From: Algimonas ampicilliniresistens
Lineage (GTDB): Bacteria; Pseudomonadota; Alphaproteobacteria; Caulobacterales; Maricaulaceae
Length of the DNA: 64,000 nt
Assembly (NCBI RefSeq): GCF_030159955.1
Contig: NZ_BSNK01000001.1
Coordinates: 496,001-560,000 of the forward strand
Reading direction: 5' to 3'
Shown piece after piece: positions 1 through 64,000 of the stretch (its first letter is position 1; each line of letters starts with the position of its first letter). The position numbers were made by a program, and so were the translations under genes. The notes under the pieces were generated by a model. It was not told the origin of the DNA and made no database searches. It worked only from the letters and a program-made list of their open reading frames with translations.

Positions 1-1
1 A

Positions 2-1447
2 GAAACCCGGGACTTCTCAGACGCTTCCCAAGAGGGTGTCGCGAGGCTCCTATCCTGTTTCGAAGGCTTTGAACCGCATGTTCCGCCCTGGCGGGCGCTA
101 GCGACACTCTATCTCGACAGGACCCGACTTGGCGCACAGCTCGGATTGGCAGCGCGTGAGGGTGAAGCGAACCCAGCGATTGCGATGTGGCAATTGCAAA
201 ATTTCTTTCGCAATGATTTTGCACGCGGGGAGGGGTATCCAATCCATGAGCTGCTCACGCGCATCCGAAAGCTTGTCATGCTCTCAGATGAGCGCGAGCT
301 CAGACACCTGCCAGAGGCAGCGCAAACGCTTGATGCGGTCCGATTGCTCACCGTTCATGGCAGCAAGGGACTTGAGTTTCCGGTTCTGCACCTACCTTCG
401 CTGACGCGCGGCTCTTTAAACCGCTCAGCCAATCAGAGCCGGGGCCTCCCACCACCCGATGGTCTCATCGCTGGGCCTGTCTTTCGAGGTCGAGATGCCT
501 CGCATGCGGGGCATGAAGATGAGCAACACTGTCTCTTTTTCGTTGGCTTATCACGCGCAGAAGACCAGCTTTACCTCTATTCGCCCCATACAAGCCGTAG
601 CAAACCGTCTCCATTTCTCGACGATATTGCGGCAACCGTTACATGTGAAACCCCGCTTTCGGAGCCTCCAATACTGGCGGAGCAGGAAGAAGCGTTTGAA
701 CTCAGTCTCGACGGCAGGCCGCGCCTCTCCCCCTCACAGCTCGCACTTTATCAAAAATGTCCCCGGCGGTTTCTATTCGCCTATGTGCTTGGTATTGGCG
801 GCCGACGGATGGAAACCCCTCCCATGCAAATGCACCGGGCTGTCCAGGTCGTCATCGATCAGTTGCTCGCCCACCTGAACGACGTACTGAGCCCCGCGGA
901 ATTGACCGATATTGTCGATCAAGCCTGGGAAGAGCATGGGCCGGTCGAGCATGGCTATGCGTCGAAATATCGGACCATCGCCGACACTCTGATCGCCTTC
1001 TTGCACTCAATCCGCACGGGGGAAACGCGCAGGCCCCCTCAGACACGCGAAGTGTCACTCGAACATGCCGACATTGTCGTGACAGCCCACGAAGAAATTG
1101 ACGGCGGTGCGCACACAATCTTCCGCCGCATTAAAACCGGACGCAGGACCAGTCAGGCCCTCGAAGGTCTCGATGCGGCAGCCTTTCAGATGGCCGTCGC
1201 TGATCATGGTCATGTCGAATTTGTCTACCTCACCGGAGAAACACGGGAGATGGTGGCCCTGTCGAAACAAAAAATCTCCAACAGGGGAAAGAAAATCGAG
1301 GCGGCGACCAAAGCCTTATCGCTTGGGCAATTCCCCCCAGATCGGGGGCGTCAATGTGCCAGTTGCCCATTCTTTTTCAACTGTACACCCCCGCCAAGTG
1401 GGCACCTTCGAAAAAAAATCGGCGAGCGCTTACCGGTTTCCTCCTAG
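2..1447 (+). CDS. UvrD/AddA-like helicase C-terminus fused to PD-(D/E)XK-like Fe-S nuclease domain (5' partial)
   Basis: The frame is open from base 2, so the N-terminal ATPase part lies upstream of the window. The visible 481 residues start inside the second helicase lobe. UvrD motif V appears as VRLLTVHGSKGLEFPVLHL and motif VI as FFVGLSRAEDQLYLY. A RecB/AddB-type nuclease region follows, with four cysteines spaced as in the iron-sulphur subclass: one in YQKCPRRF and three in CASCPFFFNC near the C-terminus. The usual catalytic D-x-K segment (typically hDyKTG) reads FRRIKTGR, so Lys is kept but the Asp looks replaced by Arg. Cleavage activity is therefore uncertain. Family proteins unwind and process DNA in repair or defence. 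The Ubl-E2 gene starts 67 bp downstream on the same strand, so co-transcription is plausible but not proven. Confidence 0.85.
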   Translation, partial: ETRDFSDASQEGVARLLSCFEGFEPHVPPWRALATLYLDRTRLGAQLGLAAREGEANPAIAMWQLQNFFRNDFARGEGYPIHELLTRIRKLVMLSDERELRHLPEAAQTLDAVRLLTVHGSKGLEFPVLHLPSLTRGSLNRSANQSRGLPPPDGLIAGPVFRGRDASHAGHEDEQHCLFFVGLSRAEDQLYLYSPHTSRSKPSPFLDDIAATVTCETPLSEPPILAEQEEAFELSLDGRPRLSPSQLALYQKCPRRFLFAYVLGIGGRRMETPPMQMHRAVQVVIDQLLAHLNDVLSPAELTDIVDQAWEEHGPVEHGYASKYRTIADTLIAFLHSIRTGETRRPPQTREVSLEHADIVVTAHEEIDGGAHTIFRRIKTGRRTSQALEGLDAAAFQMAVADHGHVEFVYLTGETREMVALSKQKISNRGKKIEAATKALSLGQFPPDRGRQCASCPFFFNCTPPPSGHLRKKIGERLPVSS

Positions 1448-1514
1448 GCTGACGATTGTCCTTGTGAACACGCTGGCAATGGGCCGGCGACACAGACCTA
1501 GAAGGACAAAAATC

Positions 1515-2369
1515 ATGACGGCAACCGCCCAAACATCCCAATTCAAAGTCAGGATCGCTGATACGACGCTCAAATTTCGATCCTATACCATTGACGACCC
1601 GAAGCCGCTTGGACGGCAGCTGATCGAAGCCGTTGGAGGCCATCCTGTCGAGGAACATGTGGCCTTTGCCATTCTTCCCAATGGCGATTTCGAAGACATT
1701 CGGCTCGACGAGGGCTTTGACCTCAGAGGTCGCGGGGTCGAGAAGGTCCTCGTGGCCCGCTCGGACCGGAGTTTCCGGCTGAAAGTCGATGACGCCGACG
1801 TCGAGTGGCCCCATGCCTGTATTAGTGGGTTCGTCCTGCGCAAGCTTGCCAAGCTGGCGGAAAACTACTCCCTTTGGCAGGAACGCCCAGGCCAGCATGA
1901 CCGAAAGATTGAGAATGACGATATCATCAACCTGGATGAACCGGGCGTTGAACGGTTCATTTCTCTGATCGATCAGACCACGGAGGGCGACGCTCTACCC
2001 TCAGCTGACCAAGGCTTTCTGTCTGAGCACGGATACGCTTACGAGGTCATCGTGGAAGGCGGGCAGACGGGTATCGTGTTGAAGGGGCTCCTTCTGCCAG
2101 AGGGGAAATTCAACCATGAGACAGCAGATATTCTTATCCTGCTGCCCAGTGGCTACCCCGACTGTCCGCCCGACATGTTTTACGCATATCCGAAGCTGAC
2201 TCTCGGTGAAACGGGCCAGGATCCCAAAGCGTGTACTGTGCAACATAATTTCGGGGGGCGGAGGTGGCAGCGCTGGTCGCGTCACAACCGAAATTGGCGT
2301 CCGGGACGGGATGGGCTTCGCACCATGATCGCCCGCGTCCAGACCGCTTTGACCGAGGCGCGCGCGTGA
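1515..2369 (+). CDS. Fused ubiquitin-like (two beta-grasp domains) and family-E E2-like protein
   Basis: The 284-residue protein has three apparent parts. Residues about 8-85 and 86-155 look like tandem multiubiquitin-type beta-grasp domains; each begins with a short strand (FKVRI; FRLKV) and ends near a hydrophobic L..V/F strand. Residues about 160-284 match the prokaryotic E2 family E pattern: LILLPSGYPDCPPDMFY (208-223), then WQRWSRH (251-257) and WRPGRDGL (261-268). Cys240, in ACTVQHNFGG, is the best candidate acceptor and Cys217 a second. No terminal or internal Gly-Gly follows either Ubl, so how the Ubl would be activated or released is unclear. ATG 1515 was chosen because the upstream frame is not protein-like. 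The next gene starts on the stop codon (GTGA) or 6 bp after it. Family known from comparative genomics; the role here is inferred. Confidence 0.8.
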   Translation: MTATAQTSQFKVRIADTTLKFRSYTIDDPKPLGRQLIEAVGGHPVEEHVAFAILPNGDFEDIRLDEGFDLRGRGVEKVLVARSDRSFRLKVDDADVEWPHACISGFVLRKLAKLAENYSLWQERPGQHDRKIENDDIINLDEPGVERFISLIDQTTEGDALPSADQGFLSEHGYAYEVIVEGGQTGIVLKGLLLPEGKFNHETADILILLPSGYPDCPPDMFYAYPKLTLGETGQDPKACTVQHNFGGRRWQRWSRHNRNWRPGRDGLRTMIARVQTALTEARA

Positions 2370-2374
2370 CCCCA

Positions 2375-3757
2375 ATGCGCGACCTCATTCTCCAAAACCC
2401 CCATGAGGCTTCGATCCGCGCCCTTCTGAAAGATGGGCAAGGATCGGAGCGAGCCGCCTACATGTTGTTCGGATTGGCTGATATCGAAAGCGATCCTTGG
2501 ACGCTGCAACCTCGAACCCGTTATGTTTCACACGATTTCCAAACGATTGAACCAGACGCGATGATTTCAGCGTCTGAGCGTCATATCACATGGCAGACGG
2601 ATGGCTTCATGAAACTCCTTGGCGAGGCCAAGTCTTCAGGAATGGTTCCTGCTTTGGTCCATACACACCCATCCGGCTTGGCCCGGTTTTCTGATCAGGA
2701 TGATCGCAATGAAGCAGAGTTAGCGAGAACCGCAGCACTGAAAGGCGTGGCCGGTCTCATCAGTATTGTCATCGCGGGGGATGGCACGATCGCAGCCCGT
2801 CTATGGACAGATCAAAAGACCTTCGTCGATATGCCACGGATCCTGAGTTCCGGGCCGAGACTTGGGCTGGCTGGAGAAAACGGTAAAGCGCAAAGGTATC
2901 AGGATCGACAAATCCGCTTGTTCGGTGAAGCGGCGTCTCAACAAGCCTCTGCCTTTCGTTGTGCCATTGCTGGGTGTGGAGCAACCGGGAGCGCTGTCCT
3001 GCCACTACTTCTTCGTCTTGGCGTCGAGAACATTGTCATGTTCGACCGAGATATAGTCGAAGACACAAACCTCAATCGCTTGCATGGCGCGAGGCGTGAG
3101 GATGTCACTGCAGGGCTTTCCAAAATCGCTATTCATGAGCGAACGGTGAGGGATATTGGGCTCGGTACAAAATTTGTCGGAATTGAAAGCTGGGCGGGTG
3201 ATCCAGAGACGTGGGACGCGCTCAAATCATGTGATGTAATTTTCTGCTGCACGGATGATCATGCGGGGCGACTGTTTTTGAATCGATTTTCCCGCTTCTA
3301 CGGAATTCCTATAATTGATGTCGGACTGGCGATGCAGCGTCGTGGACAGGGCTATGATTTGTTTGCACGGGTGACAACGCTCGTCGCCGGACATCCGTGT
3401 CTTGTATGTGCCGGCCATATTGATGTCGGACTCGCGGCTGAGCAAGCCCTGAAAAGACGCGATCCGGATGCCCATGCGCGATTGAAGGAGGAGGCCTATG
3501 TTCTAGGAGAAGGGGATCCGTCCCCGGCGGTTGTCACATTTACAACGGAAGCCGCGTCAATGGCCGTAAATGAATGGCTGTCAGGACTAACCGGATTTGC
3601 GGGCTCATCCGGAATGCTACCTAGCAGGACGCGGCGATTTCACGCCCGAGATGATCGGACGAGCTCAGTTTCGGCACAACCCGACTGTTCCCTTTGCCAA
3701 GCCCCCGAGACGCTCGGTCGTGGCGATATGGTCCCCTTCCTTGATAGGATTGCGTAA
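2375..3757 (+). CDS. JAB metallopeptidase - ThiF/E1 adenylating enzyme fusion
   Basis: The 460-residue protein joins two ubiquitin-pathway activities. The N-terminal JAB/JAMM domain has Glu25 and the zinc motif HTHP at 96-99, followed by Ser106 and Asp109 (HxHP-x7-SxxD spacing). From about 193 a ThiF/MoeB-like Rossmann domain shows the nucleotide loop GCGATG (200-205), FDRDIVEDTNLNR (223-235) and CCTDDH (291-296). Paired CxxC motifs at 342/345 and 438/441 probably hold zinc. By family knowledge the E1 part adenylates a Ubl C-terminus and the JAB part processes or removes the Ubl. No cysteine is evident in the usual crossover region (about 380-405), so it may only adenylate, or use a non-canonical cysteine. 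An in-frame GTG at 2366 overlaps the previous stop (GTGA) and is an alternative start. Confidence 0.85.
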   Translation: MRDLILQNPHEASIRALLKDGQGSERAAYMLFGLADIESDPWTLQPRTRYVSHDFQTIEPDAMISASERHITWQTDGFMKLLGEAKSSGMVPALVHTHPSGLARFSDQDDRNEAELARTAALKGVAGLISIVIAGDGTIAARLWTDQKTFVDMPRILSSGPRLGLAGENGKAQRYQDRQIRLFGEAASQQASAFRCAIAGCGATGSAVLPLLLRLGVENIVMFDRDIVEDTNLNRLHGARREDVTAGLSKIAIHERTVRDIGLGTKFVGIESWAGDPETWDALKSCDVIFCCTDDHAGRLFLNRFSRFYGIPIIDVGLAMQRRGQGYDLFARVTTLVAGHPCLVCAGHIDVGLAAEQALKRRDPDAHARLKEEAYVLGEGDPSPAVVTFTTEAASMAVNEWLSGLTGFAGSSGMLPSRTRRFHARDDRTSSVSAQPDCSLCQAPETLGRGDMVPFLDRIA

Positions 3758-3758
3758 G

Positions 3759-4130
3759 ATGAGACAGTTTTTGGCGAGATTACTTCGACAGTTTGGATCG
3801 CTTGATTTTGAGCTGCTGAGCCAAAGCCATCCGACTTTCCCTGACGAAATTGAGGACTATCAGATTACGATCGTCAAGAACGGCGGCGTCGAAAAATGGG
3901 CTTGCTTTTCGTGCCCTGGAGGCTGCGGGGAACGGATCGACCTCTCACTCAATCCAAACCGCCGCCCGCGATGGACCATCAGCTGGGATTTTTGGACCCG
4001 CCCTACAATCAAGCCATCCGTGCATCAAAAAAACGAATGTGGATGCCATTTTTGGGTTCGCAACGGGCGTGTTGACTGGTGCAAGGGGGGCAGGCCGAAC
4101 AAAAGAAGCAGACTGAACCAACGACTATAA
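3759..4130 (+). CDS. DUF6527 family protein of the Ubl operon
   Basis: This 123-residue protein begins one base after the stop of the JAB-E1 gene. It carries a compact Cys/His set: Cys49, Cys52 and Cys56 in CFSCPGGCGERIDLSLN, the RPRW segment, KPSVHQ, and a C-terminal CGCHFWVRNGRVDWC. This layout is the DUF6527 pattern as I remember it; members recur beside bacterial E1/E2/JAB genes. I do not state a biochemical function. A zinc-dependent structural role, or a protease or deconjugating role, are both possible. The immediate coupling to the E1-JAB gene argues that it acts in the same pathway. The start was taken as the ATG next to the previous stop; an upstream in-frame extension would overlap the E1 gene. 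Confidence 0.75.
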   Translation: MRQFLARLLRQFGSLDFELLSQSHPTFPDEIEDYQITIVKNGGVEKWACFSCPGGCGERIDLSLNPNRRPRWTISWDFWTRPTIKPSVHQKNECGCHFWVRNGRVDWCKGGRPNKRSRLNQRL

Positions 4131-4148
4131 GGTGTAACCCAAGGGAAA

Positions 4149-4691
4149 ATGAGAGAAACGAGACACCTCCAAACTCAATTGAACATAGAGGCAACGAGCG
4201 GCACAGATGCGCCTCACGTCAAACTAGTATCGCCTAACCTTAAGGAACGACCGCCAGCACGCTCTGACGTGCTTGACTGGATGCGTCCAGATTCCTGGTT
4301 GCCGAAGCTGCCTGGGCTGATCGGAGATGTGGTCACAGATAAGGTTATTGATGCGGTGATCGCGGACCCACCTGACTACATCGTTTCGGATGACCTCACT
4401 TGGTTGAACCGATTGATATCGAAGGATGCCGATCTGAAGTCTCTCATGACAGAGAGATTACGAAATTGCTATCGCGCCTTTCGAACATGTCACGCTTCTC
4501 GGACGACTGACGTCGATAGTTTTTACAGTAAAGGTATCCGCAAGCTGGACAGATCAGATGCGACACACGCATTGAGGGCTCTCCTGAAGGAAAGACCAGA
4601 GATCCCAAATGATGAGGATCGTTTCCAACACGCATTAGATGATGTCGGATTTGATCTTCGTGAAGATCGGGTCTTCTTTGCCGCAAACTAG
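4149..4691 (+). CDS. Hypothetical protein, Ubl operon, orphan 1
   Basis: I do not recognise this 180-residue soluble protein. It starts 18 bp after the DUF6527 gene behind an AAGGGA ribosome site. It has no signal peptide, membrane segment or metal motif. The middle (about residues 55-110) looks helical and acidic/hydrophobic (LIGDVVTDKVIDAV, LTWLNRLISKDADL). The C-terminal third is charged. Its place as the fifth of six co-directional genes suggests that it is a system-specific component, such as a target, adaptor or effector; this is inference only. Confidence 0.6.
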   Translation: MRETRHLQTQLNIEATSGTDAPHVKLVSPNLKERPPARSDVLDWMRPDSWLPKLPGLIGDVVTDKVIDAVIADPPDYIVSDDLTWLNRLISKDADLKSLMTERLRNCYRAFRTCHASRTTDVDSFYSKGIRKLDRSDATHALRALLKERPEIPNDEDRFQHALDDVGFDLREDRVFFAAN

Positions 4692-4694
4692 ACT

Positions 4695-5051
4695 ATGATC
4701 ATTGAGCATGGGGCTCATTATCTTCTCTATGGCGGGGAACATCAGCTGGCCGTTGCGAGTCGAGTCTGGTCAGCCGGCGTCGCTCGGCGATATCTACGGT
4801 CACGGGGCAAAGCTACAATGTTTATATGCGATGTACCGTTTTCACTCATTAGCGATAGTTGGCTGTCCGAATATGCCGGATCCGCTTTGGCGCGTTGGAT
4901 CGGTGAAAAGCTAACAGAGCCTCAGGTTGATGATTTTGGAGAAGAGTCCATTTGCATTCATGCAGATCTTCCTGCTGAAGCTATTGTCGGACACTATCAC
5001 CCCAGTAAAGTGCGCGACCCATTTTCAGGTTCTGCCTGGACAAAGCCTTAG
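4695..5051 (+). CDS. Hypothetical protein, Ubl operon, orphan 2
   Basis: This 118-residue protein is unrecognised. It begins 3 bp after the stop of orphan 1, so the two genes are probably translated together. Features: a basic stretch ARRYLRSRGKA (30-40), the hydrophobic segment MFICDVPFSLI (42-52), and a histidine-containing tail (GHYHPSKVRDP). No transmembrane helix or known catalytic motif is evident. The pair 4149/4695 has the size and coupling of a toxin-antitoxin or effector-immunity pair, but nothing in the sequence proves that. A gene-free stretch follows it. Confidence 0.55.
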   Translation: MIIEHGAHYLLYGGEHQLAVASRVWSAGVARRYLRSRGKATMFICDVPFSLISDSWLSEYAGSALARWIGEKLTEPQVDDFGEESICIHADLPAEAIVGHYHPSKVRDPFSGSAWTKP

Positions 5052-5434
5052 ATTCATTTCTGTCGGATCCAGCAACCAAACATATTTGTCGATATGCGCT
5101 CTCAATTTGAGACAAATCTGCAGCTGCGTGTGAGGTCCTTGTCTATCTAGGTCGACTAAAGGACTTTGCGGCTTTTGGGGTTAAGCTCACGGAAAATGTA
5201 AAAAGGGGAGCGTTTTCTAAACGAGGAGCAGAAAGAGCCCCAATGAGATGATGCATATAAATACAAATTTCTGTCCATTATGTTGTGTGACCTGAATATC
5301 CAGTTCCAAATGCCTATTCTACTAAACACTGGACTTCATCCTAAAAGGAAGCGGTAGTGTGATCACGGCCCTTACCATGGGCCTTGTCTCAGTAGTGGCG
5401 CGCATCGGGCGCGCTGATAACTGGAGACATACTC
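5052..5434. other. Intergenic stretch between the Ubl operon and the recombinase module
   Basis: About 380 bp without a convincing gene on either strand. The composition is more AT-rich than the flanks. I see no tRNA, no strong terminator hairpin and no clear promoter pair. The ribosome site CTGGAGAC just before 5435 belongs to the DUF3489 gene. This could hold the end of one transcription unit and the start of another. Confidence 0.5.
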
Positions 5435-5695
5435 ATGACACCCAATCCCACCAAACAATCCTCCTCTGAAACTGCAGCGCTCGCACCCCCTCGTGAGGGC
5501 ACCAAACAAGCCAAGCTTGTCGGCTTGCTGTCCCGCAAAAGCGGCGTGACTCTCGAGAAAGCCGCGGAGGCCTTAGGCTGGCAGACGCACACAACCAGCG
5601 CGACAATGACCGGCCTGCGCAAACGTGGCTACGTGATCGATCGAGAACCTCGTGACGGAAAGCCGAGCCTGTACCGCATCAAGCCGGACGCCTAG
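5435..5695 (+). CDS. DUF3489 family small DNA-binding-like protein
   Basis: The 86-residue protein has the DUF3489 layout: a disordered, Ser/Thr-rich first 25 residues, then a winged-helix-like core (KQAKLVGLLSRKSGVTLEKA, LGWQTHTTSATMTGLRKRGY) ending in a beta-wing with RDGKPSLYRI. Family function is not established; the core looks like a transcription-factor helix-turn-helix. It is preceded by CTGGAGAC and is followed after 2 bp by the DUF2924 gene. The trio with a serine recombinase is a familiar mobile arrangement in Alphaproteobacteria, so a role in recombinase control or directionality is plausible but inferred. Confidence 0.85.
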   Translation: MTPNPTKQSSSETAALAPPREGTKQAKLVGLLSRKSGVTLEKAAEALGWQTHTTSATMTGLRKRGYVIDREPRDGKPSLYRIKPDA

Positions 5696-5697
5696 CG

Positions 5698-6153
5698 ATG
5701 AACGCGTCATCCAAGGCCGAGCAGGAGCCAGCCTTCTCTGCGCTTAAGGATCTCTCGCGCGAACACCTGCTTGTCCTGTGGCATCGCTACTATGAGACCC
5801 CGCCCTTCAAAGGCGCTCGCAAGAGCACTCTGATTCGAGGGATCAGCTACGCTCGACAAGCGAACGCGTATGGAGGCCTCAAGGCGATGACCAAGCGGAA
5901 GCTTCTCAAAATTGCCAAAGAGCTGACCGCTGCAGCTCTGACAAAACCCGTCGCAACAGCGAATCCTCCGCCGCCTAAGATCCAACCCGGAACCCAACTG
6001 GTCCGAGAGTGGAACGGCAAGACTTACGCTGTCCTCTGCACTGATCAGGGCTTTGTGATGAATGGAGTCACCTACGGGTCGCTCTCTGCAATCGCCAAAG
6101 CCATCACTGGGACGACGTGGTCAGGCCCTCGCTTCTTCGGGGTGAGGGGATAA
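5698..6153 (+). CDS. DUF2924 family protein, partner of the recombinase
   Basis: The 151-residue protein matches DUF2924: an N-terminal helical part containing LSREHLLVLWHRYYETPPF and LIRGISYARQANAYGGLK, a Pro-rich linker near 88-96, and a C-terminal domain with LVREWNGKTYAVLCTDQGF, YGSLSAIAKAITGTTWSGPRFFG. The C-terminal WSGPRFFG box is diagnostic of the family. The function is unknown; these proteins are nearly always encoded next to a large serine recombinase, as here (recombinase ATG 18 bp downstream). It is a likely accessory or directionality factor by context. ATG 5698 follows the DUF3489 stop by 2 bp. Confidence 0.88.
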   Translation: MNASSKAEQEPAFSALKDLSREHLLVLWHRYYETPPFKGARKSTLIRGISYARQANAYGGLKAMTKRKLLKIAKELTAAALTKPVATANPPPPKIQPGTQLVREWNGKTYAVLCTDQGFVMNGVTYGSLSAIAKAITGTTWSGPRFFGVRG

Positions 6154-6171
6154 ACTGGAGGGGGACAGATA

Positions 6172-7896
6172 ATGACGACTTCAGCCCCAACGACTCTTCG
6201 ATGCGCGGTCTATACCCGCAAGTCTCATGAGGAGGGTCTAGACCAAGACTTCAACTCCCTCGATGCACAAACGGAAGCCTGTCGGGCCTATATCCTGTCT
6301 CAAGCTGGCTTGGGCTGGCAGCTAAGGGACGGGGAGTATAGCGATGCCGGGATCTCGGGTGGCCATATGGATCGACAGGGGTTGCAGCGTCTCATTTCGG
6401 ATATTGAAGCCGGGCTGATTGATGTGGTGGTCGTTTATAAGGTGGATCGCCTCACAAGATCTCTGTCTGACTTCTCTCGGCTGGTGGAGACCTTCGACCA
6501 GCATCAAGTGTCGTTCGTATCTGTGACTCAAGCCTTCAACACGACCACATCCATGGGACGACTGACACTCAATGTGCTGCTCTCCTTCGCTCAGTTCGAA
6601 CGAGAGGTCACAGCGGAGCGGATCCGAGACAAGATCGCGGCCTCAAAGGCCAAAGGCATCTGGATGGGAGGCCTAGTCCCGCTGGGGTATCGGAGTAAGA
6701 ACAGAAAGCTCATCATTGAAGAAAGGGGAGAAGACCGCCCAGACGGGTGGGGGGAGGCCGAGACCGTCAGAGCCATCTTCTCCCTCTACTTACGGCTCAA
6801 GTCCGTCCGACAGGTCAAAGAAGCGCTCGATAGGGAAGGCGCGCTCTCAAAAAGACGCGTGACAAAGACAGGGAAAGTCTCAGGCGGCAAGCCTTTCTTC
6901 CGAGGGCACATCTACACCATTCTGAAGAACCCGATCTATGTCGGGAAGATCGTTCATAAAGGCGAGGTCTATGACGGCGAGCATGATGCCATCATTGACC
7001 AAGAGACTTGGGACCGTACCCAGGCGCTGCTTAGAGAGAATGCACCCAATCGAATGAGAAGACGCTACACCAAGACCACAGCCCTGCTAGCTGGACTGCT
7101 TGAAGATGCAGATGGGCACCCCTTAGTTCCTCAGGCCTGCACGACAAGAGGGGTGAAGTATCATTACTATGTCAGTCGGAGGCTGAAGACCGGAGATGTG
7201 GACAGCGGGTGGAGACTCAGACGAGACACGATCGAATCGACTGTCTTGACGATCCTGAAGGGTCACTTCGCTGACGACCTGAAACTTTTTCTACTTCTAA
7301 GGCTGGATGAGATCGACGTCACAACCCGGCAAACCATCATGCACGCATCAAAGCTCCTAGCAGCCGCCTTAGCAAAACCGACCCAAGAGTTGATGCATCA
7401 GCTCGTCGAACGAATCGTGCTGGAGGCTAACAGCGTGACCATACAGCTCTCGAAAGACGGTCTACTCTTCCACCTACCAATTGATGAAGAACCAGAGAGT
7501 TGGACACACTCCAACCTCTTGATCCAAGAGGACATCGTCCTGAGGAGGCGGGGACAAGAGACGAAGCTCGTTCTAGGCGCAAAAGACGAACCCGCATTTA
7601 ATCCTGACGAGGCTCTGATCCATTTGATCGCCAGGGCGACGCTACTCCGGGAGCAGCTAGAGTCAGGTGAGATCACATCGCTATCGGAGTTCGCGGAAGT
7701 TCAAGGCCTCGACCCCAGCAACATGAACAAGCTCGTTCCGCTCGGATATCTGGCACCCAGCATTCTCGACGAAATTCTCGAAGGTCGCCAGCCAGAGCAT
7801 ATGTCGAGTCGGTCCTTGCAGCGCATGACCGATCTTCCCTTAGAATGGGACGCCCAACGCAATCATCTGGGCATGCACTCTGCATCACCACACTGA
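6172..7896 (+). CDS. Large serine recombinase (site-specific integrase)
   Basis: The 574-residue protein has an N-terminal resolvase/invertase catalytic domain with the nucleophile in VYTRKS (Ser18), DAGISGG, and the arginine-containing VVYKVDRLTRSLSDF. A recombinase domain follows (FRGHIYTILKNPIYVGKI, about 242-259). The usual zinc-ribbon cysteines are absent: the corresponding stretch LLAGLLEDADGHPL has none, a variant common in alphaproteobacterial members. The C-terminal half is helical and probably binds DNA. It should catalyse integration or excision of the surrounding island via attP/attB recombination. It is preceded by a ribosome site GGAGGGGG and is the last island gene; tRNA-Ala lies 170 bp beyond it. 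Confidence 0.92.
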   Translation: MTTSAPTTLRCAVYTRKSHEEGLDQDFNSLDAQTEACRAYILSQAGLGWQLRDGEYSDAGISGGHMDRQGLQRLISDIEAGLIDVVVVYKVDRLTRSLSDFSRLVETFDQHQVSFVSVTQAFNTTTSMGRLTLNVLLSFAQFEREVTAERIRDKIAASKAKGIWMGGLVPLGYRSKNRKLIIEERGEDRPDGWGEAETVRAIFSLYLRLKSVRQVKEALDREGALSKRRVTKTGKVSGGKPFFRGHIYTILKNPIYVGKIVHKGEVYDGEHDAIIDQETWDRTQALLRENAPNRMRRRYTKTTALLAGLLEDADGHPLVPQACTTRGVKYHYYVSRRLKTGDVDSGWRLRRDTIESTVLTILKGHFADDLKLFLLLRLDEIDVTTRQTIMHASKLLAAALAKPTQELMHQLVERIVLEANSVTIQLSKDGLLFHLPIDEEPESWTHSNLLIQEDIVLRRRGQETKLVLGAKDEPAFNPDEALIHLIARATLLREQLESGEITSLSEFAEVQGLDPSNMNKLVPLGYLAPSILDEILEGRQPEHMSSRSLQRMTDLPLEWDAQRNHLGMHSASPH

Positions 7897-8066
7897 ACCA
7901 ACGGGTCACCAAAACTGCCTTGTAAGACTGTCTCGCGAAATGGTGCTAGAAAGCCAGGTCATGCGAGGTTGGCGGACGTTGGATCCGTCTCGATCTCCGT
8001 TAACTCACTGAAACTACTGTATAGTTCTGGCAAAGCCGAGTTCAGGGTGTTCACAGGGGAGAGGAC

Positions 8067-8142
<76 letters not shown>

Positions 8143-8324
8143 GTCCATTGGCTGTCCGGTGGCACCGGATGGCCGACTGATCGGGTCAGTCCTGTCTATG
8201 CCCAAAGCAACGCCTTGGGCGGCTTGAGGGCGGCGCGTCATAAGACTGCGCCGCGCCGAAGGTCAAGCGAGTTATTGCGACGGCGCGAAGGGAAACTCAC
8301 CCTCACGCGCTGACCCGGTGTATC

Positions 8325-8828
8325 TTACGTGTCGAGTTCGATGTCGTCGTCGTCCTCATCATCGTCATCATCGTCGTCGCCTTCTCCGGGCGGAAGATCA
8401 TCTTCATCATCATCGTCAGCAACTAGGGCTGCGTCTTCATCTTCGTCATCTTCAAGATTACCGAAGTTCGGATTTTCTTCGTCGTCGCTATCGCTCACGC
8501 CGCCAATAACAGCCGCATCGTCACCATCGAGTTCGAGCTCTTTTGCTTCTTCCTCTTCTTCGTCGATATCTTCTTCATCGACTTCGGTGGCTTCTGTGTT
8601 CTCGTCTTCATCATCTTCGTCTTCCGGATCGGGTTTGGAAGACTTCAGCTGAGACGCGGGCGCGCTGCCCTGTTGATCCAGTTCGACCGGATCAAAGCTG
8701 TTCTGACACATCGGACAGACGGCTGGATTATTGTTGAGATCGTAGAACTTCGCTTCGCATTCGGGGCAAGCGCGTTTTGTGCCAAGTTTCTCGGCACGTT
8801 CTTCTTTTTTGGACTTGGCTGCGGCCAT
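8325..8828 (-). CDS. FYDLN-acid domain protein (TIGR02300 family)
   Basis: The 167-residue protein opens with a basic stretch, then a small zinc ribbon ([12 protein letters not shown] and [10 protein letters not shown], four cysteines). About 100 residues made almost only of Asp, Glu and short linkers follow. This is the FYDLN_acid family, common in Alphaproteobacteria and of unknown function. The GAT/GAA repeats of the tail produce long spurious Ser/Arg/His-rich frames on the opposite strand. It is divergent from aroA across a 156-bp gap that must contain both promoters. Confident in family, not in role. Confidence 0.92.
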
Positions 8829-8984
8829 GATCGGATTCGCCTCGGGCTTAGATGGACGGTTCCGCCCTTTGCTGACTTGCAGTTAGGACGGGTCGGGCCT
8901 ACGGCCCTGCTCCAGATGAATTGGCGGGTCTTTAGCGGTCCCGCGAACGCTGTCAACACGCACGACCGGGAACACACAGTGAGC

Positions 8985-10301
8985 ATGCCCCAAACTGACA
9001 AACATGACGCCAAAAGCTGCGCGAGTGGAGCCCTGAGCGGACACATAACTGCACCGGGCGATAAGTCGATCTCGCACCGGTCCATTATATTGGGCGCGAT
9101 GGCGTCTGGCCGCACCACGGTGACGGGTTTGCTCGAAGGCGATGATATTCTTGCCACAGCCGGTGCGATGCGCGCACTGGGCGCGACTGTGACCCGAACG
9201 GACGAGGGCGGTTGGACAATTGACGGCGTCGGCACCGCAGGCTTGCGATCGCCTGACAGTATAATCGATTGCGGCAATGCTGGAACCGGTGTGCGCCTTA
9301 TTATGGGGGCGGCCAGCGCCTATGGGTTGGAAGCGACCTTCACGGGGGATGATAGTCTGCGGTCCCGTCCGATGAACCGCGTGCTGGACCCATTGCGTCA
9401 AATGGGTGTGCAGGCCGAGGCGCAGGATGGCGGTCGGTTGCCCTGCACGATTCGCTCTACTGGTAAGCTGACAGCGATCGATTATGCGCCGCCCAAAGCT
9501 TCCGCTCAGGTCAAATCTTGCGTGATGTTGGCGGGTCTTGGCGCGAAGGGTCGCACCACAGTGCGTGAGCTTCACCCGACGCGGGACCACACAGAGACGA
9601 TGTTGCGCGCCTTTGGTGTCTTGGTTCATTGTGAGGGAACGGAGGTCTCTATTGACGGCCCTGCAACGCTGAGCGGCACCCATATTGATGTGCCGGGGGA
9701 TCCCAGCTCGGCGGCCTTCGCTATTGTTGCCGGTTTGATTGTGCCCGGATCCGATGTGGTTGTGGAAGGCGTGATGATGAATGCGCGCCGCACGGCGCTT
9801 TATGATGCGCTTCTGCAGATGGGCGCGGACATTACCTTTGAAGATGCGCGCGAAGTCGGTGGTGGCGAACGCGTTGCTAACATCCGGGCGCGCTACTCGC
9901 GTCTCACGGGGATTGTTGTTGATCCGGCGCGCGCCGCTGACATGATCGATGAATATCCGATTTTGGCCGTCGCCGCTGCTGTTGCAAAGGGCGACACAGT
10001 CATGAACGGTATCCATGAACTGCGGGTCAAAGAAAGCGACCGGATCGCGGCCACGGTGGCTTTACTGCGCGGCAATGGCGTTCAGGTCGAAGAACGTGAA
10101 GACGGTCTAACTGTGACAGGTGGCAGGGTCCCCGGCGGCGGGACGGTGCAAACGCATCACGATCACCGGATCGCGATGAGCGGACTGGTATTGGGTTTGG
10201 TTAGCGAACAGGGCGTTAGGGTTGACGATGCCAGCATGATTGCGACGAGCTATCCAGACTTTTTTGATCATATGCGAACGCTCGGCGCAGATATGGGTTG
10301 A
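8985..10301 (+). CDS. aroA: 3-phosphoshikimate 1-carboxyvinyltransferase (EPSP synthase, class II)
   Basis: The 438-residue enzyme joins shikimate-3-phosphate and phosphoenolpyruvate on the path to chorismate in the cytoplasm. Recognised from [10 protein letters not shown] near the N-terminus, [42 protein letters not shown] and HHDHRIAMS. The RDHTE and SAQVK boxes place it with class II enzymes such as CP4. The position that is Ala in the CP4 enzyme (NAATG) is Gly here (NAGTG), and the class II N-x-T-R motif reads NARR. ATG 8985 gives normal family length. An in-frame GTG 6 bp upstream is an alternative, and the longer upstream frame is not protein-like. Confidence 0.96.
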
Positions 10302-10445
10302 CGGTGTGCAGCGCTGCAAAACGCAACATCTTGCCTTTCAGAGCCCGTTTGAGGCGGCCTCAAGCCATTGAGTTTATGACGAGCGCGGCCTAAACGGCCC
10401 GCCGCAACCTCATTTCGCCCAGCCCTTTCCTTTCGGAGACCCGAC

Positions 10446-11828
10446 ATGGCCGACATTTACGACGTAATCATTATTGGCGGTGGGCCAGGTGGCTATAATT
10501 GCGCCATTCGCTGTGGCCAGCTGGGTCTGAAAGTCGCGTGTATTGAGACGCGCAAGACGCTCGGCGGAACCTGCCTCAATGTGGGTTGTATCCCGTCTAA
10601 GGCATTGCTGCACGCGACAGAGCTCTATGAGACGGCCGGTAAAGATTTCGCCGCCATGGGTATGAGCGCCAAAGTCAGCGCTGACGTTCCGAAAATGATC
10701 GAAGCTAAAGACAAAGTCGTAACAGGTCTGACGGCTGGCATCGAATATTTGTTCAAGAAGAACAAAGTCGATCATATTCGCGGCTTCGGCAAAATTGTTG
10801 GCAAAGGTAAGGTCGACGTCGACGGTAAGACTTACGACACCAAAAACATCGTCATCGCGACTGGGTCCGAAGTGGCATCGCTACCCTTCATCAAAATTGA
10901 TGAGAAGAAGGTCGTCTCTTCGACAGGCGCACTGGAGCTGCAAAGTGTTCCCAAATCAATGATCGTCATCGGTGGCGGCGTGATTGGGTTAGAATTAGGT
11001 TCGGTCTGGCGTCGTCTCGGCGCAGAGGTGACTGTGATCGAATATCTCCCGCAAATCCTGCCTGGTATGGACGAAGAAATCCGTAAAACCTCGGCCCGAA
11101 TTTTCAAAAAACAGGGCATGAAGTTCGAACTGGGCCGCAAAGTTACGGCTGTCGACGGCAAGGGCAAGACGGTTAAAATTGAGTCTGAAGCGGCTGCGGG
11201 CGGCAAAGAGAAGTCTTTCGAAGCCGACGTCGTCCTTGTGGCGATTGGCCGAAAGCCCTTCACAGATAACCTCGGCCTGGACACCGTTAGTATCAAGACG
11301 ACGGATCGCGGGTTTATTCCGACGGATCATTGGAAAGCAGCGGAGGGTATCTATGCTGTTGGTGATGTGATCGAGGGGCCGATGCTGGCCCATTTGGCCG
11401 AAGAAGAGGGCGTCGCGGTCGCAGAAACGATTGCCGGACAATCTGGTCATGTGAATTACAACGCTATTCCCGGGGTGGTCTATACTTTCCCAGAGATCGC
11501 AACCGTCGGTAAAACGGAAGAAGAGCTGAAAGAGGCCGGCGTGCCGTATAAAGTCGGCAAGTTTCCGCTGACAGCGAATAGCCGCGCGCGCTGTAATCAT
11601 GAAACGGATGGTCTGGCTAAGATATTGGCGCATGCCGAAACGGACGAAATCCTTGGCGGTCACATTATTGCGCCGGGCGCTGGCGATATGATCCACGAGA
11701 TTTGTCTCGGCCTAGAATTTAAAGCGTCATCCGAAGATATTGCCCGCACATGTCACGCCCACCCAACCTTATCCGAAGCCGTCCGTCAGGCGGCGATGGA
11801 TGTCGAAGGCTGGGCAATGCAGATGTGA
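10446..11828 (+). CDS. lpd: Dihydrolipoyl dehydrogenase (E3)
   Basis: The 460-residue FAD flavoenzyme reoxidises dihydrolipoamide on 2-oxoacid dehydrogenase E2 subunits with NAD+. It shows the FAD-binding [15 protein letters not shown], the redox disulphide [15 protein letters not shown], the NAD-binding [12 protein letters not shown] and the C-terminal active-site HAHPTLSEA with His-Glu. Length and start (ATG 10446) are normal for the family. It stands alone here, 42 kb from sucAB (54990-59602), which it presumably serves; the usual alphaproteobacterial layout has lpd close to sucB. An SDR gene follows on the same strand after 86 bp. Confidence 0.97.
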
Positions 11829-11914
11829 TTTTCGCGAAACACAGTTTCTTGAAAATCATGGAGCCAATCGGCCGACAGGCCGACTGTCATTAATCTCATA
11901 AATTTGGAATCATC

Positions 11915-12721
11915 ATGTCAGACAGAGTCATCATTGTTACTGGGGCCGCCAAGGGTATCGGCTTAGCCTGCGCTCAACGCCTCGTGCAGGACGGCCACCG
12001 CGTCGTGCTCACGGATATGGATACCGATGCGGGCTTTCGTGCTGCGAAGGATCTGGCGTCGGATAATGATCGGGCCGTTTTCATCGAATCGGATGTGTCA
12101 GACCCGCTCAAGGTTCATAATCTAATTGCCGAAACGCTCTCATCCTTCGGCCGTATTGATGGTCTTGTGAACAATGCCGGTATCGCCATCAAGGGCGGGT
12201 CGCTCGATATGTCGATTGAAGATTTCGACCGTAATATCGCCGTCAATTTGCGCGGTCCGTTCCTCGTCAGTCGCGCCGTCGCGCAGCATATGGTCAAGGA
12301 AATCGAGGACCGGGACGACCGCTCGCGTCTTAACGAGCGTCCCTACGCCATCGTCAATATGTCGAGCATCAATGATACGGTCGCGATTCCGGATTATCTC
12401 GCTTACACCGTGTCTAAGGGCGGTTTGCGCCAGATGACTCGTGGGATGGCGATTGAACTGGCGCCCTATGGCATTCGCGTCAATGCGGTGGGACCAGGTT
12501 CGATCAAGACAGAAATGTTGGCTAAGGTGAATGCCGATCCAGCAGCGATGAATAAAATCTTGTCGCGTACGCCGCTCGGGCGTCCGGGCCTGCCGGACGA
12601 AATCGCATCCGTTACGGCTTGGTTATTGTCGGATGAAAGCAGCTACATTACGGGGCAATGCATCTATGCCGATGGGGGCCGATTGGCGCTTAACTACACC
12701 ATGCCAGTTGCAGACGCGTAG
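11915..12721 (+). CDS. Short-chain dehydrogenase/reductase (3-ketoacyl reductase-like)
   Basis: The 268-residue classical SDR has the cofactor loop TGAAKGIGLA (9-18), NNAG, the catalytic Ser in NMSSIND, the YTVSKGG (YxxxK) active site, and GPGSIKTEM. The acidic residue after beta-2 (LTDMD) suggests NAD preference. The C-terminal DESSYITGQCIYADGG is typical of FabG-like family members. The substrate cannot be read from sequence. It follows lpd by 86 bp and may be co-transcribed. A strong terminator lies 25 bp after the stop. Confidence 0.9.
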   Translation: MSDRVIIVTGAAKGIGLACAQRLVQDGHRVVLTDMDTDAGFRAAKDLASDNDRAVFIESDVSDPLKVHNLIAETLSSFGRIDGLVNNAGIAIKGGSLDMSIEDFDRNIAVNLRGPFLVSRAVAQHMVKEIEDRDDRSRLNERPYAIVNMSSINDTVAIPDYLAYTVSKGGLRQMTRGMAIELAPYGIRVNAVGPGSIKTEMLAKVNADPAAMNKILSRTPLGRPGLPDEIASVTAWLLSDESSYITGQCIYADGGRLALNYTMPVADA

Positions 12722-12745
12722 GCGAGGCCGCTGACCATCAAGTTT

Positions 12746-12771
12746 AAAAGGGGCCCGTGAGGCCCCTTTTT
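12746..12771. terminator. Bidirectional intrinsic terminator between SDR and trcR
   Basis: A perfect hairpin, AAAAGGGGCC / GGCCCCTTTT with a five-base loop, flanked by A and T runs. It can end the plus-strand lpd/SDR transcript and the convergent minus-strand trcR transcript. Confidence 0.9.
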
Positions 12772-12812
12772 ATATGCAATCATGTCTCGGTGCTGATGCT
12801 CCGATCGAAGCG

Positions 12813-13469
12813 TTACGTGTCTTGTGGTTTGAACAGGTTTGCCAGCGTTAGGTCGGCTTTGGATGTTTCCTCGATCGGCTCTGGCTCTGGTGCAGGTTTT
12901 AGCGTTTCTCCGCCTTCAACTTGGTTCTTCGCATCTTCCTTGGCTTTCTTCTCAGCCGCGACCTTCACGATGGCGTCGAGATCGACTTGGCTGCAAAGAC
13001 CCAAGCTGACCGGGTCTTGCGGCTGGATCGTGTTGATTTTCCAGTGTGTGCGCTCGCGGATCGACTTGATCGTCGGTTTTGTTGTGCCGATCAGCTTGCT
13101 GATCTGCGGGTCGGAGATTTCAGGGTGATTCCGTACGAGCCACGCAATAGCGTCCGGACGGTCCTGACGGCGCGATAGCGGCGTGTAGCGCGGTCCGCGT
13201 TTTTTCGGTTGGGGAAGCTCATCCGCATCGAATGTGTTAGGCTTCATCGCGTAATTTGGATCTTTTTCGGCTTTCTCGATCTCTTCACGTGAGACTTGGC
13301 CGTTGGCGATAGGGTCTGCGCCGCGAATGCCCTGACCGACATCGCCATCCGCAATGCCTTCGACTTCTAGAATGTGCAGGCCGCAAAACTCGCTGATCTG
13401 TTTGAAGCTCATCGCTGAATTATCGATCAGCCAGACGGCGGTCGCTTTCGGCATCAAAATTTGTGTCAT
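12813..13469 (-). CDS. trcR: DUF1013 protein, cell-cycle transcriptional regulator TrcR type
   Basis: This 218-residue DUF1013 protein is named TrcR in current annotation of Caulobacter relatives. Visible: PKATAVWLIDNSAMSFKQIS near the start, an FCGLHILEVEGIADG segment, then a helix-turn-helix-like HPEISDPQISKLIGTTKPTI (about 130) and a charged C-terminal tail. It is probably a DNA- or RNA polymerase-associated regulator. ATG 13469 was chosen because GGAGAG precedes it on the minus strand; an 11-codon extension upstream lacks support. An intrinsic-terminator-like hairpin lies about 45 bp upstream of the start (13515-13537). Confidence 0.88.
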   Translation of the reverse strand: MTQILMPKATAVWLIDNSAMSFKQISEFCGLHILEVEGIADGDVGQGIRGADPIANGQVSREEIEKAEKDPNYAMKPNTFDADELPQPKKRGPRYTPLSRRQDRPDAIAWLVRNHPEISDPQISKLIGTTKPTIKSIRERTHWKINTIQPQDPVSLGLCSQVDLDAIVKVAAEKKAKEDAKNQVEGGETLKPAPEPEPIEETSKADLTLANLFKPQDT

Positions 13470-13514
13470 ACTACTCTCTCCTTCGATATGGCGCGCCATT
13501 GTGTTTCGCCCAAA

Positions 13515-13537
13515 GAAAAACCCCGCTCACTGCGGGG
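13515..13537 (-). terminator. Terminator-like hairpin in the leader region of trcR
   Basis: On the minus strand ACCCCGC - loop AGTGA - GCGGGGT is followed by TTTTT, the form of an intrinsic terminator. No minus-strand gene precedes it for more than 1 kb; the nearest genes upstream, DUF1192 and rcdA, run the other way. It may end a short RNA or act as an attenuator before trcR. Confidence 0.6.
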
Positions 13538-13637
13538 TCGGGGCGTCGATTTCGGCGCGCTCACCTTATCGACAAATTGATAGTTAAGCGGTTAGAGCGG
13601 AATTGGCAAGGGATTGGGGCACGAGAGGGTCGAGAGT

Positions 13638-13835
13638 ATGGATGAATTAGCGCCAAAACTGGACGATGCGGCTACGTACAGGATCGGAGACGACCTCTAC
13701 GGCCTGTCTGTGCATGAGCTGGACGCGCGCATTCTTGCCTACGAAGACGAAATCGAGCGCTTGAAAAGCGAACTCGATAAGAAAAACCGTGAGAAACATG
13801 CGGCAGACGCCCTGTTTTCCAAGAAGCCAACATAA
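13638..13835 (+). CDS. DUF1192 family small protein
   Basis: The 65-residue protein matches DUF1192: an acidic N-terminus, YGLSVHELDARILAYEDEIE, then a coiled-coil helix (RLKSELDKKNREKHAADALF). The family is short, alphaproteobacterial and of unknown function. ATG 13638 follows GAGAGGGTCGAGAG; an upstream in-frame ATG at 13614 lacks a better site and is outside family length. It lies between trcR (divergent) and rcdA (same strand, 91 bp on). Confidence 0.85.
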   Translation: MDELAPKLDDAATYRIGDDLYGLSVHELDARILAYEDEIERLKSELDKKNREKHAADALFSKKPT

Positions 13836-13926
13836 GCACATGATTCGTTTTGGGTTTTGCGAAGAAATGGCGCGCCACTTGCAAACCTCTCTATTCGCGA
13901 TACACCTGATGCCTCCGGAATGATTC

Positions 13927-14487
13927 ATGACACCTGAACGAAAGCCTGCCGTGCCTGCTTTGCGCGATCCGATGACTAGCCAGGGGGAAGACCGTTTGTT
14001 GCAGTTCACACGGTCTGAACTGTTTGCGCGGACCTTCCGTGAAGGCATGGATATGGTTGAGGAGACAGCGGCCTATCTGGATGGCCCTGGTCGTGAAGAT
14101 TCTAAACGTTTACAGCGCGACGATGCGCTCACCTATGCCTCGCAATCCATGCGCCTGACGACGCGCCTGATGCAGGTGGCCAGTTGGCTCCTCGTTCAAC
14201 GCGCACTCAAAGAAGGCGATATGGGCCTGACCGAAGCCCGCGCCGAAAAATATCGTCTTGTGCCTGAAATTCAGTCTGAGGGCGATTTGTCCTTTTCCGA
14301 CATTGCTGATCAAGCTTACGGCTTGCCATCTCGCCTGCTCGATTTGAGCGCGAGGTCGAAATCAATCTATGAGCGAATCATGCGTTTGGACCGATCGCTT
14401 TACGGCACCATCGCCGCGCAAACTGGCAATACCGTCGCCGACCAAATCCAACGTCTGGAAATCGCCTTCGGTCGCGCTCAGCGCTAA
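13927..14487 (+). CDS. rcdA: DUF1465 protein, RcdA-like adaptor for CtrA degradation
   Basis: The 186-residue protein carries the hallmark of Caulobacter RcdA: FREGMDMVEETAAYLDGPGR (positions about 37-56), then SMRLTTRLMQVASWLLVQRA. RcdA is an all-helical adaptor that works with ClpXP, CpdR and PopA to degrade the cell-cycle regulator CtrA (established for Caulobacter). The C-terminal half (about 110-186) is helical with LPSRLLDLSARSKSIYERI. ATG 13927 gives family length plus about 20 variable N-terminal residues. Its neighbourhood with trcR suggests a small cell-cycle cluster. Confidence 0.9.
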   Translation: MTPERKPAVPALRDPMTSQGEDRLLQFTRSELFARTFREGMDMVEETAAYLDGPGREDSKRLQRDDALTYASQSMRLTTRLMQVASWLLVQRALKEGDMGLTEARAEKYRLVPEIQSEGDLSFSDIADQAYGLPSRLLDLSARSKSIYERIMRLDRSLYGTIAAQTGNTVADQIQRLEIAFGRAQR

Positions 14488-14540
14488 CGCTTTGCTGACG
14501 GCCTGACGGTCCAGCCGGACTGACGGGCTTAACTTTCCGA

Positions 14541-15983
14541 CTACTGAAATTCGTGCGTGTCGAGTTTTTCGATACTACACCCATTTTGCGCCGCCGAATC
14601 TGGGGTGCAAACATCAACCGCGTCTTTCGCCGCTCGCATTCGGATCGACTCATAGTCCCCCCAAAAGCAATTAGGGCAGGCTCGGTCGTTGAGGCTTGAT
14701 TGGGGTAGGGGGTTACGCCCATCATTCATCTGGTAAACCCTAGCGGGCAATAGATCGTGCCATGTCAGATCGCTTGTATCGGGTATGGATGACGGTCGCT
14801 CATGTCCCCAATCGTGATTAAGGATTTCCTCCCAGCCGACATGCAGTTTTGCCGCCAGAACGACGCCGTTCATGAGGACGCTGTTTTCATCCGCATACAT
14901 CGCCCCGCCGTCAGGGGCGGGGCCGAGATGTCCGGCTTTGTCAACAGAGTTTCTGAGTTTCCCAAACAAGGTCGGGTCATCGAATTCCTTGGCCGCCCAA
15001 AGTCCGAATAAGTGCGCAACTTGATTGCGGGACGGATTGCTGCGCAGGTCGCCTTTGATAGAGGCGTAGGTTGGGCCGTAACCCAGCACCAGATTATCCG
15101 TGAAGCTTTGATATGATAGCTGCATGTCCTCTGGCAGGAACGGGCGCAGAAATGTTAGCGTCCAAGCGTTAGCGTAGCCTGAGATGTCTTTCACCACCAC
15201 GTCCTGTTGCGGGTGATAGGACCGATAAAATAGCCCCGTATCGTCGTCCCGCATCCGGTCCATCATGAAGTCCAACGTCCATTGGACTTCGGTTTCCGTA
15301 TAATCCGTGCCGTAGAGCCGATCATAAATGTTCAGGCTCATTATGCCGATGGCATTGCATTCGACATACCAGGCATTGGGCTCGCAGGTGACGCCTTCAT
15401 ACTCGCCTTGATGGTGCAGGCGCAGTTCTTCGGCTAATCTCTCGGTCAGCCACGTATATTCACGTGCATAACGATCATCCCCTGTGGTCAGTTGGTAGAG
15501 CCCGTACATGAGGTTTAGGTGGCCCTTATACATGATGTTCTGCGCGGAAATCGGATCACTGCCAAAGCCCCGGTCCGTGAAATCTCCCCAGACGCGTCTG
15601 GACTTCATTTTCCAAATCATTGTGTCGAATAGCAGGCGGTACTCATCCTGACTGTCAGGATCGATCATCATCGCCGATGGAATACCGTAAGCGGAAAAGG
15701 CAATGGTATATTTCCAGAAATCTTGCATCTCTGGATTCCAACCCGTGAAGTCATCGCCCGTATTTGCCATCCGGTCATACATTTTCCGGACTCGGATCAT
15801 TTGGCCGACTTCGTCAGCCTGAAGAACCCGGCTCGATACTGGCTCGAAATAGTGATCAGGGTTCGGCATTCCGATCGGTAAAATGAGGCGGGCACTCAAG
15901 CCGATCAACACACAGATGATCGCCAAGCCCGCCACCTTAATAGCGAATAGTCCGCGTCTGGATTGGCGTGACCGTTCCCGCAT
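14541..15983 (-). CDS. Linalool dehydratase-isomerase (LinD)-like membrane-anchored protein
   Basis: The 480-residue protein has a basic N-terminus, one transmembrane helix (FAIKVAGLAIICVLIGLSA) and a large exported all-helical domain. It matches the linalool dehydratase-isomerase of Castellaniella: RVWGDFTDRGFGSDPI, NIMYKGHLNLMYGLYQLTTG and CEPNAWYVECNAIG. The second box includes the active-site His, and the last holds two cysteines at the spacing of the LinD catalytic pair. LinD hydrates myrcene and isomerises linalool/geraniol in the periplasm; the substrate here is unknown. Compared with LinD it has a C-terminal extension of about 90 residues, including CPNC. ATG 15983 has GGGGAG upstream; an in-frame GTG at 16055 would add 24 residues. 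No terpene-pathway neighbours are visible. Confidence 0.8.
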   Translation of the reverse strand: MRERSRQSRRGLFAIKVAGLAIICVLIGLSARLILPIGMPNPDHYFEPVSSRVLQADEVGQMIRVRKMYDRMANTGDDFTGWNPEMQDFWKYTIAFSAYGIPSAMMIDPDSQDEYRLLFDTMIWKMKSRRVWGDFTDRGFGSDPISAQNIMYKGHLNLMYGLYQLTTGDDRYAREYTWLTERLAEELRLHHQGEYEGVTCEPNAWYVECNAIGIMSLNIYDRLYGTDYTETEVQWTLDFMMDRMRDDDTGLFYRSYHPQQDVVVKDISGYANAWTLTFLRPFLPEDMQLSYQSFTDNLVLGYGPTYASIKGDLRSNPSRNQVAHLFGLWAAKEFDDPTLFGKLRNSVDKAGHLGPAPDGGAMYADENSVLMNGVVLAAKLHVGWEEILNHDWGHERPSSIPDTSDLTWHDLLPARVYQMNDGRNPLPQSSLNDRACPNCFWGDYESIRMRAAKDAVDVCTPDSAAQNGCSIEKLDTHEFQ

Positions 15984-16202
15984 GTCCCTGATACTCCCCT
16001 TGAGACGCTGTACTAGCGACCTCCGAACTCCGTATTCTTTCTGAGTCCAGCCCACATTCGAAGGTGGCTTGATGTCGGTTCATCGATGAACAGTCTAAAC
16101 ATGTCGATGCCCCTCATGGTAAACATTGGCTGAACGGATCGCTAACGTGATTTTCACGGTGAGTGGGTAAGACCTGTCTTTCAACGGGAAGGGCGGAAAA
16201 TC

Positions 16203-17102
16203 GTGAACGCACTCAACACACCCATCGTCGGGCCGGATACTGTCACTCCAATGGTCCCTCCAGCGCAATTGCGTGGACGGTATGACCGACAATATATGGA
16301 ACAACTGAGCCGCGGTGAAGTCATTGATTGGCGTGTCAATCCGCGGTCTTATGAATTCATTGGCACGGTGTTTGATCCGCTGACGCCGATACAAACATTG
16401 CAACGCGCAAAATGGATGACGACCGGGCATAGTTTCCGATATATTGTCACGCCCAATGTCGACCATTTGGTGCGGTTGGCAAGCGACCCTGAATTTTACC
16501 GCCCACTCTATGAGGCTTCTTGGCTGTCCGTCTGCGACTCGCGGATTCTGGAAGGTCTGGCTCAACTATCTGGTCTGCCGCTTTACGCAGTTCCGGGGTC
16601 GGATCTGTCACAGCAACTTTTCGATAACGTGATCACGGCACAAGATGAGATCACTGTAATCGGGGCAGATCGTGAGATCGTGAATCGCGTCAAAGCCCGT
16701 TACGGTCTGACCAAGGTCAGTCATCATATTCCGCCGATGGGCTTGCGCAATAAGCCCGAGGCAATTGCCGAGTGCGCCCGCTTTGTCGCTGAAAACCCAG
16801 CACGCTATGTGTTTATTTGCGTGGGTAGTCCACAACAGGAATTGGTCGCCAAGGCATGCCTTGATCGGGGCGATTGCGTCGGGTTGGGCTTGTGCGTTGG
16901 GGCTTCGCTCGACTTTATCGGTGGACGCGTCTCTCGGGCGCCCAAATGGATGCAGGAATCCCGACTGGAATGGCTGTATCGCCTCGGCGCGGAGCCAAGA
17001 CGCCTATGGAAACGCTATCTGGTCGTGGGTCCAAAGATATTCTGGCTATGGCTGAAGTGGAGCCTGACGTCACGCAAGGCGATGAAGCAGAGCCTAGGCT
17101 AA
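16203..17102 (+). CDS. WecG/TagA/CpsF family glycosyltransferase
   Basis: The 299-residue enzyme belongs to the GT26 WecG/TagA family, which transfers N-acetylmannosamine-type sugars to lipid-linked carriers during surface polysaccharide synthesis. Family marks: RYIVTPNVDHLVRLASDPEF, WLSVCDSRILEGLA, VFICVGSPQQELVA, CVGASLDFIGGRVSRAPKWM, and the C-terminal amphipathic LEWLYRLGAEPRRLWKRYL that binds membranes. It starts at GTG 16203 after GGGAAGGGCGG. It is divergent from the LinD-like gene, and its end overlaps the convergent cupin gene by 4 bp. No other polysaccharide gene is nearby. Confidence 0.93.
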   Translation: MNALNTPIVGPDTVTPMVPPAQLRGRYDRQYMEQLSRGEVIDWRVNPRSYEFIGTVFDPLTPIQTLQRAKWMTTGHSFRYIVTPNVDHLVRLASDPEFYRPLYEASWLSVCDSRILEGLAQLSGLPLYAVPGSDLSQQLFDNVITAQDEITVIGADREIVNRVKARYGLTKVSHHIPPMGLRNKPEAIAECARFVAENPARYVFICVGSPQQELVAKACLDRGDCVGLGLCVGASLDFIGGRVSRAPKWMQESRLEWLYRLGAEPRRLWKRYLVVGPKIFWLWLKWSLTSRKAMKQSLG

Positions 17103-17449
17103 ACAACATCGTGATCCGTACGATCACCGTGACTGGGCGGGGTCGAAATCACGATGAAATGTAGGTCTGTTGCACCAGTATTGCGGAGCTGATGGCACTG
17201 TCCGGCAGGCACATGCAGGCCGTGTTGCGATCTAATAAAATAGGTCACGCCCTCAAGCATAATCGTCGCTTCGCCAGACAGAACGAAGAAAAATTGTTCA
17301 GCCCGTGCATGGGTATGTGGCGTTTCGTTCGCTCCAGGAGGAACGCGTTCTTGTATGACGCTCAGCGCTTCTGACTTTGCTAGATGCCATCCATCACAGC
17401 CGTGACCCCAAACATAATGTTGAGCATTGTCGCGCGATACGACACTCAT
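17099..17449 (-). CDS. Small cupin-domain protein
   Basis: The 116-residue single-domain cupin shows both metal-binding boxes: PHTHARAEQFFFVLSGEATI (motif 1 with HxH and Glu) and GLHVPAGQCHQLRN (motif 2 with His). Such proteins bind a divalent metal and act as isomerases, dioxygenases or sugar-binding units; the substrate is not readable. The start overlaps the mrp stop (ATGA), so it is the third gene of an 18480-20039 protein - mrp - cupin operon. Its end overlaps the convergent WecG gene by 4 bp. Confidence 0.9.
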   Translation of the reverse strand: MSVVSRDNAQHYVWGHGCDGWHLAKSEALSVIQERVPPGANETPHTHARAEQFFFVLSGEATIMLEGVTYFIRSQHGLHVPAGQCHQLRNTGATDLHFIVISTPPSHGDRTDHDVV

Positions 17450-18483
17450 TGAGACCAGCGCGACATCAGGGCGTCGGCGAGAGCAGTATAGCCCTCTCGT
17501 GTGCCGCGCATCTCAATAGATAGCGGCAAGCTGCCGAGTTTTGGCGCGTCTAAATCCAGATTACCATCGCCGAATATCCGGTGCTCAGCGCCACAATTTG
17601 GGCAGGTGAACAGCGCCATATTTTCGACCCAACCGATTACAGGGATATCGACTTTCCCAAACATGGAGACGCCTTTGCGGGCGTCTAATAGCGCTAAATC
17701 CTGAGGTGTCGTGATAATGACGGCGCCGTCCGGCTCTATGTCTTGCGCTAAGCCCAACTGCGGATCGCCCGTCCCCGGTGGCATGTCGATCAGCAATAGG
17801 TCCAGCTCGCCCCAATCTGTGTCCCACAACATACGCGCAATGGCGCCCTGAACCATTGGTCCGCGCCAGACAACGGCTTCATCATTGCCTGTCAACAAGC
17901 CAATAGAGATGCATTTCACGCCGTCGCTTTCCGCAGGCACGATCAGCCGCCGCCCTTCGACCTCACGCGTCCCGAGCTGCTCAGACAAGCCCAGCAGTGT
18001 TGGCACACTCGGCCCATGTATGTCGGCGTCCAACACACCGACACGGTGGCCCTGTGCCGCCAATGCGCGCGCGATGCCAACTGTCACGGTCGATTTGCCG
18101 ACGCCGCCTTTGGCAGAACTGATGGCGACAGTCTTTGTGACGTGCGCGTCGCCCTGATAGCCATCGGGACGTTTGTTGGGGTGCGGATTGCGATCAGGAC
18201 GTTGAGGGGCGGCCTGTTTGACTTGCGGCGCTGCGCGGTGGGTCGTCAGCAGGACCGCGACCTGATCAACGCCTGGCAAGCCTGTCAGGGCGGCTTCGGT
18301 CTTGTCGCGCAGAGCCAAGCCCTGAGCCTGTGTGATGTCTGGTGGCAGCGCCAGAATGACGCGTAATCGGCCCTCCGCGTGATGGAGGTCGGATAATCGA
18401 CCAGCGGACACGATATCGCGGTCTGAGACTGGATCGCGAATGGCTTCCAATGCCCGAAGAATAGCAGCCTCAGAATAGCTCAC
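17446..18483 (-). CDS. mrp: Mrp/NBP35 (ApbC) P-loop ATPase, iron-sulphur carrier
   Basis: The 345-residue protein delivers iron-sulphur clusters to apoproteins (established for ApbC/Mrp). It has an N-terminal MIP18-like domain (residues about 1-75), a Pro/Arg-rich linker, and a deviant Walker A SSAKGGVGKSTVTVGIARAL. LLIDMPPGTGDPQL and the cluster-binding CPNC in ALFTCPNCGAEH follow. Start: GTG 18483 overlaps the upstream gene's TGA (GTGA) and leads directly into the conserved YSEAAILRALEAIRDP; the 25-codon upstream extension is read in another gene's sequence. It is translationally coupled to both neighbours. Confidence 0.94.
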   Translation of the reverse strand: MSYSEAAILRALEAIRDPVSDRDIVSAGRLSDLHHAEGRLRVILALPPDITQAQGLALRDKTEAALTGLPGVDQVAVLLTTHRAAPQVKQAAPQRPDRNPHPNKRPDGYQGDAHVTKTVAISSAKGGVGKSTVTVGIARALAAQGHRVGVLDADIHGPSVPTLLGLSEQLGTREVEGRRLIVPAESDGVKCISIGLLTGNDEAVVWRGPMVQGAIARMLWDTDWGELDLLLIDMPPGTGDPQLGLAQDIEPDGAVIITTPQDLALLDARKGVSMFGKVDIPVIGWVENMALFTCPNCGAEHRIFGDGNLDLDAPKLGSLPLSIEMRGTREGYTALADALMSRWSQ

Positions 18484-20039
18484 TGTGTATCGGCTCCTGT
18501 TTGGCCGCCTGCGAGAGACGGGGCGAGGGTTCGGCTTGGTATGGCACCGACCGAACATCCGCGGTGAACGGTGCCGTCCGGTGCGAGCCGCACGGGTGTT
18601 TGTCCGGTCATGCTGATCAGCAGGCTATTATCCGGAAGACGCCCATAACGAACTGGCTGACCAGGCAGCACAGCGTGGCGTCGAATGACAGGGTGTGCGC
18701 CGGGCTTGTCAATATCGATAGAGAGAAGCTCGGTCGCGCCGTCTGGCAAGGTCGAGATCGCCCAAGCATTGAGCGGTAAGCGACCCATTTGCTGCGCGAC
18801 CTTTGGGAAAATTGCGATTGTGTGGCCGCCAGAGAGCAGTGTCGGTGTGTTGTCGGCATTCGCGTACCAGATCAGGGATCCCTCTTGATCATCGCCATAA
18901 CCTGCCAACCAGCCGCCTGCGAGACTGAGCGCGGACCGCAATAATCCACGGTCGGCACGGCTATAGACGGGCAGAGAAAATTCGGCTGATGGTCGGCGAT
19001 GATCTAATGTCACGCCTGTCTCAAAAAATGGCAGTCGACCGATCCGCGCGGCAGGATCGAGGGTTTGCCCTAATGTGCATGCCTCCACGCCAATGTCAGA
19101 CGCGATCTGCGCCGCGCCCGTGAGTGTCGCAAATCGGCGTCGGGTGGTCGCATCGACACGCCCCAGCGACAGGCTTCGGCCCTGTGTGCGAAGAACAGAA
19201 TCGATCGCAATGAGTCGATCCGTGAGGTCTGGATGAGCGGGGCTTGGCGCCTGCTCGCGGGTGAGTAGAAGAAGGCCGTAAGTCGCCCCGATTTGCATGG
19301 CCGGCGAGAGGGAGAGATCGCGAGATGCCTTGCTCAAGACTGCGCTATAACCGCCATTCGGACTTTGCCCATCAAGGCGCGCCATCATCTCGCCAAGTGC
19401 CATGGCGTGAGCAATATTTGTCGTCTCGTTCACACTCTCGCGCAATTCGCCTAAAGCTTGTGAGGGGGCGTATGCGTGAAGTGCGCGGTAAGCGAGTTCG
19501 GATATATCTGGGTCACCGCTGCGCAACTGGCTGGGTAAAACAGACTGAATATCCCGTGTCGGGAACTTTAGCAGTTGTTTGAGAACCGGCAGGGTTGGCT
19601 GCTCCTCGGCTGTGGCTAGCAACCCTAGGAGGGTTTGTGGCGGCAGTCTGACATCACCAGAAAGATGCGTGGCGACCGCTCGTATCGTATCGCGGGTCAT
19701 TGCGCCCAGCTCCGGATCACTGGACGAGGCCATGATTGAGAGCTGCGCGATCAGTGCCGGTGAGTTTGAGCGTGCTAAAAGATCAGCAGCATTGGCGCGA
19801 GCGTCAGGGTTGCGGTCGAGAAGGCGAAGCAGTTCAGCTTGTCCGCGGCTTCCATAGCGCGCGAATTCGGTCGCGAGCAGATCATAATCGAAACTATCAT
19901 GCGGATGACGTTCAATAATGGAGACGCATTGTTCAAGTGTTTGGCAGACGCGTTTTTCGGCGCGTGTGAGCGGGTTTGCGGCTGCCGCGACGCTGTGCAC
20001 TGTCGTCGCCGTCAATAGAGCTATGAGAGCCGCCTTCAT
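18480..20039 (-). CDS. Exported HEAT-like repeat protein of unknown function
   Basis: The 519-residue protein starts with a signal peptide (KAALIALLTATTVHSVAAAA, cleaved near residue 21). The first 230 mature residues look like irregular helical HEAT-type repeats (for example PDARANAADLLARSN, DPDISELAYRALHAYAPS). The second half has a different, beta-rich character (GRLPFFETGVTLDHRRP, YGDDQEGSLIWYANAD, YGRLPDNSLLISM). I do not recognise the family. It is the first gene of a coupled operon with mrp and cupin, so an envelope protein is made together with an iron-sulphur carrier. No enzyme motif is evident. Confidence 0.75.
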   Translation of the reverse strand: MKAALIALLTATTVHSVAAAANPLTRAEKRVCQTLEQCVSIIERHPHDSFDYDLLATEFARYGSRGQAELLRLLDRNPDARANAADLLARSNSPALIAQLSIMASSSDPELGAMTRDTIRAVATHLSGDVRLPPQTLLGLLATAEEQPTLPVLKQLLKFPTRDIQSVLPSQLRSGDPDISELAYRALHAYAPSQALGELRESVNETTNIAHAMALGEMMARLDGQSPNGGYSAVLSKASRDLSLSPAMQIGATYGLLLLTREQAPSPAHPDLTDRLIAIDSVLRTQGRSLSLGRVDATTRRRFATLTGAAQIASDIGVEACTLGQTLDPAARIGRLPFFETGVTLDHRRPSAEFSLPVYSRADRGLLRSALSLAGGWLAGYGDDQEGSLIWYANADNTPTLLSGGHTIAIFPKVAQQMGRLPLNAWAISTLPDGATELLSIDIDKPGAHPVIRRHAVLPGQPVRYGRLPDNSLLISMTGQTPVRLAPDGTVHRGCSVGAIPSRTLAPSLAGGQTGADTQ

Positions 20040-20189
20040 TATGCTGGCTTAGACCTCACATCGTCCTCCGGCAAGCAAGGCACAGCAGGGTGAATAGAGG
20101 TCTTGTCAGGCCCAAATCGCCCGACTATAGGCACGGCCTTCCAAGCGTTCTGAGACAGTGTCTGGGAATGCTAAGAACATCCGTGCGTG

Positions 20190-20264
20190 GGGCGATTAGC
20201 TCAGCGGGAGAGCACTACATTGACATTGTAGGGGTCACTGGTTCAATCCCAGTATCGCCCACCA
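20190..20264 (+). tRNA. tRNA-Val (anticodon GAC), CCA encoded
   Basis: The acceptor GGGCGAT pairs with ATCGCCC, the D arm is AGCTCAGCGGGAGAGC, and the anticodon stem CTACA/TGTAG has loop TTGACAT, giving GAC. The T arm is CACTGGTTCAATCCCAGTA, and A73 is followed by encoded CCA. It stands alone between two protein genes. Confidence 0.97.
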
Positions 20265-20360
20265 CGGACTTCTCAGACTTAAGAGATTCAATGGGTTTCG
20301 TCGGCCGCGAGGCGCGGCGTTTTACCGCTGAGCGCCAAGGGCGATCATCAGGAGGCCGAT

Positions 20361-20621
20361 GTGACCGATAAGAAGCCAGAAAAACCTGTCACGCTCGCAG
20401 ACTATATTCCGCCTGAGTCTGAGCCCGCGCCAAAGACTCGCGGGTCGAAGAAGAGTGACCGCGATCGATTGAAGCAACTCGAACGCGAGGCTTCGGAAGA
20501 GAAGCGCACAGTGTCGCCCCGTAAGAAACGACGCGTCCGAGTGAAAACGCGCGGCAATAAATTCGTAGTTTTCCTTTGGGTCGCGGTTCTGATCGGTTTT
20601 GCGCTGATTTTCGGCGATTGA
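20361..20621 (+). CDS. Small single-pass membrane protein, unknown
   Basis: The 86-residue protein has an acidic/proline N-terminal part, a strongly basic middle (KKRRVRVKTRG) and one C-terminal transmembrane helix (FVVFLWVAVLIGFALIF). By charge the N-terminus should face the cytoplasm. It starts at GTG 20361 behind an excellent AGGAGG site 7 bp upstream, which decides the start. It ends 6 bp before the convergent gltB stop. I do not recognise the family; small proteins of this design are common beside tRNA genes in Hyphomonadaceae-like genomes, but I cannot assign a role. Confidence 0.7.
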   Translation: MTDKKPEKPVTLADYIPPESEPAPKTRGSKKSDRDRLKQLEREASEEKRTVSPRKKRRVRVKTRGNKFVVFLWVAVLIGFALIFGD

Positions 20622-20627
20622 TCGCCG

Positions 20628-23600
20628 CTACTCCGCCGCCTCGCTGATCGGCACATCCAGCCGTCCAATCATTTCCTTGGGGATGACCTGCCAGAATTTG
20701 CCGCGCTGATGCTCCCATTCAGTGAGCAGCGTTTGTGAGAATTCCGAACCTGTCGCCGCCGCATGTCGGCGCACCAAGTCTAGGCAATCCTGCTCATAAT
20801 GCTCAGAGGCGAAGCGTTGCCAGATGACGTTGTCGGGATTGACGGCTTTTTCGAACGTGCCGTCTTCATCGAAGATATAGGCCATGCCGCCAGTCATCCC
20901 GGCGCCGAAATTATCCCCGACGCTGCCCAACACGACAACCGTGCCGCCCGTCATATATTCGCAGCCATTCGTACCCAACCCTTCGACCACAGACACGGCG
21001 CCTGAGTTGCGCACAGCGAAACGCTCACCCGCGCGACCCGCCGCGAAGAGGGATCCCGACGTTGCGCCGTAAAGGCATGTATTGCCAATGATCGCACTGT
21101 GATGTGGAACGATCGGCGTGCGGCCTTGTGGGGCAACAAAGATTTCTGCGCCAGATAAGCCCTTGCCGACATAATCATTGGCATCGCCGTCGACGACGAG
21201 GCGTAGGCCTCTAATCCCGAAGGCGCCAAGGCTTTGTCCCGCGCTGCCCCGAAGACGCACAGTCAATTGTCCGTCCGGGGCGCCATCCGCGCCAAATCTT
21301 TTGTAAATATGATGTGAGGTTCGCGTGCCGACTGCGCGGTGCGTGTTCTGCACGGCGTAAGTCAGATGGGTCTTGTCGCCGCGTTCAAATAGCTGTGCGG
21401 CGTCGGCGACGATCTGCGTGTCGAGCGTGTCCGGGACTTCGACTCTCTGATTACGCGCGTCAAAGACGGGCTCATTGTCGACTTTCGCTAGAATAGGGTT
21501 GAGGTCGAGGTCATCGAGATTTTCCGAACCCCGGCTGACTTGCGTCAGCAAATCGGTGCGACCAATCACGTCCTCAAGCCGTTCGACACCGAGACTAGCG
21601 AGGATCTCGCGCACATCTTCGGCGATGAAGGTCATTAGGTTGATGACCTTCTCCGGCGTACCGGTGAATTTCTCTCGTAGGGCTGGGTCTTGAACGCAGA
21701 CGCCAACCGGGCACGTATTGGAATGGCACTGACGCACCATGATACAGCCCATCGCGACAAGGCTCAGCGTCCCGATGCCGTATTCTTCCGCTCCCAGCAT
21801 GGCGGCAATAACGATATCCCGCCCTGTCTTAAGCCCACCATCCGTGCGCAGCGTAATCCGTTGGCGCAGCTTGTTGAGAGTCAACACTTGGTGCGCCTCA
21901 GACAGGCCCAATTCCCACGGAATACCCGCATATTTCAGCGACGTATTAGGTGATGCCCCAGTGCCGCCATTATGGCCGGCGATCAGGATTGTATCGGCTT
22001 TGGCTTTGGCGACGCCTGCTGCAATCGTCCCGACGCCAGAGCTGGCAACCAGCTTGACGCAGACGCGCGCGGTCGGATTGATCTGTTTGAGATCGTAGAT
22101 CAGCTGCGCCAGATCCTCGATGGAATAGATGTCGTGGTGCGGCGGTGGCGAAATCAACGTCACGCCTGGTGTGGCGTTACGGAATTTCGCAATCATCTCT
22201 GTCACTTTGAAGCCGGGTAGCTGTCCGCCTTCACCGGGCTTGGCACCCTGCGCGACTTTGATTTCAATCTCTCGGCATTCGTTGAGATATTCCGCCGTGA
22301 CACCGAACCGACCTGACGCGATTTGCTTGACCGCGCTGTTCGGATTGTCACCGTTGGGAAGCGGTTGATAGCGCGCTCTGTCTTCGCCGCCTTCACCGGA
22401 CACTGACTTGGCACCGATCCGGTTCATAGCAATGTTAAGGGTGCCGTGGGCTTCAGGTGAGAGCGCACCTAGGCTCATTCCGGGCGTACAGAAGCGGCGA
22501 CGGATCTCATTAACGCTCTGGACTTTGGAGAGCGGGATCGCCTCACGCAGTGGCTTAAGGTCGAGCAAGTCGCGTACTTGGATAGCGCTGCCGTCATTCA
22601 CGACTTTCGCATATTGGCGATAAAGTTCGTAATCCTCGCGACCCACAGCTTCCTGCAGCATGTGGATCATATCGGCCTTGTAAGCGTGACGCTCGCCCTT
22701 GGCCCGGACCTTATAAAGTCCGCCAATCGGCAGGCGCACGACGGCGCTATCATAGGCTGTTTCGTGCATCGCCAACAGCTGGGTCTCCAGACCCGCTAGA
22801 CCGATGCCGGAAATACGCGATGTCATGCCGGGGAAAAATTCGCCGACGAGTGCGCGGGACAGGCCCAGTGCTTCAAAATTATTACCACCCCGATAGGAGC
22901 TGATGACGCTGATCCCCATTTTGGAGATGATCTTCAAAAGCCCGCCCTCAATCGCGAGTTTGTAACGCGCAATGGCTTCGTCATCTGAGATATCGAGTAG
23001 GCCACGCCGGACGCGATCTTGGACAGAGGCCTGCGCCATATAGGCGTTTACGGCGGTCGCCCCTGCACCGATCAGCACGGCGAAATAATGCGTGTCGAGA
23101 CATTCAGCAGAGCGGACAATAATGGAGCAGGACGAGCGAAGACCCGCTTCCATCAAATGCCTTTGAACGGCGGCTGTTGCCAAAATCATCGGTACGGCAG
23201 CGCGGTCTTCGTCGACGGCTTCGTCTGTCAGAACGATCTGTTCAACGCCGTCTCTCACGGCCTTTTCAGCCTCGGCTTGGATGCCGCGCAACGCTTCGAC
23301 TAATCCTCTGCCGACGATGGCATCAGGCGCGGGTACAGCAAAGGTGCAGTCGATTGTTTTCAGCCGTTTGCCCATCATGGCGTCGAACCGTTCATACATA
23401 CCGTTGGTCATGACGGGGCTATCCAGCACCAGCATTTCTTTGGTCTGACTACCCGTTTCTGCGAGAATATTTCGGAGGTTTCTGAACCGCGTTTTCAGGC
23501 CCATCACACGCGTTTCGCGCAGCGGGTCGATAGGCGGGTTCGTGACCTGACTGAAATTCTGGCGGAAGAAATGCGACAGTGGTCGATATTGGTCTGATAG

Positions 23601-25142
23601 CACCGCCAAAGGCGTGTCGTCGCCCATGGAACCAATACTCTCTTTCGCGCTTTCCGCCATTGGCGTCAGAATAACTTCCATGTCTTCCAGCGTTTGCCCG
23701 CAAGAGACCTGACGACGGACCAGCGCTTCGCCAGAGAGGGTAGGCGCAGGCTCAGAGCCGGAGAGGGCTTCGTCAAGATTGACAGATTTTTTGAGCCACT
23801 TTTTATAAGGGCGCTTCTCCGCCAGCTCGTCGAGAATTTCCGAACTTGTGTAGAAGCGGCCCTCTTCCAGATCGACAGCAATCATGCGCCCCGGTTGCAG
23901 CGCGCCACGCTTGACGATCTCGCCTTCATCCATCGGGCACATGCCTGTTTCTGATCCGACAGCCAGAATGCCATCCTGACTGATCGCGTATCGCAAGGGA
24001 CGCAGACCATTACGGTCAAGGCCAGCCATGACCCAGCGGCCATCATAGGCGGCAATGGCCGCGGGGCCGTCCCACGGTTCCATCACCGCATTGCAATAGG
24101 CATAAAGGGAGCGCCAGCTTTCGGGCATGAGATCGCCCCGTTTTGAATAAGCTTCCGGGATCAACAGCGTTTTCGCCATCGGCGCGGTGCGGCCTGCGCG
24201 GACGAGCAGCTCAAACACAGCGTCCAATGCAGCGGAGTCCGAACTCCCATTTTGGATGATAGGTTTCACATCTTCAGCACGTTCCTTGAAGGTGGAACTG
24301 GCCATTTTAATCTCATGGTTTTTCATGAAATTGATATTGGCTTTGACCGTATTGATCTCGCCATTGTGGGCCAGCATGCGAAAGGGTTGGGCGAGCCACC
24401 ATTGTGGGAAAGTATTGGTCGAATAGCGTTGATGATAGATTGCCGCGCGGCTTGTAAAACGCGCGTCGGTCAGGTCCGGATAAAATTTGTCGATATCCTG
24501 CGCCAGAAACATACCCTTATAGATCAGGGTTTGGACGGAGAGTGAGCAGACGTAAAAGCTCGGAATTTGCGCCGCGATGACACGCTTTTCGATACGACGG
24601 CGGATGACGAAAAGCTCGCGTTCCAGCGCATTTCCTTTGCGGCCCTGCGGGTCTCGGAACAGGACCTGTTCGATCTCGGGCCGAGTGGCCTTAGCCTTAT
24701 CACCGATGACGTCGATATCGATCGGCACTTGCCGCCAGCCATAGATGTAGAAGCCTTCACGGATGAGTTCAGATTCAACGATAGTCCGGGCCGCTTCCTG
24801 TGCGTTCATATCGATGCGAGGTAGGAAGATCATGCCGACGGCAATTTTGGCCGTGGATGGTTTGTGACCTGTGCCTTCGACCTGCGCGCGGAAAAATTCC
24901 TGCGGAATATCGAGCCGAATGCCCGCACCATCGCCGGTCTTGCCGTCTGCATCGACCGCGCCGCGGTGCCAAACATTCTTCAACGCTTGGATCGATTTTT
25001 CGACCACATCGCGTCGCGGCTTACCATCGATTGAGGCCACGAGACCCACACCGCAGGAAGACTTCTCATGCGCCGGATCATAGGCGTTGGCCGCGACTAG
25101 TGCGTCACGTTTCGCTTCGTAATCGGTGAGCCAGTCAGTCAT
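20628..25142 (-). CDS. gltB: Glutamate synthase (NADPH) large subunit
   Basis: The 1504-residue enzyme makes two glutamates from glutamine and 2-oxoglutarate. Layout: class II glutamine amidotransferase with nucleophile Cys30 in SSCGVGLVASIDG (preceded by a propeptide); a central domain; the FMN/2-oxoglutarate site region (GHNGGTGASPNTSLKYAGIP, LRTDGGLKTGRDIVIAAMLG); a 3Fe-4S cysteine set in CHSNTCPVGVC; and the C-terminal beta-helix (GSVGDNFGAGMTGGMAYIFD). ATG 25142 overlaps the upstream GFA gene by 8 bp. The open frame extends 85 codons further, but that part is GFA sequence read out of frame. It is the last gene of the operon gltD - gfa - gfa - gltB. Confidence 0.97.
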   Translation of the reverse strand: MTDWLTDYEAKRDALVAANAYDPAHEKSSCGVGLVASIDGKPRRDVVEKSIQALKNVWHRGAVDADGKTGDGAGIRLDIPQEFFRAQVEGTGHKPSTAKIAVGMIFLPRIDMNAQEAARTIVESELIREGFYIYGWRQVPIDIDVIGDKAKATRPEIEQVLFRDPQGRKGNALERELFVIRRRIEKRVIAAQIPSFYVCSLSVQTLIYKGMFLAQDIDKFYPDLTDARFTSRAAIYHQRYSTNTFPQWWLAQPFRMLAHNGEINTVKANINFMKNHEIKMASSTFKERAEDVKPIIQNGSSDSAALDAVFELLVRAGRTAPMAKTLLIPEAYSKRGDLMPESWRSLYAYCNAVMEPWDGPAAIAAYDGRWVMAGLDRNGLRPLRYAISQDGILAVGSETGMCPMDEGEIVKRGALQPGRMIAVDLEEGRFYTSSEILDELAEKRPYKKWLKKSVNLDEALSGSEPAPTLSGEALVRRQVSCGQTLEDMEVILTPMAESAKESIGSMGDDTPLAVLSDQYRPLSHFFRQNFSQVTNPPIDPLRETRVMGLKTRFRNLRNILAETGSQTKEMLVLDSPVMTNGMYERFDAMMGKRLKTIDCTFAVPAPDAIVGRGLVEALRGIQAEAEKAVRDGVEQIVLTDEAVDEDRAAVPMILATAAVQRHLMEAGLRSSCSIIVRSAECLDTHYFAVLIGAGATAVNAYMAQASVQDRVRRGLLDISDDEAIARYKLAIEGGLLKIISKMGISVISSYRGGNNFEALGLSRALVGEFFPGMTSRISGIGLAGLETQLLAMHETAYDSAVVRLPIGGLYKVRAKGERHAYKADMIHMLQEAVGREDYELYRQYAKVVNDGSAIQVRDLLDLKPLREAIPLSKVQSVNEIRRRFCTPGMSLGALSPEAHGTLNIAMNRIGAKSVSGEGGEDRARYQPLPNGDNPNSAVKQIASGRFGVTAEYLNECREIEIKVAQGAKPGEGGQLPGFKVTEMIAKFRNATPGVTLISPPPHHDIYSIEDLAQLIYDLKQINPTARVCVKLVASSGVGTIAAGVAKAKADTILIAGHNGGTGASPNTSLKYAGIPWELGLSEAHQVLTLNKLRQRITLRTDGGLKTGRDIVIAAMLGAEEYGIGTLSLVAMGCIMVRQCHSNTCPVGVCVQDPALREKFTGTPEKVINLMTFIAEDVREILASLGVERLEDVIGRTDLLTQVSRGSENLDDLDLNPILAKVDNEPVFDARNQRVEVPDTLDTQIVADAAQLFERGDKTHLTYAVQNTHRAVGTRTSHHIYKRFGADGAPDGQLTVRLRGSAGQSLGAFGIRGLRLVVDGDANDYVGKGLSGAEIFVAPQGRTPIVPHHSAIIGNTCLYGATSGSLFAAGRAGERFAVRNSGAVSVVEGLGTNGCEYMTGGTVVVLGSVGDNFGAGMTGGMAYIFDEDGTFEKAVNPDNVIWQRFASEHYEQDCLDLVRRHAAATGSEFSQTLLTEWEHQRGKFWQVIPKEMIGRLDVPISEAAE

Positions 25143-25587
25143 TTTTGTTGTCTTTCTGGTCGTCATCTTTTTGAAATAGGGCAAAGGCTTCCGCTCCGGT
25201 GAGGCGGGGCTGCTCTCCAGCGAGGTCGTAAAAGTCGGGTTTTTCGTCGATGAAATATTCGTGGCTGAGGGCCATTCCGCTCGGCATGTCGAGGCAGCTT
25301 GATGAAGCCGAATAGAAGTCGGTCCCTTTGAGATTATAGAATAGCGACGTCCCACATTCGCCGCAAAATCCACGCCGCGCCCAGTCGGAACTGTCATACC
25401 ATTTCAAGGCCGCGCCATGCGTGACCGTCAGGCCGTCGTGAAATCCAACACCCATATAGGGGCCGCCATTGAGTTGCCGACAGGTCGCGCAATGGCACGC
25501 ATCGACGCCTTTGATCGGGCCTTTGCCTTCGAATTTGACCGCGCCGCAGTGACATTGGCCGTGCGTTGAAGAGGTTGGTTCGGTCAT
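25135..25587 (-). CDS. GFA (CENP-V/glutathione-dependent formaldehyde-activating-like) family protein 1
   Basis: The 150-residue protein has the GFA zinc fold: GQCHCGAVKFEGKG, ACHCATCRQLNGGPYMGVGF and CGECGTSLFYNL, with seven conserved cysteines in the family pattern. Despite the family name, most members have no proven formaldehyde activity, and the substrate is unknown. Its start overlaps the stop of GFA 2 (ATGA) and its Asp/Lys-rich C-terminus overlaps the gltB start by 8 bp. It is therefore embedded in the glutamate synthase operon and very probably co-translated. Confidence 0.92.
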   Translation of the reverse strand: MTEPTSSTHGQCHCGAVKFEGKGPIKGVDACHCATCRQLNGGPYMGVGFHDGLTVTHGAALKWYDSSDWARRGFCGECGTSLFYNLKGTDFYSASSSCLDMPSGMALSHEYFIDEKPDFYDLAGEQPRLTGAEAFALFQKDDDQKDNKND

Positions 25588-26018
25588 GCCTCATCCTCAG
25601 GATAGAGAGCGAAGACTTGCTCGGCGGTCAAGCGCTCACGCTCGCCTTCAAAGACATAGCAGTCAGGTTTGCGGTCAATAAAAAATTCGGTCTTGATCGA
25701 CAGGCCGTTTGGCAAGTCCTGCAACGCGCCGATTGTCACGCCGATCTTACTCGGGTTTTTGATGATGCGGTAGAACATCGACGAGCCACAGCGACTGCAA
25801 AAGCCCCGCTCAGCCCAGTCGGACGATCGATACCATTGCAGCGTCGGATCTGCGTCGAATGAGAGGTCTGCGAAATCAGGGCCAATGAAAGGACCGCCAC
25901 CAAAGCGGCGGCAATCGTCGCAATGACAAGCATTCAAATATGCCGGTGCGTCCATCGTGAAGCGAATGCCTTTACACAGGCAATGTCCGTGAACTTTTGG
26001 GGTCTCGTTTTCGGTCAT
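25584..26018 (-). CDS. GFA family protein 2
   Basis: This 144-residue paralogue of the following gene has GHCLCKGIRFTMDAP, ACHCDDCRRFGGGPFIGPDF and CSRCGSSMFYRI, plus a shared middle (QWYRSSDWAERGFC versus KWYDSSDWARRGFC) and a shared C-terminal LTxxxVFALY/AFALF tail. The two GFA genes look like a tandem duplication that has diverged. The start overlaps the gltD stop (ATGA). Zinc-binding; function unknown, possibly linked to thiol or amino-acid metabolism by context. Confidence 0.92.
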   Translation of the reverse strand: MTENETPKVHGHCLCKGIRFTMDAPAYLNACHCDDCRRFGGGPFIGPDFADLSFDADPTLQWYRSSDWAERGFCSRCGSSMFYRIIKNPSKIGVTIGALQDLPNGLSIKTEFFIDRKPDCYVFEGERERLTAEQVFALYPEDEA

Positions 26019-27442
26019 TCCGCTGCAACTTTTTGATCCACGGCTTCGAGAGTGCGCAGATATTTATGCATATGCTCAGCCGCGTCGCGGCCTTCGCGGA
26101 TCGCCCAGACAACCAGGCTGGCCCCGCGCGAAATATCACCCGCAGCGTAGACGCCGGGCAAGTTGGTTTCAAAAGTCACAGGGTTGACGCGCAACGTGCC
26201 CCAACGGGTCACAGTCAAATCTTTGGACAGATCGCCCATATCTTCGGGCAGGAAGCCAAGCGCTTTGATGACCATGTCGGCGGGGACATCAAACCCTGCC
26301 CCGGGGATCGCTTCAGGAGCCTGACGACCAGACGGGTCTTTTGGGCCGAGGCGCATCCGATCAGCGCGGACGTGGGCAGCGCTGCCGCCCGTGTCCATGA
26401 CAGCCGTGGGGCTGGCGAGCCATTCAAAGTGTACGCCTTCTTCTTGCGCGTTGGCGGTTTCGCGACGAGAGCCCGGCATGTTGGCATGGTCACGGCGATA
26501 GAGACAGGTCACAGATTTCGCGCCCTGACGCACGGCGGTGCGAACGCAGTCCATCGCTGTATCGCCGCCGCCAATAACGACGACATTTTTGCCCTCAGCG
26601 GTCTCGCTCTGAATATCGTCGCCGAGACCGCGTTTATTGCTGTCGATCAGAAAGTCGAGCGCAGGGCGAACACCATCTGTGTCCGCGCCGGGTACGGCGA
26701 GGTCCCGCGCTTTGTAGACGCCCGTCGCGACGAGGATCGCTTGATGTTTTTCGCGTAGCTTTTCGAAGCTAATATCCGTGCCGACATTGCAGTTGAGCAC
26801 GAATTTAATCCCGCCCTCTTCGAGACGTTTTGTCCGCCGCGCAACGATCTCTTTCTCGAGCTTGAAGTTCGGGATACCGTAGATCAGTAGTCCGCCCGCG
26901 CGGTCATGACGATCATAGACCGTGACTTGCCAGCCTTGCAGCCGCAGCTGTTCTGCTGCCGCCAGCCCGGCCGGACCCGCACCGATAATCCCGACAGAGG
27001 CCCCGCGTTCGCGGCGCGGTTTGATCGGCTCGATCCAGCCTTCTGCCCAGGCCGTGTCGGTCAGATGTTTTTCGACGGCGCCGATCGTAACTGTGCCGTG
27101 GCCACTTTGTTCGATGACGCAAGAGCCTTCGCAGAGACGGTCTTGCGGACAGATACGCCCGCAGATTTCCGGCATATTATTCGTTGCGTCCGAAATCTCC
27201 CATGCTTCTCGGGTCCGGCCTTCCGCCGTGAGGCGGAGCCAATCCGGGATATTGTTCTGCAGTGGGCAGTGATCCTGACAGAAGGGGACCCCGCATTGCG
27301 AACAGCGCGAGGCTTGTTCTTTGGCCTTCGCGTCGATGAACTCGCCATAGATTTCAAGAAAGTCGTCGCGCCGATCCGTGGCGTCACGCTTCTCGGGCAT
27401 GTCGCGCTCGGTCGAGACGAATTGCAGCATGCGTTCAGCCAT
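26015..27442 (-). CDS. gltD: Glutamate synthase (NADPH) small subunit
   Basis: The 475-residue flavoprotein passes electrons from NADPH to the large subunit. It has an N-terminal cysteine cluster for 4Fe-4S centres (CSQCGVPFCQDHCPLQNNIP and CGRICPQDRLCEGSC), an FAD site GIIGAGPAGLAAAEQL, an NADPH site VVIGGGDTAMDC, and the late GVYAAGDISRGASLVVWAI. The start follows a 200-bp gap before fabI's terminator and is the first ATG of the conserved frame. It is the first gene of the gltD - gfa - gfa - gltB operon; all internal junctions overlap by 4-8 bp. Confidence 0.97.
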   Translation of the reverse strand: MAERMLQFVSTERDMPEKRDATDRRDDFLEIYGEFIDAKAKEQASRCSQCGVPFCQDHCPLQNNIPDWLRLTAEGRTREAWEISDATNNMPEICGRICPQDRLCEGSCVIEQSGHGTVTIGAVEKHLTDTAWAEGWIEPIKPRRERGASVGIIGAGPAGLAAAEQLRLQGWQVTVYDRHDRAGGLLIYGIPNFKLEKEIVARRTKRLEEGGIKFVLNCNVGTDISFEKLREKHQAILVATGVYKARDLAVPGADTDGVRPALDFLIDSNKRGLGDDIQSETAEGKNVVVIGGGDTAMDCVRTAVRQGAKSVTCLYRRDHANMPGSRRETANAQEEGVHFEWLASPTAVMDTGGSAAHVRADRMRLGPKDPSGRQAPEAIPGAGFDVPADMVIKALGFLPEDMGDLSKDLTVTRWGTLRVNPVTFETNLPGVYAAGDISRGASLVVWAIREGRDAAEHMHKYLRTLEAVDQKVAAE

Positions 27443-27593
27443 GATGGCGGGTCCTCGAAGGTTGACGAAAGTCGGGCGGGTTGCGCCTGACGAGCCACTC
27501 TATAGCGGAGCTGGAACCAAAGCGCTATGAGGTGCGACAATTTGTCAAGTTCGAGATAAAATCGTAAAAATTACTCCAATAATTTCAAAGACT

Positions 27594-27625
27594 AAAAAAG
27601 CGCCCTCCCAATTTGGAAGAGCGCT
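27594..27625 (-). terminator. Intrinsic terminator after fabI
   Basis: On the minus strand AGCGCTCTTCC and GGGAGGGCGCT form an 11-bp stem with two G-T wobbles and a five-base loop, directly followed by six T. It lies 25 bp past the fabI stop. Confidence 0.9.
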
Positions 27626-27649
27626 CTTTTACGAGTCTGTGTGTAAAAT

Positions 27650-28480
27650 CTATTCTTCGAGCGACGCCCGCAATGGCGCTTCCTGCGGCATGCCGATGGC
27701 ATGGAAACCGCCGTCCACATGATGTGTCTCGCCCGTGCAAGATGCGCCGAGACTTGACAGTAGATAGAGCGCGGCGCCCGCGACGCCCTTGCTCTCGGTG
27801 TGATCCTGCATCGCGCTGGCCGCCTTGTTAAAGCGGAACATGTGCCGGCCCGAGCCGATGCCCGCCGCCGCCAAAGTCTTGATCGGCCCAGCGCTGATCG
27901 CATTGACGCGAATGCCGCGCGGGCCAAGATCCGCCGCCATATAGCGGGTCGACGCTTCGAGCGCCGCTTTCGCCACGCCCATGACGTTGTAATTCGGGAT
28001 GACGCGCTCACTACCCAGATAGGTCAGCGTCACCATCGCCCCGTCATCATTCATGATACGCGCCGCGCGGCGTCCGGCATCGACGAAAGAATAGGCCGAA
28101 ATATCCAGTGCGGATTTAAAACCCTCGCGTGTCGTCTGCTCAATAAACGACCCGGCCAGCTGATCTTTCCCAGCAAAGGCAATCGCGTGGACGAGGAAGT
28201 CGATCTTGCCCCATTTAGCCTCAAGCGCGGCAAAGGTCGCATCCATCTGATCGTCATTCGTGACATCGCAATCGAGCAAAAACTCAGACCCAACAGAGGC
28301 CGCCAGCGGTTTGACCCGGCGTTCCAATTTTTCGCCCTGAAAGGTGAAGGCCAACTCGGCCCCTTGGGCTGCTAATTGTTGCGCAATCGCCCAAGCGATC
28401 GAATTCTTGTTCGCCACGCCCATGATCAGGCCGCGCTTACCGGCCATCAATGTGCCGGTGGGGAAAGTGTCGTCAGACAT
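27650..28480 (-). CDS. fabI: Enoyl-[acyl-carrier-protein] reductase (NADH)
   Basis: The 276-residue enzyme reduces trans-2-enoyl-ACP in the last step of each fatty-acid elongation cycle and is the triclosan target. FabI marks: GLIMGVANKNSIAWAIAQQ (cofactor loop), CDVTND, HAIAFAGKD, TLTYLGSERVIPNYNVMGVAK with Tyr154, Tyr164 and Lys171, and SAGPIKTLAAAGI. The ribosome site AAGGAG is 5 bp before the ATG. In related genomes fabA-fabB-fabI are adjacent; here 3.4 kb of accessory DNA separates fabI from fabB. A perfect 16-bp palindrome lies 20 bp upstream of the start, so it has its own control region. Confidence 0.96.
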   Translation of the reverse strand: MSDDTFPTGTLMAGKRGLIMGVANKNSIAWAIAQQLAAQGAELAFTFQGEKLERRVKPLAASVGSEFLLDCDVTNDDQMDATFAALEAKWGKIDFLVHAIAFAGKDQLAGSFIEQTTREGFKSALDISAYSFVDAGRRAARIMNDDGAMVTLTYLGSERVIPNYNVMGVAKAALEASTRYMAADLGPRGIRVNAISAGPIKTLAAAGIGSGRHMFRFNKAASAMQDHTESKGVAGAALYLLSSLGASCTGETHHVDGGFHAIGMPQEAPLRASLEE

Positions 28481-28499
28481 GACGTCTCCTTAGGAAATT

Positions 28500-28515
28500 T
28501 CCTATTCGAATAGGA
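28500..28515 (-). promoter_or_regulatory. Perfect 16-bp palindrome upstream of fabI (candidate operator)
   Basis: TCCTATTCGAATAGGA is its own reverse complement and ends 19 bp before the fabI ATG. On the minus strand a weak -35 (TTGCCG) stands 17 bp before TATTCG inside the palindrome, so a bound dimeric repressor would cover the -10 region. The promoter match is poor; the palindrome itself is exact. Confidence 0.5.
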
Positions 28516-28565
28516 GTCTGAGCCGCGCGCGGCAACGGCAAATCCGCATAACCTTATCCCGCAAT

Positions 28566-29078
28566 CTAATACTCAGCGTGTGACCTGTAGGACGCTGCAC
28601 AGGGCTTTGGTTTTGGGGGCGTCAGCCAATCGCTGCGCAACACGCGCCCGCGCCGCGTCACCGCGCCCATGCGTGTTGGCCAGTCAATCTCGCCCAAAGC
28701 GCGCTCGCCCGGCAGGCCATGCGCCGCGCACAGCGCGTCGATCTCGTCCTGCAACAACCCGTCATAGAGGCCGCGCCCGAAACTACCGCAAGTGCCGCAG
28801 CTCTGCCGCGCCCCGGACAAGTTCAGCAATTCCGCCCGCACCCGCGCCCGTGCGAGCAAGAGCAGATCACGCGCCCATTCCGGGCTTTCGATAAAGGTGG
28901 TCAGTGCCGCGCGTTCCGACCGGATATCGGCGCGCAGCGCGCGCATATCAGCCCGGATCGCCTCCGTCTCGGCCTGCGCCGCGTGGGTAGCCGCTTCGGC
29001 CGCTTTTGTGCGGCGTCGTAGCCCGATCGTCACGGCGCAGCGCTCCTGCGCATAGGTCTGGCGGGGATTGGGTCTCAT
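28566..29078 (-). CDS. Hypothetical coiled-coil protein between fabI and the RT gene
   Basis: The 170-residue frame from ATG 29078 has a long alanine/arginine-rich helix (about 23-62, for example AETEAIRADMRALRADIRSE) predicted as a coiled coil. A CGTCGSFGRGLYDGLL segment and a C-terminal WPTRMGAVTRRGRVLRSDWL follow. I do not recognise a family. It may be a real gene of GC-rich origin, since the residue use is plausible and the helix is regular. The open frame continues another 101 codons upstream with poor protein character. It shares strand with fabI but is 85 bp upstream of it. Uncertain. Confidence 0.45.
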   Translation of the reverse strand: MRPNPRQTYAQERCAVTIGLRRRTKAAEAATHAAQAETEAIRADMRALRADIRSERAALTTFIESPEWARDLLLLARARVRAELLNLSGARQSCGTCGSFGRGLYDGLLQDEIDALCAAHGLPGERALGEIDWPTRMGAVTRRGRVLRSDWLTPPKPKPCAASYRSHAEY

Positions 29079-29752
29079 GGAGGGGCTCCAAAATATTGGG
29101 GTTAGGGTCGGGCCAAGCGCCATTGTGCGGTCAGACGGCTTGGCCTGACGAGGATCGGCACTCCCTTGGAAGTGACACAGGGCGCGGGTCTCTACCCGGC
29201 GAAGGATAGAGGAAAAGACACACCTATTTACGACGGGAAGACACCCGCGCGAGGTGATCGGCTTGATCCCGCCGCCCCTGCGCGCGGTCCATCTTTGCGG
29301 GGTCCCCGGCCTAACCTGAATTGCCAGACGCGGCGAAGCAGGATGTTTGGCTCTCGGGGTCCGCATCGACCAACAACGCACACAGGCGAGACATCAAGGA
29401 GCGCAGTGCGGGTGCATAAGCCCGCCCGCATCCCGCTTAGTCCTGCGCGGTTCCCGTTTGACCGAGTGCCGCCAGATCACTCTGGCGCGGGACGTCCCCC
29501 GCACGCAAATCCAAGCCGTCACACCTGCTCGCTACGCCGAGGGTCATGCACCTCCCCGTGTCTGTAACGAACGGACAGCACTCTATCGGACGAATGGTGA
29601 GGGAGGATGGAGATTAGCGAATAGTCACCGCCATAAGGACGCGACAGCGACAGAGTCGCGGACGGATCAAGCCCACAGCCGAAGGGCGGCGCGCCCCCAA
29701 TCCAGTTGAGGGCAGGCTGTGCGAAGCGAGCACGGGGCACGCAGCGTTAAGG

Positions 29753-29772
29753 GAACATCCCTTTGGATGTTC
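29753..29772. repeat. Hairpin, 8-bp stem
   Basis: GAACATCC - CTTT - GGATGTTC, a perfect 8-bp inverted repeat with a four-base loop. No T run follows. Confidence 0.75.
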
Positions 29773-29784
29773 GTAGCGGAGTTG

Positions 29785-29805
29785 CCGAAACGCAATGCGT
29801 TTCGG
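29785..29805. repeat. Near-perfect palindrome, 10-bp arms
   Basis: Arms CCGAAACGCA (29785-29794) and TGCGTTTCGG (29796-29805) are exact reverse complements separated by one base. This fits a dimer-binding site, a recombination site or a hairpin. Confidence 0.75.
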
Positions 29806-29821
29806 ACCGCGCACACGGTGC

Positions 29822-29869
29822 GAGGCTCAAGGCTAGCGTCGCGCAGCGACCAAGCCTCATGAGAGGCTT
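29822..29869 (+). repeat. Mutually exclusive hairpins
   Basis: GAGGCT occurs at 29822-29827 and again at 29863-29868. Both can pair with AGCCTC at 29853-29858. The first pairing encloses a GTCGC-GCA-GCGAC hairpin; the second makes a tight stem with loop ATGA. The two folds cannot coexist, as in an attenuator. Confidence 0.5.
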
Positions 29870-30021
29870 TACTGGATGGGGTTTAGAGGGGGGGTTGGTC
29901 TGTGAGTTTGGGTTTCAATGCGGGGATTGAAAATTGCGAAATATGAACGACGTGAGCCGTTTGTCGGCTTTATGTGGAGCTTGAGAGACACGAGCTTAAG
30001 GCACTTAGACTTGAAGTTCGA

Positions 30022-31566
30022 TCACATTTTTTGGGCGGGATACCAAGTTGCAACAAGCCTAACCTTATCTTCGAGTTTCTTCTTTGAAAGTTCGCGGCAC
30101 TTAGATAGCTGCCCCATGATTTTATCACCACGCGGTCCAAAGGTTTCAGATGCTCTCAACGTATATGTTCTAAAGGTCCAATGTTTATATGATTTTCCAC
30201 TTTTTTTATTGGGTTTTTCAAATTCCTCAACTCGACCAAATTTTTGGAAGAATGTGTTGAATTGCATTAGTTTGACAAGTTCTTCTTCAGACGCATTAGG
30301 ATAGTTCTTTCGATGTTTCATTGCTTCAGCCAAGGCCGATTTGCTAATTTTTCTATACAAATTTGAAATCGTACTGTTCTTCACAAATATCTTATGTCCA
30401 TCATATCTAAACCCTAGATATTCTAACCCGTTCGCCATCTTAAATCTTGGATTCCCTTTATCCGTAACTGCGTTCAACGGAGAAAGAGGAGTTGCATGTT
30501 GTCTGTTGCCATCAGTTTTGTACTGAAGAGAAGCAAATTTCCTATCTTGAATTGTAAGATGTGAACCTTCTAATTCAATTTCTTGCCGAAGATAATTTTC
30601 CACTGACGAATGCGTGTGTTCAGAAGGCGTTGGAAACACCATTAGTATGTCATCCGAGTACCGAAAATACTTTCCAGCGAGATCATTTGCAAATTCTTGG
30701 CAACGTGCATCAAAGTCTAGTAAATACATATTTGCAAGTACGTCTGATATTGGCGATCCCTGTGGTATACCTCTCGTAAAATTGTTGAATTTTAATAGCC
30801 TACCTCCTCGACTATCTCGTGCTGAAAACAACTCTTTTAGCTTATTGTTGTCAGCGAGTTTAATGGGCATCTGTTTTCGACCAATCAAGAATCCTTCTCT
30901 GTTTTCAGTTTTTTGGCCAAAAAACCCGAGTTGTCGACACACCTCTACATAATCCATGTATCTGTAACTGGTCACATTACGAAAAACATTATAGTGATCG
31001 TCAGGAAGACGGGTTGTGCCAAGCAATTCGCACCAGATGCGTTTGAGTTTTGAGTGGTCTATGTTGTCAAAGTAACTCTTGATGTCAGCAGTAACTACAA
31101 TACAATTTCCTAAATCGGAGATGTAATCAAAAGCGTCTTTCGCAAAATCAATATTTGATTTATTCTTGCCACCAATTTTTGAAACGGGCACTCGTCTGTA
31201 AGCTAATACGCAGTCGCTAAGACCAGATTTCGAGAGTTTGTTCTCATAAAGTTTGACCAACTTATGCCGATATCTTGAAAATATGTAGGAGTCAGCTCTG
31301 CAGGCATATCTTATTGGCCGCATTTTTCTGTTGGGAACGTGTGTTGGATTCTTTCCGCGGTAAGGTTGGTATTCGACCCCATAGTGAAGGAACGGCAAGA
31401 ACCCATGTTTTGAAACGTTGGCGGGAGAGCTCACCAAAGAAAGAATTTGTTTTTTCGTGAGTTTTGCGTCGAAGTGCGGGTAACTCTTTAACTTGAGGTC
31501 GGAGAAAGACCATGAAGTCGGAGTTCCTTGATTGGAGGGAGGGTTAACGTCCTTTGCTTTAGACAA
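30022..31566 (-). CDS. Reverse transcriptase, non-mobile defence (UG/DRT-like) type
   Basis: The 514-residue protein has the polymerase core: motif A VTADIKSYFDNIDH (catalytic Asp161), motif B GIPQGSPISDVLANMYL (266-282) and motif C FRYSDDILMV (Asp305-Asp306). The N-terminal FLPFLHYGVEYQPY, RPIRYACRADSYIFSRYR and LAYRRVPV segments are conserved in stand-alone antiviral RTs. No maturase X domain, HNH or endonuclease domain follows, so it is not a group II intron protein. The C-terminal 150 residues are basic and helical. TTG 31566 is chosen because GGAGGG lies 5 bp upstream. The gene is strikingly AT-rich against its neighbours and sits between fabB and fabI, which indicates transfer. The exact DRT group cannot be assigned by eye. 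Confidence 0.88.
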   Translation of the reverse strand: MSKAKDVNPPSNQGTPTSWSFSDLKLKSYPHFDAKLTKKQILSLVSSPANVSKHGFLPFLHYGVEYQPYRGKNPTHVPNRKMRPIRYACRADSYIFSRYRHKLVKLYENKLSKSGLSDCVLAYRRVPVSKIGGKNKSNIDFAKDAFDYISDLGNCIVVTADIKSYFDNIDHSKLKRIWCELLGTTRLPDDHYNVFRNVTSYRYMDYVEVCRQLGFFGQKTENREGFLIGRKQMPIKLADNNKLKELFSARDSRGGRLLKFNNFTRGIPQGSPISDVLANMYLLDFDARCQEFANDLAGKYFRYSDDILMVFPTPSEHTHSSVENYLRQEIELEGSHLTIQDRKFASLQYKTDGNRQHATPLSPLNAVTDKGNPRFKMANGLEYLGFRYDGHKIFVKNSTISNLYRKISKSALAEAMKHRKNYPNASEEELVKLMQFNTFFQKFGRVEEFEKPNKKSGKSYKHWTFRTYTLRASETFGPRGDKIMGQLSKCRELSKKKLEDKVRLVATWYPAQKM

Positions 31567-31825
31567 CCCATCCCTCCGCTTTTGTAGAGCTTCGTTGGTT
31601 TCGTTCGTCGTAGAACGTAGTTACTCAACCCGCAGCAAAACCTAAACAAGGCGTGCTATAATAGGGTATACCTATCAGTTTACATCGTCGTATTCAGAAT
31701 GGTCGGTTCCACTATCATCTCAAGGAGTTTCAAATGGTTCACAAACGAATTCATAAATATGTTGACGTTCTAAACGCACAGCTCCTCGACCTTTCGCCGA
31801 GAATAGCCTCTTCCGAGGAAGCGAC
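31567..31825 (-). ncRNA. Candidate structured leader RNA of the RT gene
   Basis: Roughly 260 nt separate a possible promoter (31832-31860) from the RT start codon. Small stems are visible: CGTTC-TACGAC-GAACG (31602-31617) and ATAGG-TATAC-CCTAT (31661-31675). Several DRT systems carry an essential RNA in this position, upstream of the RT gene (established for DRT2). The RNA itself is inference from spacing and context. Confidence 0.35.
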
Positions 31826-31838
31826 AAACCCAATTTAG
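31734..31838 (+). CDS. Possible 34-residue small ORF antisense to the RT leader
   Basis: ATG 31734 is preceded by AAGGAG at 7 bp spacing and, about 70 bp further up, by TATAAT (31657-31662) without a good -35 box. The peptide begins MVHKRIHKYVDVLNAQLL and is mildly basic then acidic, not hydrophobic. It is too short to judge by sequence. It could be chance in AT-rich DNA, or a small gene overlapping the candidate RNA. Confidence 0.25.
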   Translation: MVHKRIHKYVDVLNAQLLDLSPRIASSEEATNPI

Positions 31839-31860
31839 GAAGTGTTAACTAATAATGCAA
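31832..31860 (-). promoter_or_regulatory. Candidate promoter for the RT leader
   Basis: On the minus strand TTGCAT (31860-31855) and TAAATT (31837-31832) are spaced by 17 bp, a moderate sigma-70-type match (4 of 6 in each box). It lies directly after the fabB stop, giving the inserted gene its own start. Confidence 0.35.
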
Positions 31861-31874
31861 CCTGATACCGCGAT

Positions 31875-33107
31875 TTAACCCCGCCTAAAAATAACACTCC
31901 CATTCGTCCCGCCAAACCCGAAACTGTTGCTCATCGCCGTCTTCACCTCAGTCTCCACCCGCTCGCGGGGGATCTTGACCGGAGCCACCTCGGGATCAAG
32001 CGTCTCGATGTTCATGCTCGGCGCGACGAAACCGTGTTTCATCATCAGCAGCGTATAGACGGCTTCCTGCACGCCTGCGCCGCCGAGTGAGTGGCCAGTG
32101 AGGGCTTTGGTGGCGGAGACGTAAGGCGCATCTGATCCCTCGCCAAAGACGCGGTGGATGGCGGCGCTCTCGGCGATATCGCCAACGGGGGTGCTGGTCA
32201 TATGCGGGTTGATATAATCGACGGAGCTGATCCCCGCATCTTTCAGGGCGAGGCGCATGGCGCGTTCGGCGCCTTCGCCGGATGGCGCGACCATATCGTG
32301 GCCGTCTGATGTGGCGGCATAGCCGATGATTTCGGCATAGATGGTCGCGCCGCGCGCCACCGCATGCTCATACTCTTCCAGCACCAACATGCCCGCGCCG
32401 CCGGCAATGACGAAGCCGTCGCGATTGACGTCAAACGGGCGAGAGGCGGTCTCTGGCGTGTCGTTATATTTGCTGCTCATCGCGCCCATCGCGTCGAACA
32501 GGTTGGACATGGACCATTCCAGCTCTTCGCCGCCGCCCGCAAACATGATGTCTTGCTTGCCCCACCCAATCTGCTCTGCCGCCGCGCCGATACAGTGGAG
32601 CGAGGTGGTGCAGGCCGAAGTGATGGAGAAGTTGACGCCTTTGATCTTGAAATGGGTGGCGAGCGTGGCGGAGACCGTGCTGCTCATCGCTTTCGGGACA
32701 GCAAAAGGCCCGATACGTTTGGGGCTGGTATTTTTGCGCGTAATGTCGGCGGCGCGGACGATTTCGAGCGAGGACGGACCGCCGGACCCGGCAATGATGC
32801 CCGTGCGCGGATTGACGATCATGTCTTCGCTCAGCCCCGCATCGTCGATGGCCTGTTGCATGGCCAGCGCGGACCATTCCGCCGCGTCGCCCATAAAACG
32901 AAGGGAGCGTTTGCCGATCACCTCTTTGGCTTGGTCCGCCGTGTCTTCGGGCCGCCCAGAGACTTGGCTGCGAAAGCCAAGCTCGGCCATTTTGGGATCA
33001 TGTTTGATGCCGCAGCGGCCTTGTTTGAGCGATTCTGCGACCTCATCGGCGCTATTGCCGATACAGCTAATGATGCCGAGGCCCGTAATGACGACACGTC
33101 TTGTCAT
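31875..33107 (-). CDS. fabB: 3-oxoacyl-[acyl-carrier-protein] synthase I
   Basis: The 410-residue condensing enzyme extends fatty acids and keeps the cis double bond introduced by FabA. The Cys-His-His triad is visible: Cys166 in [12 protein letters not shown], His302 in [12 protein letters not shown], and His339 in [12 protein letters not shown] with Lys334. The INPHMTSTP box differs from the more usual N-[AT]-H-[AG]-TST. C-terminal [16 protein letters not shown] is standard. It begins 2 bp after fabA, so it is translationally linked. Downstream the usual partner fabI is missing and is replaced by the RT block. Confidence 0.96.
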
Positions 33108-33109
33108 GA

Positions 33110-33640
33110 TTATGCTCCGGCTTCCGTGGGGGCTTCTGGTTTGAATAGGCCGACGCGCAGGTCTTTGGCCTGATAGATCAGCTCGTCATCCGCATACATG
33201 CGGCCATCGGCAATGCCGAGCACGAGGCGGCGGCGGATCGCGCGTTTAATGTCGATTTCGTAGCGGACGTTTTTGATGTCCGGCGTGACTTGGCCGGTGA
33301 ATTTGACTTCGCCAACGCCGAGCGCGCGGCCACGGCCTTCGCCGCCGGTCCAGCCGAGCCAGAAGCCGACCAGCTGCCACATTGCGTCCAGACCCAAACA
33401 GCCCGGCATGACCGGATCGCCGCTGAAGTGGCATTCGAAGAACCAGAGCGAAGGATCAATATCGAGCGAGGCGATGATCTCGCCCTTATCGTGTGCGCCG
33501 CCTGTATCCGCGATTTTGTCGATGCGGTCGAGCATCAGCATTGGCGGAAGCGGGAGTTTGGCGTTGCCCGGCCCGAAGAGGGAGGTTTCACCGGAGACGA
33601 TCAGATCGTCATAATCATAGGAGGAGGCGATTTTTATCAT
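33110..33640 (-). CDS. fabA: 3-hydroxydecanoyl-[acyl-carrier-protein] dehydratase/isomerase
   Basis: The 176-residue enzyme dehydrates 3-hydroxydecanoyl-ACP and isomerises the product to cis-3-decenoyl-ACP, starting anaerobic unsaturated fatty-acid synthesis. Active-site His71 is in [14 protein letters not shown] and Asp85 in [23 protein letters not shown] is the usual N-terminal landmark. Length is normal. It is the first gene of the fabA-fabB operon. The ATG has a GAGGAG-like purine stretch nearby only weakly placed; no operator is evident in the 100-bp gap to the TPR gene. Confidence 0.96.
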
Positions 33641-33742
33641 GAGCCAGTATTTAGGCTCTGGCGCGGTGAAGGCAATGGGCTTTCACCAAATGATACCAAT
33701 CATGACGGGATATATGCGCCAAGGCCCGCTCAGGGGGTGTGC

Positions 33743-34306
33743 CTAGCTGTTGCGGCGCGTCACCGTGAAGCGCGAAATCGCATCCTCAGCCTGTTCCCAG
33801 CCGGGTTGCAACTCCAGAGCGGCTTTCAGATCGTAATAGGCGGCCTTTGCGTTGCCCATCCGTTCGTGGGCGAGCGCCCGGTTATAGAGCGCTTCGGGCA
33901 TCCGGTCGGTTTTCAGCGCGATGGCCTGATCATAGGCGCGAAGGGCGTCTTCGTCGCGGGATTGATAGAAGAATGCGACGCCCTGATTGATATAGGCTTC
34001 GGCAAGTTTCGGGCGCATTTTGATCGCGACCGTATAATCCTCCAGCGCCGCATCCGTATCGCCGCGCCGCATCAGCAGCACGCCGCGATTGACGTGGGTC
34101 GCCGCTTCGTCGCGTTGGGTCAGCGCGTCGCGCAGCGCGTCATCGCAGGTCCGGATCGCGTGGTTAGAGCCTTGGTCGCCCATTTTGGCGGATTGGTAAC
34201 ACGCCTGCGCCGAACCATCGCCCATGACGATGGTCTGTGAAAACGCCAAGCTGGGGACCAGTCCAGCGGTCAGGGTGAGAGTCGCGGCCAGGAGATATGT
34301 TTTCAT
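33743..34306 (-). CDS. Exported TPR-repeat protein
   Basis: The 187-residue protein has a signal peptide (KTYLLAATLTLTAGLVPSLAFS, cleaved near residue 24) and three to four tetratricopeptide repeats from about 65 onward (THVNRGVLLMRRGDTDAALE, AYINQGVAFFYQSRDEDALR, ALYNRALAHERMGNAKAAYY). Two cysteines (in QACYQS and RTCDDA) may form a periplasmic disulphide. ATG 34306 was taken instead of the TTG 6 bp upstream. TPR proteins mediate protein contacts; the partner is unknown. It is divergent from the SRPBCC-ArsR pair. Confidence 0.85.
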   Translation of the reverse strand: MKTYLLAATLTLTAGLVPSLAFSQTIVMGDGSAQACYQSAKMGDQGSNHAIRTCDDALRDALTQRDEAATHVNRGVLLMRRGDTDAALEDYTVAIKMRPKLAEAYINQGVAFFYQSRDEDALRAYDQAIALKTDRMPEALYNRALAHERMGNAKAAYYDLKAALELQPGWEQAEDAISRFTVTRRNS

Positions 34307-34382
34307 AGCCAAGACTATAGCACATTTTGGGACAATCCGGAAATCGGCGCCGTTGGGATGAGGGAGGTTGAGCTTACAATAA

Positions 34383-34427
34383 GCAACTAAAGGGTTGCGT
34401 ATTAGGCCTATCTTGGTGTTAATAGGC
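34383..34427. promoter_or_regulatory. Inverted repeats in the SRPBCC-ArsR promoter region
   Basis: GCAAC (34383-34387) pairs with GTTGC (34394-34398), and GCCTAT (34406-34411) with ATAGGC (34422-34427). They lie 20-60 bp before the SRPBCC start and could be the autoregulatory operator of the ArsR protein encoded downstream. Inference. Confidence 0.35.
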
Positions 34428-34445
34428 AGCTCAAAGGTTGCTTAA

Positions 34446-34889
34446 ATGAAAAATCGCATTGTCAAAGTCGTGGCGTTGAAAGCGCCCATATCTCGAGTCT
34501 GGCGGGCGATTTCTGACTATAAGGAATTTGGTCAGTGGTTCCGGGTTGATCTGGACGGCCCGTTCGAGCCGGGAGCTCTGTCGACGGGGAAGATGACCTT
34601 TCCGGGCTATGAACATTATCCGTGGCGCGCCACCATCGAACGTATGGAACCGGAGCGGCTGATGTCGTTCAGCTGGCATGACTTTGACGAAAGATCCGGG
34701 TTAGATGTCGCTGAGCAGGCCACAATGCTGGTTGAGTTTCGCCTAGAACCGACCGCCGAAGGCACACGGCTGACCATTACGGAGAGCGGGTTTGAGGTGT
34801 TGCCAGATCCGCGCCGGCTCGAGGTTTTGCGCGACAACACCGAAGGCTGGAATATCCAAGCCGAACAACTGATAGCCTATGTCGAATAG
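34446..34889 (+). CDS. SRPBCC (AHSA1/START-like) domain protein
   Basis: The 147-residue single-domain protein belongs to the AHSA1-type SRPBCC superfamily with a deep hydrophobic ligand pocket. Typical marks: KVVALKAPISRVWRAISDY, FGQWFRVDLDGPFEPGAL, ERLMSFSWHDFDER, and TRLTITESGFEVLPDPRRLE followed by the closing helix (NTEGWNIQAEQLIAYVE). The ligand is unknown. It overlaps the ArsR gene by 11 bp, a widespread pairing in which the ArsR-type repressor controls the pair. Confidence 0.92.
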   Translation: MKNRIVKVVALKAPISRVWRAISDYKEFGQWFRVDLDGPFEPGALSTGKMTFPGYEHYPWRATIERMEPERLMSFSWHDFDERSGLDVAEQATMLVEFRLEPTAEGTRLTITESGFEVLPDPRRLEVLRDNTEGWNIQAEQLIAYVE

Positions 34890-35217
34890 ATCACTTGTGC
34901 CCGCGGTAGATGCCGCTGCGCCCGTATTTGCCGCCCTTGGGGACCCGACCCGATTGGCGCTCCTGTCTCGTCTGTGTGACGGACAATCCCAATCGATTGT
35001 CCAACTGACCCAGGGAACGGGCCTGTCGCGCCAAGGGGTCAAAAAGCATCTGACCGTCATGGAACATGCTGGGATTGTCACAAGCAACCGCGTGGGACGC
35101 GAAAGCCAGTTCACCGTGCGGCCCGAAACACTGGCCGAAACCAGCCAATATCTGGCTCGGGCTGCGCAGCAATGGTCTAATGCGATTGACCGGTTGAAAC
35201 AGCATTTGGGAGAGTAA
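34879..35217 (+). CDS. ArsR-family helix-turn-helix repressor
   Basis: The 112-residue winged-helix protein: FAALGDPTRLALLSRLCDGQ, then SIVQLTQGTGLSRQGVKKHL (recognition helix) and VMEHAGIVTSNRVGRESQF (wing). No CxC metal site of the ArsR/SmtB type is present, so the sensing mode is unlike arsenic sensors. This matches the subgroup paired with SRPBCC genes. It overlaps the upstream gene by 11 bp and is presumably autoregulatory via inverted repeats before 34446. Confidence 0.92.
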   Translation: MSNRSLVPAVDAAAPVFAALGDPTRLALLSRLCDGQSQSIVQLTQGTGLSRQGVKKHLTVMEHAGIVTSNRVGRESQFTVRPETLAETSQYLARAAQQWSNAIDRLKQHLGE

Positions 35218-35273
35218 GGGCCGGACCAAGCTGTCCGCCATGTCGGGCCAGCGTAAACCATGCAGGTGAATGA

Positions 35274-35624
35274 ATGCGTATAGTGAGACCCAAGGATATT
35301 GGGTTTGCCTTCTCTCAGACACGCGCTAGTTTTGCGGCCATTATGCGGTCCATTCTCGTTTATCCCGCGCTCGGCCTGTTGCGCCTTTATCAGATCGCGA
35401 TTTCGCCAGCTCTGCAGGCGGTCGGCGTGCGTTGCCGTCATACGCCGTCCTGCTCTCACTTCATGATGGAAGCGATGCGCCGACATGGGTTTTGGGCAGG
35501 AGGCTGGATGGGCCTCGCGCGTTGGTTGCGCTGTAATCCTTGGGGGACGTGTGGCCCGGATCCGGTGCCGATGGAGGCGCCTGGCCCGTGGTATATGCCG
35601 TGGCGTTATGGGCGGTGGAAATAG
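35274..35624 (+). CDS. yidD: Membrane protein insertion efficiency factor YidD
   Basis: The 116-residue protein contains the YidD/DUF37 core: LGLLRLYQIAISPALQAVGVR, CRHTPSCSHFMMEAMRRHGF with the conserved cysteines, and ARWLRCNPWGTCGPDPVP. YidD is an amphipathic, membrane-associated protein that assists YidC-dependent insertion. The first 23 residues before MRSILVYPALG are not family-typical, so translation may begin at the internal ATG 35343. It ends 10 bp before the convergent beta-lactamase stop. It is not next to rnpA/yidC here. Confidence 0.92.
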   Translation: MRIVRPKDIGFAFSQTRASFAAIMRSILVYPALGLLRLYQIAISPALQAVGVRCRHTPSCSHFMMEAMRRHGFWAGGWMGLARWLRCNPWGTCGPDPVPMEAPGPWYMPWRYGRWK

Positions 35625-35633
35625 GCTCAAGGT

Positions 35634-36527
35634 TTACGTCTGGGCGAAGGCGCTCATGACGGCCCGGGCGACATCTGCATGAGATGTTTCAGCGATATCC
35701 GTCATAGCACCGGGTCCATCCGAGAAACTGACGATCAGGACTGGACCTCTCTCTGATCCAGATGGAGGAAGCACAAACCCGACATCATTATTGGCGTCGC
35801 GATTGCTCGTGCCGGTCTTGTGCCCGAGCCGCCATCCACCCGGTAGCCCGGCTTTCAACCGACCGTTGCCCGTCACGGCTGCGAGCATCCAATCTTGCAA
35901 AATCTGACGCGAAGCCGGGGTCAGAATATCCCCAAACACGAGGCGCGCCATCAGCTCAACCATCGCGCGAGGTGTTGTCGTATCGCGCGGATCGTCTGGC
36001 GTGTTGGCGTTGAGTTGCGGTTCATAACGATCCAGTCGGGTCACGGAGTCCCCCATCGCCCGCAAGGCACGCGTAAATCCCGCGGGGCCACCCATCGAAG
36101 CAAGCAGCAAATTCGCGGCCGGATTGTCGCTATTCGCAATCGTCGCCGCGCAGAGCTGTTCGACTGACAAGGTCGATCCGATCGCGGGTTCGGTTGTCGG
36201 TGCGTGGAAGACCATATCCGCCTCGCGGATCGGAACTGCGCGGGACAGGGTTTCGTCGCCCGCGTCAACGCGGGCAAGAACCACGCCGCCGAGCATCCAT
36301 TTAAAGGTCGAACACATGGCGAAACGCTCATCTGGGCGGTGGTTGAGCGTCCTCCCGGTCTGAAGGTCCAGCGCCGCAACACCGATGCGCCCGCCTCGGG
36401 TCGCCTCAATAGTCTCCAAGCGTGACGTCCACGCCGCCGTGTCAGGCTCTGTCTTTGACTGGCAGGCCCCCAGTAGAGGTAGGGACAAGAGAGACGCACT
36501 CACCGTGCGGCGGGATAGCAATGTCAT
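35634..36527 (-). CDS. Class A beta-lactamase, predicted lipoprotein
   Basis: The 297-residue serine beta-lactamase hydrolyses the beta-lactam ring in the periplasm. Visible motifs: Ser73-x-x-Lys in MCSTFKW, SDN at 133-135, the omega-loop Glu168 in EPQLN, and KTG at 236-238 in GHKTGTSNRD. The leader ends in a lipobox (SLPLLGAC), so the enzyme is probably anchored to the membrane rather than freely secreted. No second cysteine is present at the position that makes the carbapenemase disulphide. ATG 36527 is preferred over the TTG at 36536. No ampR-like regulator is adjacent; the substrate spectrum cannot be predicted. Confidence 0.92.
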   Translation of the reverse strand: MTLLSRRTVSASLLSLPLLGACQSKTEPDTAAWTSRLETIEATRGGRIGVAALDLQTGRTLNHRPDERFAMCSTFKWMLGGVVLARVDAGDETLSRAVPIREADMVFHAPTTEPAIGSTLSVEQLCAATIANSDNPAANLLLASMGGPAGFTRALRAMGDSVTRLDRYEPQLNANTPDDPRDTTTPRAMVELMARLVFGDILTPASRQILQDWMLAAVTGNGRLKAGLPGGWRLGHKTGTSNRDANNDVGFVLPPSGSERGPVLIVSFSDGPGAMTDIAETSHADVARAVMSAFAQT

Positions 36528-36638
36528 AAGCTTCAATCTTCGTGATGCTGAGCGAAGTCTAGAGTCTGCCGCGCATCAAGGCGAAAAAATGACGTATAAA
36601 AAAATGCAGAGTTTTGCTGAGGGCTGCTAGGGGCAATC

Positions 36639-39314
36639 ATGGACGAATTCTTCATCCTCATAGCTTTTGGCATTTTGGCGCTGCTCTTTGGCGGGGCCGT
36701 GTCGGGGCTTGTGGCCTTAGGGCGGATCAAACGCCTAGAGCGACGGATCGCCTTATTAGAAGGCCAGCCAGTGTCTAAGACGGCCCGCGCCGACACGGCC
36801 GAAAAACTATCCCGTCGCGCACTCGCGCAGGTATCAACGCCATCTGTCAAAACCGAGCGAAAACCAGACAGAGTGTCTAGCCCGGACCTCAAACCCCAGC
36901 CCGTTCGACCACCTCGCAAACCCACTCGAAAGCCAAAACCGAAACTCGACCTAGAAACTCTGCTCGGGGCGAAGGGTTCGGTCTGGATTGGCGGATTGGC
37001 TTTGCTGCTCGGCGCGGTGTTTCTGCTGCGCTACACGATGGAAGCGGGCCTACTGACGCCACTGATGCGCGTGAGTCTCGCCGGGCTCCTCGGCCTGATC
37101 GCCCTCGGCCTGTCGGAATGGTTGGCCCGCCGTGATCTGAAAACGCCCGTAGGAAAAGCTTTATCGGCGCGGGCCGATATTCCCGCCCTGCTGGCAGCTG
37201 TCGGAATATTCAGCCTGTTTGGCGCGGTTTATGCCGCGCATGCACTCTATGGTCTGCTCGGCACGCTGCCCGCCTTTATCGGCATGGCCGTGGTGGCGGT
37301 CGGGGCAATGGCTCTCTCGCTTCGGCGCGGTCCGTGGCTCGCCGCTGTCGGCTTGATCGGCGCGCTGGTTGTGCCTCTGCTCGTGGCGAGCGTTACGCCC
37401 AGTTTTATCGGTGTGTTTGCCTATGTCGGCCTGATCACAGTTGCGGCGCTGTGGGTCGCGCGGAGACAGAGCTGGGATTGGCTGGTGGGTGTCGCCGCCA
37501 TTGGTGCAGCTGTCTGGCTTAGCATCCTATCGGGCAAAGCCGTCGACACTATTCAGTTCACGATTTGGATGGTCGGGTTGGCTGGTGTGATGACCCTGAC
37601 CCTGCGAAGTCTGGACCGAAGCCCTGTCATCTGGCCGCGGTGGACCTCTGCTGGGTGGTTGGGCGTCGTCGCCCTGATGGGGCTCGCAAGCGCGGCGTCT
37701 GATGATGTTCCGGCCCTGTCCTATAGTCTGCCTTTTCTGACTGCAGCGAGCTTACTGTTCTTTGCCGTTACAGGCGATGTGCGGAAACGTTGGCCTGCGC
37801 TTTTGATCGGCGGGGTCGTCGTCACAGTTCACACAATCCCGTTCATGATCCCTTGGAGCCCTAGAATGGACTGGCCGGGGCAAGCTGTAATCGGAGCGCT
37901 TTCGGTTGCCACTGCGTTGGCTAGTCTTCGAGTTGGCGCGCGGTGGGTTGACGATCAACGCAGTACGGCCCTCACAACTTTGGGCGGCGCACTGGCCGTC
38001 GCGCTTATGGCCAGCGGGTTTGCCGAGCTGCATGAGCGACCTGTGCCACCGATCAATTGGGCTTGTTTTGCTTTGGCGGGTCTGTTCGCTGTTGCGAGTT
38101 GGACACAGGCGCGCCTATCGGTTGCGCGCGGCGCGGCTTGGGTCGCGGCATTGGCTTGGATAGTTGGCACGTGCCAACTTCCGGAGCTATGGTCATCCAG
38201 CGTTGTCCCCAGTCTCGATCCAACTCTCGCATCACAGCTGCCTGAACTGTGGCCGTCCAGCCTTGTGCTCAGTCTTGGTATTGCCGTTATGATCGGTCTT
38301 GCGCTCCGGCGCGATGATCTCTGGGTGCGACTGACCCCGCTCGCCATGGCGGGTATGGCGGGTCTGGTCGCCAGTGCAGCTCTAGACGATAGCGCCGCCT
38401 ATATTGCGACGACACCATTCCTGAATGAGCTTTGGCTCTATTTTGGCCTACCGGGCGCGCTGACTGCTGCTGGGGCTTTTCTGCTGGGCCGCAAACGTGA
38501 AGACCTCGCCTCGCAAGGCCTGCTCGGTGGCGCGATTGTCTTTACCTTGCTGTTGATCGTTCTGCTGATCCACCACGCCATGAATGCGGGCGATCTGACT
38601 GCGCAGGTCGGATTTGAAGCCCTTGCCGTGCAGCTGCTCGTTCTATTTGCGGTTCTATTCGGGGCTAGCTGGATGCGCGGCGGTCTGACGGATTGGCCGA
38701 ATAAAGGCGCGGAGCCACGCTTTTATATCGTGCCGGGGATTGCGGTTGTGGCATCCTTGGCCAGCCTCACCGCCTTCGTTCTAGGGCAGGGGCTGGAGTT
38801 CAACCCGCTGCTGACCGCCTCGACAGTGATTGACGGCCATTCCATCTTTAACGCTTTGCTGCTGGCCTATCTCGCGCCCGCCATCCTGCTCGGACTGTCC
38901 GCGTTGCGCTTCGCAGGTCGTCGTCCAGTTTGGTTCGTCAGAACGCTCGGTGCGCTGGCCGGGATGAGCTGGCTGATGTGGACAACGGCGCAAATCCGCC
39001 GCCTTGCGCAGGGTGAGGCCATCGCCATGAATCGCGTCCCGTGGGCGAATGGAGAGCTTTACGCGGTCAGCGCCGTCTGGCTGCTGACTGGCTTGGCTCT
39101 ACTACTGGCCGGCGTCAAAACAGGGCGGCGCGATCTGCGCCTAGCCTCAGCGATCCTGATCACCTTGACCACGTTGAAAGTCTTCCTGATCGACATGCGG
39201 GCGCTCGACGGTGCGTTCCGGGCTGTGTCCTTCATCGGTCTTGGCATCGCCCTGATCGGGATCGGACGGCTCTATCAGCGGGTTTTAAGTAAGCCGTCTG
39301 AGCGTGAAGATTAA
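36639..39314 (+). CDS. DUF2339 polytopic membrane protein
   Basis: The 891-residue protein has an N-terminal helix (FILIAFGILALLFGGAVSGL), a short coiled coil (RIKRLERRIALLEGQ), a basic Pro-rich linker, then some 25 hydrophobic segments starting with the DUF2339 signature LLGAKGSVWIGGLALLLGAVFLLRY (split in the evidence: LLGAKGSVWIGG, then LALLLGAVFLLRY). The function is unknown, and the family is often near cell-envelope genes. A 14-codon internal repeat (38175-38216 and 38235-38276, QLPELWxSSxVxSL) is a small, recent-looking in-frame duplication. It is the only gene between the beta-lactamase (divergent) and an SDR (129 bp downstream). Confidence 0.9.
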   Translation: MDEFFILIAFGILALLFGGAVSGLVALGRIKRLERRIALLEGQPVSKTARADTAEKLSRRALAQVSTPSVKTERKPDRVSSPDLKPQPVRPPRKPTRKPKPKLDLETLLGAKGSVWIGGLALLLGAVFLLRYTMEAGLLTPLMRVSLAGLLGLIALGLSEWLARRDLKTPVGKALSARADIPALLAAVGIFSLFGAVYAAHALYGLLGTLPAFIGMAVVAVGAMALSLRRGPWLAAVGLIGALVVPLLVASVTPSFIGVFAYVGLITVAALWVARRQSWDWLVGVAAIGAAVWLSILSGKAVDTIQFTIWMVGLAGVMTLTLRSLDRSPVIWPRWTSAGWLGVVALMGLASAASDDVPALSYSLPFLTAASLLFFAVTGDVRKRWPALLIGGVVVTVHTIPFMIPWSPRMDWPGQAVIGALSVATALASLRVGARWVDDQRSTALTTLGGALAVALMASGFAELHERPVPPINWACFALAGLFAVASWTQARLSVARGAAWVAALAWIVGTCQLPELWSSSVVPSLDPTLASQLPELWPSSLVLSLGIAVMIGLALRRDDLWVRLTPLAMAGMAGLVASAALDDSAAYIATTPFLNELWLYFGLPGALTAAGAFLLGRKREDLASQGLLGGAIVFTLLLIVLLIHHAMNAGDLTAQVGFEALAVQLLVLFAVLFGASWMRGGLTDWPNKGAEPRFYIVPGIAVVASLASLTAFVLGQGLEFNPLLTASTVIDGHSIFNALLLAYLAPAILLGLSALRFAGRRPVWFVRTLGALAGMSWLMWTTAQIRRLAQGEAIAMNRVPWANGELYAVSAVWLLTGLALLLAGVKTGRRDLRLASAILITLTTLKVFLIDMRALDGAFRAVSFIGLGIALIGIGRLYQRVLSKPSERED

Positions 39315-39442
39315 GGCGCTATTGGCTGGAACCTGCACCGGTGACGGCGTTGGTTGATGAATTCTGCCGCTTTTCAGGAATTATTGTCGTAGATTGGTCG
39401 CTGAGCGATGACGCGCTCAGTAGAAACCGCTAGAGTGTCTGC

Positions 39443-40471
39443 ATGACCGATCTCGTCCTTGTTACCGGAATCACCGGATATATCGCCAGCCACGTCACGG
39501 TGCGGCTCTTGGAGAAGGGCTTTGCCGTCCGCGGAACGGTCCGGAATAAGGCTAAAGGACGCCGTGTTTTGGCGGAGATGGCGCAGACAGGCGCAGATGT
39601 GTCTAATGTCGAGTTGTTCGTAGCTGACCTTGGCTCAGATGCGGGATGGAACGATGCGGTCAAAGACTGCCGCTATATCCAGCATATTGCCTCGCCTTTT
39701 CCGCTTGAAGCCCCATCTGATCGCGAAGCGCTGGTGCCAGAAGCCCGCGCCGGGGCTCAACGGGTTTTGGAGAACGGGTTTTCAGCAGGGGCGGAGCGGA
39801 TCGTGCTGACATCCTCGACTGCGGCCATGATGGGGCAACCCGGTCGCGGCAAAAAGATGACGATCACAGAGCAAGATTGGTCAGATCCGGACTGGAAACC
39901 GATGACGGCTTATCCAGTGTCCAAAACGCGTGCTGAATTATCAGCTTGGGCTTATGCTGACGCACAAGGGTTGCGAGAGAAATTGGTTACAATCAATCCA
40001 GGGCTGGTTTTCGGGCCGGACCCTTATGATAATGGTGGTGCGTCATTGTCTCTGATCCGCGACATGATGAACGGCGATCTGCCCGCGATCCCGAAAATTG
40101 CCTTTCCCATTAGTGATGTGCGCGATGTCGCCTCCCTTCACGTTGCGGGGATGACGGCGAAGGATGCCGGTGGGCGGCGATTAATTGGCGCAGGAAACAC
40201 GCTGTGGTTCAAGGAGATTGTCGAGATTTTGCGTGCAGACTATCCGACCGCAAAACTTCCTAAATCCGAATTGCCAAACATTGTCCTACGATTGATCTCT
40301 CTCTTTGATGATCGGGTCAAAGGCATCCTGCCTGACCTTGGCATCTTTCATGACGTCGACGCCGCCTATGTTACCAGCCTCACCAATGTCGTGCCGCGCC
40401 CAGCGAAAGAGAGCGTCCTGGCCAGTGCGCGCGATCTGGTCGCGAACGGGGTCGTAACGCTCGAAGACTAA
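39443..40471 (+). CDS. Extended SDR (NAD-dependent epimerase/dehydratase, dihydroflavonol reductase-like)
   Basis: The 342-residue protein has the nucleotide loop [22 protein letters not shown] (NADP-type basic residues), the catalytic Ser in TSSTAAMMG, and YPVSKTRAE (YxxxK). GLVFGPD and [10 protein letters not shown] are usual in the aldehyde/dihydroflavonol-4-reductase subgroup. It probably reduces an aldehyde or ketone with NADPH; the substrate is unknown. It is convergent with carA, overlapping it by 4 bp at the stops. Confidence 0.9.
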
Positions 40472-41634
40472 GCGGCTCTGACTGCATCCGCGAAGCGGTC
40501 GAACAGATAGAAACTATCCTGCGGACCGGGGCTGGCTTCGGGGTGGTGCTGGACCGAGAAAACGGGCTTGCCTTTGAGGCGGATACCGCAATTTGTGCCA
40601 TCAAACAGGCTGACATGGGTTTCTTCGACGGTGTCGGGCAGGGACGCCTGATCCACCGCAAAACCATGATTCATAGAGACAATTTCGACCTTATCCGTCG
40701 TATGATCCATGACCGGATGGTTCGCGCCGTGATGACCCTGCTCCATCTTCACCGTCTTGGCGCCGAGCGCGAGGGCCAGCATTTGATGGCCGAGGCAAAT
40801 GCCAAGAATCGGCATGTCGGCGGCAATCAATTGTTGAATGACGGGGATAGCATATTCGCCTGTCGCTTCAGGATCGCCGGGTCCGTTGGACAGGACGACA
40901 CCGTCTGGCTTGAGCGCTAGAATATCTTCTGCAGAGGTCGTGCCTGGTACAACTGTCACGGCCAACCCTGAGCTGACGAGGTTGCGCAAGATGTTCCGTT
41001 TCACCCCATAGTCGATCAGCACAACGCGTTTGGCGCCGTCTTGATCCGTGTGGCCGTCTTTCCATTGCCAGCGCGCCTGTCGCCAATCGAAGGGGGCGTC
41101 TGCCGCCATATCTTTGGCCAGATCCGCGCCGACCAACCCGTTCCAGCTGCGAGCCTGTTCGGCTAAAGCTGGGATATCGAATTGTCCGTCTGGGTCATGG
41201 GCTATGACACCGTTGGGCATACCATTATCGCGGATATAGGCGGTGAGCGCGCGCGTATCGACGCCGGACAGGCCAATGATTCCGCGCGCGGATAGCCATG
41301 CGCCCAGCTCGCCCTCAGAACGCCAGTTGGACGCGGGTGTGACAGCAGCCCGGACAATCGCCCCGCGTGCGGCGGTCCGCGCGGCGTCCGTCGTCGCTTC
41401 TTCGTCTTCGTCCGTGGTACCGGTATTGCCGATATGCGGGAAGGTGAAAGTGACGATTTGCGCAGCGTAGGACGGGTCGGTCAGAATTTCTTGGTAGCCG
41501 GTAATCGCGGTATTGAAACAGACCTCGCCGACGGCCGACCCGGTCGCGCCAATGCCAATGCCGTAAAATGTATCTCCGGTCGCTAAGACCAGCACAGCGG
41601 TCGGCGCAGGATCGGGCGAATAGTCAATCGTCAT
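40468..41634 (-). CDS. carA: Carbamoyl-phosphate synthase small subunit
   Basis: The 388-residue glutaminase subunit feeds ammonia to CarB for arginine and pyrimidine synthesis. The N-terminal domain has [20 protein letters not shown] and [15 protein letters not shown]. The class I amidotransferase domain has [11 protein letters not shown], the nucleophile elbow [16 protein letters not shown], and the C-terminal [14 protein letters not shown] with His and Glu. Length is normal. carB is not in the window, so the two subunits are encoded apart. Upstream on the same strand is a tandem family of membrane proteins whose last, truncated member ends 34 bp before carA. Confidence 0.96.
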
Positions 41635-41668
41635 GGGTGGGTCCTAGCTTGGCTCTGCTAGGCGCGTC

Positions 41669-41800
41669 CTATGACGAAGCCGCGCCGGATTCGCAAGCGA
41701 CGTCGCAGTCTTGTTTGCAGCTACATGTGGAGACAGACAGGGTCGCGACGGCGAACCAATTTTGTTCTTTGACGTGTTGTGTGAGGCGGCGGAGGATCAT
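41669..41800 (-). pseudogene. Truncated third copy of the tandem membrane-protein family
   Basis: From ATG 41800 the first 19 codons read MILRRLTQHVKEQNWFAVA, nearly identical to the starts of the two complete copies upstream (MILRRLTQHVNDQNWFAVV and MLLRNLTKHVKDQNWFAVA). After Ala19 the similarity stops: there is no membrane helix, the peptide becomes cysteine-rich (TCSCKQDCDVACESG), and it ends at 41669. The start overlaps the previous stop (ATGA) just as between the intact copies. It is most simply a copy that lost its body by deletion. Confidence 0.75.
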
Positions 41801-42573
41801 TGAGTTGCGGCCTTGCTTTTCGAGAGGACAGGTCCCCAACGGGATTGCAGCTCTTCCTCCACCACAGGTAGGAAGTCTATATACCGCTGCAAAATCGGTT
41901 CATAAGCTCGCTTACGTTCTTGCGTTGTGTAGCTGATTGCCGAGATGGCCCGGGCGATTTTCGGGGATTGGCATAGGGTCTGAATATCAAAATCAACGCC
42001 TATGAACTCTTCAATAAACGGGTCGGCATAGGTGCGTGTGAGGTCGTAACGCACGTCTTCTTCGATAATGAAGCGGTAATGCTCCGTCATGCGGGAGACA
42101 GAGTCCGAAAAACTATTTCCCCGCCATTCGACGAGCGCGATAATGCTCGATAACTGAACTTTTAACGCCTTATTCCGAATAATGTCCGTGCGACCAGCCG
42201 CGATCATTTCGTCCACTGTTCGGCGTACGATACGTGGCGGATTGATATAGCCGAGTGTGTTAATGCCGCGCTGAAAAGGTGTTTCGTCCTCGGGGGTCAC
42301 CGTGCAGGAATCGAGCGACTTGATCATAATCGCCTGATCGGACAGTTGCCGATCAAGGAAATTCACGTCCCGCCTCTGACCATTGATGCTCTCAACAAAG
42401 TCACCATGCAGTCGGATCAGATAGTCTCGCTCCTGCGTACGCTCAAGCCGCTCAGTGTTCCAATTCGCGACTTGGATACCGATAAAGACACCGACGACTA
42501 CAATGAAAAAATCCAGTACGACTGCGAACCAGTTCTGGTCATTCACATGTTGGGTGAGGCGGCGGAGGATCAT
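41797..42573 (-). CDS. Membrane-anchored protein, DUF6090-like, copy 2
   Basis: The 258-residue protein has a conserved cytoplasmic start (MILRRLTQHVNDQNWFAV), one transmembrane helix (VLDFFIVVVGVFIGIQVANW) with the N-W-N motif after it, and a long helical domain (for example ERTQERDYLIRLHGDFVESI). The layout is like DUF6090 proteins of Bacteroidetes; function unknown. It overlaps its neighbours by 4 bp on both sides (ATGA), so copies 1 and 2 and the remnant form one unit. Confidence 0.78.
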   Translation of the reverse strand: MILRRLTQHVNDQNWFAVVLDFFIVVVGVFIGIQVANWNTERLERTQERDYLIRLHGDFVESINGQRRDVNFLDRQLSDQAIMIKSLDSCTVTPEDETPFQRGINTLGYINPPRIVRRTVDEMIAAGRTDIIRNKALKVQLSSIIALVEWRGNSFSDSVSRMTEHYRFIIEEDVRYDLTRTYADPFIEEFIGVDFDIQTLCQSPKIARAISAISYTTQERKRAYEPILQRYIDFLPVVEEELQSRWGPVLSKSKAATQ

Positions 42574-43334
42574 GGGGCGGTCTCATCCGGCTCGGGCGTG
42601 TTGATCGAGAGACCCACGGCTTGCGTGTTGTCCTTCACCGTCTCCCTTAGAGTATTTTGAAGCCTAAGCTCGAAGACGGCTGTGCGTTCCCACCGGTAAA
42701 ACATTTTGAGAAAAGTCGGGTCTTTGCAGACCTCTTCCAGCGGTCCGACGATGCGGGCGCGCCGAACATCCGTGCCATTTAAGCTTTCGCTTGGATCAAG
42801 TTTCGTCGTCAATCCAACGCGTGGATGTTTGTCGACTTCATCAATTTCCGCGATGGGTTGAATGAGGTCTGACACCCTCGTAATTCCATCTAGTAACTGC
42901 GCATATTGGCGCAGTTGCGTCCGAATGCTGCTGGTTTGACGTTCAAGTAGACGTTCATTGGTCACCAATAGGTCAAGAGCATCAGATCTCGCCCGGGTAC
43001 CACTGCTGGATCGAATATTATTCAGCCCAAGGTCAACAATGGCATCCGCGGTCTTCCCGGTTCGGCAGGTTTCCAAAACGACAATCGCGGCTTGAACATC
43101 CTCAAGCTGAGATTGGGTGCGCGCCGTTGTTTCTAATGAACCCATCCAAATTTCTTGGCTCTCTTCGCTCAGCCGGGTCATGGCGTCTTGGTAGGAGGTT
43201 TCGTCCCCGCGGCTGGTGTTCCAGTTGGTGAACTGCATGCCTAAAAGCACGCCCAACACAACGATCATAAAATCAAGCGCAACGGCGAACCAGTTTTGGT
43301 CTTTAACGTGCTTGGTTAAGTTTCTAAGTAACAT
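42570..43334 (-). CDS. Membrane-anchored protein, DUF6090-like, copy 1
   Basis: This 254-residue paralogue of the downstream gene starts MLLRNLTKHVKDQNWFAVA, has the helix LDFMIVVLGVLLGMQFTNW followed by NTSRGDE, and a long helical body with a different sequence (QEIWMGSLETTARTQSQLED). Copies share the first 45 residues far more than the rest. ATG 43334 is supported by GGAAAAGGG upstream; an extra 24 codons in frame are not protein-like. It is the first gene of the tandem unit. Confidence 0.78.
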   Translation of the reverse strand: MLLRNLTKHVKDQNWFAVALDFMIVVLGVLLGMQFTNWNTSRGDETSYQDAMTRLSEESQEIWMGSLETTARTQSQLEDVQAAIVVLETCRTGKTADAIVDLGLNNIRSSSGTRARSDALDLLVTNERLLERQTSSIRTQLRQYAQLLDGITRVSDLIQPIAEIDEVDKHPRVGLTTKLDPSESLNGTDVRRARIVGPLEEVCKDPTFLKMFYRWERTAVFELRLQNTLRETVKDNTQAVGLSINTPEPDETAP

Positions 43335-43545
43335 GGCGCGCCCTTTTCCCACGGGTGGGACGTAACGCATTGCGGAATTGTGTCTAGCGGTGGTTGGGGC
43401 CGTCAACGGCGTGCTTCCCAGTCACGTTCCCCAGCCACGCTCATAGGGGCCATGCCCCAATCGTGACGCATTCACTTGGCAGTTGGGCTCGACGCGCCTA
43501 TATGCCGCTCCTTAGAAAACCGGGGAGCCCCGGAAGAGAGACCCT

Positions 43546-44013
43546 ATGAGCGAACCACTTCGCGACCAGATTAGTGCATCAACCAAAGACGCGATGCGAG
43601 AGAAGGCCACCGTCAGGCTATCCACGCTGCGCCTGATGTCAGCGGCCATAAAAGATCGTGATATTGCGGCCCGCGCGGCAGATCGTTGCGGCGGCATCGA
43701 TGATTCAGAAATCCTCGGCATCCTGACCAAAATGGTCAAGCAGCGTGAAGACGCCGCCAAAACCTATGACGATAATGGTCGGCCAGAACTGGCCGAGCGT
43801 GAGCGTGAGGAAATAGAGGTTGTGCGCAGCTTTATGCCCAAACCGATGAGTGACGACGAGATCGAAGCCACAGTGAGCAAGATTGTCGAAACCAGCGGTG
43901 CGACCTGCCTAAAAGACATGGGCAAGATTATGGGGCAGCTTAAAAGTGGCTATGCAGGTCGGATCGATATGGGCAAGGCCGGGGCCGTCGTAAAACGGCA
44001 TCTCTGTAGCTAG
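43546..44013 (+). CDS. GatB/YqeY domain protein
   Basis: The 155-residue protein has the YqeY helical architecture: RDQISASTKDAMREKATVRL, LRLMSAAIKDRDIAAR, ILGILTKMVKQREDAAKTY, and a C-terminal GKIMGQLKSGYAGRIDMGKA. That last domain is shared with the tail of GatB (aspartyl/glutamyl-tRNA amidotransferase). YqeY is proposed to bind tRNA; its role is unproven. It is commonly near dnaG/rpoD in Alphaproteobacteria; here it is alone after a 211-bp gap, divergent from the membrane-protein tandem. Confidence 0.93.
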   Translation: MSEPLRDQISASTKDAMREKATVRLSTLRLMSAAIKDRDIAARAADRCGGIDDSEILGILTKMVKQREDAAKTYDDNGRPELAEREREEIEVVRSFMPKPMSDDEIEATVSKIVETSGATCLKDMGKIMGQLKSGYAGRIDMGKAGAVVKRHLCS

Positions 44014-44179
44014 ACGCCGCAGGCTTGGTCCGCCGATACGCGTTTGACGGCTCTGCGCCTCCTATTTGAGCCTTCTATTCATAAAGGGCGCGCATGCACG
44101 GCTTGACATTGCCGGGCGCAGAGCTTGTCTCTAGAGAGCGCCTCATCGCCCATAATATCTGATACCCAAATCCATTCTC

Positions 44180-45160
44180 GTGACCTTGCCGACCCCAAAA
44201 CCTTTTAATCCGCCGTTCTGGATGCGGGCCGGTCTTGTGCAGACGGCGCTGGCTAGTTTCCAGTTTCGCAAGCGTGGTCCGAACGCGATGCTGGACGCGG
44301 CCGAGGACATCATCCTTGATTGCGAAGATGGAGTTCGGCTCAAGGGTAGCTATTCACGCCATCCCGACAATAAGGCTCTGGTCATCTTCCTACATGGTTG
44401 GGAAGGGTCACAGGATAGCACCTATGTGGTCAGCTGCGGGCGCTATATGTTTGAACGTGGTGCGAGTGTCTTTCGCCTGAATTATCGCGATCATGGCGGC
44501 AGTCACGACCTCAATGAGGGTCTATTTTTCTCGACCCGTTTCAATGAAGTGTTTGACGGCGTGCGCAAGGCGGCGCGGCTGTCAGAGGGTGCGCCCGTCT
44601 ATATTGTTGGCTTTTCGCTGGGCGGGAACTTCGCGCTTCGAATTGCGCGGTCCTTGCGTGATTTGGCCATCCCGAAACTGCGCCGGATATTCGCGATTAG
44701 CCCAGTGGTTGACCCGTGGGGGGCGGCCCCTCTGGTCGATGCCAATCCACTCTATCGGCGCTATTTTCTTAAGAAATGGTCGGCCAGCCTACGGCTGAAA
44801 CAGGCTGCCTTTCCAGATATCTACAATTTTGACGAAGTGCTCAAGAGCAAGCGTGTCTTGGCGATGACGGAGACCGTATTGCCGCTCTATTCTCGCTACG
44901 CGCGTATGGAAGACTATTTCAACGCCTATCGGGTCGATCCAGATGATCTGTCGCGCGTGCCCGTTCCGCTCGACATTATCACCGCACGTGACGACGGGAT
45001 GATCCCGGAACGCGATATTCGTCGGCTGACGCTTAGCCCGGGCTCACGCATGATCATTCACGATCAGGGCGGGCATAATGGCTTCTTCCAATCCTTGTTG
45101 GGCCCAACTTGGTATGACGAACATATTGGCGATCTGATCTTCCAGACCGCTGCAAACTAG
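44180..45160 (+). CDS. YheT-like alpha/beta hydrolase
   Basis: The 326-residue protein matches the YheT family: an N-terminal FNPPFWMRAGLVQTALASF, FLHGWEGSQDSTYV (oxyanion HG), FRLNYRDHGGSHDL, the nucleophile elbow GFSLGGNFALRIA (Ser), an acid near ITARDDGMI, and His in DQGGHNGFF. It is likely a carboxylesterase or lipase-like enzyme; substrate unknown. The GTG start 44180 keeps the conserved N-terminal FxPPxW box, whereas the internal ATG 44222 would lose it. The DUF1499 gene starts 14 bp after its stop. Confidence 0.9.
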   Translation: MTLPTPKPFNPPFWMRAGLVQTALASFQFRKRGPNAMLDAAEDIILDCEDGVRLKGSYSRHPDNKALVIFLHGWEGSQDSTYVVSCGRYMFERGASVFRLNYRDHGGSHDLNEGLFFSTRFNEVFDGVRKAARLSEGAPVYIVGFSLGGNFALRIARSLRDLAIPKLRRIFAISPVVDPWGAAPLVDANPLYRRYFLKKWSASLRLKQAAFPDIYNFDEVLKSKRVLAMTETVLPLYSRYARMEDYFNAYRVDPDDLSRVPVPLDIITARDDGMIPERDIRRLTLSPGSRMIIHDQGGHNGFFQSLLGPTWYDEHIGDLIFQTAAN

Positions 45161-45174
45161 GTCAGGAGAGCGTC

Positions 45175-45588
45175 ATGCGTTTGCTGTTTCTAATTCCCGC
45201 CACTATCATCACTGGCATGATCATTTTATCTCTGCTGAGCCAGCGCGGTAAGGCCAAAGGCCTTGTCGATGGCCGCCTTTCGCCGCTGCCGTCCAAACCG
45301 AACTGCGTCAGTTCCGAACCGGGAACGGATTCCGACAAACAGGTTGAGCCGCTCTCAACCAATAAGGACGGAGTGAAGGCCGCGATTGCCGCAACCGGCG
45401 GGACCATCACATCAGAATCTGACGATTATATCAGCGCCACCTATACGAGTGGCCTGATGCGGTTTGTCGATGATGTGGAATTTCGTCGGGACGGAAAGCT
45501 GTGGCAAATCCGCTCAGCATCGCGTGTCGGTCACTCCGATATGGGTGCCAATCGGAAGCGGGTAAAAGCAATTCGCGCCGCGCTTTAG
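45175..45588 (+). CDS. DUF1499 family membrane-anchored protein
   Basis: The 137-residue protein has an N-terminal signal-anchor helix (LLFLIPATIITGMIILSLLS) and the DUF1499 core: PNCVSSEPGT, VEPLS, MRFVDDVEFRRDG, and IRSASRVGHSDMGANRKR. Family function is unknown; members often accompany stress or osmolarity genes. RBS AGGAGAG is ideal. It is coupled to the YheT-like gene and is followed 44 bp later by an S41 peptidase gene. Confidence 0.9.
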   Translation: MRLLFLIPATIITGMIILSLLSQRGKAKGLVDGRLSPLPSKPNCVSSEPGTDSDKQVEPLSTNKDGVKAAIAATGGTITSESDDYISATYTSGLMRFVDDVEFRRDGKLWQIRSASRVGHSDMGANRKRVKAIRAAL

Positions 45589-45632
45589 CCCGCTCGTTGA
45601 CGGAGTCATCCACGAGCTATAGCGGCGTCCTT

Positions 45633-47102
45633 ATGAGCTTCTTTCGTCCCCTAATCGCGCTGATCATAGCGTCAGTTTTCTGCCAATCGACTTTAGCGCA
45701 GGATGAATTTAGCGAGCAGGCCGTAAAGAACGATCTTTCCGTTCTCCACATGACACTGCAGCAAGCGCATTACGATTTGTACGCGCATAGCAGTCGTGAA
45801 GACTATCGCGCGTTGCTAAACGATCTTTACGGTATGATCGACGGGCCGCAATCCGTGGTCGATGCGTCCAAGATATTTCAACGCTATGTTGCTTTTGGCA
45901 AGATCGGGCACGCGAAAACAGAAGCTGGGTATGTGCAATTCATCGCGCATATTGGGGCAGGTGGGCGGTTCTTGCCGATCTTTATTCGGGTTGATGGAGG
46001 TACCGTCTTTCTTGTCCAAGCGGCCGACATTGACGGCCAAACACAGGCCGGCATGGTGATCCATGCCATTAATGGGCGCAGCATCAATAGCTGGCTGAAC
46101 CAGCTCGGTGTTTATGTTTCGGCAGAGAGAGACTTGATGCGCAATTCTCTGATGGAAGAGAGTTTTGCGCCACTACTTTGGATGGAATTGGGGGAGGTTG
46201 ATAACGTGACATTGACGGTCGAGGGATCGGACAGTGTAAAGCGTTTGATTAAGGTCGATGCGGTCGATTTCCCGGGATACGCAGCAATACGGGCGGCAGC
46301 GCCATCGAAATCTTTGGATACGGACTTCAATGCGCGCGAATACCGCTTATTAAGCAAAGGCTTAGCCTATTTAAGACCCGGCCCGTTCATTGATCTAGAC
46401 ACAGCCGATGCCGATCAACGTGATCCTTCCTATTCTGGGGATGGTTTTTTTGAGTTCATCGATCAAGCTTTTGAGGACATGATCGCATCTGATGCGACTG
46501 ACCTAATCATTGATCTGAGAAACAATCCTGGTGGGAACAATAATTTTAGCGATGCGATGACGGCGTGGTTTGCCGATAAGCCGTTTCGTTTCACCAATGA
46601 CTTTCGTCTGAAAGCCAGTGCGGCAACGAAAGCGGACTACGAAAGACAACTTGAAAGCGGAGAGCCAGATGGTCTTCTCGCTGACCTTATCGAAGCAGAG
46701 ATGACCCAACCCAATGGTATGCGCTACTCATTTGACATTCCCATGGTCGAACCGCGTCAAGTCCATGAACGCTATAAGGGACAGGTCTGGGCGATTGTAA
46801 ATCGACACAGCTATTCTAACGCAACCTCGACGGCCGCCATGATACAGGATTACGAGTTTGGTCGTGTTTTCGGCGAAGAAACAGCGGACCTCCCGACAAG
46901 CTATGCCTCTGTTCTAACGTTTGAACTGCCGGAAACGGGAGTCGTTGTGACCTATCCGAAAAGCCGTTTTCTTCGACCTAGCGGAAATGTGACCATGCGA
47001 GGCGTCATCCCGGATATCGTTTTGCCGCGGGAGCCTATAGAGTCTGATAAGGATGTAATTCTCGAGGCGGTTTCTAATTATGTTTGGGCTTTACGAGATT
47101 AG
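45633..47102 (+). CDS. S41-family (C-terminal processing-like) peptidase, exported
   Basis: The 489-residue protein has a signal peptide (PLIALIIASVFCQSTLA, cleaved near residue 22) and the S41 fold: a helical N-terminal part, a PDZ-like region (IHAINGRSINSWLNQLG), and the catalytic core DLIIDLRNNPGGNNNF and WAIVNRHSYSNATSTAAMIQ with the nucleophilic Ser. A lysine partner is not clear from the motif alone (GRVFGEETADLPTSYAS). It is probably a periplasmic or lipid-associated protease. ATG 45633 was chosen for the signal peptide; the longer frame covers the DUF1499 gene. Confidence 0.87.
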   Translation: MSFFRPLIALIIASVFCQSTLAQDEFSEQAVKNDLSVLHMTLQQAHYDLYAHSSREDYRALLNDLYGMIDGPQSVVDASKIFQRYVAFGKIGHAKTEAGYVQFIAHIGAGGRFLPIFIRVDGGTVFLVQAADIDGQTQAGMVIHAINGRSINSWLNQLGVYVSAERDLMRNSLMEESFAPLLWMELGEVDNVTLTVEGSDSVKRLIKVDAVDFPGYAAIRAAAPSKSLDTDFNAREYRLLSKGLAYLRPGPFIDLDTADADQRDPSYSGDGFFEFIDQAFEDMIASDATDLIIDLRNNPGGNNNFSDAMTAWFADKPFRFTNDFRLKASAATKADYERQLESGEPDGLLADLIEAEMTQPNGMRYSFDIPMVEPRQVHERYKGQVWAIVNRHSYSNATSTAAMIQDYEFGRVFGEETADLPTSYASVLTFELPETGVVVTYPKSRFLRPSGNVTMRGVIPDIVLPREPIESDKDVILEAVSNYVWALRD

Positions 47103-47178
47103 TCCGCATGAACGTCAGCCTTTGTGCAATCGGGTCAGTTTAGTAATCCGTATTAGGTAGAACATCAGGAAAACACCC

Positions 47179-47766
47179 ATGCCGGATCAACATCGTACGC
47201 CCAAGACTGTCGACCACGCTAAGGTCAAAGATCTTGTCCGCGAATTGCTAATTGCCCTCGGAGAAAACCCAGACCGGGAAGGGCTACTCGATACACCGCG
47301 CCGGATCGCCGATTTTTGGCGCGATTTTATCGAATATGATCCCGGTAAGCTGGAAACGACCTTTGACTCGGTCCGCCATAATCAGATGGTGGCTGTGACC
47401 GGCATGCGCGTCTGGTCCATGTGCGAACATCACATGCTGCCCTTTTGGTGCGATGTGTCGGTCGCCTATATTGCGCATGACAAAGTGTTGGGCCTGTCCA
47501 AATTTGCACGGATTGCGCACAAAAACGCGCATGCACTGTCGCTCCAAGAAAAGCTCGTTGCGGATATTTCCGACGATCTGAAGACTATCCTTGGCACGAA
47601 GGATGTCGCTGTCGTGGCTAAGGGCGAGCATCTTTGTATGACCATGCGCGGCATTAAAACGCCGCACCGGATGATTTCTTCCGCTTTGGATGGTCAGTTC
47701 CTGCAAGCGGAAACGCGTGCCGAATTCTTTAATCTGGTGAACGCAGCCGACGCGCAAATGCGCTAA
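47179..47766 (+). CDS. folE: GTP cyclohydrolase I
   Basis: The 195-residue enzyme converts GTP to dihydroneopterin triphosphate, the first step to folate. The zinc site is visible as SMCEHHMLPFW with Cys and His, plus the second cysteine in GEHLCMTMRGI. LDTPRRIADFWRDFI and AYIAHDKVLGLSKFARI are usual landmarks. This zinc-type FolE is complete. It stands 76 bp after the peptidase gene and 68 bp before gpmA. Confidence 0.97.
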   Translation: MPDQHRTPKTVDHAKVKDLVRELLIALGENPDREGLLDTPRRIADFWRDFIEYDPGKLETTFDSVRHNQMVAVTGMRVWSMCEHHMLPFWCDVSVAYIAHDKVLGLSKFARIAHKNAHALSLQEKLVADISDDLKTILGTKDVAVVAKGEHLCMTMRGIKTPHRMISSALDGQFLQAETRAEFFNLVNAADAQMR

Positions 47767-47834
47767 CGCGCGCTGAGGGCGTTGCACCGACTCGGCGTGT
47801 GGCGTAGGCCGCGCCCGCACAAGGAGACCTCGCC

Positions 47835-48566
47835 ATGACTACTGATGTGAAGTCCACACTGGTTCTTGTCCGCCACGGACAATCGGTCTGGAATCAAGAA
47901 AACCGTTTTACCGGCTGGGTTGATGTGGGTTTGACCGCGCAAGGTACGCGCGAAGCTAAGAAGGCTGGTAAGTTGCTGGCCAAAGAAGGCCTTCGTTTCG
48001 ATATTGCCTTCACCTCATTCCAGAAGCGCGCGATCAAGACACTCTGGCTGACGCTGGAAGGCATTGACCAGATGTATATTCCTGAAACCAAGGCGTGGCA
48101 GCTCAATGAGCGTCACTATGGTGGCCTAACAGGTCTGAATAAGGACGAAACCAAAGCCAAGCACGGCGAAGAGCAGGTCCATATTTGGCGCCGTTCTTTC
48201 GATGTGCCGCCGCCTCAAATCGACACAGATAACGACTATCACCCCGCCAATGACCCAAAATATGCGGCCTATGATCCGGCAATCCTACCCGGTGGCGAAA
48301 GCCTGAAGATGACAACTGAACGCGTTCTGCCTTACTTCAACGGGCAGATCCGTCAGTTCCTAGAGGCCGGGTCCAACGTTATCATTAGTGCTCATGGAAA
48401 CAGCCTACGGGCCCTGATGAAGGATTTGTTCCAAGTTGCAGACGAAGACATTCCCGGCTTTGAATTCCCGACGGGTAATCCATTGCTGTTGGAATTGGGT
48501 GAGCATCAGAAAGTGCTGAGCGCGCGCTATCTGGATGAGAAACGCAAAAAGCCTTTGCCGATGTAG
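47835..48566 (+). CDS. gpmA: 2,3-bisphosphoglycerate-dependent phosphoglycerate mutase
   Basis: The 243-residue glycolytic/gluconeogenic enzyme interconverts 3- and 2-phosphoglycerate through a phosphohistidine. Active-site LVRHGQSVWNQENRFTGW, the ERHYGG substrate segment (LNERHYGGLTGLN) and VIISAHGNSLRALMK hold the two catalytic His. Length fits dPGM; the usual C-terminal tail is short (KKPLPM). The RBS AAGGAG is excellent. tRNA-Ser lies just downstream on the other strand. Confidence 0.96.
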   Translation: MTTDVKSTLVLVRHGQSVWNQENRFTGWVDVGLTAQGTREAKKAGKLLAKEGLRFDIAFTSFQKRAIKTLWLTLEGIDQMYIPETKAWQLNERHYGGLTGLNKDETKAKHGEEQVHIWRRSFDVPPPQIDTDNDYHPANDPKYAAYDPAILPGGESLKMTTERVLPYFNGQIRQFLEAGSNVIISAHGNSLRALMKDLFQVADEDIPGFEFPTGNPLLLELGEHQKVLSARYLDEKRKKPLPM

Positions 48567-48600
48567 ACAGCGCCTGTCGGCGCTCTGCGCTGGAGTCGCG

Positions 48601-48687
48601 CAGTCAGGGCGGGATTCGAACCCGCGATAGAGTTACCCCTATACCGGATTTCGAATCCGGCGCTTTCGACCACTCAGCCACCTGACC
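48601..48687 (-). tRNA. tRNA-Ser (anticodon CGA)
   Basis: The minus strand reads GGTCAGG at the 5' end, pairing with CCTGACT (one G-T pair). The anticodon stem CCGGA/TCCGG has loop TTCGAAA, giving CGA. A long variable arm (TATAGGGGTAACTCTA) is typical of serine, and the T arm is CGGGTTCGAATCCCG. Discriminator G73; CCA is not encoded. Confidence 0.96.
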
Positions 48688-48823
48688 AAACGCGGATCAT
48701 TCTGTAGAGATGAATGGCTCTACAGAATGGAGTGAAGCGCCGCGCTCTAGCGAGGGTAGGTTGGAATGGCAACGGGACGATGTGAGTATGATTATCTCAT
48801 GGCCTAACGGACGGGAAAGAAAA

Positions 48824-49984
48824 ATGGCGAGGGCGTTCTGGTTGCTTCTATCAACCGTTCTGCTCTCCTGTTCAGGCAGTGAGGGTGAGCCGGCTCTGGG
48901 CTCGAATCAAACGCAGGCTGTACAGTCCGTTGAAATTGACTTTTCGTATCCGAATAACTGGCGGGCACCTGAGGCAACCAATCAAGCTTACAAGATGCAA
49001 TCAGGCAATGTGCCGTGCCCATTATCGAGTGATCCTAACTATAGTTATGTCGACCCGATCCCTGTTATTAGAAACTTGGCAAAAAAACATTCTGTTGTGA
49101 TGATAAATGAATCTCACTCTATAGCGCTTCACCGAGTGTTTATTGGAGAGTTATACGAAGATCTGAACAAGCAGGGGTACCAGAATTTTGGCTCTGAATT
49201 GTTGGGTGATATCGAATGGGCATGGTTGAATGAGCCAGACGGATTTAAATCGAACGGCTTTCCCTCAGATCTGAAAACCGGACTAGCCTACTGGCAAGAT
49301 CCCGTTTTCGGGCAAGTCATGGAGCGGGTAAGTCGCTTGCCCGGAAACTTGTTTTCGTTTGAAGATAACGCATTATCTCCGCCAGTTGGGGCGCAGGGAA
49401 GTGTGGATCATAGAGAGTTCACTCAAGCCAAAAACATCAAAGAATATGTAGATGAATTTGCGGGTCAAAAGTTTTTTATTCACTCTGGGTATCACCATAT
49501 AAAGGAGCGAAATGAAGGCTCGAACATCATCTGGATGGCGGAGTATTTCAAGCGTTTAACGTCCATTGACCCTCTGACGATCAGTCAAACTGACTGTTAT
49601 GGAACATCTCCTTTTGAAAGTGGCCTGCTGGGCTACGGACTATTGGTGGACAAAAAAGGCATGCCAGTCTCTAGGAACGGATATGACCTTATCTTGTCAG
49701 CCCCAAGAGGCCCCTACTACAAGGAGCGCCCTATTTGGCTGCGTGATGAATTAGGCAGAAGGTTTGTTGAGGTGCCTAAAACAATCCGATTTGATGGGGC
49801 GTCCGATTTCACACTTATAACGGCTTGGGACGTGAACAAACCCGCGATGATACCTGCTGAAGACATAATATACCGCGCGCCGCAGTCCAATAAAGTCCTC
49901 GCACTCAGGCCCGGTAAATATTCTGTTGTGGCAGAAGACAGAGATAAAATGGTTCTAGGGAATGTGCTTATAGAGGTCGATTAA
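48824..49984 (+). CDS. Lipoprotein resembling the erythromycin esterase/ChaN-like superfamily
   Basis: The 386-residue protein has a lipoprotein signal (LLLSTVLLSCSGS), so it should be anchored in an envelope membrane. The region VVMINESHSIALHRVFIGEL, followed by ELYEDLNKQGYQNFGSELL, has the spacing of Ere/ChaN-type enzymes (glutamate-rich ESH, then a second Glu). Later conserved-looking pieces are SFEDNALSPP and FIHSGYHHIKER with His residues. Erythromycin esterase function is not claimed. ATG 48824 starts the lipobox peptide. Base composition is lower in GC than its neighbours, a hint of transfer. Confidence 0.65.
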   Translation: MARAFWLLLSTVLLSCSGSEGEPALGSNQTQAVQSVEIDFSYPNNWRAPEATNQAYKMQSGNVPCPLSSDPNYSYVDPIPVIRNLAKKHSVVMINESHSIALHRVFIGELYEDLNKQGYQNFGSELLGDIEWAWLNEPDGFKSNGFPSDLKTGLAYWQDPVFGQVMERVSRLPGNLFSFEDNALSPPVGAQGSVDHREFTQAKNIKEYVDEFAGQKFFIHSGYHHIKERNEGSNIIWMAEYFKRLTSIDPLTISQTDCYGTSPFESGLLGYGLLVDKKGMPVSRNGYDLILSAPRGPYYKERPIWLRDELGRRFVEVPKTIRFDGASDFTLITAWDVNKPAMIPAEDIIYRAPQSNKVLALRPGKYSVVAEDRDKMVLGNVLIEVD

Positions 49985-50019
49985 GACGCGTCGTATGACA
50001 ATGGGGAGGAGCCTGAATT

Positions 50020-50544
50020 ATGCAGTTGAAACCAACATTAGAGACAGAACGTCTGATTTTACGCCCGCTGGATATCGTTCGCGACATAGACGCTGTGTGC
50101 GAGGCCTATGCCCACGCTCCGACCATGCGCTATCTGGGTGGTAAGACGATGGATCGCGCTCAAACTTGGCGATCCATTGCCATGATGTTGGGGCACCATC
50201 AGGTGCGCGGTTACTCATTTCTGTCAGTCATTGAAAAAGAGACGGGCCAGTGGGTTGGGCGGGTTGGGCCTTGGTTTCCGGAAGGTTGGCCTGCGCCGGA
50301 AGTCGGCTGGACCATTCATCCAGCTCACACCCGTAAAGGCTATGCTAAAGAAGCCGGTCGAGCCTGTTTGGACTATGTGCGTGACGGATTGGGTTGGAGT
50401 TCCGTCATTCATGTGATCGCCGATGGGAATATCGGATCGGAGAAGACAGCCGAAGCGCTAGGATCAAGGCGACTCTACGCTTTGGAAGACGGAATTCCGG
50501 GCGTCACGACCGATCTGTGCCATGTTTATGGGCAAGATTTTTAA
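50020..50544 (+). CDS. GNAT-family N-acetyltransferase (RimJ-like)
   Basis: The 174-residue protein is a GCN5-related acetyltransferase of the RimJ/RimL-type subgroup: TLETERLILRPLDIVRDIDA at the start, VGRVGPWFPEGWPAPEVGW, and the acetyl-CoA loop HPAHTRKGYAKEAGRACLDY (R/Q-x-x-G-x-A variant RKGYA). SVIHVIADGNIGSEKTAEAL follows. The acceptor is unknown. RBS GGGGAGGA is ideal. It begins 35 bp after the lipoprotein gene. Confidence 0.93.
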   Translation: MQLKPTLETERLILRPLDIVRDIDAVCEAYAHAPTMRYLGGKTMDRAQTWRSIAMMLGHHQVRGYSFLSVIEKETGQWVGRVGPWFPEGWPAPEVGWTIHPAHTRKGYAKEAGRACLDYVRDGLGWSSVIHVIADGNIGSEKTAEALGSRRLYALEDGIPGVTTDLCHVYGQDF

Positions 50545-50677
50545 CCCGGGTTAAGGTGACAGACATTGGCTCTATACTTCTGCGGCGAAGCAGGATTTAT
50601 GCGCTCAAAATCCTTGTCGGCCCGGATCTTGCTAGGAAGAGTTAGGTTCGGTAGACGCGTAGATTGGCGCGAAGCGT

Positions 50678-50851
50678 ATGAAAATGGTGACGAAACCTGG
50701 TTTGACGCGATTGGCCTTGGATGCCGTTATCGTCGTGGCCGTCATTGTGAGCGCTATTTACGTCATCGCCGTTGAAGCGTCCGCCAATGAATTAGACGCT
50801 CCGGCGATCTCTAAGACTTCTCTAAAAATCGTCCAACCCGTCGACCGTTAG
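50678..50851 (+). CDS. Possible 57-residue single-pass membrane protein
   Basis: ATG 50678 opens a frame whose middle is one clear transmembrane helix (LDAVIVVAVIVSAIYVIAV) between a basic N-terminus (KMVTKPGLTRL) and a short polar C-terminus. The charge rule predicts an inside N-terminus. No strong ribosome site is seen (GCGCGAAGCG only). The stop overlaps the convergent LytTR gene's stop by 4 bp, a compact arrangement that favours a real gene. It is shorter than typical gene-finder limits. I cannot assign a family. Confidence 0.45.
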   Translation: MKMVTKPGLTRLALDAVIVVAVIVSAIYVIAVEASANELDAPAISKTSLKIVQPVDR

Positions 50852-51579
50852 CTGAGCCAGCCTGCCTCGCGTAGCCGCTGAGCTCCCGCTCGACTAACAG
50901 GCACATCTGTGCCGTCTTTAAGTTCAATCACGAATTTGCTGCCGTCGCGCTTGATCTGACCGACCCCGTCTTCTGCGACCCACCAGGATCGGTGCGGGCT
51001 GAGCCCACTCACAGGTCGGGCCAGGCCATCGACATCCGCTAAGCGCATCAGAACCATATGGCTGCCCGCGCTCGTGTGAATACGAATATAGTGATCCTCA
51101 GACGTGACCCCGTAGAGGTCGGCCCCTCGAACTTGCAGGGGCAGGCGGTCCATCAAGGCGGGGCGCTTTGAGTCCTCATCCTCCGGGCTCGGAGCTTGAC
51201 GACCTGCTAATTCGCCGACCGCAGTGATGACGATGGCAATCACCCAGATATAGAACAGGGTCATCAACAGGCTCGCCGGGCTGGTTTGCCCGAACCCATA
51301 GCCAAAGCCGCCAATGACGAAGGGGGCCACGGCGAGCGTCGCGCCTAGAGATTGGAGTAGCGTATAACGCCAGCCCGTCATTGGGGGCGTCCAGCGTTTC
51401 GCGGCCCACTGGACCGACAGAGCGCCGAGCCCACCTGCGAGGGACATCCCGATCCAAAAGGCCGCGCGACCCAAGAGGTTGAAACTATGGGTGCCGAACG
51501 GTGCCAGCACTGTCAGTACCAACCCGGCCAATAGCGGAGTGATCAGAAAGGATGCGATGCGTTTTTTGGGGATTCGCAC
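50848..51579 (-). CDS. Membrane-bound LytTR-family DNA-binding regulator
   Basis: The 243-residue protein has four hydrophobic segments (for example ASFLITPLLAGLVLTVLAP, LLMTLFYIWVIAIVITAVG) and a cytoplasmic C-terminal LytTR domain (residues about 145-243: VTSEDHYIRIHTSAGSHMV, MRLADVDGL, HRSWWVAEDGVG, DVPVSRAGAQRLREAGW). LytTR domains bind DNA by beta-strands; this is a one-component regulator that senses something in or at the membrane. The start is GTG. No cognate histidine kinase is adjacent. Confidence 0.92.
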   Translation of the reverse strand: MRIPKKRIASFLITPLLAGLVLTVLAPFGTHSFNLLGRAAFWIGMSLAGGLGALSVQWAAKRWTPPMTGWRYTLLQSLGATLAVAPFVIGGFGYGFGQTSPASLLMTLFYIWVIAIVITAVGELAGRQAPSPEDEDSKRPALMDRLPLQVRGADLYGVTSEDHYIRIHTSAGSHMVLMRLADVDGLARPVSGLSPHRSWWVAEDGVGQIKRDGSKFVIELKDGTDVPVSRAGAQRLREAGWLS

Positions 51580-51748
51580 GACTATCAGTGATTCCAGTGG
51601 AGTTTGAAGGACGTCATTCGCGCTTCGTGAACGGCAGGGCCGCGATTTTCAAGTCGGTTCGCGATGTTGGATTGTCGCTTCATGCAAAGCTGCTGGCGGT
51701 GCCTGACTAGGCCTGCTCCAAAGCGCTCAAGCTAAACAGGAGAGCGTT

Positions 51749-52147
51749 ATGGGTATCGAGTATTTCTTCAAAGCCAGCCTGGCTGTGCAAATCCACATCA
51801 TCGTCGCGATTATATCGCTGATCTTCGGGGTTTTCATTTTCACGCGGCGCAAGGGCGACACGTCGCATAAGCGCATGGGGAAAGTGTTTCTGGTCTTCAT
51901 GTTAGCCACGGCCATCTCAGCGATCTTTATTCGCCAGATCAATGATGGCAGCTTTTCCTGGATCCACATCTTTGTGCCCGTCACCTTCATTGGGGCTTGG
52001 GAAGCGGTCCATCATATTCGCAAAGGCAATGTGCGCCATCACAAGCGGGCGGTGACGGGCATGTTCTTTGGCGCGCTGCTTATTCCCGGTATTTTATCCA
52101 TGCTGCCCGGCCGCCTCATGCATGTGATTGTTTTCGGCTTGGGATGA
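51749..52147 (+). CDS. DUF2306 membrane protein
   Basis: The 132-residue protein has four transmembrane helices: QIHIIVAIISLIFGVFIF, KVFLVFMLATAISAIFI, IHIFVPVTFIGAWEAVHHI and MFFGALLIPGILSMLPG. Histidines at helix ends (SHKRMG, HHIRKGNVRHHKRAV) could bind haem or metal, as in other small four-helix families. DUF2306 has no assigned role. RBS ACAGGAGAG is 8 bp upstream. It precedes sucC by 82 bp. Confidence 0.88.
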   Translation: MGIEYFFKASLAVQIHIIVAIISLIFGVFIFTRRKGDTSHKRMGKVFLVFMLATAISAIFIRQINDGSFSWIHIFVPVTFIGAWEAVHHIRKGNVRHHKRAVTGMFFGALLIPGILSMLPGRLMHVIVFGLG

Positions 52148-52229
52148 CTCAAGCCACAAAGCGCGGTTGCGGGTAAGGCGAGGGGCGTTATAACGCGCCC
52201 GACTCCCTTAACCGACGGACCACCATTCC

Positions 52230-53423
52230 ATGAACATCCATGAATATCAGGGCAAACAAGTATTGAAAGAGATCGGCGCGCCCGTCTCCGAAGGTATTGC
52301 GATTTTCAAAGCCAGCGAAGCCCGCGCCGCTGCCGAAAAACTCGGCGGCCCTCTCTGGGTTGTGAAATCCCAAATCCACGCGGGCGGACGCGGCAAAGGT
52401 AAATTTATTGAGCCCAGCGCCGGCGAAAAAGGCGGCGTTCGCCTTGCCTTCTCTGTCGACGAAGTGGTTGAGAATGCCGAGCAAATGCTTGGCGCGCACC
52501 TCGTGACGGCGCAGACCGGCGAAGACGGCAAGCAGGTCAACCGCCTCTATATCGAACATGGCTCCGACATTGAGCGCGAGCTTTACATCTCCATCATCAT
52601 TAACCGCGAAACATCGCGCGTGTCATTCATCGCCTCGACTGAAGGCGGCATGGATATTGAAGCCGTCGCGCATGACACACCTGAAAAAGTGATCAATTTC
52701 GACATTGACCCAGCCACAGGCTTCCAGCCGCATCATGGCCGCACGCTGTCCAAAGCACTGGGTCTCTCCGGTGATCTCGCCAAACAGTGCGGAAAACTCG
52801 GCAAAATCCTTTATAACGGCTTCCTCGCTAAAGACATGGCGATGCTCGAAATCAATCCGTTGATCGTCACCGAGGATGGTCGCTTGCACTGCCTTGATGC
52901 CAAGATCAGCTTTGACGGTAATGCGCTTTATCGCCACCCCGATGTCGAAGCGATGCGTGACGAGACGGAGCAAGACGCGAAAGAAGTCGAGGCCGAGAAA
53001 TACGACCTCTCTTACGTCGCGCTCGACGGCAATATTGGCTGCATGGTCAATGGTGCGGGTCTGGCCATGTCGACCATGGACATCATCAAGCTTTACGGCG
53101 CAGAGCCAGCCAACTTCCTCGATGTTGGCGGCGGCGCGACGAAAGAAAATATCGTCGCTGCATTCAAGATCCTGACATCTGACGACAAGGTCGAAGGCAT
53201 TCTGATCAATATTTTCGGCGGTATTATGAAATGCGACATCATCGCCCAAGGTACGGTCGATGCGGTCAAAGAAGTCGGCCTGAAAGTCCCGCTCGTCGTT
53301 CGCCTTGAAGGCACGAATGTCGAAAAGGGCAAAGAGATTATTGATAATAGCGGCCTGAACGTAATCAGCGCCAATGACCTCGATGACGCCGCACAGAAAA
53401 TCGTCAAGGCTGTCGCAGGCTAA
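52230..53423 (+). CDS. sucC: Succinyl-CoA synthetase beta subunit (ADP-forming)
   Basis: The 397-residue ATP-grasp subunit binds nucleotide and, with SucD, makes succinate and ATP from succinyl-CoA. It starts with the invariant [16 protein letters not shown], has [27 protein letters not shown] with [14 protein letters not shown], and [18 protein letters not shown]. Length is normal. It heads the suc cluster (sucC, sucD, ridA-like), with a terminator only after the ridA-like gene. Confidence 0.97.
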
Positions 53424-53476
53424 CGCGCCGCAGACGCTCTTTAGACGACCTCAAAATACGAAGACTAGGAAGCTAC

Positions 53477-54361
53477 ATGTCAGTCCTCATCAATAAAGAC
53501 ACTAAGGTCATTACTCAGGGTATGACCGGCAAGACCGGCACGTTCCATACGGAACAGGCCATCAAATACGGGACCAAAATGGTTGCGGGCGTAACGCCAG
53601 GTAAGGGTGGAACAACCCATTTGGATCTGCCGAATTTCGACACGGTCGCGGAAGCGGTTCACGCGACGGGCGCAACCGCGTCGGTTATCTATGTGCCGCC
53701 GCCCTTTGCGGCTGATTCTATCATGGAAGCCATCGCCGCTGAGGTGCCGTTGATCATTGCGATCACCGAAGGCATCCCTGTGCGCGATATGATCCCGGTT
53801 AAGCGCGCACTGGTTGGGTCCAAGTCCCGATTGATCGGCCCGAACTGCCCCGGCGTTCTGACCCCTGACGAATGCAAAATCGGCATCATGCCGGGCAAGA
53901 TTTTCAAAAAAGGGTCCTGCGGCGTAGTTTCGCGCTCTGGTACGCTGACTTACGAAGCCGTGTTCCAGACAACGCAGGTCGGCTTGGGCCAGACGACGGC
54001 TATCGGTATTGGCGGTGATCCGATCAACGGCACGAACTTTATCGATTGTCTAGAACTGTTCCTCAATGACGACGACACCAAGCAGATCATCATGATTGGT
54101 GAGATCGGTGGCACGGCCGAAGAAGAAGCGGCCGAATATATCGCGCATCAGGCCAAAAAGGGCCGCTCCAAGCCGATGGTTGGCTTTATTGCGGGCCGCA
54201 CGGCCCCTCCCGGACGCACGATGGGCCATGCAGGCGCAATCGTCTCTGGCGGCAAAGGCGGCGCGGAAGACAAGATCGCAGCGATGGAAAAAGCGGGTAT
54301 CCGCGTATCAGACAGCCCGGCCCGTCTCGGCACGACGCTGATGGATGTGCTGAACGGATGA
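53477..54361 (+). CDS. sucD: Succinyl-CoA synthetase alpha subunit (ADP-forming)
   Basis: The 294-residue subunit carries the phosphohistidine. It begins with [20 protein letters not shown] and contains the CoA-binding [22 protein letters not shown] and [17 protein letters not shown]. The active-site His lies in [20 protein letters not shown]. It follows sucC by 53 bp, and its stop overlaps the ridA-like start (ATGA). Confidence 0.97.
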
Positions 54362-54831
54362 AATATCTATCCCTAGCTGTCGCCGCGCTTCTGCTGTCTG
54401 CCTGCTCGACCACGATCAATGCGGATACGACGTCGAAGTCTTTGCGTCAGACCATTGTCCCAGACGCGTTGGCTCAGACTTATGATGAGCTGCAATATGC
54501 GCCGGCGACTCGCGCAGGCGATATGCTCTATCTTTCGGGCGTGCTGGCCATCGTGGAAGACGGCGAAACGTCTATCGAGCCTGCGATTGAGCGATCTTTC
54601 GATGAGATCGAGATGATCCTAGCAGAAGTCGGGGCTGACTGGTCGGATGTCGTCGATGTCACAAGTTACACAACTGATCTGGATGCGCATTTAGGCCCAC
54701 TCTGGGGTATCAAGGCCGAGCGGGTCGCGGCGCCCTATCCGAGTTGGACTCTGATCGGTGTTGATCGTCTCTATGGCGGAGATGGGGCGATTATTGAAAC
54801 CAAGGTCACGGCCTATCTACCGAACCGATAG
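54358..54831 (+). CDS. RidA-family lipoprotein
   Basis: The 157-residue protein has a lipoprotein signal ([16 protein letters not shown]) and a RidA/YjgF/UK114 domain: [26 protein letters not shown], and [19 protein letters not shown] with the ring-binding residues; [11 protein letters not shown] closes the fold. RidA enzymes hydrolyse reactive enamines or imines from amino-acid metabolism in the cytosol; an envelope-anchored form is unusual. The start overlaps sucD by 4 bp, so it is translated with the TCA-cycle genes. A strong terminator follows. Confidence 0.88.
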
Positions 54832-54860
54832 TTCGAAAGGCTTACACCTGTGAGACATGG

Positions 54861-54886
54861 GGCGGGCCACTTGGCCCGCCTTTTTT
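54861..54886 (+). terminator. Intrinsic terminator after the ridA-like gene
   Basis: GGCGGGCC - ACTT - GGCCCGCC, a perfect 8-bp GC-rich stem, followed by six T. It ends the sucC-sucD-ridA transcript before sucA. Confidence 0.95.
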
Positions 54887-54989
54887 GCAACGGACTTCAT
54901 GTTCACACTGTATTGACCATTAACCCCCGATGACAGGGCAAGCCGTTTGCGTTAAGCGACGGTAAATTACTGAGCGAAAAGACTCCTAC

Positions 54990-57950
54990 ATGGCCAAGCG
55001 CACCGAGCTGAACCAGGCGTTCATTGACACCGACTTTCTTGACGGAGGGTCCGCCTTTTACCTCGAACAAATGCAAGCAAGATACGCCGACAATCCGGCC
55101 AGCGTTGATGCGAGCTGGCGTGCCTATTTTGATGCTTTGGGCGAGGACCGACAAAATGCTCGCGCCAATGCTGATGGGCCCAGCTGGAAACGGGACAATT
55201 GGCCCCCCACGCCAAATGGCGACCTGACGAATGCGCTGACGGGCGATTGGGGCGATAATGCTGTCGCTGCAGAAGCTAAAATTGCCACGAAACAACCTGA
55301 TCTTTCCGCCGATCAAGTGCGTCAGGCCGCGAAAGACTCACTGCATGCACTGATGCTCATCCGTGCCTATCGTGTGCGGGGTCATTTGATTGCTGATCTT
55401 GATCCCTTGGGTTTGCGTAAGCAGGGCACGCATCCAGAGTTGGATCCAAATACATACGGGTTTGGCCCGGACGATCGTGACCGAGAAATCTTTATCGACG
55501 GGGTTCTGGGGCTGGAATATGCGACGATCAACAATATCCTAGAGATTGTGCAACGGACCTATTGTTCGACCATTGGTGTGCAATTCATGCATATTTCCGA
55601 CCCGGAAGAGAAAGCTTGGATTCAAGAGCGCATCGAAGGGCCAGACAAGCAGGTCAGCTTCACCAAAGAGGGCCGTCTGGCAATCCTGCAGAAGTTGATT
55701 GAGGCGGAAAGCTTCGAACAGCTGATCCATAAACGCTATCCCGGCACAAAACGCTTTGGCCTCGATGGGGCGGAAGCGCTGCTTCCGGCACTGGAACAAA
55801 TCATCAAACGCGGCGGCCAGTTGGGGCTTCAGGACATAAACTTCGGCATGCCACATCGCGGGCGCTTGAACGTTATGGCGAGCGTAATGCAGAAGCCATA
55901 TTCTGCGATCTTCTACGAATTTCTCGGCGGCGTCGCGTCTGGGGCAGAGGATTTTGGTTCCGGCGATGTGAAATATCATTTGGGCGTCTCAGACGACCGT
56001 GAATTTGACGGTAACAAGGTCCATCTTTCGCTGGCCCCGAACCCATCGCATTTGGAAGTCGTTGCGCCAGTCGTGATCGGCAAGGCGCGCGCGAAACAGC
56101 AATCCATGTCTGGCACCTACCGCACGCATAATCCGAAGCGGGTCATGGCGGTATTGTTGCACGGCGATAGTGCCTTTGCGGGCCAAGGTGTGGTGACGGA
56201 AACCTTCCAACTCAGCCAACTGGCCGGGTACCGGACGGGCGGCTCCATCCATGTCATCGTCAATAATCAAATCGGCTTTACGACGACACCGGATGAATAT
56301 CGCTCCGGTCAATATTGTTCGGACGTGGCCTTCATGGTCCAAGCGCCCGTGCTACACGTTAATGGCGATGACCCAGAAGCCGTCGTATATGCAGCACGTA
56401 TCGCGACTGAATATCGTCAGAAATTTGGCCGTGACGTCGTGATCGATATCGTCTGCTATCGCCGTTATGGGCATAATGAGGGCGATGACCCCAGCTTCAC
56501 CCAGCCGATCATGTACAAAGTCATTGGCGATAAACCGTCGTCCCGTGAAATCTATGCCCAGCGCTTGATTGCGCAAGGCGATCTAACCGACGCGGAACAC
56601 ACGCAGCGTGTCGACGATTTCTACGCGTTTCTGGATAAAGAATTTGATGAAGCCAAGAACTTCGAGACCAAGGCGCCAGACTGGCTAGATGGCGTCTGGA
56701 CCGGGATTTCGCTACCTTCTATGGATGATGAAAAGCGCCGAGGTGTGACCGGCGTTCCGATTGAGACGTTGAAAGAAATCGGGACAAAGATCACAACGGT
56801 ACCCAACCATGTGAATATCCATAGGACGTTGAAACGCATTATTAAAATGCGTGCAGATAAGGTCGAAGCGGGTCACGATATTGACTGGGGGCTGGCCGAA
56901 CATCTCGCTTTCGGATCGCTTGTCATGGAAGGTCATCCGGTTCGGCTGTCAGGTCAGGATTCAGAACGCGGCACATTCAGCCAGCGCCAAAGTCATTTCA
57001 TCGATCAGACAACAGAAGAAAAATATACGCCGCTCAACAACCTGTCTGATGACCAACAATATTATCAGGTGCTCAACTCGCACCTGTCCGAAGAAGCTGT
57101 TCTCGGTTTTGAATATGGCTTCTCGACGACAGCGCCTCAAGCGTTGACGATCTGGGAAGCGCAATTTGGTGATTTTGCCAATGGCGCGCAGGTTATGGTC
57201 GACCAGTTCATTAGCTCAGCCGAACAGAAATGGTTGCGCATGAGCGGGCTCGTCATGCTGTTGCCGCATGGTTATGAAGGGCAGGGGCCGGAACATAGTT
57301 CGGCGCGTCTTGAGCGCTATCTGCAGATGTGCGCCGAAGACAATATGCAGGTCTGCAACGTCTCGACGCCGTCCAACTATTTCCATGTTCTGCGCCGCCA
57401 ATTGCACCGTAATTTCCGCAAGCCGCTCATCATTATGAGCCCGAAGAGCCTGTTGCGGCACAAACTCTGCGTCTCGACCTTCGAGGAAATGGGACCGGAT
57501 ACGTTCTTCCACCGCGTTTTGTGGGACGATGCAGAATATCGCCCAGACGCTTTCCAAGTGAAACTGGTCGACGACAAGAAGATCAAACGCGTCGTGATCT
57601 GCTCCGGCAAAATCTATTTCGATCTTTTAGAGGCGCGCGAAGAGTTGGGTCGCAACGATATCTATCTGTTACGGGTTGAGCAGTTCTATCCCTATCCAGA
57701 CACGGCCCTGAAGACAGAGCTGTCACGCTTCAAACAGGCTGACATGGTTTGGGCTCAAGAGGAGCCTAAGAATATGGGTGCCTGGAGCTTCATCGAACCC
57801 CTGCTTGAAGAAACACTGACAGAGATTGGGGCCGAGAACACACGGCCACGCTATGTTGGTCGCAAAGCTGCCGCGTCGACCGCGACCGGGATTGCCGCGA
57901 AGCACAAGAAAGAGCAGCAAGCTATCTTTGATGGTGTATTCGCAAAGTAG
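54990..57950 (+). CDS. sucA: 2-oxoglutarate dehydrogenase E1 component
   Basis: The 986-residue thiamine-diphosphate enzyme decarboxylates 2-oxoglutarate and loads succinyl on the lipoyl E2. It opens with the E2-binding stretch LNQAFIDTDFLDGGSAFYLE. Further marks: RAYRVRGHLIADLDPLG, NFGMPHRGRLNVMASVMQKP, GDSAFAGQGVVTETFQLSQL and the ThDP-binding VIDIVCYRRYGHNEGDDPSF (GDG-type region). Length is normal. It has its own upstream region after the 54861 terminator, and sucB follows 62 bp later. Confidence 0.97.
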   Translation: MAKRTELNQAFIDTDFLDGGSAFYLEQMQARYADNPASVDASWRAYFDALGEDRQNARANADGPSWKRDNWPPTPNGDLTNALTGDWGDNAVAAEAKIATKQPDLSADQVRQAAKDSLHALMLIRAYRVRGHLIADLDPLGLRKQGTHPELDPNTYGFGPDDRDREIFIDGVLGLEYATINNILEIVQRTYCSTIGVQFMHISDPEEKAWIQERIEGPDKQVSFTKEGRLAILQKLIEAESFEQLIHKRYPGTKRFGLDGAEALLPALEQIIKRGGQLGLQDINFGMPHRGRLNVMASVMQKPYSAIFYEFLGGVASGAEDFGSGDVKYHLGVSDDREFDGNKVHLSLAPNPSHLEVVAPVVIGKARAKQQSMSGTYRTHNPKRVMAVLLHGDSAFAGQGVVTETFQLSQLAGYRTGGSIHVIVNNQIGFTTTPDEYRSGQYCSDVAFMVQAPVLHVNGDDPEAVVYAARIATEYRQKFGRDVVIDIVCYRRYGHNEGDDPSFTQPIMYKVIGDKPSSREIYAQRLIAQGDLTDAEHTQRVDDFYAFLDKEFDEAKNFETKAPDWLDGVWTGISLPSMDDEKRRGVTGVPIETLKEIGTKITTVPNHVNIHRTLKRIIKMRADKVEAGHDIDWGLAEHLAFGSLVMEGHPVRLSGQDSERGTFSQRQSHFIDQTTEEKYTPLNNLSDDQQYYQVLNSHLSEEAVLGFEYGFSTTAPQALTIWEAQFGDFANGAQVMVDQFISSAEQKWLRMSGLVMLLPHGYEGQGPEHSSARLERYLQMCAEDNMQVCNVSTPSNYFHVLRRQLHRNFRKPLIIMSPKSLLRHKLCVSTFEEMGPDTFFHRVLWDDAEYRPDAFQVKLVDDKKIKRVVICSGKIYFDLLEAREELGRNDIYLLRVEQFYPYPDTALKTELSRFKQADMVWAQEEPKNMGAWSFIEPLLEETLTEIGAENTRPRYVGRKAAASTATGIAAKHKKEQQAIFDGVFAK

Positions 57951-58012
57951 CGAAACTGCAGCGTCATCCTTATTTTACTGGCAAATCGATCTAACGGACT
58001 TAAGCAGACACT

Positions 58013-59602
58013 ATGACTGATATCGTAATTCCTAATGTCGGCGAAAGCGTCTCCGAAGTCACCATTGCGAGCTGGATGGCTCAAGCGGGTGACACGGTGA
58101 AGAAAGACGATCCGATCGTCGAGATCGAAACCGATAAAGCGAGCCAAGAATTGGTCGCGCCCGAAGATGGGGTTCTGTCCGAAATTCTAGTCGCTGAAGG
58201 TGAGACCGTTGCGGTCGGCACGCTGATTGCCAAAATGGGCGAAGGATCTGGAAAAGCTGCCGCGAAAAAAGAGGCGGTCAAAGGTGATGCCGAAGTAAAA
58301 GCTCAGACGGAAGCTCCTGCCTCCAACAAAAGTAGCGGCTCCTCAATTGACATTAATGTCCCGAATGTCGGGGAAAGCGTGTCCGAAGTGACCGTCGCCA
58401 GTTGGATGAAACAGGTGGGCGATGCTGTTGAGAAAGACGAAGCGATCGTCGAACTGGAAACGGACAAAGCGGCGCAAGAACTTGTGGCCCCCCGGTCGGG
58501 CGTGTTGACAGAAATTCTCGTAGCCGAAGGCGATATTGCCACGATTGGTCAAACCCTTGCCCGCCTTGGCGAAAGCCAGTCGACCGGCGATCTTCCCGGA
58601 CCTGCGACAGCAGCCAAAGGTGATGAAGGCGGTGGTCTAGCTGGCGTGTCGGGCACCAATTTTGACGACGTCCCAAATGATGCGCGCGTGATGCCCGCCG
58701 CGGCCAAAATCATTCGCGAAAACGATCTCGACGCCTCTAAGATTACGGGATCCGGTAAGGATGGTCGTATTCTGAAAGCCGATGCGGCTCAGGCTCTTTC
58801 GGACGGATCAGCGAAAAAGAGTGCTGCGCCGGCGGCTGCGCCAACCCCGCCGTCTGTTTCGGCTCCGGCCCCCGTCGCGCCATCAGCGCCGCGCGAAACG
58901 GGTGAGCGCGAAGAGCGCGTACGCATGTCGCGCCTGCGCCAGACTATCGCGCGTCGCCTCAAGGACGCTCAGAATACTGCGGCCATGCTAACGACCTATA
59001 ATGAAGCGGACATGTCCGAGATCATGGCGATCCGGTCGAAGTATAAAGAAGTCTTCCTCAAGAAACACGGCGTGAAGCTTGGCTTCATGTCCTTCTTCGT
59101 GAAAGCCTGTGTCCAAGCGCTTAAAGAAGTGCCGACCGTCAATGCCGAGATTGACGGCACGGACATCATCTATAAAAATTTCTACGACATCAGCATTGCG
59201 GTCGGGACTGACAAAGGTCTCGTTGTCCCCGTGCTGCGCGATGCGGACGTCTTGTCCCTCGGCGGGATCGAGAAGGGCATTGGCGAGCTCGGCGCGAAGG
59301 CACGTGACGGCAATTTGTCGATGGATGATATGCGCGGCGGGACATTCACGATCTCCAATGGCGGTGTATACGGCTCACTGATGAGCTCACCCATTCTGAA
59401 CCCACCGCAGTCGGGCATTCTCGGTATGCACACGATTCAGAAGCGCCCGGTTGTGGTCAATGATGAAATGGTCATTCGCCCGATGATGTACCTCGCGCTC
59501 AGCTATGATCACCGTATCGTAGACGGCAAAGAAGCTGTGACCTTCCTCGTACGGGTCAAGGAATGCCTCGAAGATCCCGAACGCCTGCTGCTTGATCTGT
59601 AG
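58013..59602 (+). CDS. sucB: 2-oxoglutarate dehydrogenase E2 (dihydrolipoyl succinyltransferase) with two lipoyl domains
   Basis: The 529-residue E2 is longer than the usual 400-420 because it has two lipoyl domains: residues about 3-76 (lipoyl Lys42 in [10 protein letters not shown]) and 112-186 (Lys152 in [10 protein letters not shown]), joined by a Lys/Ala linker. Then comes the E1/E3-binding domain (about 216-262, [20 protein letters not shown]), an Ala/Pro linker, and the catalytic acyltransferase ending with [16 protein letters not shown] (His and Asp). Succinyl is transferred to CoA. The E3 partner lpd is at 10446. A terminator follows. Confidence 0.96.
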
Positions 59603-59630
59603 CGTTTGCTGCTAAATCTCTAGCATTGAG

Positions 59631-59654
59631 CCCGGCCTATTCGCCGGGTTTTTT
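59631..59654 (+). terminator. Intrinsic terminator after sucB
   Basis: CCCGGC - CTATTC - GCCGGG, 6-bp GC stem, followed by six T, 28 bp past the sucB stop. Confidence 0.92.
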
Positions 59655-59738
59655 GTTTTGGAACAGGGCCTTAGAAGGTGCGTCTAGACTCCCCTGCGAC
59701 ACTTTGGCAGGGTCTCCCTAATCTCTGGGGAGAGTGAC

Positions 59739-60161
59739 ATGACCAAACCATCGATTGGGTATTGGGCGATTTCAGGCTTAGCCTTCGTTTGGAATCTTAT
59801 GGGTGTCGGCGCTTACATCTCACAAGCGATGTCAGACGAGGCTCAGCTAGTTCAAATACATGGGCCAGAAGCGGCCGCGATGATGATGGCACAACCCGCT
59901 TGGTACACGGCAGCCTTCGCGCTGGCGGTCTTTGGTGGCGCGCTTGGTTGTTTGGGTTTGTTGCTGCGTAAGACATGGGCGCTCTGGCCACTTTTGCTGT
60001 CACTGCTCTGCGTCGTCATCCAGCATATCTATTATCTCATTCATGGGACTTACCAATTTGTCGAGGGCGGGGCTTGGGTCATGGTTCTTCTGATCCCGAT
60101 TGTGGCGGTTTTCCTCGTCTGGTTCGCCCGGCGGAAGGTCGCTGACGGAACATTGAAATAA
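59739..60161 (+). CDS. Small four-helix membrane protein, tandem copy 1
   Basis: The 140-residue protein starts MTKPSIGYWAISGLAFVWNL and has four hydrophobic helices (including AFALAVFGGALGCLGLLL and VMVLLIPIVAVFLVWFARR), ending in KVADGTLK. Copies 2 and 3 follow with the same plan (start K-P-x-I-x-x-W, end -W-F-x-R-R-x-x-A-x-G-[TS]-L). The function is unknown; this looks like a recent family expansion. RBS GGGGAGAGTGAC. Confidence 0.8.
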   Translation: MTKPSIGYWAISGLAFVWNLMGVGAYISQAMSDEAQLVQIHGPEAAAMMMAQPAWYTAAFALAVFGGALGCLGLLLRKTWALWPLLLSLLCVVIQHIYYLIHGTYQFVEGGAWVMVLLIPIVAVFLVWFARRKVADGTLK

Positions 60162-60191
60162 GTGAAGAAATATAACTGTGAGGAGCGTGAC

Positions 60192-60611
60192 ATGAACAAA
60201 CCATCGATTTGGTATTGGGTAATCTGTGTGTTGGGGCTGCTGTGGAGCATTGGCGGCGGATATGATTATCTGATGGTTGTCACTGAAAACGCCGAATATA
60301 TGGGGAAGATCCCGGCTGAGACGTTGGACTATTATAATAGCTTCCCGAACTGGCTGATGTGGCCTTGGGCGATCGCCATCTGGGGCAGTGTACTGGGATG
60401 GTTATTGATGCTGCTTCGCAAGAAATTGGCGGTTCCAGTGTTCCTCTTGGCTCTACTGGGTCTGATCGTGAACATGCTTTATTTCGTCCTGACGGGCGGA
60501 CTTCCAATCATGGGACTGGTTGGGACGATCTTCATTATTATCGCAGTGGCGATCTCGATCTTCGCCGTTTGGTTCGGACGTCGCAATAGCGCCAACGGGA
60601 CTTTGAGCTAG
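60192..60611 (+). CDS. Small four-helix membrane protein, tandem copy 2
   Basis: The 139-residue paralogue begins MNKPSIWYWVICVLGLLWSI and ends WFGRRNSANGTLS, with helices VICVLGLLWSIGGGYDYLM, WPWAIAIWGSVLGWLLMLL, VFLLALLGLIVNMLYFVL and IFIIIAVAISIFAVWF. ATG 60192 is chosen because GAGGAGCGTGAC precedes it, the same leader as the other copies. A GTG at 60162 on the previous stop would add ten residues that no copy shares. Confidence 0.8.
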   Translation: MNKPSIWYWVICVLGLLWSIGGGYDYLMVVTENAEYMGKIPAETLDYYNSFPNWLMWPWAIAIWGSVLGWLLMLLRKKLAVPVFLLALLGLIVNMLYFVLTGGLPIMGLVGTIFIIIAVAISIFAVWFGRRNSANGTLS

Positions 60612-60650
60612 GCTCGGCTTCGACGCCGTCAGTATTCAATGGAGCGTGAC

Positions 60651-61076
60651 ATGAAAAAACCTACAATTTGGTTCTGGGTGATTGCTGGCATTTTCCTACT
60701 TTGGAATGCGTTTGGTTGTTATCTCTACGTTTTAGAGGTGACACTGACCGACGCGCAGTACGCCGAGATGCATGGCGACGTCATGGCAGCGGCCCGCGAT
60801 TTCTATCCGAGTTGGGCCTTAGCGGCTTTTGCTTTGGCTGTATGGGGTGGTTTGTTGGCGTCCGTTCTTTTGCTTTTGCGGCGTCGCCTGGCTGCGACAA
60901 TTTTCTTCATCTCGCTGATCGCCGCTATCATCTGCTTCATTCCCAACTTCATCAGCACTCCGCTCAGAGAGGCGGGCGGTGCCACCTTTTGGGTGATGCC
61001 CCTTATCGTAGTTGTTATTGGTCTTGTGGAGGTTTGGTTCGCTCGACGTGAAAGCGCGAAGGGATCGCTTCGCTAG
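60651..61076 (+). CDS. Small four-helix membrane protein, tandem copy 3
   Basis: The 141-residue paralogue begins MKKPTIWFWVIAGIFLLWNA and ends WFARRESAKGSLR, again with four helices (SWALAAFALAVWGGLLASVL, ATIFFISLIAAIICFIPNFI, FWVMPLIVVVIGLVEVWF). ATG 60651 has GGAGCGTGAC directly upstream, the shared leader. A terminator follows at 61101. Such triplets could form a hetero-oligomeric membrane complex, but nothing in the sequence proves it. Confidence 0.8.
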   Translation: MKKPTIWFWVIAGIFLLWNAFGCYLYVLEVTLTDAQYAEMHGDVMAAARDFYPSWALAAFALAVWGGLLASVLLLLRRRLAATIFFISLIAAIICFIPNFISTPLREAGGATFWVMPLIVVVIGLVEVWFARRESAKGSLR

Positions 61077-61100
61077 GTCTGAGCCAGCAGTCAGTTTGTA

Positions 61101-61128
61101 AAGCCTCGGCTCTGGTCGGGGCTTTTTT
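61101..61128 (+). terminator. Intrinsic terminator after the membrane-protein triplet
   Basis: AAGCCTCG and CGGGGCTT form an 8-bp stem (one G-T pair) around an eight-base loop, followed by T residues. Confidence 0.85.
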
Positions 61129-61310
61129 GTGTCACCACGACAACGCGGTGCGCTCGACGGACGGCTTTGCTCCGCTGCGCCGTAGACCCGACTGGGCACA
61201 CAGGCCAATTAGGACGCGGTTTCTAAAATCAGTCCCTAAATAGGTCTCATGAACGAAGCCGCGCGGTCATCGCGACGGCCACAGAATTTGAAACCAATAG
61301 GACTAAGATC

Positions 61311-61784
61311 ATGGCTAAAGCTAAAACCACTAAGAAAAACACCAAAGCGACTAAAAAAGTCGACGTTTCCAACCTGCGCAAAGGCGCACTGGCCTATATC
61401 GGCCTGCACGGTCTGGCGTATGAGCGCGCACAATTCCGCGCTGAGCAGCTGAAAAACGCGTCTGGCGACCTGTTCGAAACACTCGTCAAAAAAGGCGAAA
61501 AGCTCGAAGGTAAAGGTCTGGAATTGACCAAAGAAGCACGCGCTAAAGCGTCTGATCTCGTTGAAGACAGTGTTGAAACCGTCAAGAACGTTGTTCCTTT
61601 CGGTGGCCGCGACAACCGCGTTGAAGAGCTGGAAGCCGAAGTTGCTACTCTGAACAAGAAAATTGCTGCTTTGTCGAAGAAAGCGTCGACACCGCGCAAG
61701 ACAACGAAGACAGTCACAACCAAGACTGAAACTGTTAAAGCCGACGTCGCAACAGCGAAATCGGCTGAGAAGAAAGCCGCTTAA
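61311..61784 (+). CDS. Phasin-like, lysine-rich PHA-granule-associated protein
   Basis: The 157-residue protein has a basic start (KAKTTKKNTKATKKVD), an amphipathic helical middle (KGALAYIGLHGLAYERAQFR, then DLFETLVKKGEKLEGKGLEL) and a C-terminal Lys/Thr/Ala-rich tail like PhaF/histone H1 (KKASTPRKTTKTVTTKTE). Such proteins coat polyhydroxyalkanoate granules and can bind DNA through the tail. The phaC gene is 230 bp downstream, which supports the call. A very strong terminator follows, so it is transcribed apart from phaC. Confidence 0.72.
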   Translation: MAKAKTTKKNTKATKKVDVSNLRKGALAYIGLHGLAYERAQFRAEQLKNASGDLFETLVKKGEKLEGKGLELTKEARAKASDLVEDSVETVKNVVPFGGRDNRVEELEAEVATLNKKIAALSKKASTPRKTTKTVTTKTETVKADVATAKSAEKKAA

Positions 61785-61862
61785 GGCCTCTTCTCCGCAG
61801 ACCCGGGCCGCGACGACCTCTCTCTCCCATTTCCCCGAGAACCTCGCAGTTCCGACGTCTCA

Positions 61863-61896
61863 CGGCGTGTGCAGCCCCTGCACACGCCGTTTTTTT
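61863..61896 (+). terminator. Strong intrinsic terminator after the phasin-like gene
   Basis: CGGCGTGTGCA - GCCCC - TGCACACGCCG, an 11-bp perfect stem, followed by seven T. Confidence 0.96.
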
Positions 61897-62011
61897 ATGC
61901 CCTATCGATAGATGGACGACCGCTCTGACCTAATGTTGAACAACGCTTGTTTGTAACAATCTGAATCTATGGCTAAGGATGATCAGTCGGGAACATGGGA
62001 GAGACGCCTCA

Positions 62012-63691
62012 ATGGCCATCAAAAAAGAAAAAGTCGCATCACAAGCGGCTGAAACGACGACCGCTGTGAATTCGCTCGTCGGCTTCCGGCGTAGCGAAGT
62101 GGTCAAGTCATTAGGTATCATGGCGGGCTACATCGCCAAGCAACCTAAACCCTTCGCCAAACATGTCGGCGCTTATGGCAAGGAACTGCTCGACATTGTC
62201 AAAGGCGATAGCGAATTGGCCCCGCATCCCAAAGACCGCCGCTTCCAGGATGATACCTGGTCCAAAAACCCAATCTATAAACGCGGCTTGCAAAGCTGGC
62301 TCGCCATGCGGCGTGAACTGGATGGCTGGATCAATGATTCAAATATGCACCCCGCCGACAAGGCGCGCGCCAAGTTTGTGACCGACCTGATCGGTGACAC
62401 GCTCGCGCCAACCAACTCACTCATGGGCAATCCGGCGGCGATGAAGAAGCTTTATGAGACAGGGGGTATGTCACTCGTCCGAGGCTTGAAGAATGCCTAT
62501 GAGGATCTGAAAAATAATGGCGGTATGCCAAGCCAGGTTGATGGCCGTCCCTTTAAGGTAGGCGAGAATATCGCCAACACGCCGGGCGCTGTGGTCTATA
62601 AAACCGAGATGTTGGAGCTGATCCAGTACAAGCCGCAAACGGATCAGGTGCGCAAAACGCCGTTGATGATCATCCCGCCGCAAATCAACAAATATTATGC
62701 TGTGGACCTCGAACCTAATAAGTCGATGATCCGCTTCCTGCTCAAGTCCGGTTTTCAGGTGTTCGCCGTGTCTTGGCGCAATCCAAGCCGTCAGCACTCC
62801 CATTGGGGGCTTGAGCAATATGTAGAGGAGCTCATTGCAGCGTCAGATGCAGTGCGCAAAATCACGCGCGAGCCGCGCCTTAATGTCACGGGCGCGTGTT
62901 CCGGCGGGACGACGATGGCGCTGATGTTATCGGAACTGGCGGCCCGCGGGGATGACCGGATCAATGCCTTCACACTGATGGTGTCCGTACTCGACGGTAA
63001 GAAAACAGACTCAGAAGTCGGACTGTTCGTCACGGATACGGCGATTGAATCAGCCCGCAAACACTCTCAGAAAAAGGGTATTCTGGCGGGCGATGAGCTG
63101 GCGCGGTCCTTTGCGTGGATGCGGCCCAATGATTTAATCTGGAACTATGTCGTCAATAATTACCTGCTTGGCGAAAACCCACCGCCCTTTGATGTGTTGT
63201 TCTGGAATAATGATTCCACGAATCTACCTGCACAGCTACATTCTGACTATCTGGATATCTTCCAGTTGCGGAGTTTCCGTCCTGACAAATCTGAGGTCTT
63301 TATGGACCATGTCATCGACTTGTCCGCGATCACACAGGATTGTTTCATGATGGCCGGTATCACCGACCACATCACACCGTGGAAAGCTTGCTACCGCAAT
63401 GTGCGCCTGTTTGGCGGGGACGTGACGTTCGTCCTATCCAATTCGGGCCATATTCAGAGCTTGCTCAACCCGCCCGGTAATCCGAAGGCGCAATATTTCC
63501 ACAATGCCGACTTCCCCCCACGCGCCGATCGCTGGCTCGATGGGGCAGAAAGTTATGGCGAGAGCTGGTGGCTACGTTGGCGTGATTGGCTCGGAGAGCG
63601 ATCTGGCGAGATGAAGCCAGCGCCGAAGAAGCTTGGCAATAAAGCGAATCCACCCGTGGCAAAGTCCCCTGGGGAATATGTCTTTACCTAA
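62012..63691 (+). CDS. phaC: Class I poly(3-hydroxyalkanoate) synthase
   Basis: The 559-residue polymerase chains 3-hydroxyacyl-CoA into storage polyester at granule surfaces. The lipase-like box is NVTGACSGGTTMAL (catalytic Cys296). ITDHITPWKACYRNVRLFGG holds the Asp and VLSNSGHIQSLLNPPGNPKA the His; WRNPSRQHSHWGLEQYVEEL is the class I landmark. ATG 62012 has GGGAGAGACG upstream; an in-frame ATG at 61979 adds 11 residues without family support. A promoter should lie after the 61863 terminator. The phaA/phaB genes are not in this window. Confidence 0.95.
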   Translation: MAIKKEKVASQAAETTTAVNSLVGFRRSEVVKSLGIMAGYIAKQPKPFAKHVGAYGKELLDIVKGDSELAPHPKDRRFQDDTWSKNPIYKRGLQSWLAMRRELDGWINDSNMHPADKARAKFVTDLIGDTLAPTNSLMGNPAAMKKLYETGGMSLVRGLKNAYEDLKNNGGMPSQVDGRPFKVGENIANTPGAVVYKTEMLELIQYKPQTDQVRKTPLMIIPPQINKYYAVDLEPNKSMIRFLLKSGFQVFAVSWRNPSRQHSHWGLEQYVEELIAASDAVRKITREPRLNVTGACSGGTTMALMLSELAARGDDRINAFTLMVSVLDGKKTDSEVGLFVTDTAIESARKHSQKKGILAGDELARSFAWMRPNDLIWNYVVNNYLLGENPPPFDVLFWNNDSTNLPAQLHSDYLDIFQLRSFRPDKSEVFMDHVIDLSAITQDCFMMAGITDHITPWKACYRNVRLFGGDVTFVLSNSGHIQSLLNPPGNPKAQYFHNADFPPRADRWLDGAESYGESWWLRWRDWLGERSGEMKPAPKKLGNKANPPVAKSPGEYVFT

Positions 63692-63754
63692 TCGGCTCTG
63701 TCTGGGCGCGGCTTAGCCGCGACCCGTCCTGCCGGTAGAAGATGGCGCGGTGTT

Positions 63755-64000
63755 CTACCGAGCCGTCAAACCCAGCAGCGCGACGATCCGATCGCCAAGT
63801 CGCACAAGGCGGGTCAGTGTGCGTACGGGAACAGCCTGCATTTGCGTATACCATCGGTCCATATCGGCAGTGAAGGCATGCATTTCGCGCAAGCGCCGTC
63901 TCTGCTCATCCGTGACCTGCATGTCGCCATCCGCATCGCTTAAACAATGGGCGAGCGTCTCAAGCGCGGGATCGATCTCTCGCGCTTTACGAACGGCAGC
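63755..64000 (-). CDS. Unidentified protein, C-terminal 81 residues (5' partial)
   Basis: A frame entering from the right edge runs on the minus strand to the TAG at 63755. It is helical and charged (DEQRRRLREMHAFTADMDRW), ending VRLGDRIVALLGLTAR. No family is recognised from the fragment. The stop lies 63 bp after the convergent phaC stop. Codon content is like the neighbours, so I consider it a real gene cut by the window. Confidence 0.55.
   Translation of the reverse strand, partial: AAVRKAREIDPALETLAHCLSDADGDMQVTDEQRRRLREMHAFTADMDRWYTQMQAVPVRTLTRLVRLGDRIVALLGLTAR

Follow-up and report, generated by a model that had tools for sequence, protein, structure and literature searches.

The gene at 1515-2369 of the window (here, the whole 64,000-nucleotide stretch of Algimonas ampicilliniresistens contig NZ_BSNK01000001.1, positions 496,001 to 560,000) belongs to a Bub operon, operon type 6e, and encodes its fused BubA-BubB chain. 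In the reading that best explains the data, to which we give a probability of roughly three in four, this chain is a precursor that is cut between its ubiquitin-like (Ubl) and E2-like parts, and the operon is controlled by a sigma/peptidase module encoded upstream. The Ubl-E2 fusion by itself is not new, this kind having been on record since 2006. New and testable here would be a putative TTEG|Asp cutting site and a putative sigma/peptidase-helicase control module with its motif, both proposed from sequence. The features discussed below are listed in Table 1.

Table 1. Features of the bub locus and of the genes upstream (window positions unless marked as contig positions)
Feature	Position	Strand	Remarks
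Sigma-70-like gene, region 4, 266 aa	contig 492712-493512	+	PF08281, E 1.6e-7
Small protein, 184 aa	contig 493499-494053	+	no Pfam family at cut-off
Peptidase_M78 (ImmA/IrrE) + UvrD helicase + PD-(D/E)XK protein, 1137 aa	gene starts at contig 494034; C-terminal part 2..1447	+
Promoter-like motif, putative target of the sigma-like protein	1430..1457	+	TTACCGG (1430-1436), spacer, CGATT (1453-1457)
Fused bubA-bubB gene, 284 aa	1515..2369	+	two Ubl domains and an E2-like domain
Ubl domain 1 (Multi_ubiq)	1563..1760 (contig 497563-497760)	+	PF14452 match
Ubl domain 2 (Multi_ubiq)	1773..1964 (contig 497773-497964)	+	PF14452 match
Codons of T155-T156-E157-G158, putative processing site and Ubl C-terminus	1977..1988	+	cut expected after G158
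E2-like domain (Prok-E2_E, BubB-like)	1995..2357	+	without conserved catalytic Cys
JAB-E1 fusion (BubCD-like)	2366..3757	+	probable GTG start overlapping the bubAB stop (GTGA)
DUF6527 protein (PF20137)	3759..4130	+	taken as metal-binding protein Y of operon type 6e

Composition of the operon and comparison with known systems

By sequence or structural model, the chain comprises two beta-grasp Ubls, a joint reading TTEG158|D159, and an E2-fold domain. The initial annotation had proposed two Ubls and an E2-like domain in one chain, and this was borne out: the profile search suggested there matched Multi_ubiq (PF14452) twice and Prok-E2_E once, and the fold search returned beta-grasp for the Ubl part and an E2/UBC fold for the C-terminal part. 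The closest solved structures, found by structure match, are Bub proteins of Citrobacter; one multi-Ubl match, 8u38, carries the depositors' name Ubl-BilA. The E1 and JAB functions expected nearby in the same annotation are indeed encoded by the next gene, in the product of which profile search found a JAB domain joined to an E1-like ThiF domain, with Citrobacter BubCD as the closest solved relative (E 2.4e-25). The DUF6527 protein (E 2.5e-24) has residues C52, C56, C94, and H97 in 83-85 of 85 aligned rows and is predicted to bind metal; the literature search returned no paper on this domain. The window therefore combines the parts that define the Bub/6e class, namely tandem Multi_ubiq domains, a Prok-E2_E domain without a conserved cysteine, a JAB-E1 protein, and DUF6527; conjugation by these proteins is predicted. 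Bub is the later name of operon type 6e.

Type 6e operons, according to the accessible part of the original description, encode a polyUbl with one to three domains; an E2/RWD-like domain without the cysteine, present on the polyUbl chain or as a protein of its own; a JAB-E1 protein; and a metal-binding protein. The row for 6e lists the polyUbl-E2 fusion (Iyer, Burroughs and Aravind, 2006; PMC1779556). The fusion, which is restated in the accessible part of a 2024 review (PMC11354881), is therefore not the departure from known systems for which it was initially taken, and it is also found in most of the loci classed below.

The window has the same parts in the same order as the Bub/6e system of Citrobacter (BubA, BubB, and BubCD; PDB 9d59, 9ea4, 9ea5, 9ea8, 9eae, and 9eav), a comparison based on PDB names, titles, and alignments. 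The Citrobacter chain seems to be a BubA-BubB fusion as well. Its BubA chains in the PDB stop at ...DVNNG, one of them being labelled BubA 155-229, and its BubB chain is numbered 238-361, as though continuing from BubA; the single 362-aa chain encoded by a plasmid gene of Citrobacter freundii has an NNG that closes at residue 229. The fused form thus seems to have been worked on already, split at the equivalent of G158|D159, with the end of BubA at the equivalent Gly being a construct boundary, not the outcome of a cleavage assay. The window differs from Citrobacter in having two Ubls instead of three, a TTEG instead of a VNNG joint, and other control genes. Gong 2025 and Ye 2026 are cited as Bub papers in the accessible part of PMC13373217.

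Bil operons likewise contain Ubl, E2-like, E1, and JAB proteins, but as four separate genes (BilA Ubl, BilB E2, BilC JAB, and BilD E1), whereas in the window Ubl and E2 share one ORF and JAB and E1 another. The initial annotation was right about this difference, and membership in Bil was ruled out by the gene architecture, the best structural matches being Bub proteins. In Bil, the BilC JAB exposes the C-terminal Gly of BilA, and BilD carries a conserved Cys domain; in UBA52 and its kin, the Ubl is made at the N-terminus of a longer chain and released by a cut after Gly (both from the accessible part of PMC11354881). The window gene resembles these ubiquitin-ribosomal protein genes in its N-terminal Ubl part, with a cut after Gly proposed, and differs from them in that the partner is the E2-like protein of the pathway itself.

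The Ubl|E2 joint and the E2-like domain

Relatives were collected by a pattern scan of a genome collection in which the best 80 of 365 E2-domain relatives were kept, so the sample leans to the window's own kin. Together with nine plasmid loci bearing the E2 domain and the window, and with L035 and L067 dropped as duplicates, 88 dereplicated E2-bearing loci were classed. Ubl and E2 are fused in 69 and separate in 19, L071 being counted as separate through a frame break. This locus, from Pseudomonas, has the helicase and also the motif, but its Ubl and E2 parts (1720-2736) are not in the same frame; a frame break is likely. Among 72,556 plasmid records, 178 match the protein, and 59 of these cover at least 80% of the chain in one place. 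The E2 model is rare in the window's class, where it exceeded the cut-off in 3 genomes out of 385, including the window's own. On a quick tree (127 columns, many open forks), the fused and separate states require at least six changes, two of which are forced by well-supported branches.

The evidence for a cut comes from the C-termini of stand-alone BubA proteins. Among those with unbroken frames (n=18; L071 was left out because of its frame break), 12 end exactly in TTEG, nine of them cyanobacterial, 5 end in TTEG plus 2-3 residues, and 1 ends otherwise (L013). TTEG or a close variant stands at the Ubl|E2 joint in 68 of the 69 dereplicated fused chains (TTEG in 61, TTAG in 5, and TVEG and TNAG in 1 each), the exception, L015, having INNG. 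Within 40 aligned fused chains, G158 is found in all 40, T155 in 39, T156 in 37, and E157 in 34; positions 151, 153, 154, 159, and 160 are variable in the same chains. Residues 151-160 form the least confident inner block of the chain model (mean pLDDT 64). The fused chains thus carry, with a conserved Gly as in a precursor, the motif that ends their unfused homologues. Most likely, the JAB domain cuts at this motif. Two loci count against this, L015 with its INNG and L013 with neither TTEG nor INNG, and the conservation of TTEG could instead reflect docking of the E1 in an uncut chain.

A cut at the joint would answer the question of where the Bub modifier ends, since the motif shared by free ends and joints points to G158. 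The premise of the initial annotation that no Gly-Gly ends either Ubl fails, as the joint bears the end motif of free BubA. Of the two outcomes suggested there, release by a protease stands as the better one; use in cis gained no positive support.

In a sister polyUbl class (L012, L101, L104, L110, L119, and L120), DUF6791 replaces JAB on the E1. The polyUbls read in this class (L012, L101, L104, and L110) end in ...QS or ...KS and overlap the E1 gene. Terminal Gly is therefore not universal.

We propose that the fused chain probably works as a precursor, as judged from the joint. The JAB domain of BubCD would cut after Gly158, yielding equal amounts of a two-Ubl modifier with a TTEG-COOH end and of a released E2-like partner. 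The E1 domain would then adenylate the Gly158 carboxylate, and transfer would proceed without a thioester on an E2 cysteine, the E2-like domain acting as a docking or acid-base partner, for which the conserved Q252, W254, S255, R256, and H257 are candidate residues. The fusion would thus be a precursor and a stoichiometry device, and not a lasting union of substrate with carrier.

The enzymatic residues of the JAB-E1 protein are well kept. JAMM residues H99, H101, S109, and D112 are each found in 85 of 86 aligned rows and adenylation residues G203, T207, G208, D229, R238, K253, and D297 in all 86. No cysteine lies between C348 and C441 of the window protein, so no crossover-loop cysteine is seen in its E1. 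Two earlier E1 cysteines, C289 (76 of 86 rows) and C295 (82 of 86), are widely kept and may speak against the proposed mechanism.

Position 240 of the E2-like domain is Ala in 57, Cys in 19, and Thr in 12 of 88 domains (a set that leaves out L065 and takes in L099, unlike the set used for fused and separate states). The rows with Cys form one well-supported clade of 19, the window's, so that a single change on the tree is needed, and the stretch of Citrobacter BubB aligned to this region contains no Cys. Cys240 was therefore rejected as an active site of the family, and the idea that it occupies the active pocket, put forward in the initial annotation, found no support; a role specific to the clade is possible. 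Invariant in the 88 domains are Y214, P215, D220, M221, Q252, W254, S255, R256, H257, W261, and D266, partly by force, as the scan patterns include YP..DMF and QRWSRH; QRWSRH is also present in Citrobacter BubB, which was reached by another route. The domain has the E2/UBC fold of canonical cysteine E2s but not their conserved active-site Cys. With no family-wide Cys, the better guess is that the domain either acts by a route without cysteine or serves in docking. The Bub mechanism reportedly involves an unusual non-cysteine intermediate, as described by Ye et al. in 2026.

Three other readings of the chain have to be weighed. The fusion might never be cut and act in cis, with the Ubl pair tethered to its carrier; the single continuous reading frame and the frequency of fused chains in the sample (69 of 88) are consistent with this. 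E1 chemistry, however, requires a free carboxylate, which Ubl2 does not have in an uncut chain, and the joint retains the C-terminal motif of unfused BubA. Moreover, the repeated changes between fused and separate genes (at least six, two of them firm) suggest equivalent end products, and we regard permanent tethering as improbable. The Ubl part might instead be a scaffold, with BubA forming filaments and the E2-like domain recruiting partners without any conjugation. The titles of PDB entries 9d59 and 9d5b name multi-ubiquitin filaments, and the lack of a conserved cysteine in the E2-like domain and of any cysteine in the C348-C441 interval of the window E1 fits such a role, but a pure scaffold needs neither the JAMM nor the adenylation residues that are so widely kept, which makes this reading unlikely too. 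Least credible is a truly catalytic Cys240 that forms a thioester on the E2 domain in the window's clade alone: although Cys is found in all 19 rows of the clade after one change on the tree, shared descent alone could explain it in such close relatives, and the remaining 69 of 88 domains have Ala or Thr, and the Citrobacter BubB stretch has no Cys. The preferred reading of the chain remains that of a cut precursor.

The upstream genes and the promoter-like motif

The sigma-like, small protein, and peptidase-helicase genes lie on the same strand as bubAB and overlap one another. HExxH was found in 60 of 60 peptidase-helicases longer than 900 aa. The small protein has a helical AlphaFold2 model (mean pLDDT 75), and its best PDB match, at E 0.66, does not reach the threshold of E <= 0.001; with no significant structural relative, its role as an inhibitor is a guess. 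In the proposed mechanism, transcription of bubAB would start behind the promoter-like motif, read by the upstream sigma-like protein. This protein would be restrained until a signal, probably damaged or single-stranded DNA, activates the ImmA-type peptidase on the helicase-nuclease, upon which the peptidase would cut an inhibitor, the small upstream protein being the candidate. We consider it somewhat better than an even chance that the peptidase, switched on when the helicase meets damaged or single-stranded DNA, frees a sigma-like factor that reads a dedicated promoter (T-A/T-C-C-G-G ... C-G-A-T-T) at 1430-1457. If real, the module would explain how some Bub and some Bil-like operons are switched on.

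Controllers were classed for the 88 loci. The helicase was found in 55 fused loci and 1 separate locus, the sigma-like gene only in 1 fused locus, and CapH/CapP-like genes (HTH and ImmA genes resembling the neighbors of L011, L014, and L016) in 10 fused and 16 separate loci; neither type was found in the available flanking DNA of 5 loci. Ahead of the Ubl gene, the pattern T[ATC]CCG-N15-19-CGA[CT]T was seen in 59 of the 66 module-bearing loci and in 0 of 26 with CapH/CapP-like genes, counts that include near-identical loci and, as the controller state changes three times on the tree, rest on few independent events; the background is 0.026 per 300 bases. The motif was also found in 3 of 8 other loci, each of which holds part of the module elsewhere. 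The seven module loci in which the pattern is missing are L026, L040, L041, L064, L070, L078, and L100, the last having it further up. L105, in which the operon is divergent and the intergenic DNA lacks the motif, is not among the 66.

As the motif was first spotted in the loci counted, a later check on newly fetched genomes matters. When 398 genomes were searched with the peptidase domain alone, 5 matches besides the window's were found, all of them adjoining a polyUbl/Bub operon. These loci (L118-L122), the only ones fetched after the motif had been spotted, have it in 4 of 5 cases, L122 being the exception. A stricter form of the motif occurs once in the 3.26 Mb window genome, at 1431-1457, and its reversed control also once. 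No sigma-70-type site was found at 1300-5100, where 2.6 are expected. As for a sigma-dependent promoter, the bipartite motif goes with the module, the exceptions being L105, L122, and 7 of the 66 loci; its recognition by the sigma-like protein is presumed.

Fourteen plasmid loci with the module were read, 3 of them found through the Ubl search (L007, L008, and L012, all Bub-type) and 11 through a module search, the latter picked to include outliers. Among these 11, L101, L104, L105, and L110 carry Bub/polyUbl operons and L100, L102, L103, L106, and L108 four-gene Bil-like operons; L107 retains only the truncated first gene of a Bil-like operon, and L109 is broken. The five complete Bil-like operons, so called from gene order, DUF7665, JAB, and ThiF, with the first protein as a putative Ubl and DUF7665 as a putative E2, have the same sigma/small protein/peptidase-helicase module and the promoter-like motif. 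In L103 and L108, the first protein ends in ...HRING and is followed by DUF7665, JAB, and ThiF.

The motif precedes the sigma-like gene itself in 3 of 50 loci (L100, L102, and L106, all Bil-like). Autoregulation through the same motif was rejected, as none of the 47 other, non-Bil loci has it there. In L103, L107, and L108, outside the 50, the motif lies 39-216 bases ahead of an annotated LuxR/sigma-like gene that is below the cut-off, so that all six Bil-like loci show it before such a gene. Further copies, within the sigma-like gene of L101, L104, L110, L118, L120, and L121, seem to coincide with conserved coding sequence and were not used as evidence.

The sigma and peptidase-helicase genes might also be a separate defense system parked beside Bub, not its controller. 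Weak GajB and Cas4 profile matches in the helicase-nuclease part are consistent with this, as is L105, which pairs the module with a divergent Bub operon lacking the motif. In the window, however, all these genes run in one direction, with overlaps among the first three; the motif immediately precedes the Ubl gene and is lacking from loci that have CapH/CapP-like genes instead; and a Ubl-type operon or its remnant lies beside the module in 5 of 5 extra genomes and 10 of 11 module-picked plasmid loci. An independent defense system is therefore a rather doubtful explanation, and control of bubAB by the module remains the preferred one.

Known controllers of Bub operons are of other kinds. According to the accessible part of PMC13373217, 219 of 544 inspected Bub operons are accompanied by CapW or CapH+CapP and 59 by CapK+CapS, and a wider search gave 231 Bub operons with CapK+CapS; by these counts, part of the 544 has no named controller. 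As in CapH+CapP, described in the same part of that source, the window has an ImmA/IrrE-type peptidase beside Bub that is expected to act on a transcription regulator. The peptidase of the window is, however, fused to a helicase-nuclease and accompanied by a same-strand sigma-like gene, and the stand-alone HTH repressor and stand-alone peptidase of CapH+CapP were not found there. A literature search by titles and abstracts, covering few subscription papers and no preprints, returned no description of the module, which may be undescribed so far.

Genes downstream of the operon

The two ORFs directly after the DUF6527 gene (4149-4691 and 4695-5051) matched no Pfam family over the cut-off and no NCBIfam or PADLOC model at E 0.01. 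A recombinase-like ORF, named from sequence, lies at 6172-7896 and is adjoined by a tRNA-Ala (8067-8142). A tRNA-bounded island was considered and rejected for want of a boundary: within 122 kb, no part of 7900-8160 longer than 14 bases recurs elsewhere. Together with ORFs at 5435 and 5698, the latter a DUF2924 gene, the predicted content of 5435-8142 suggests a mobile element.
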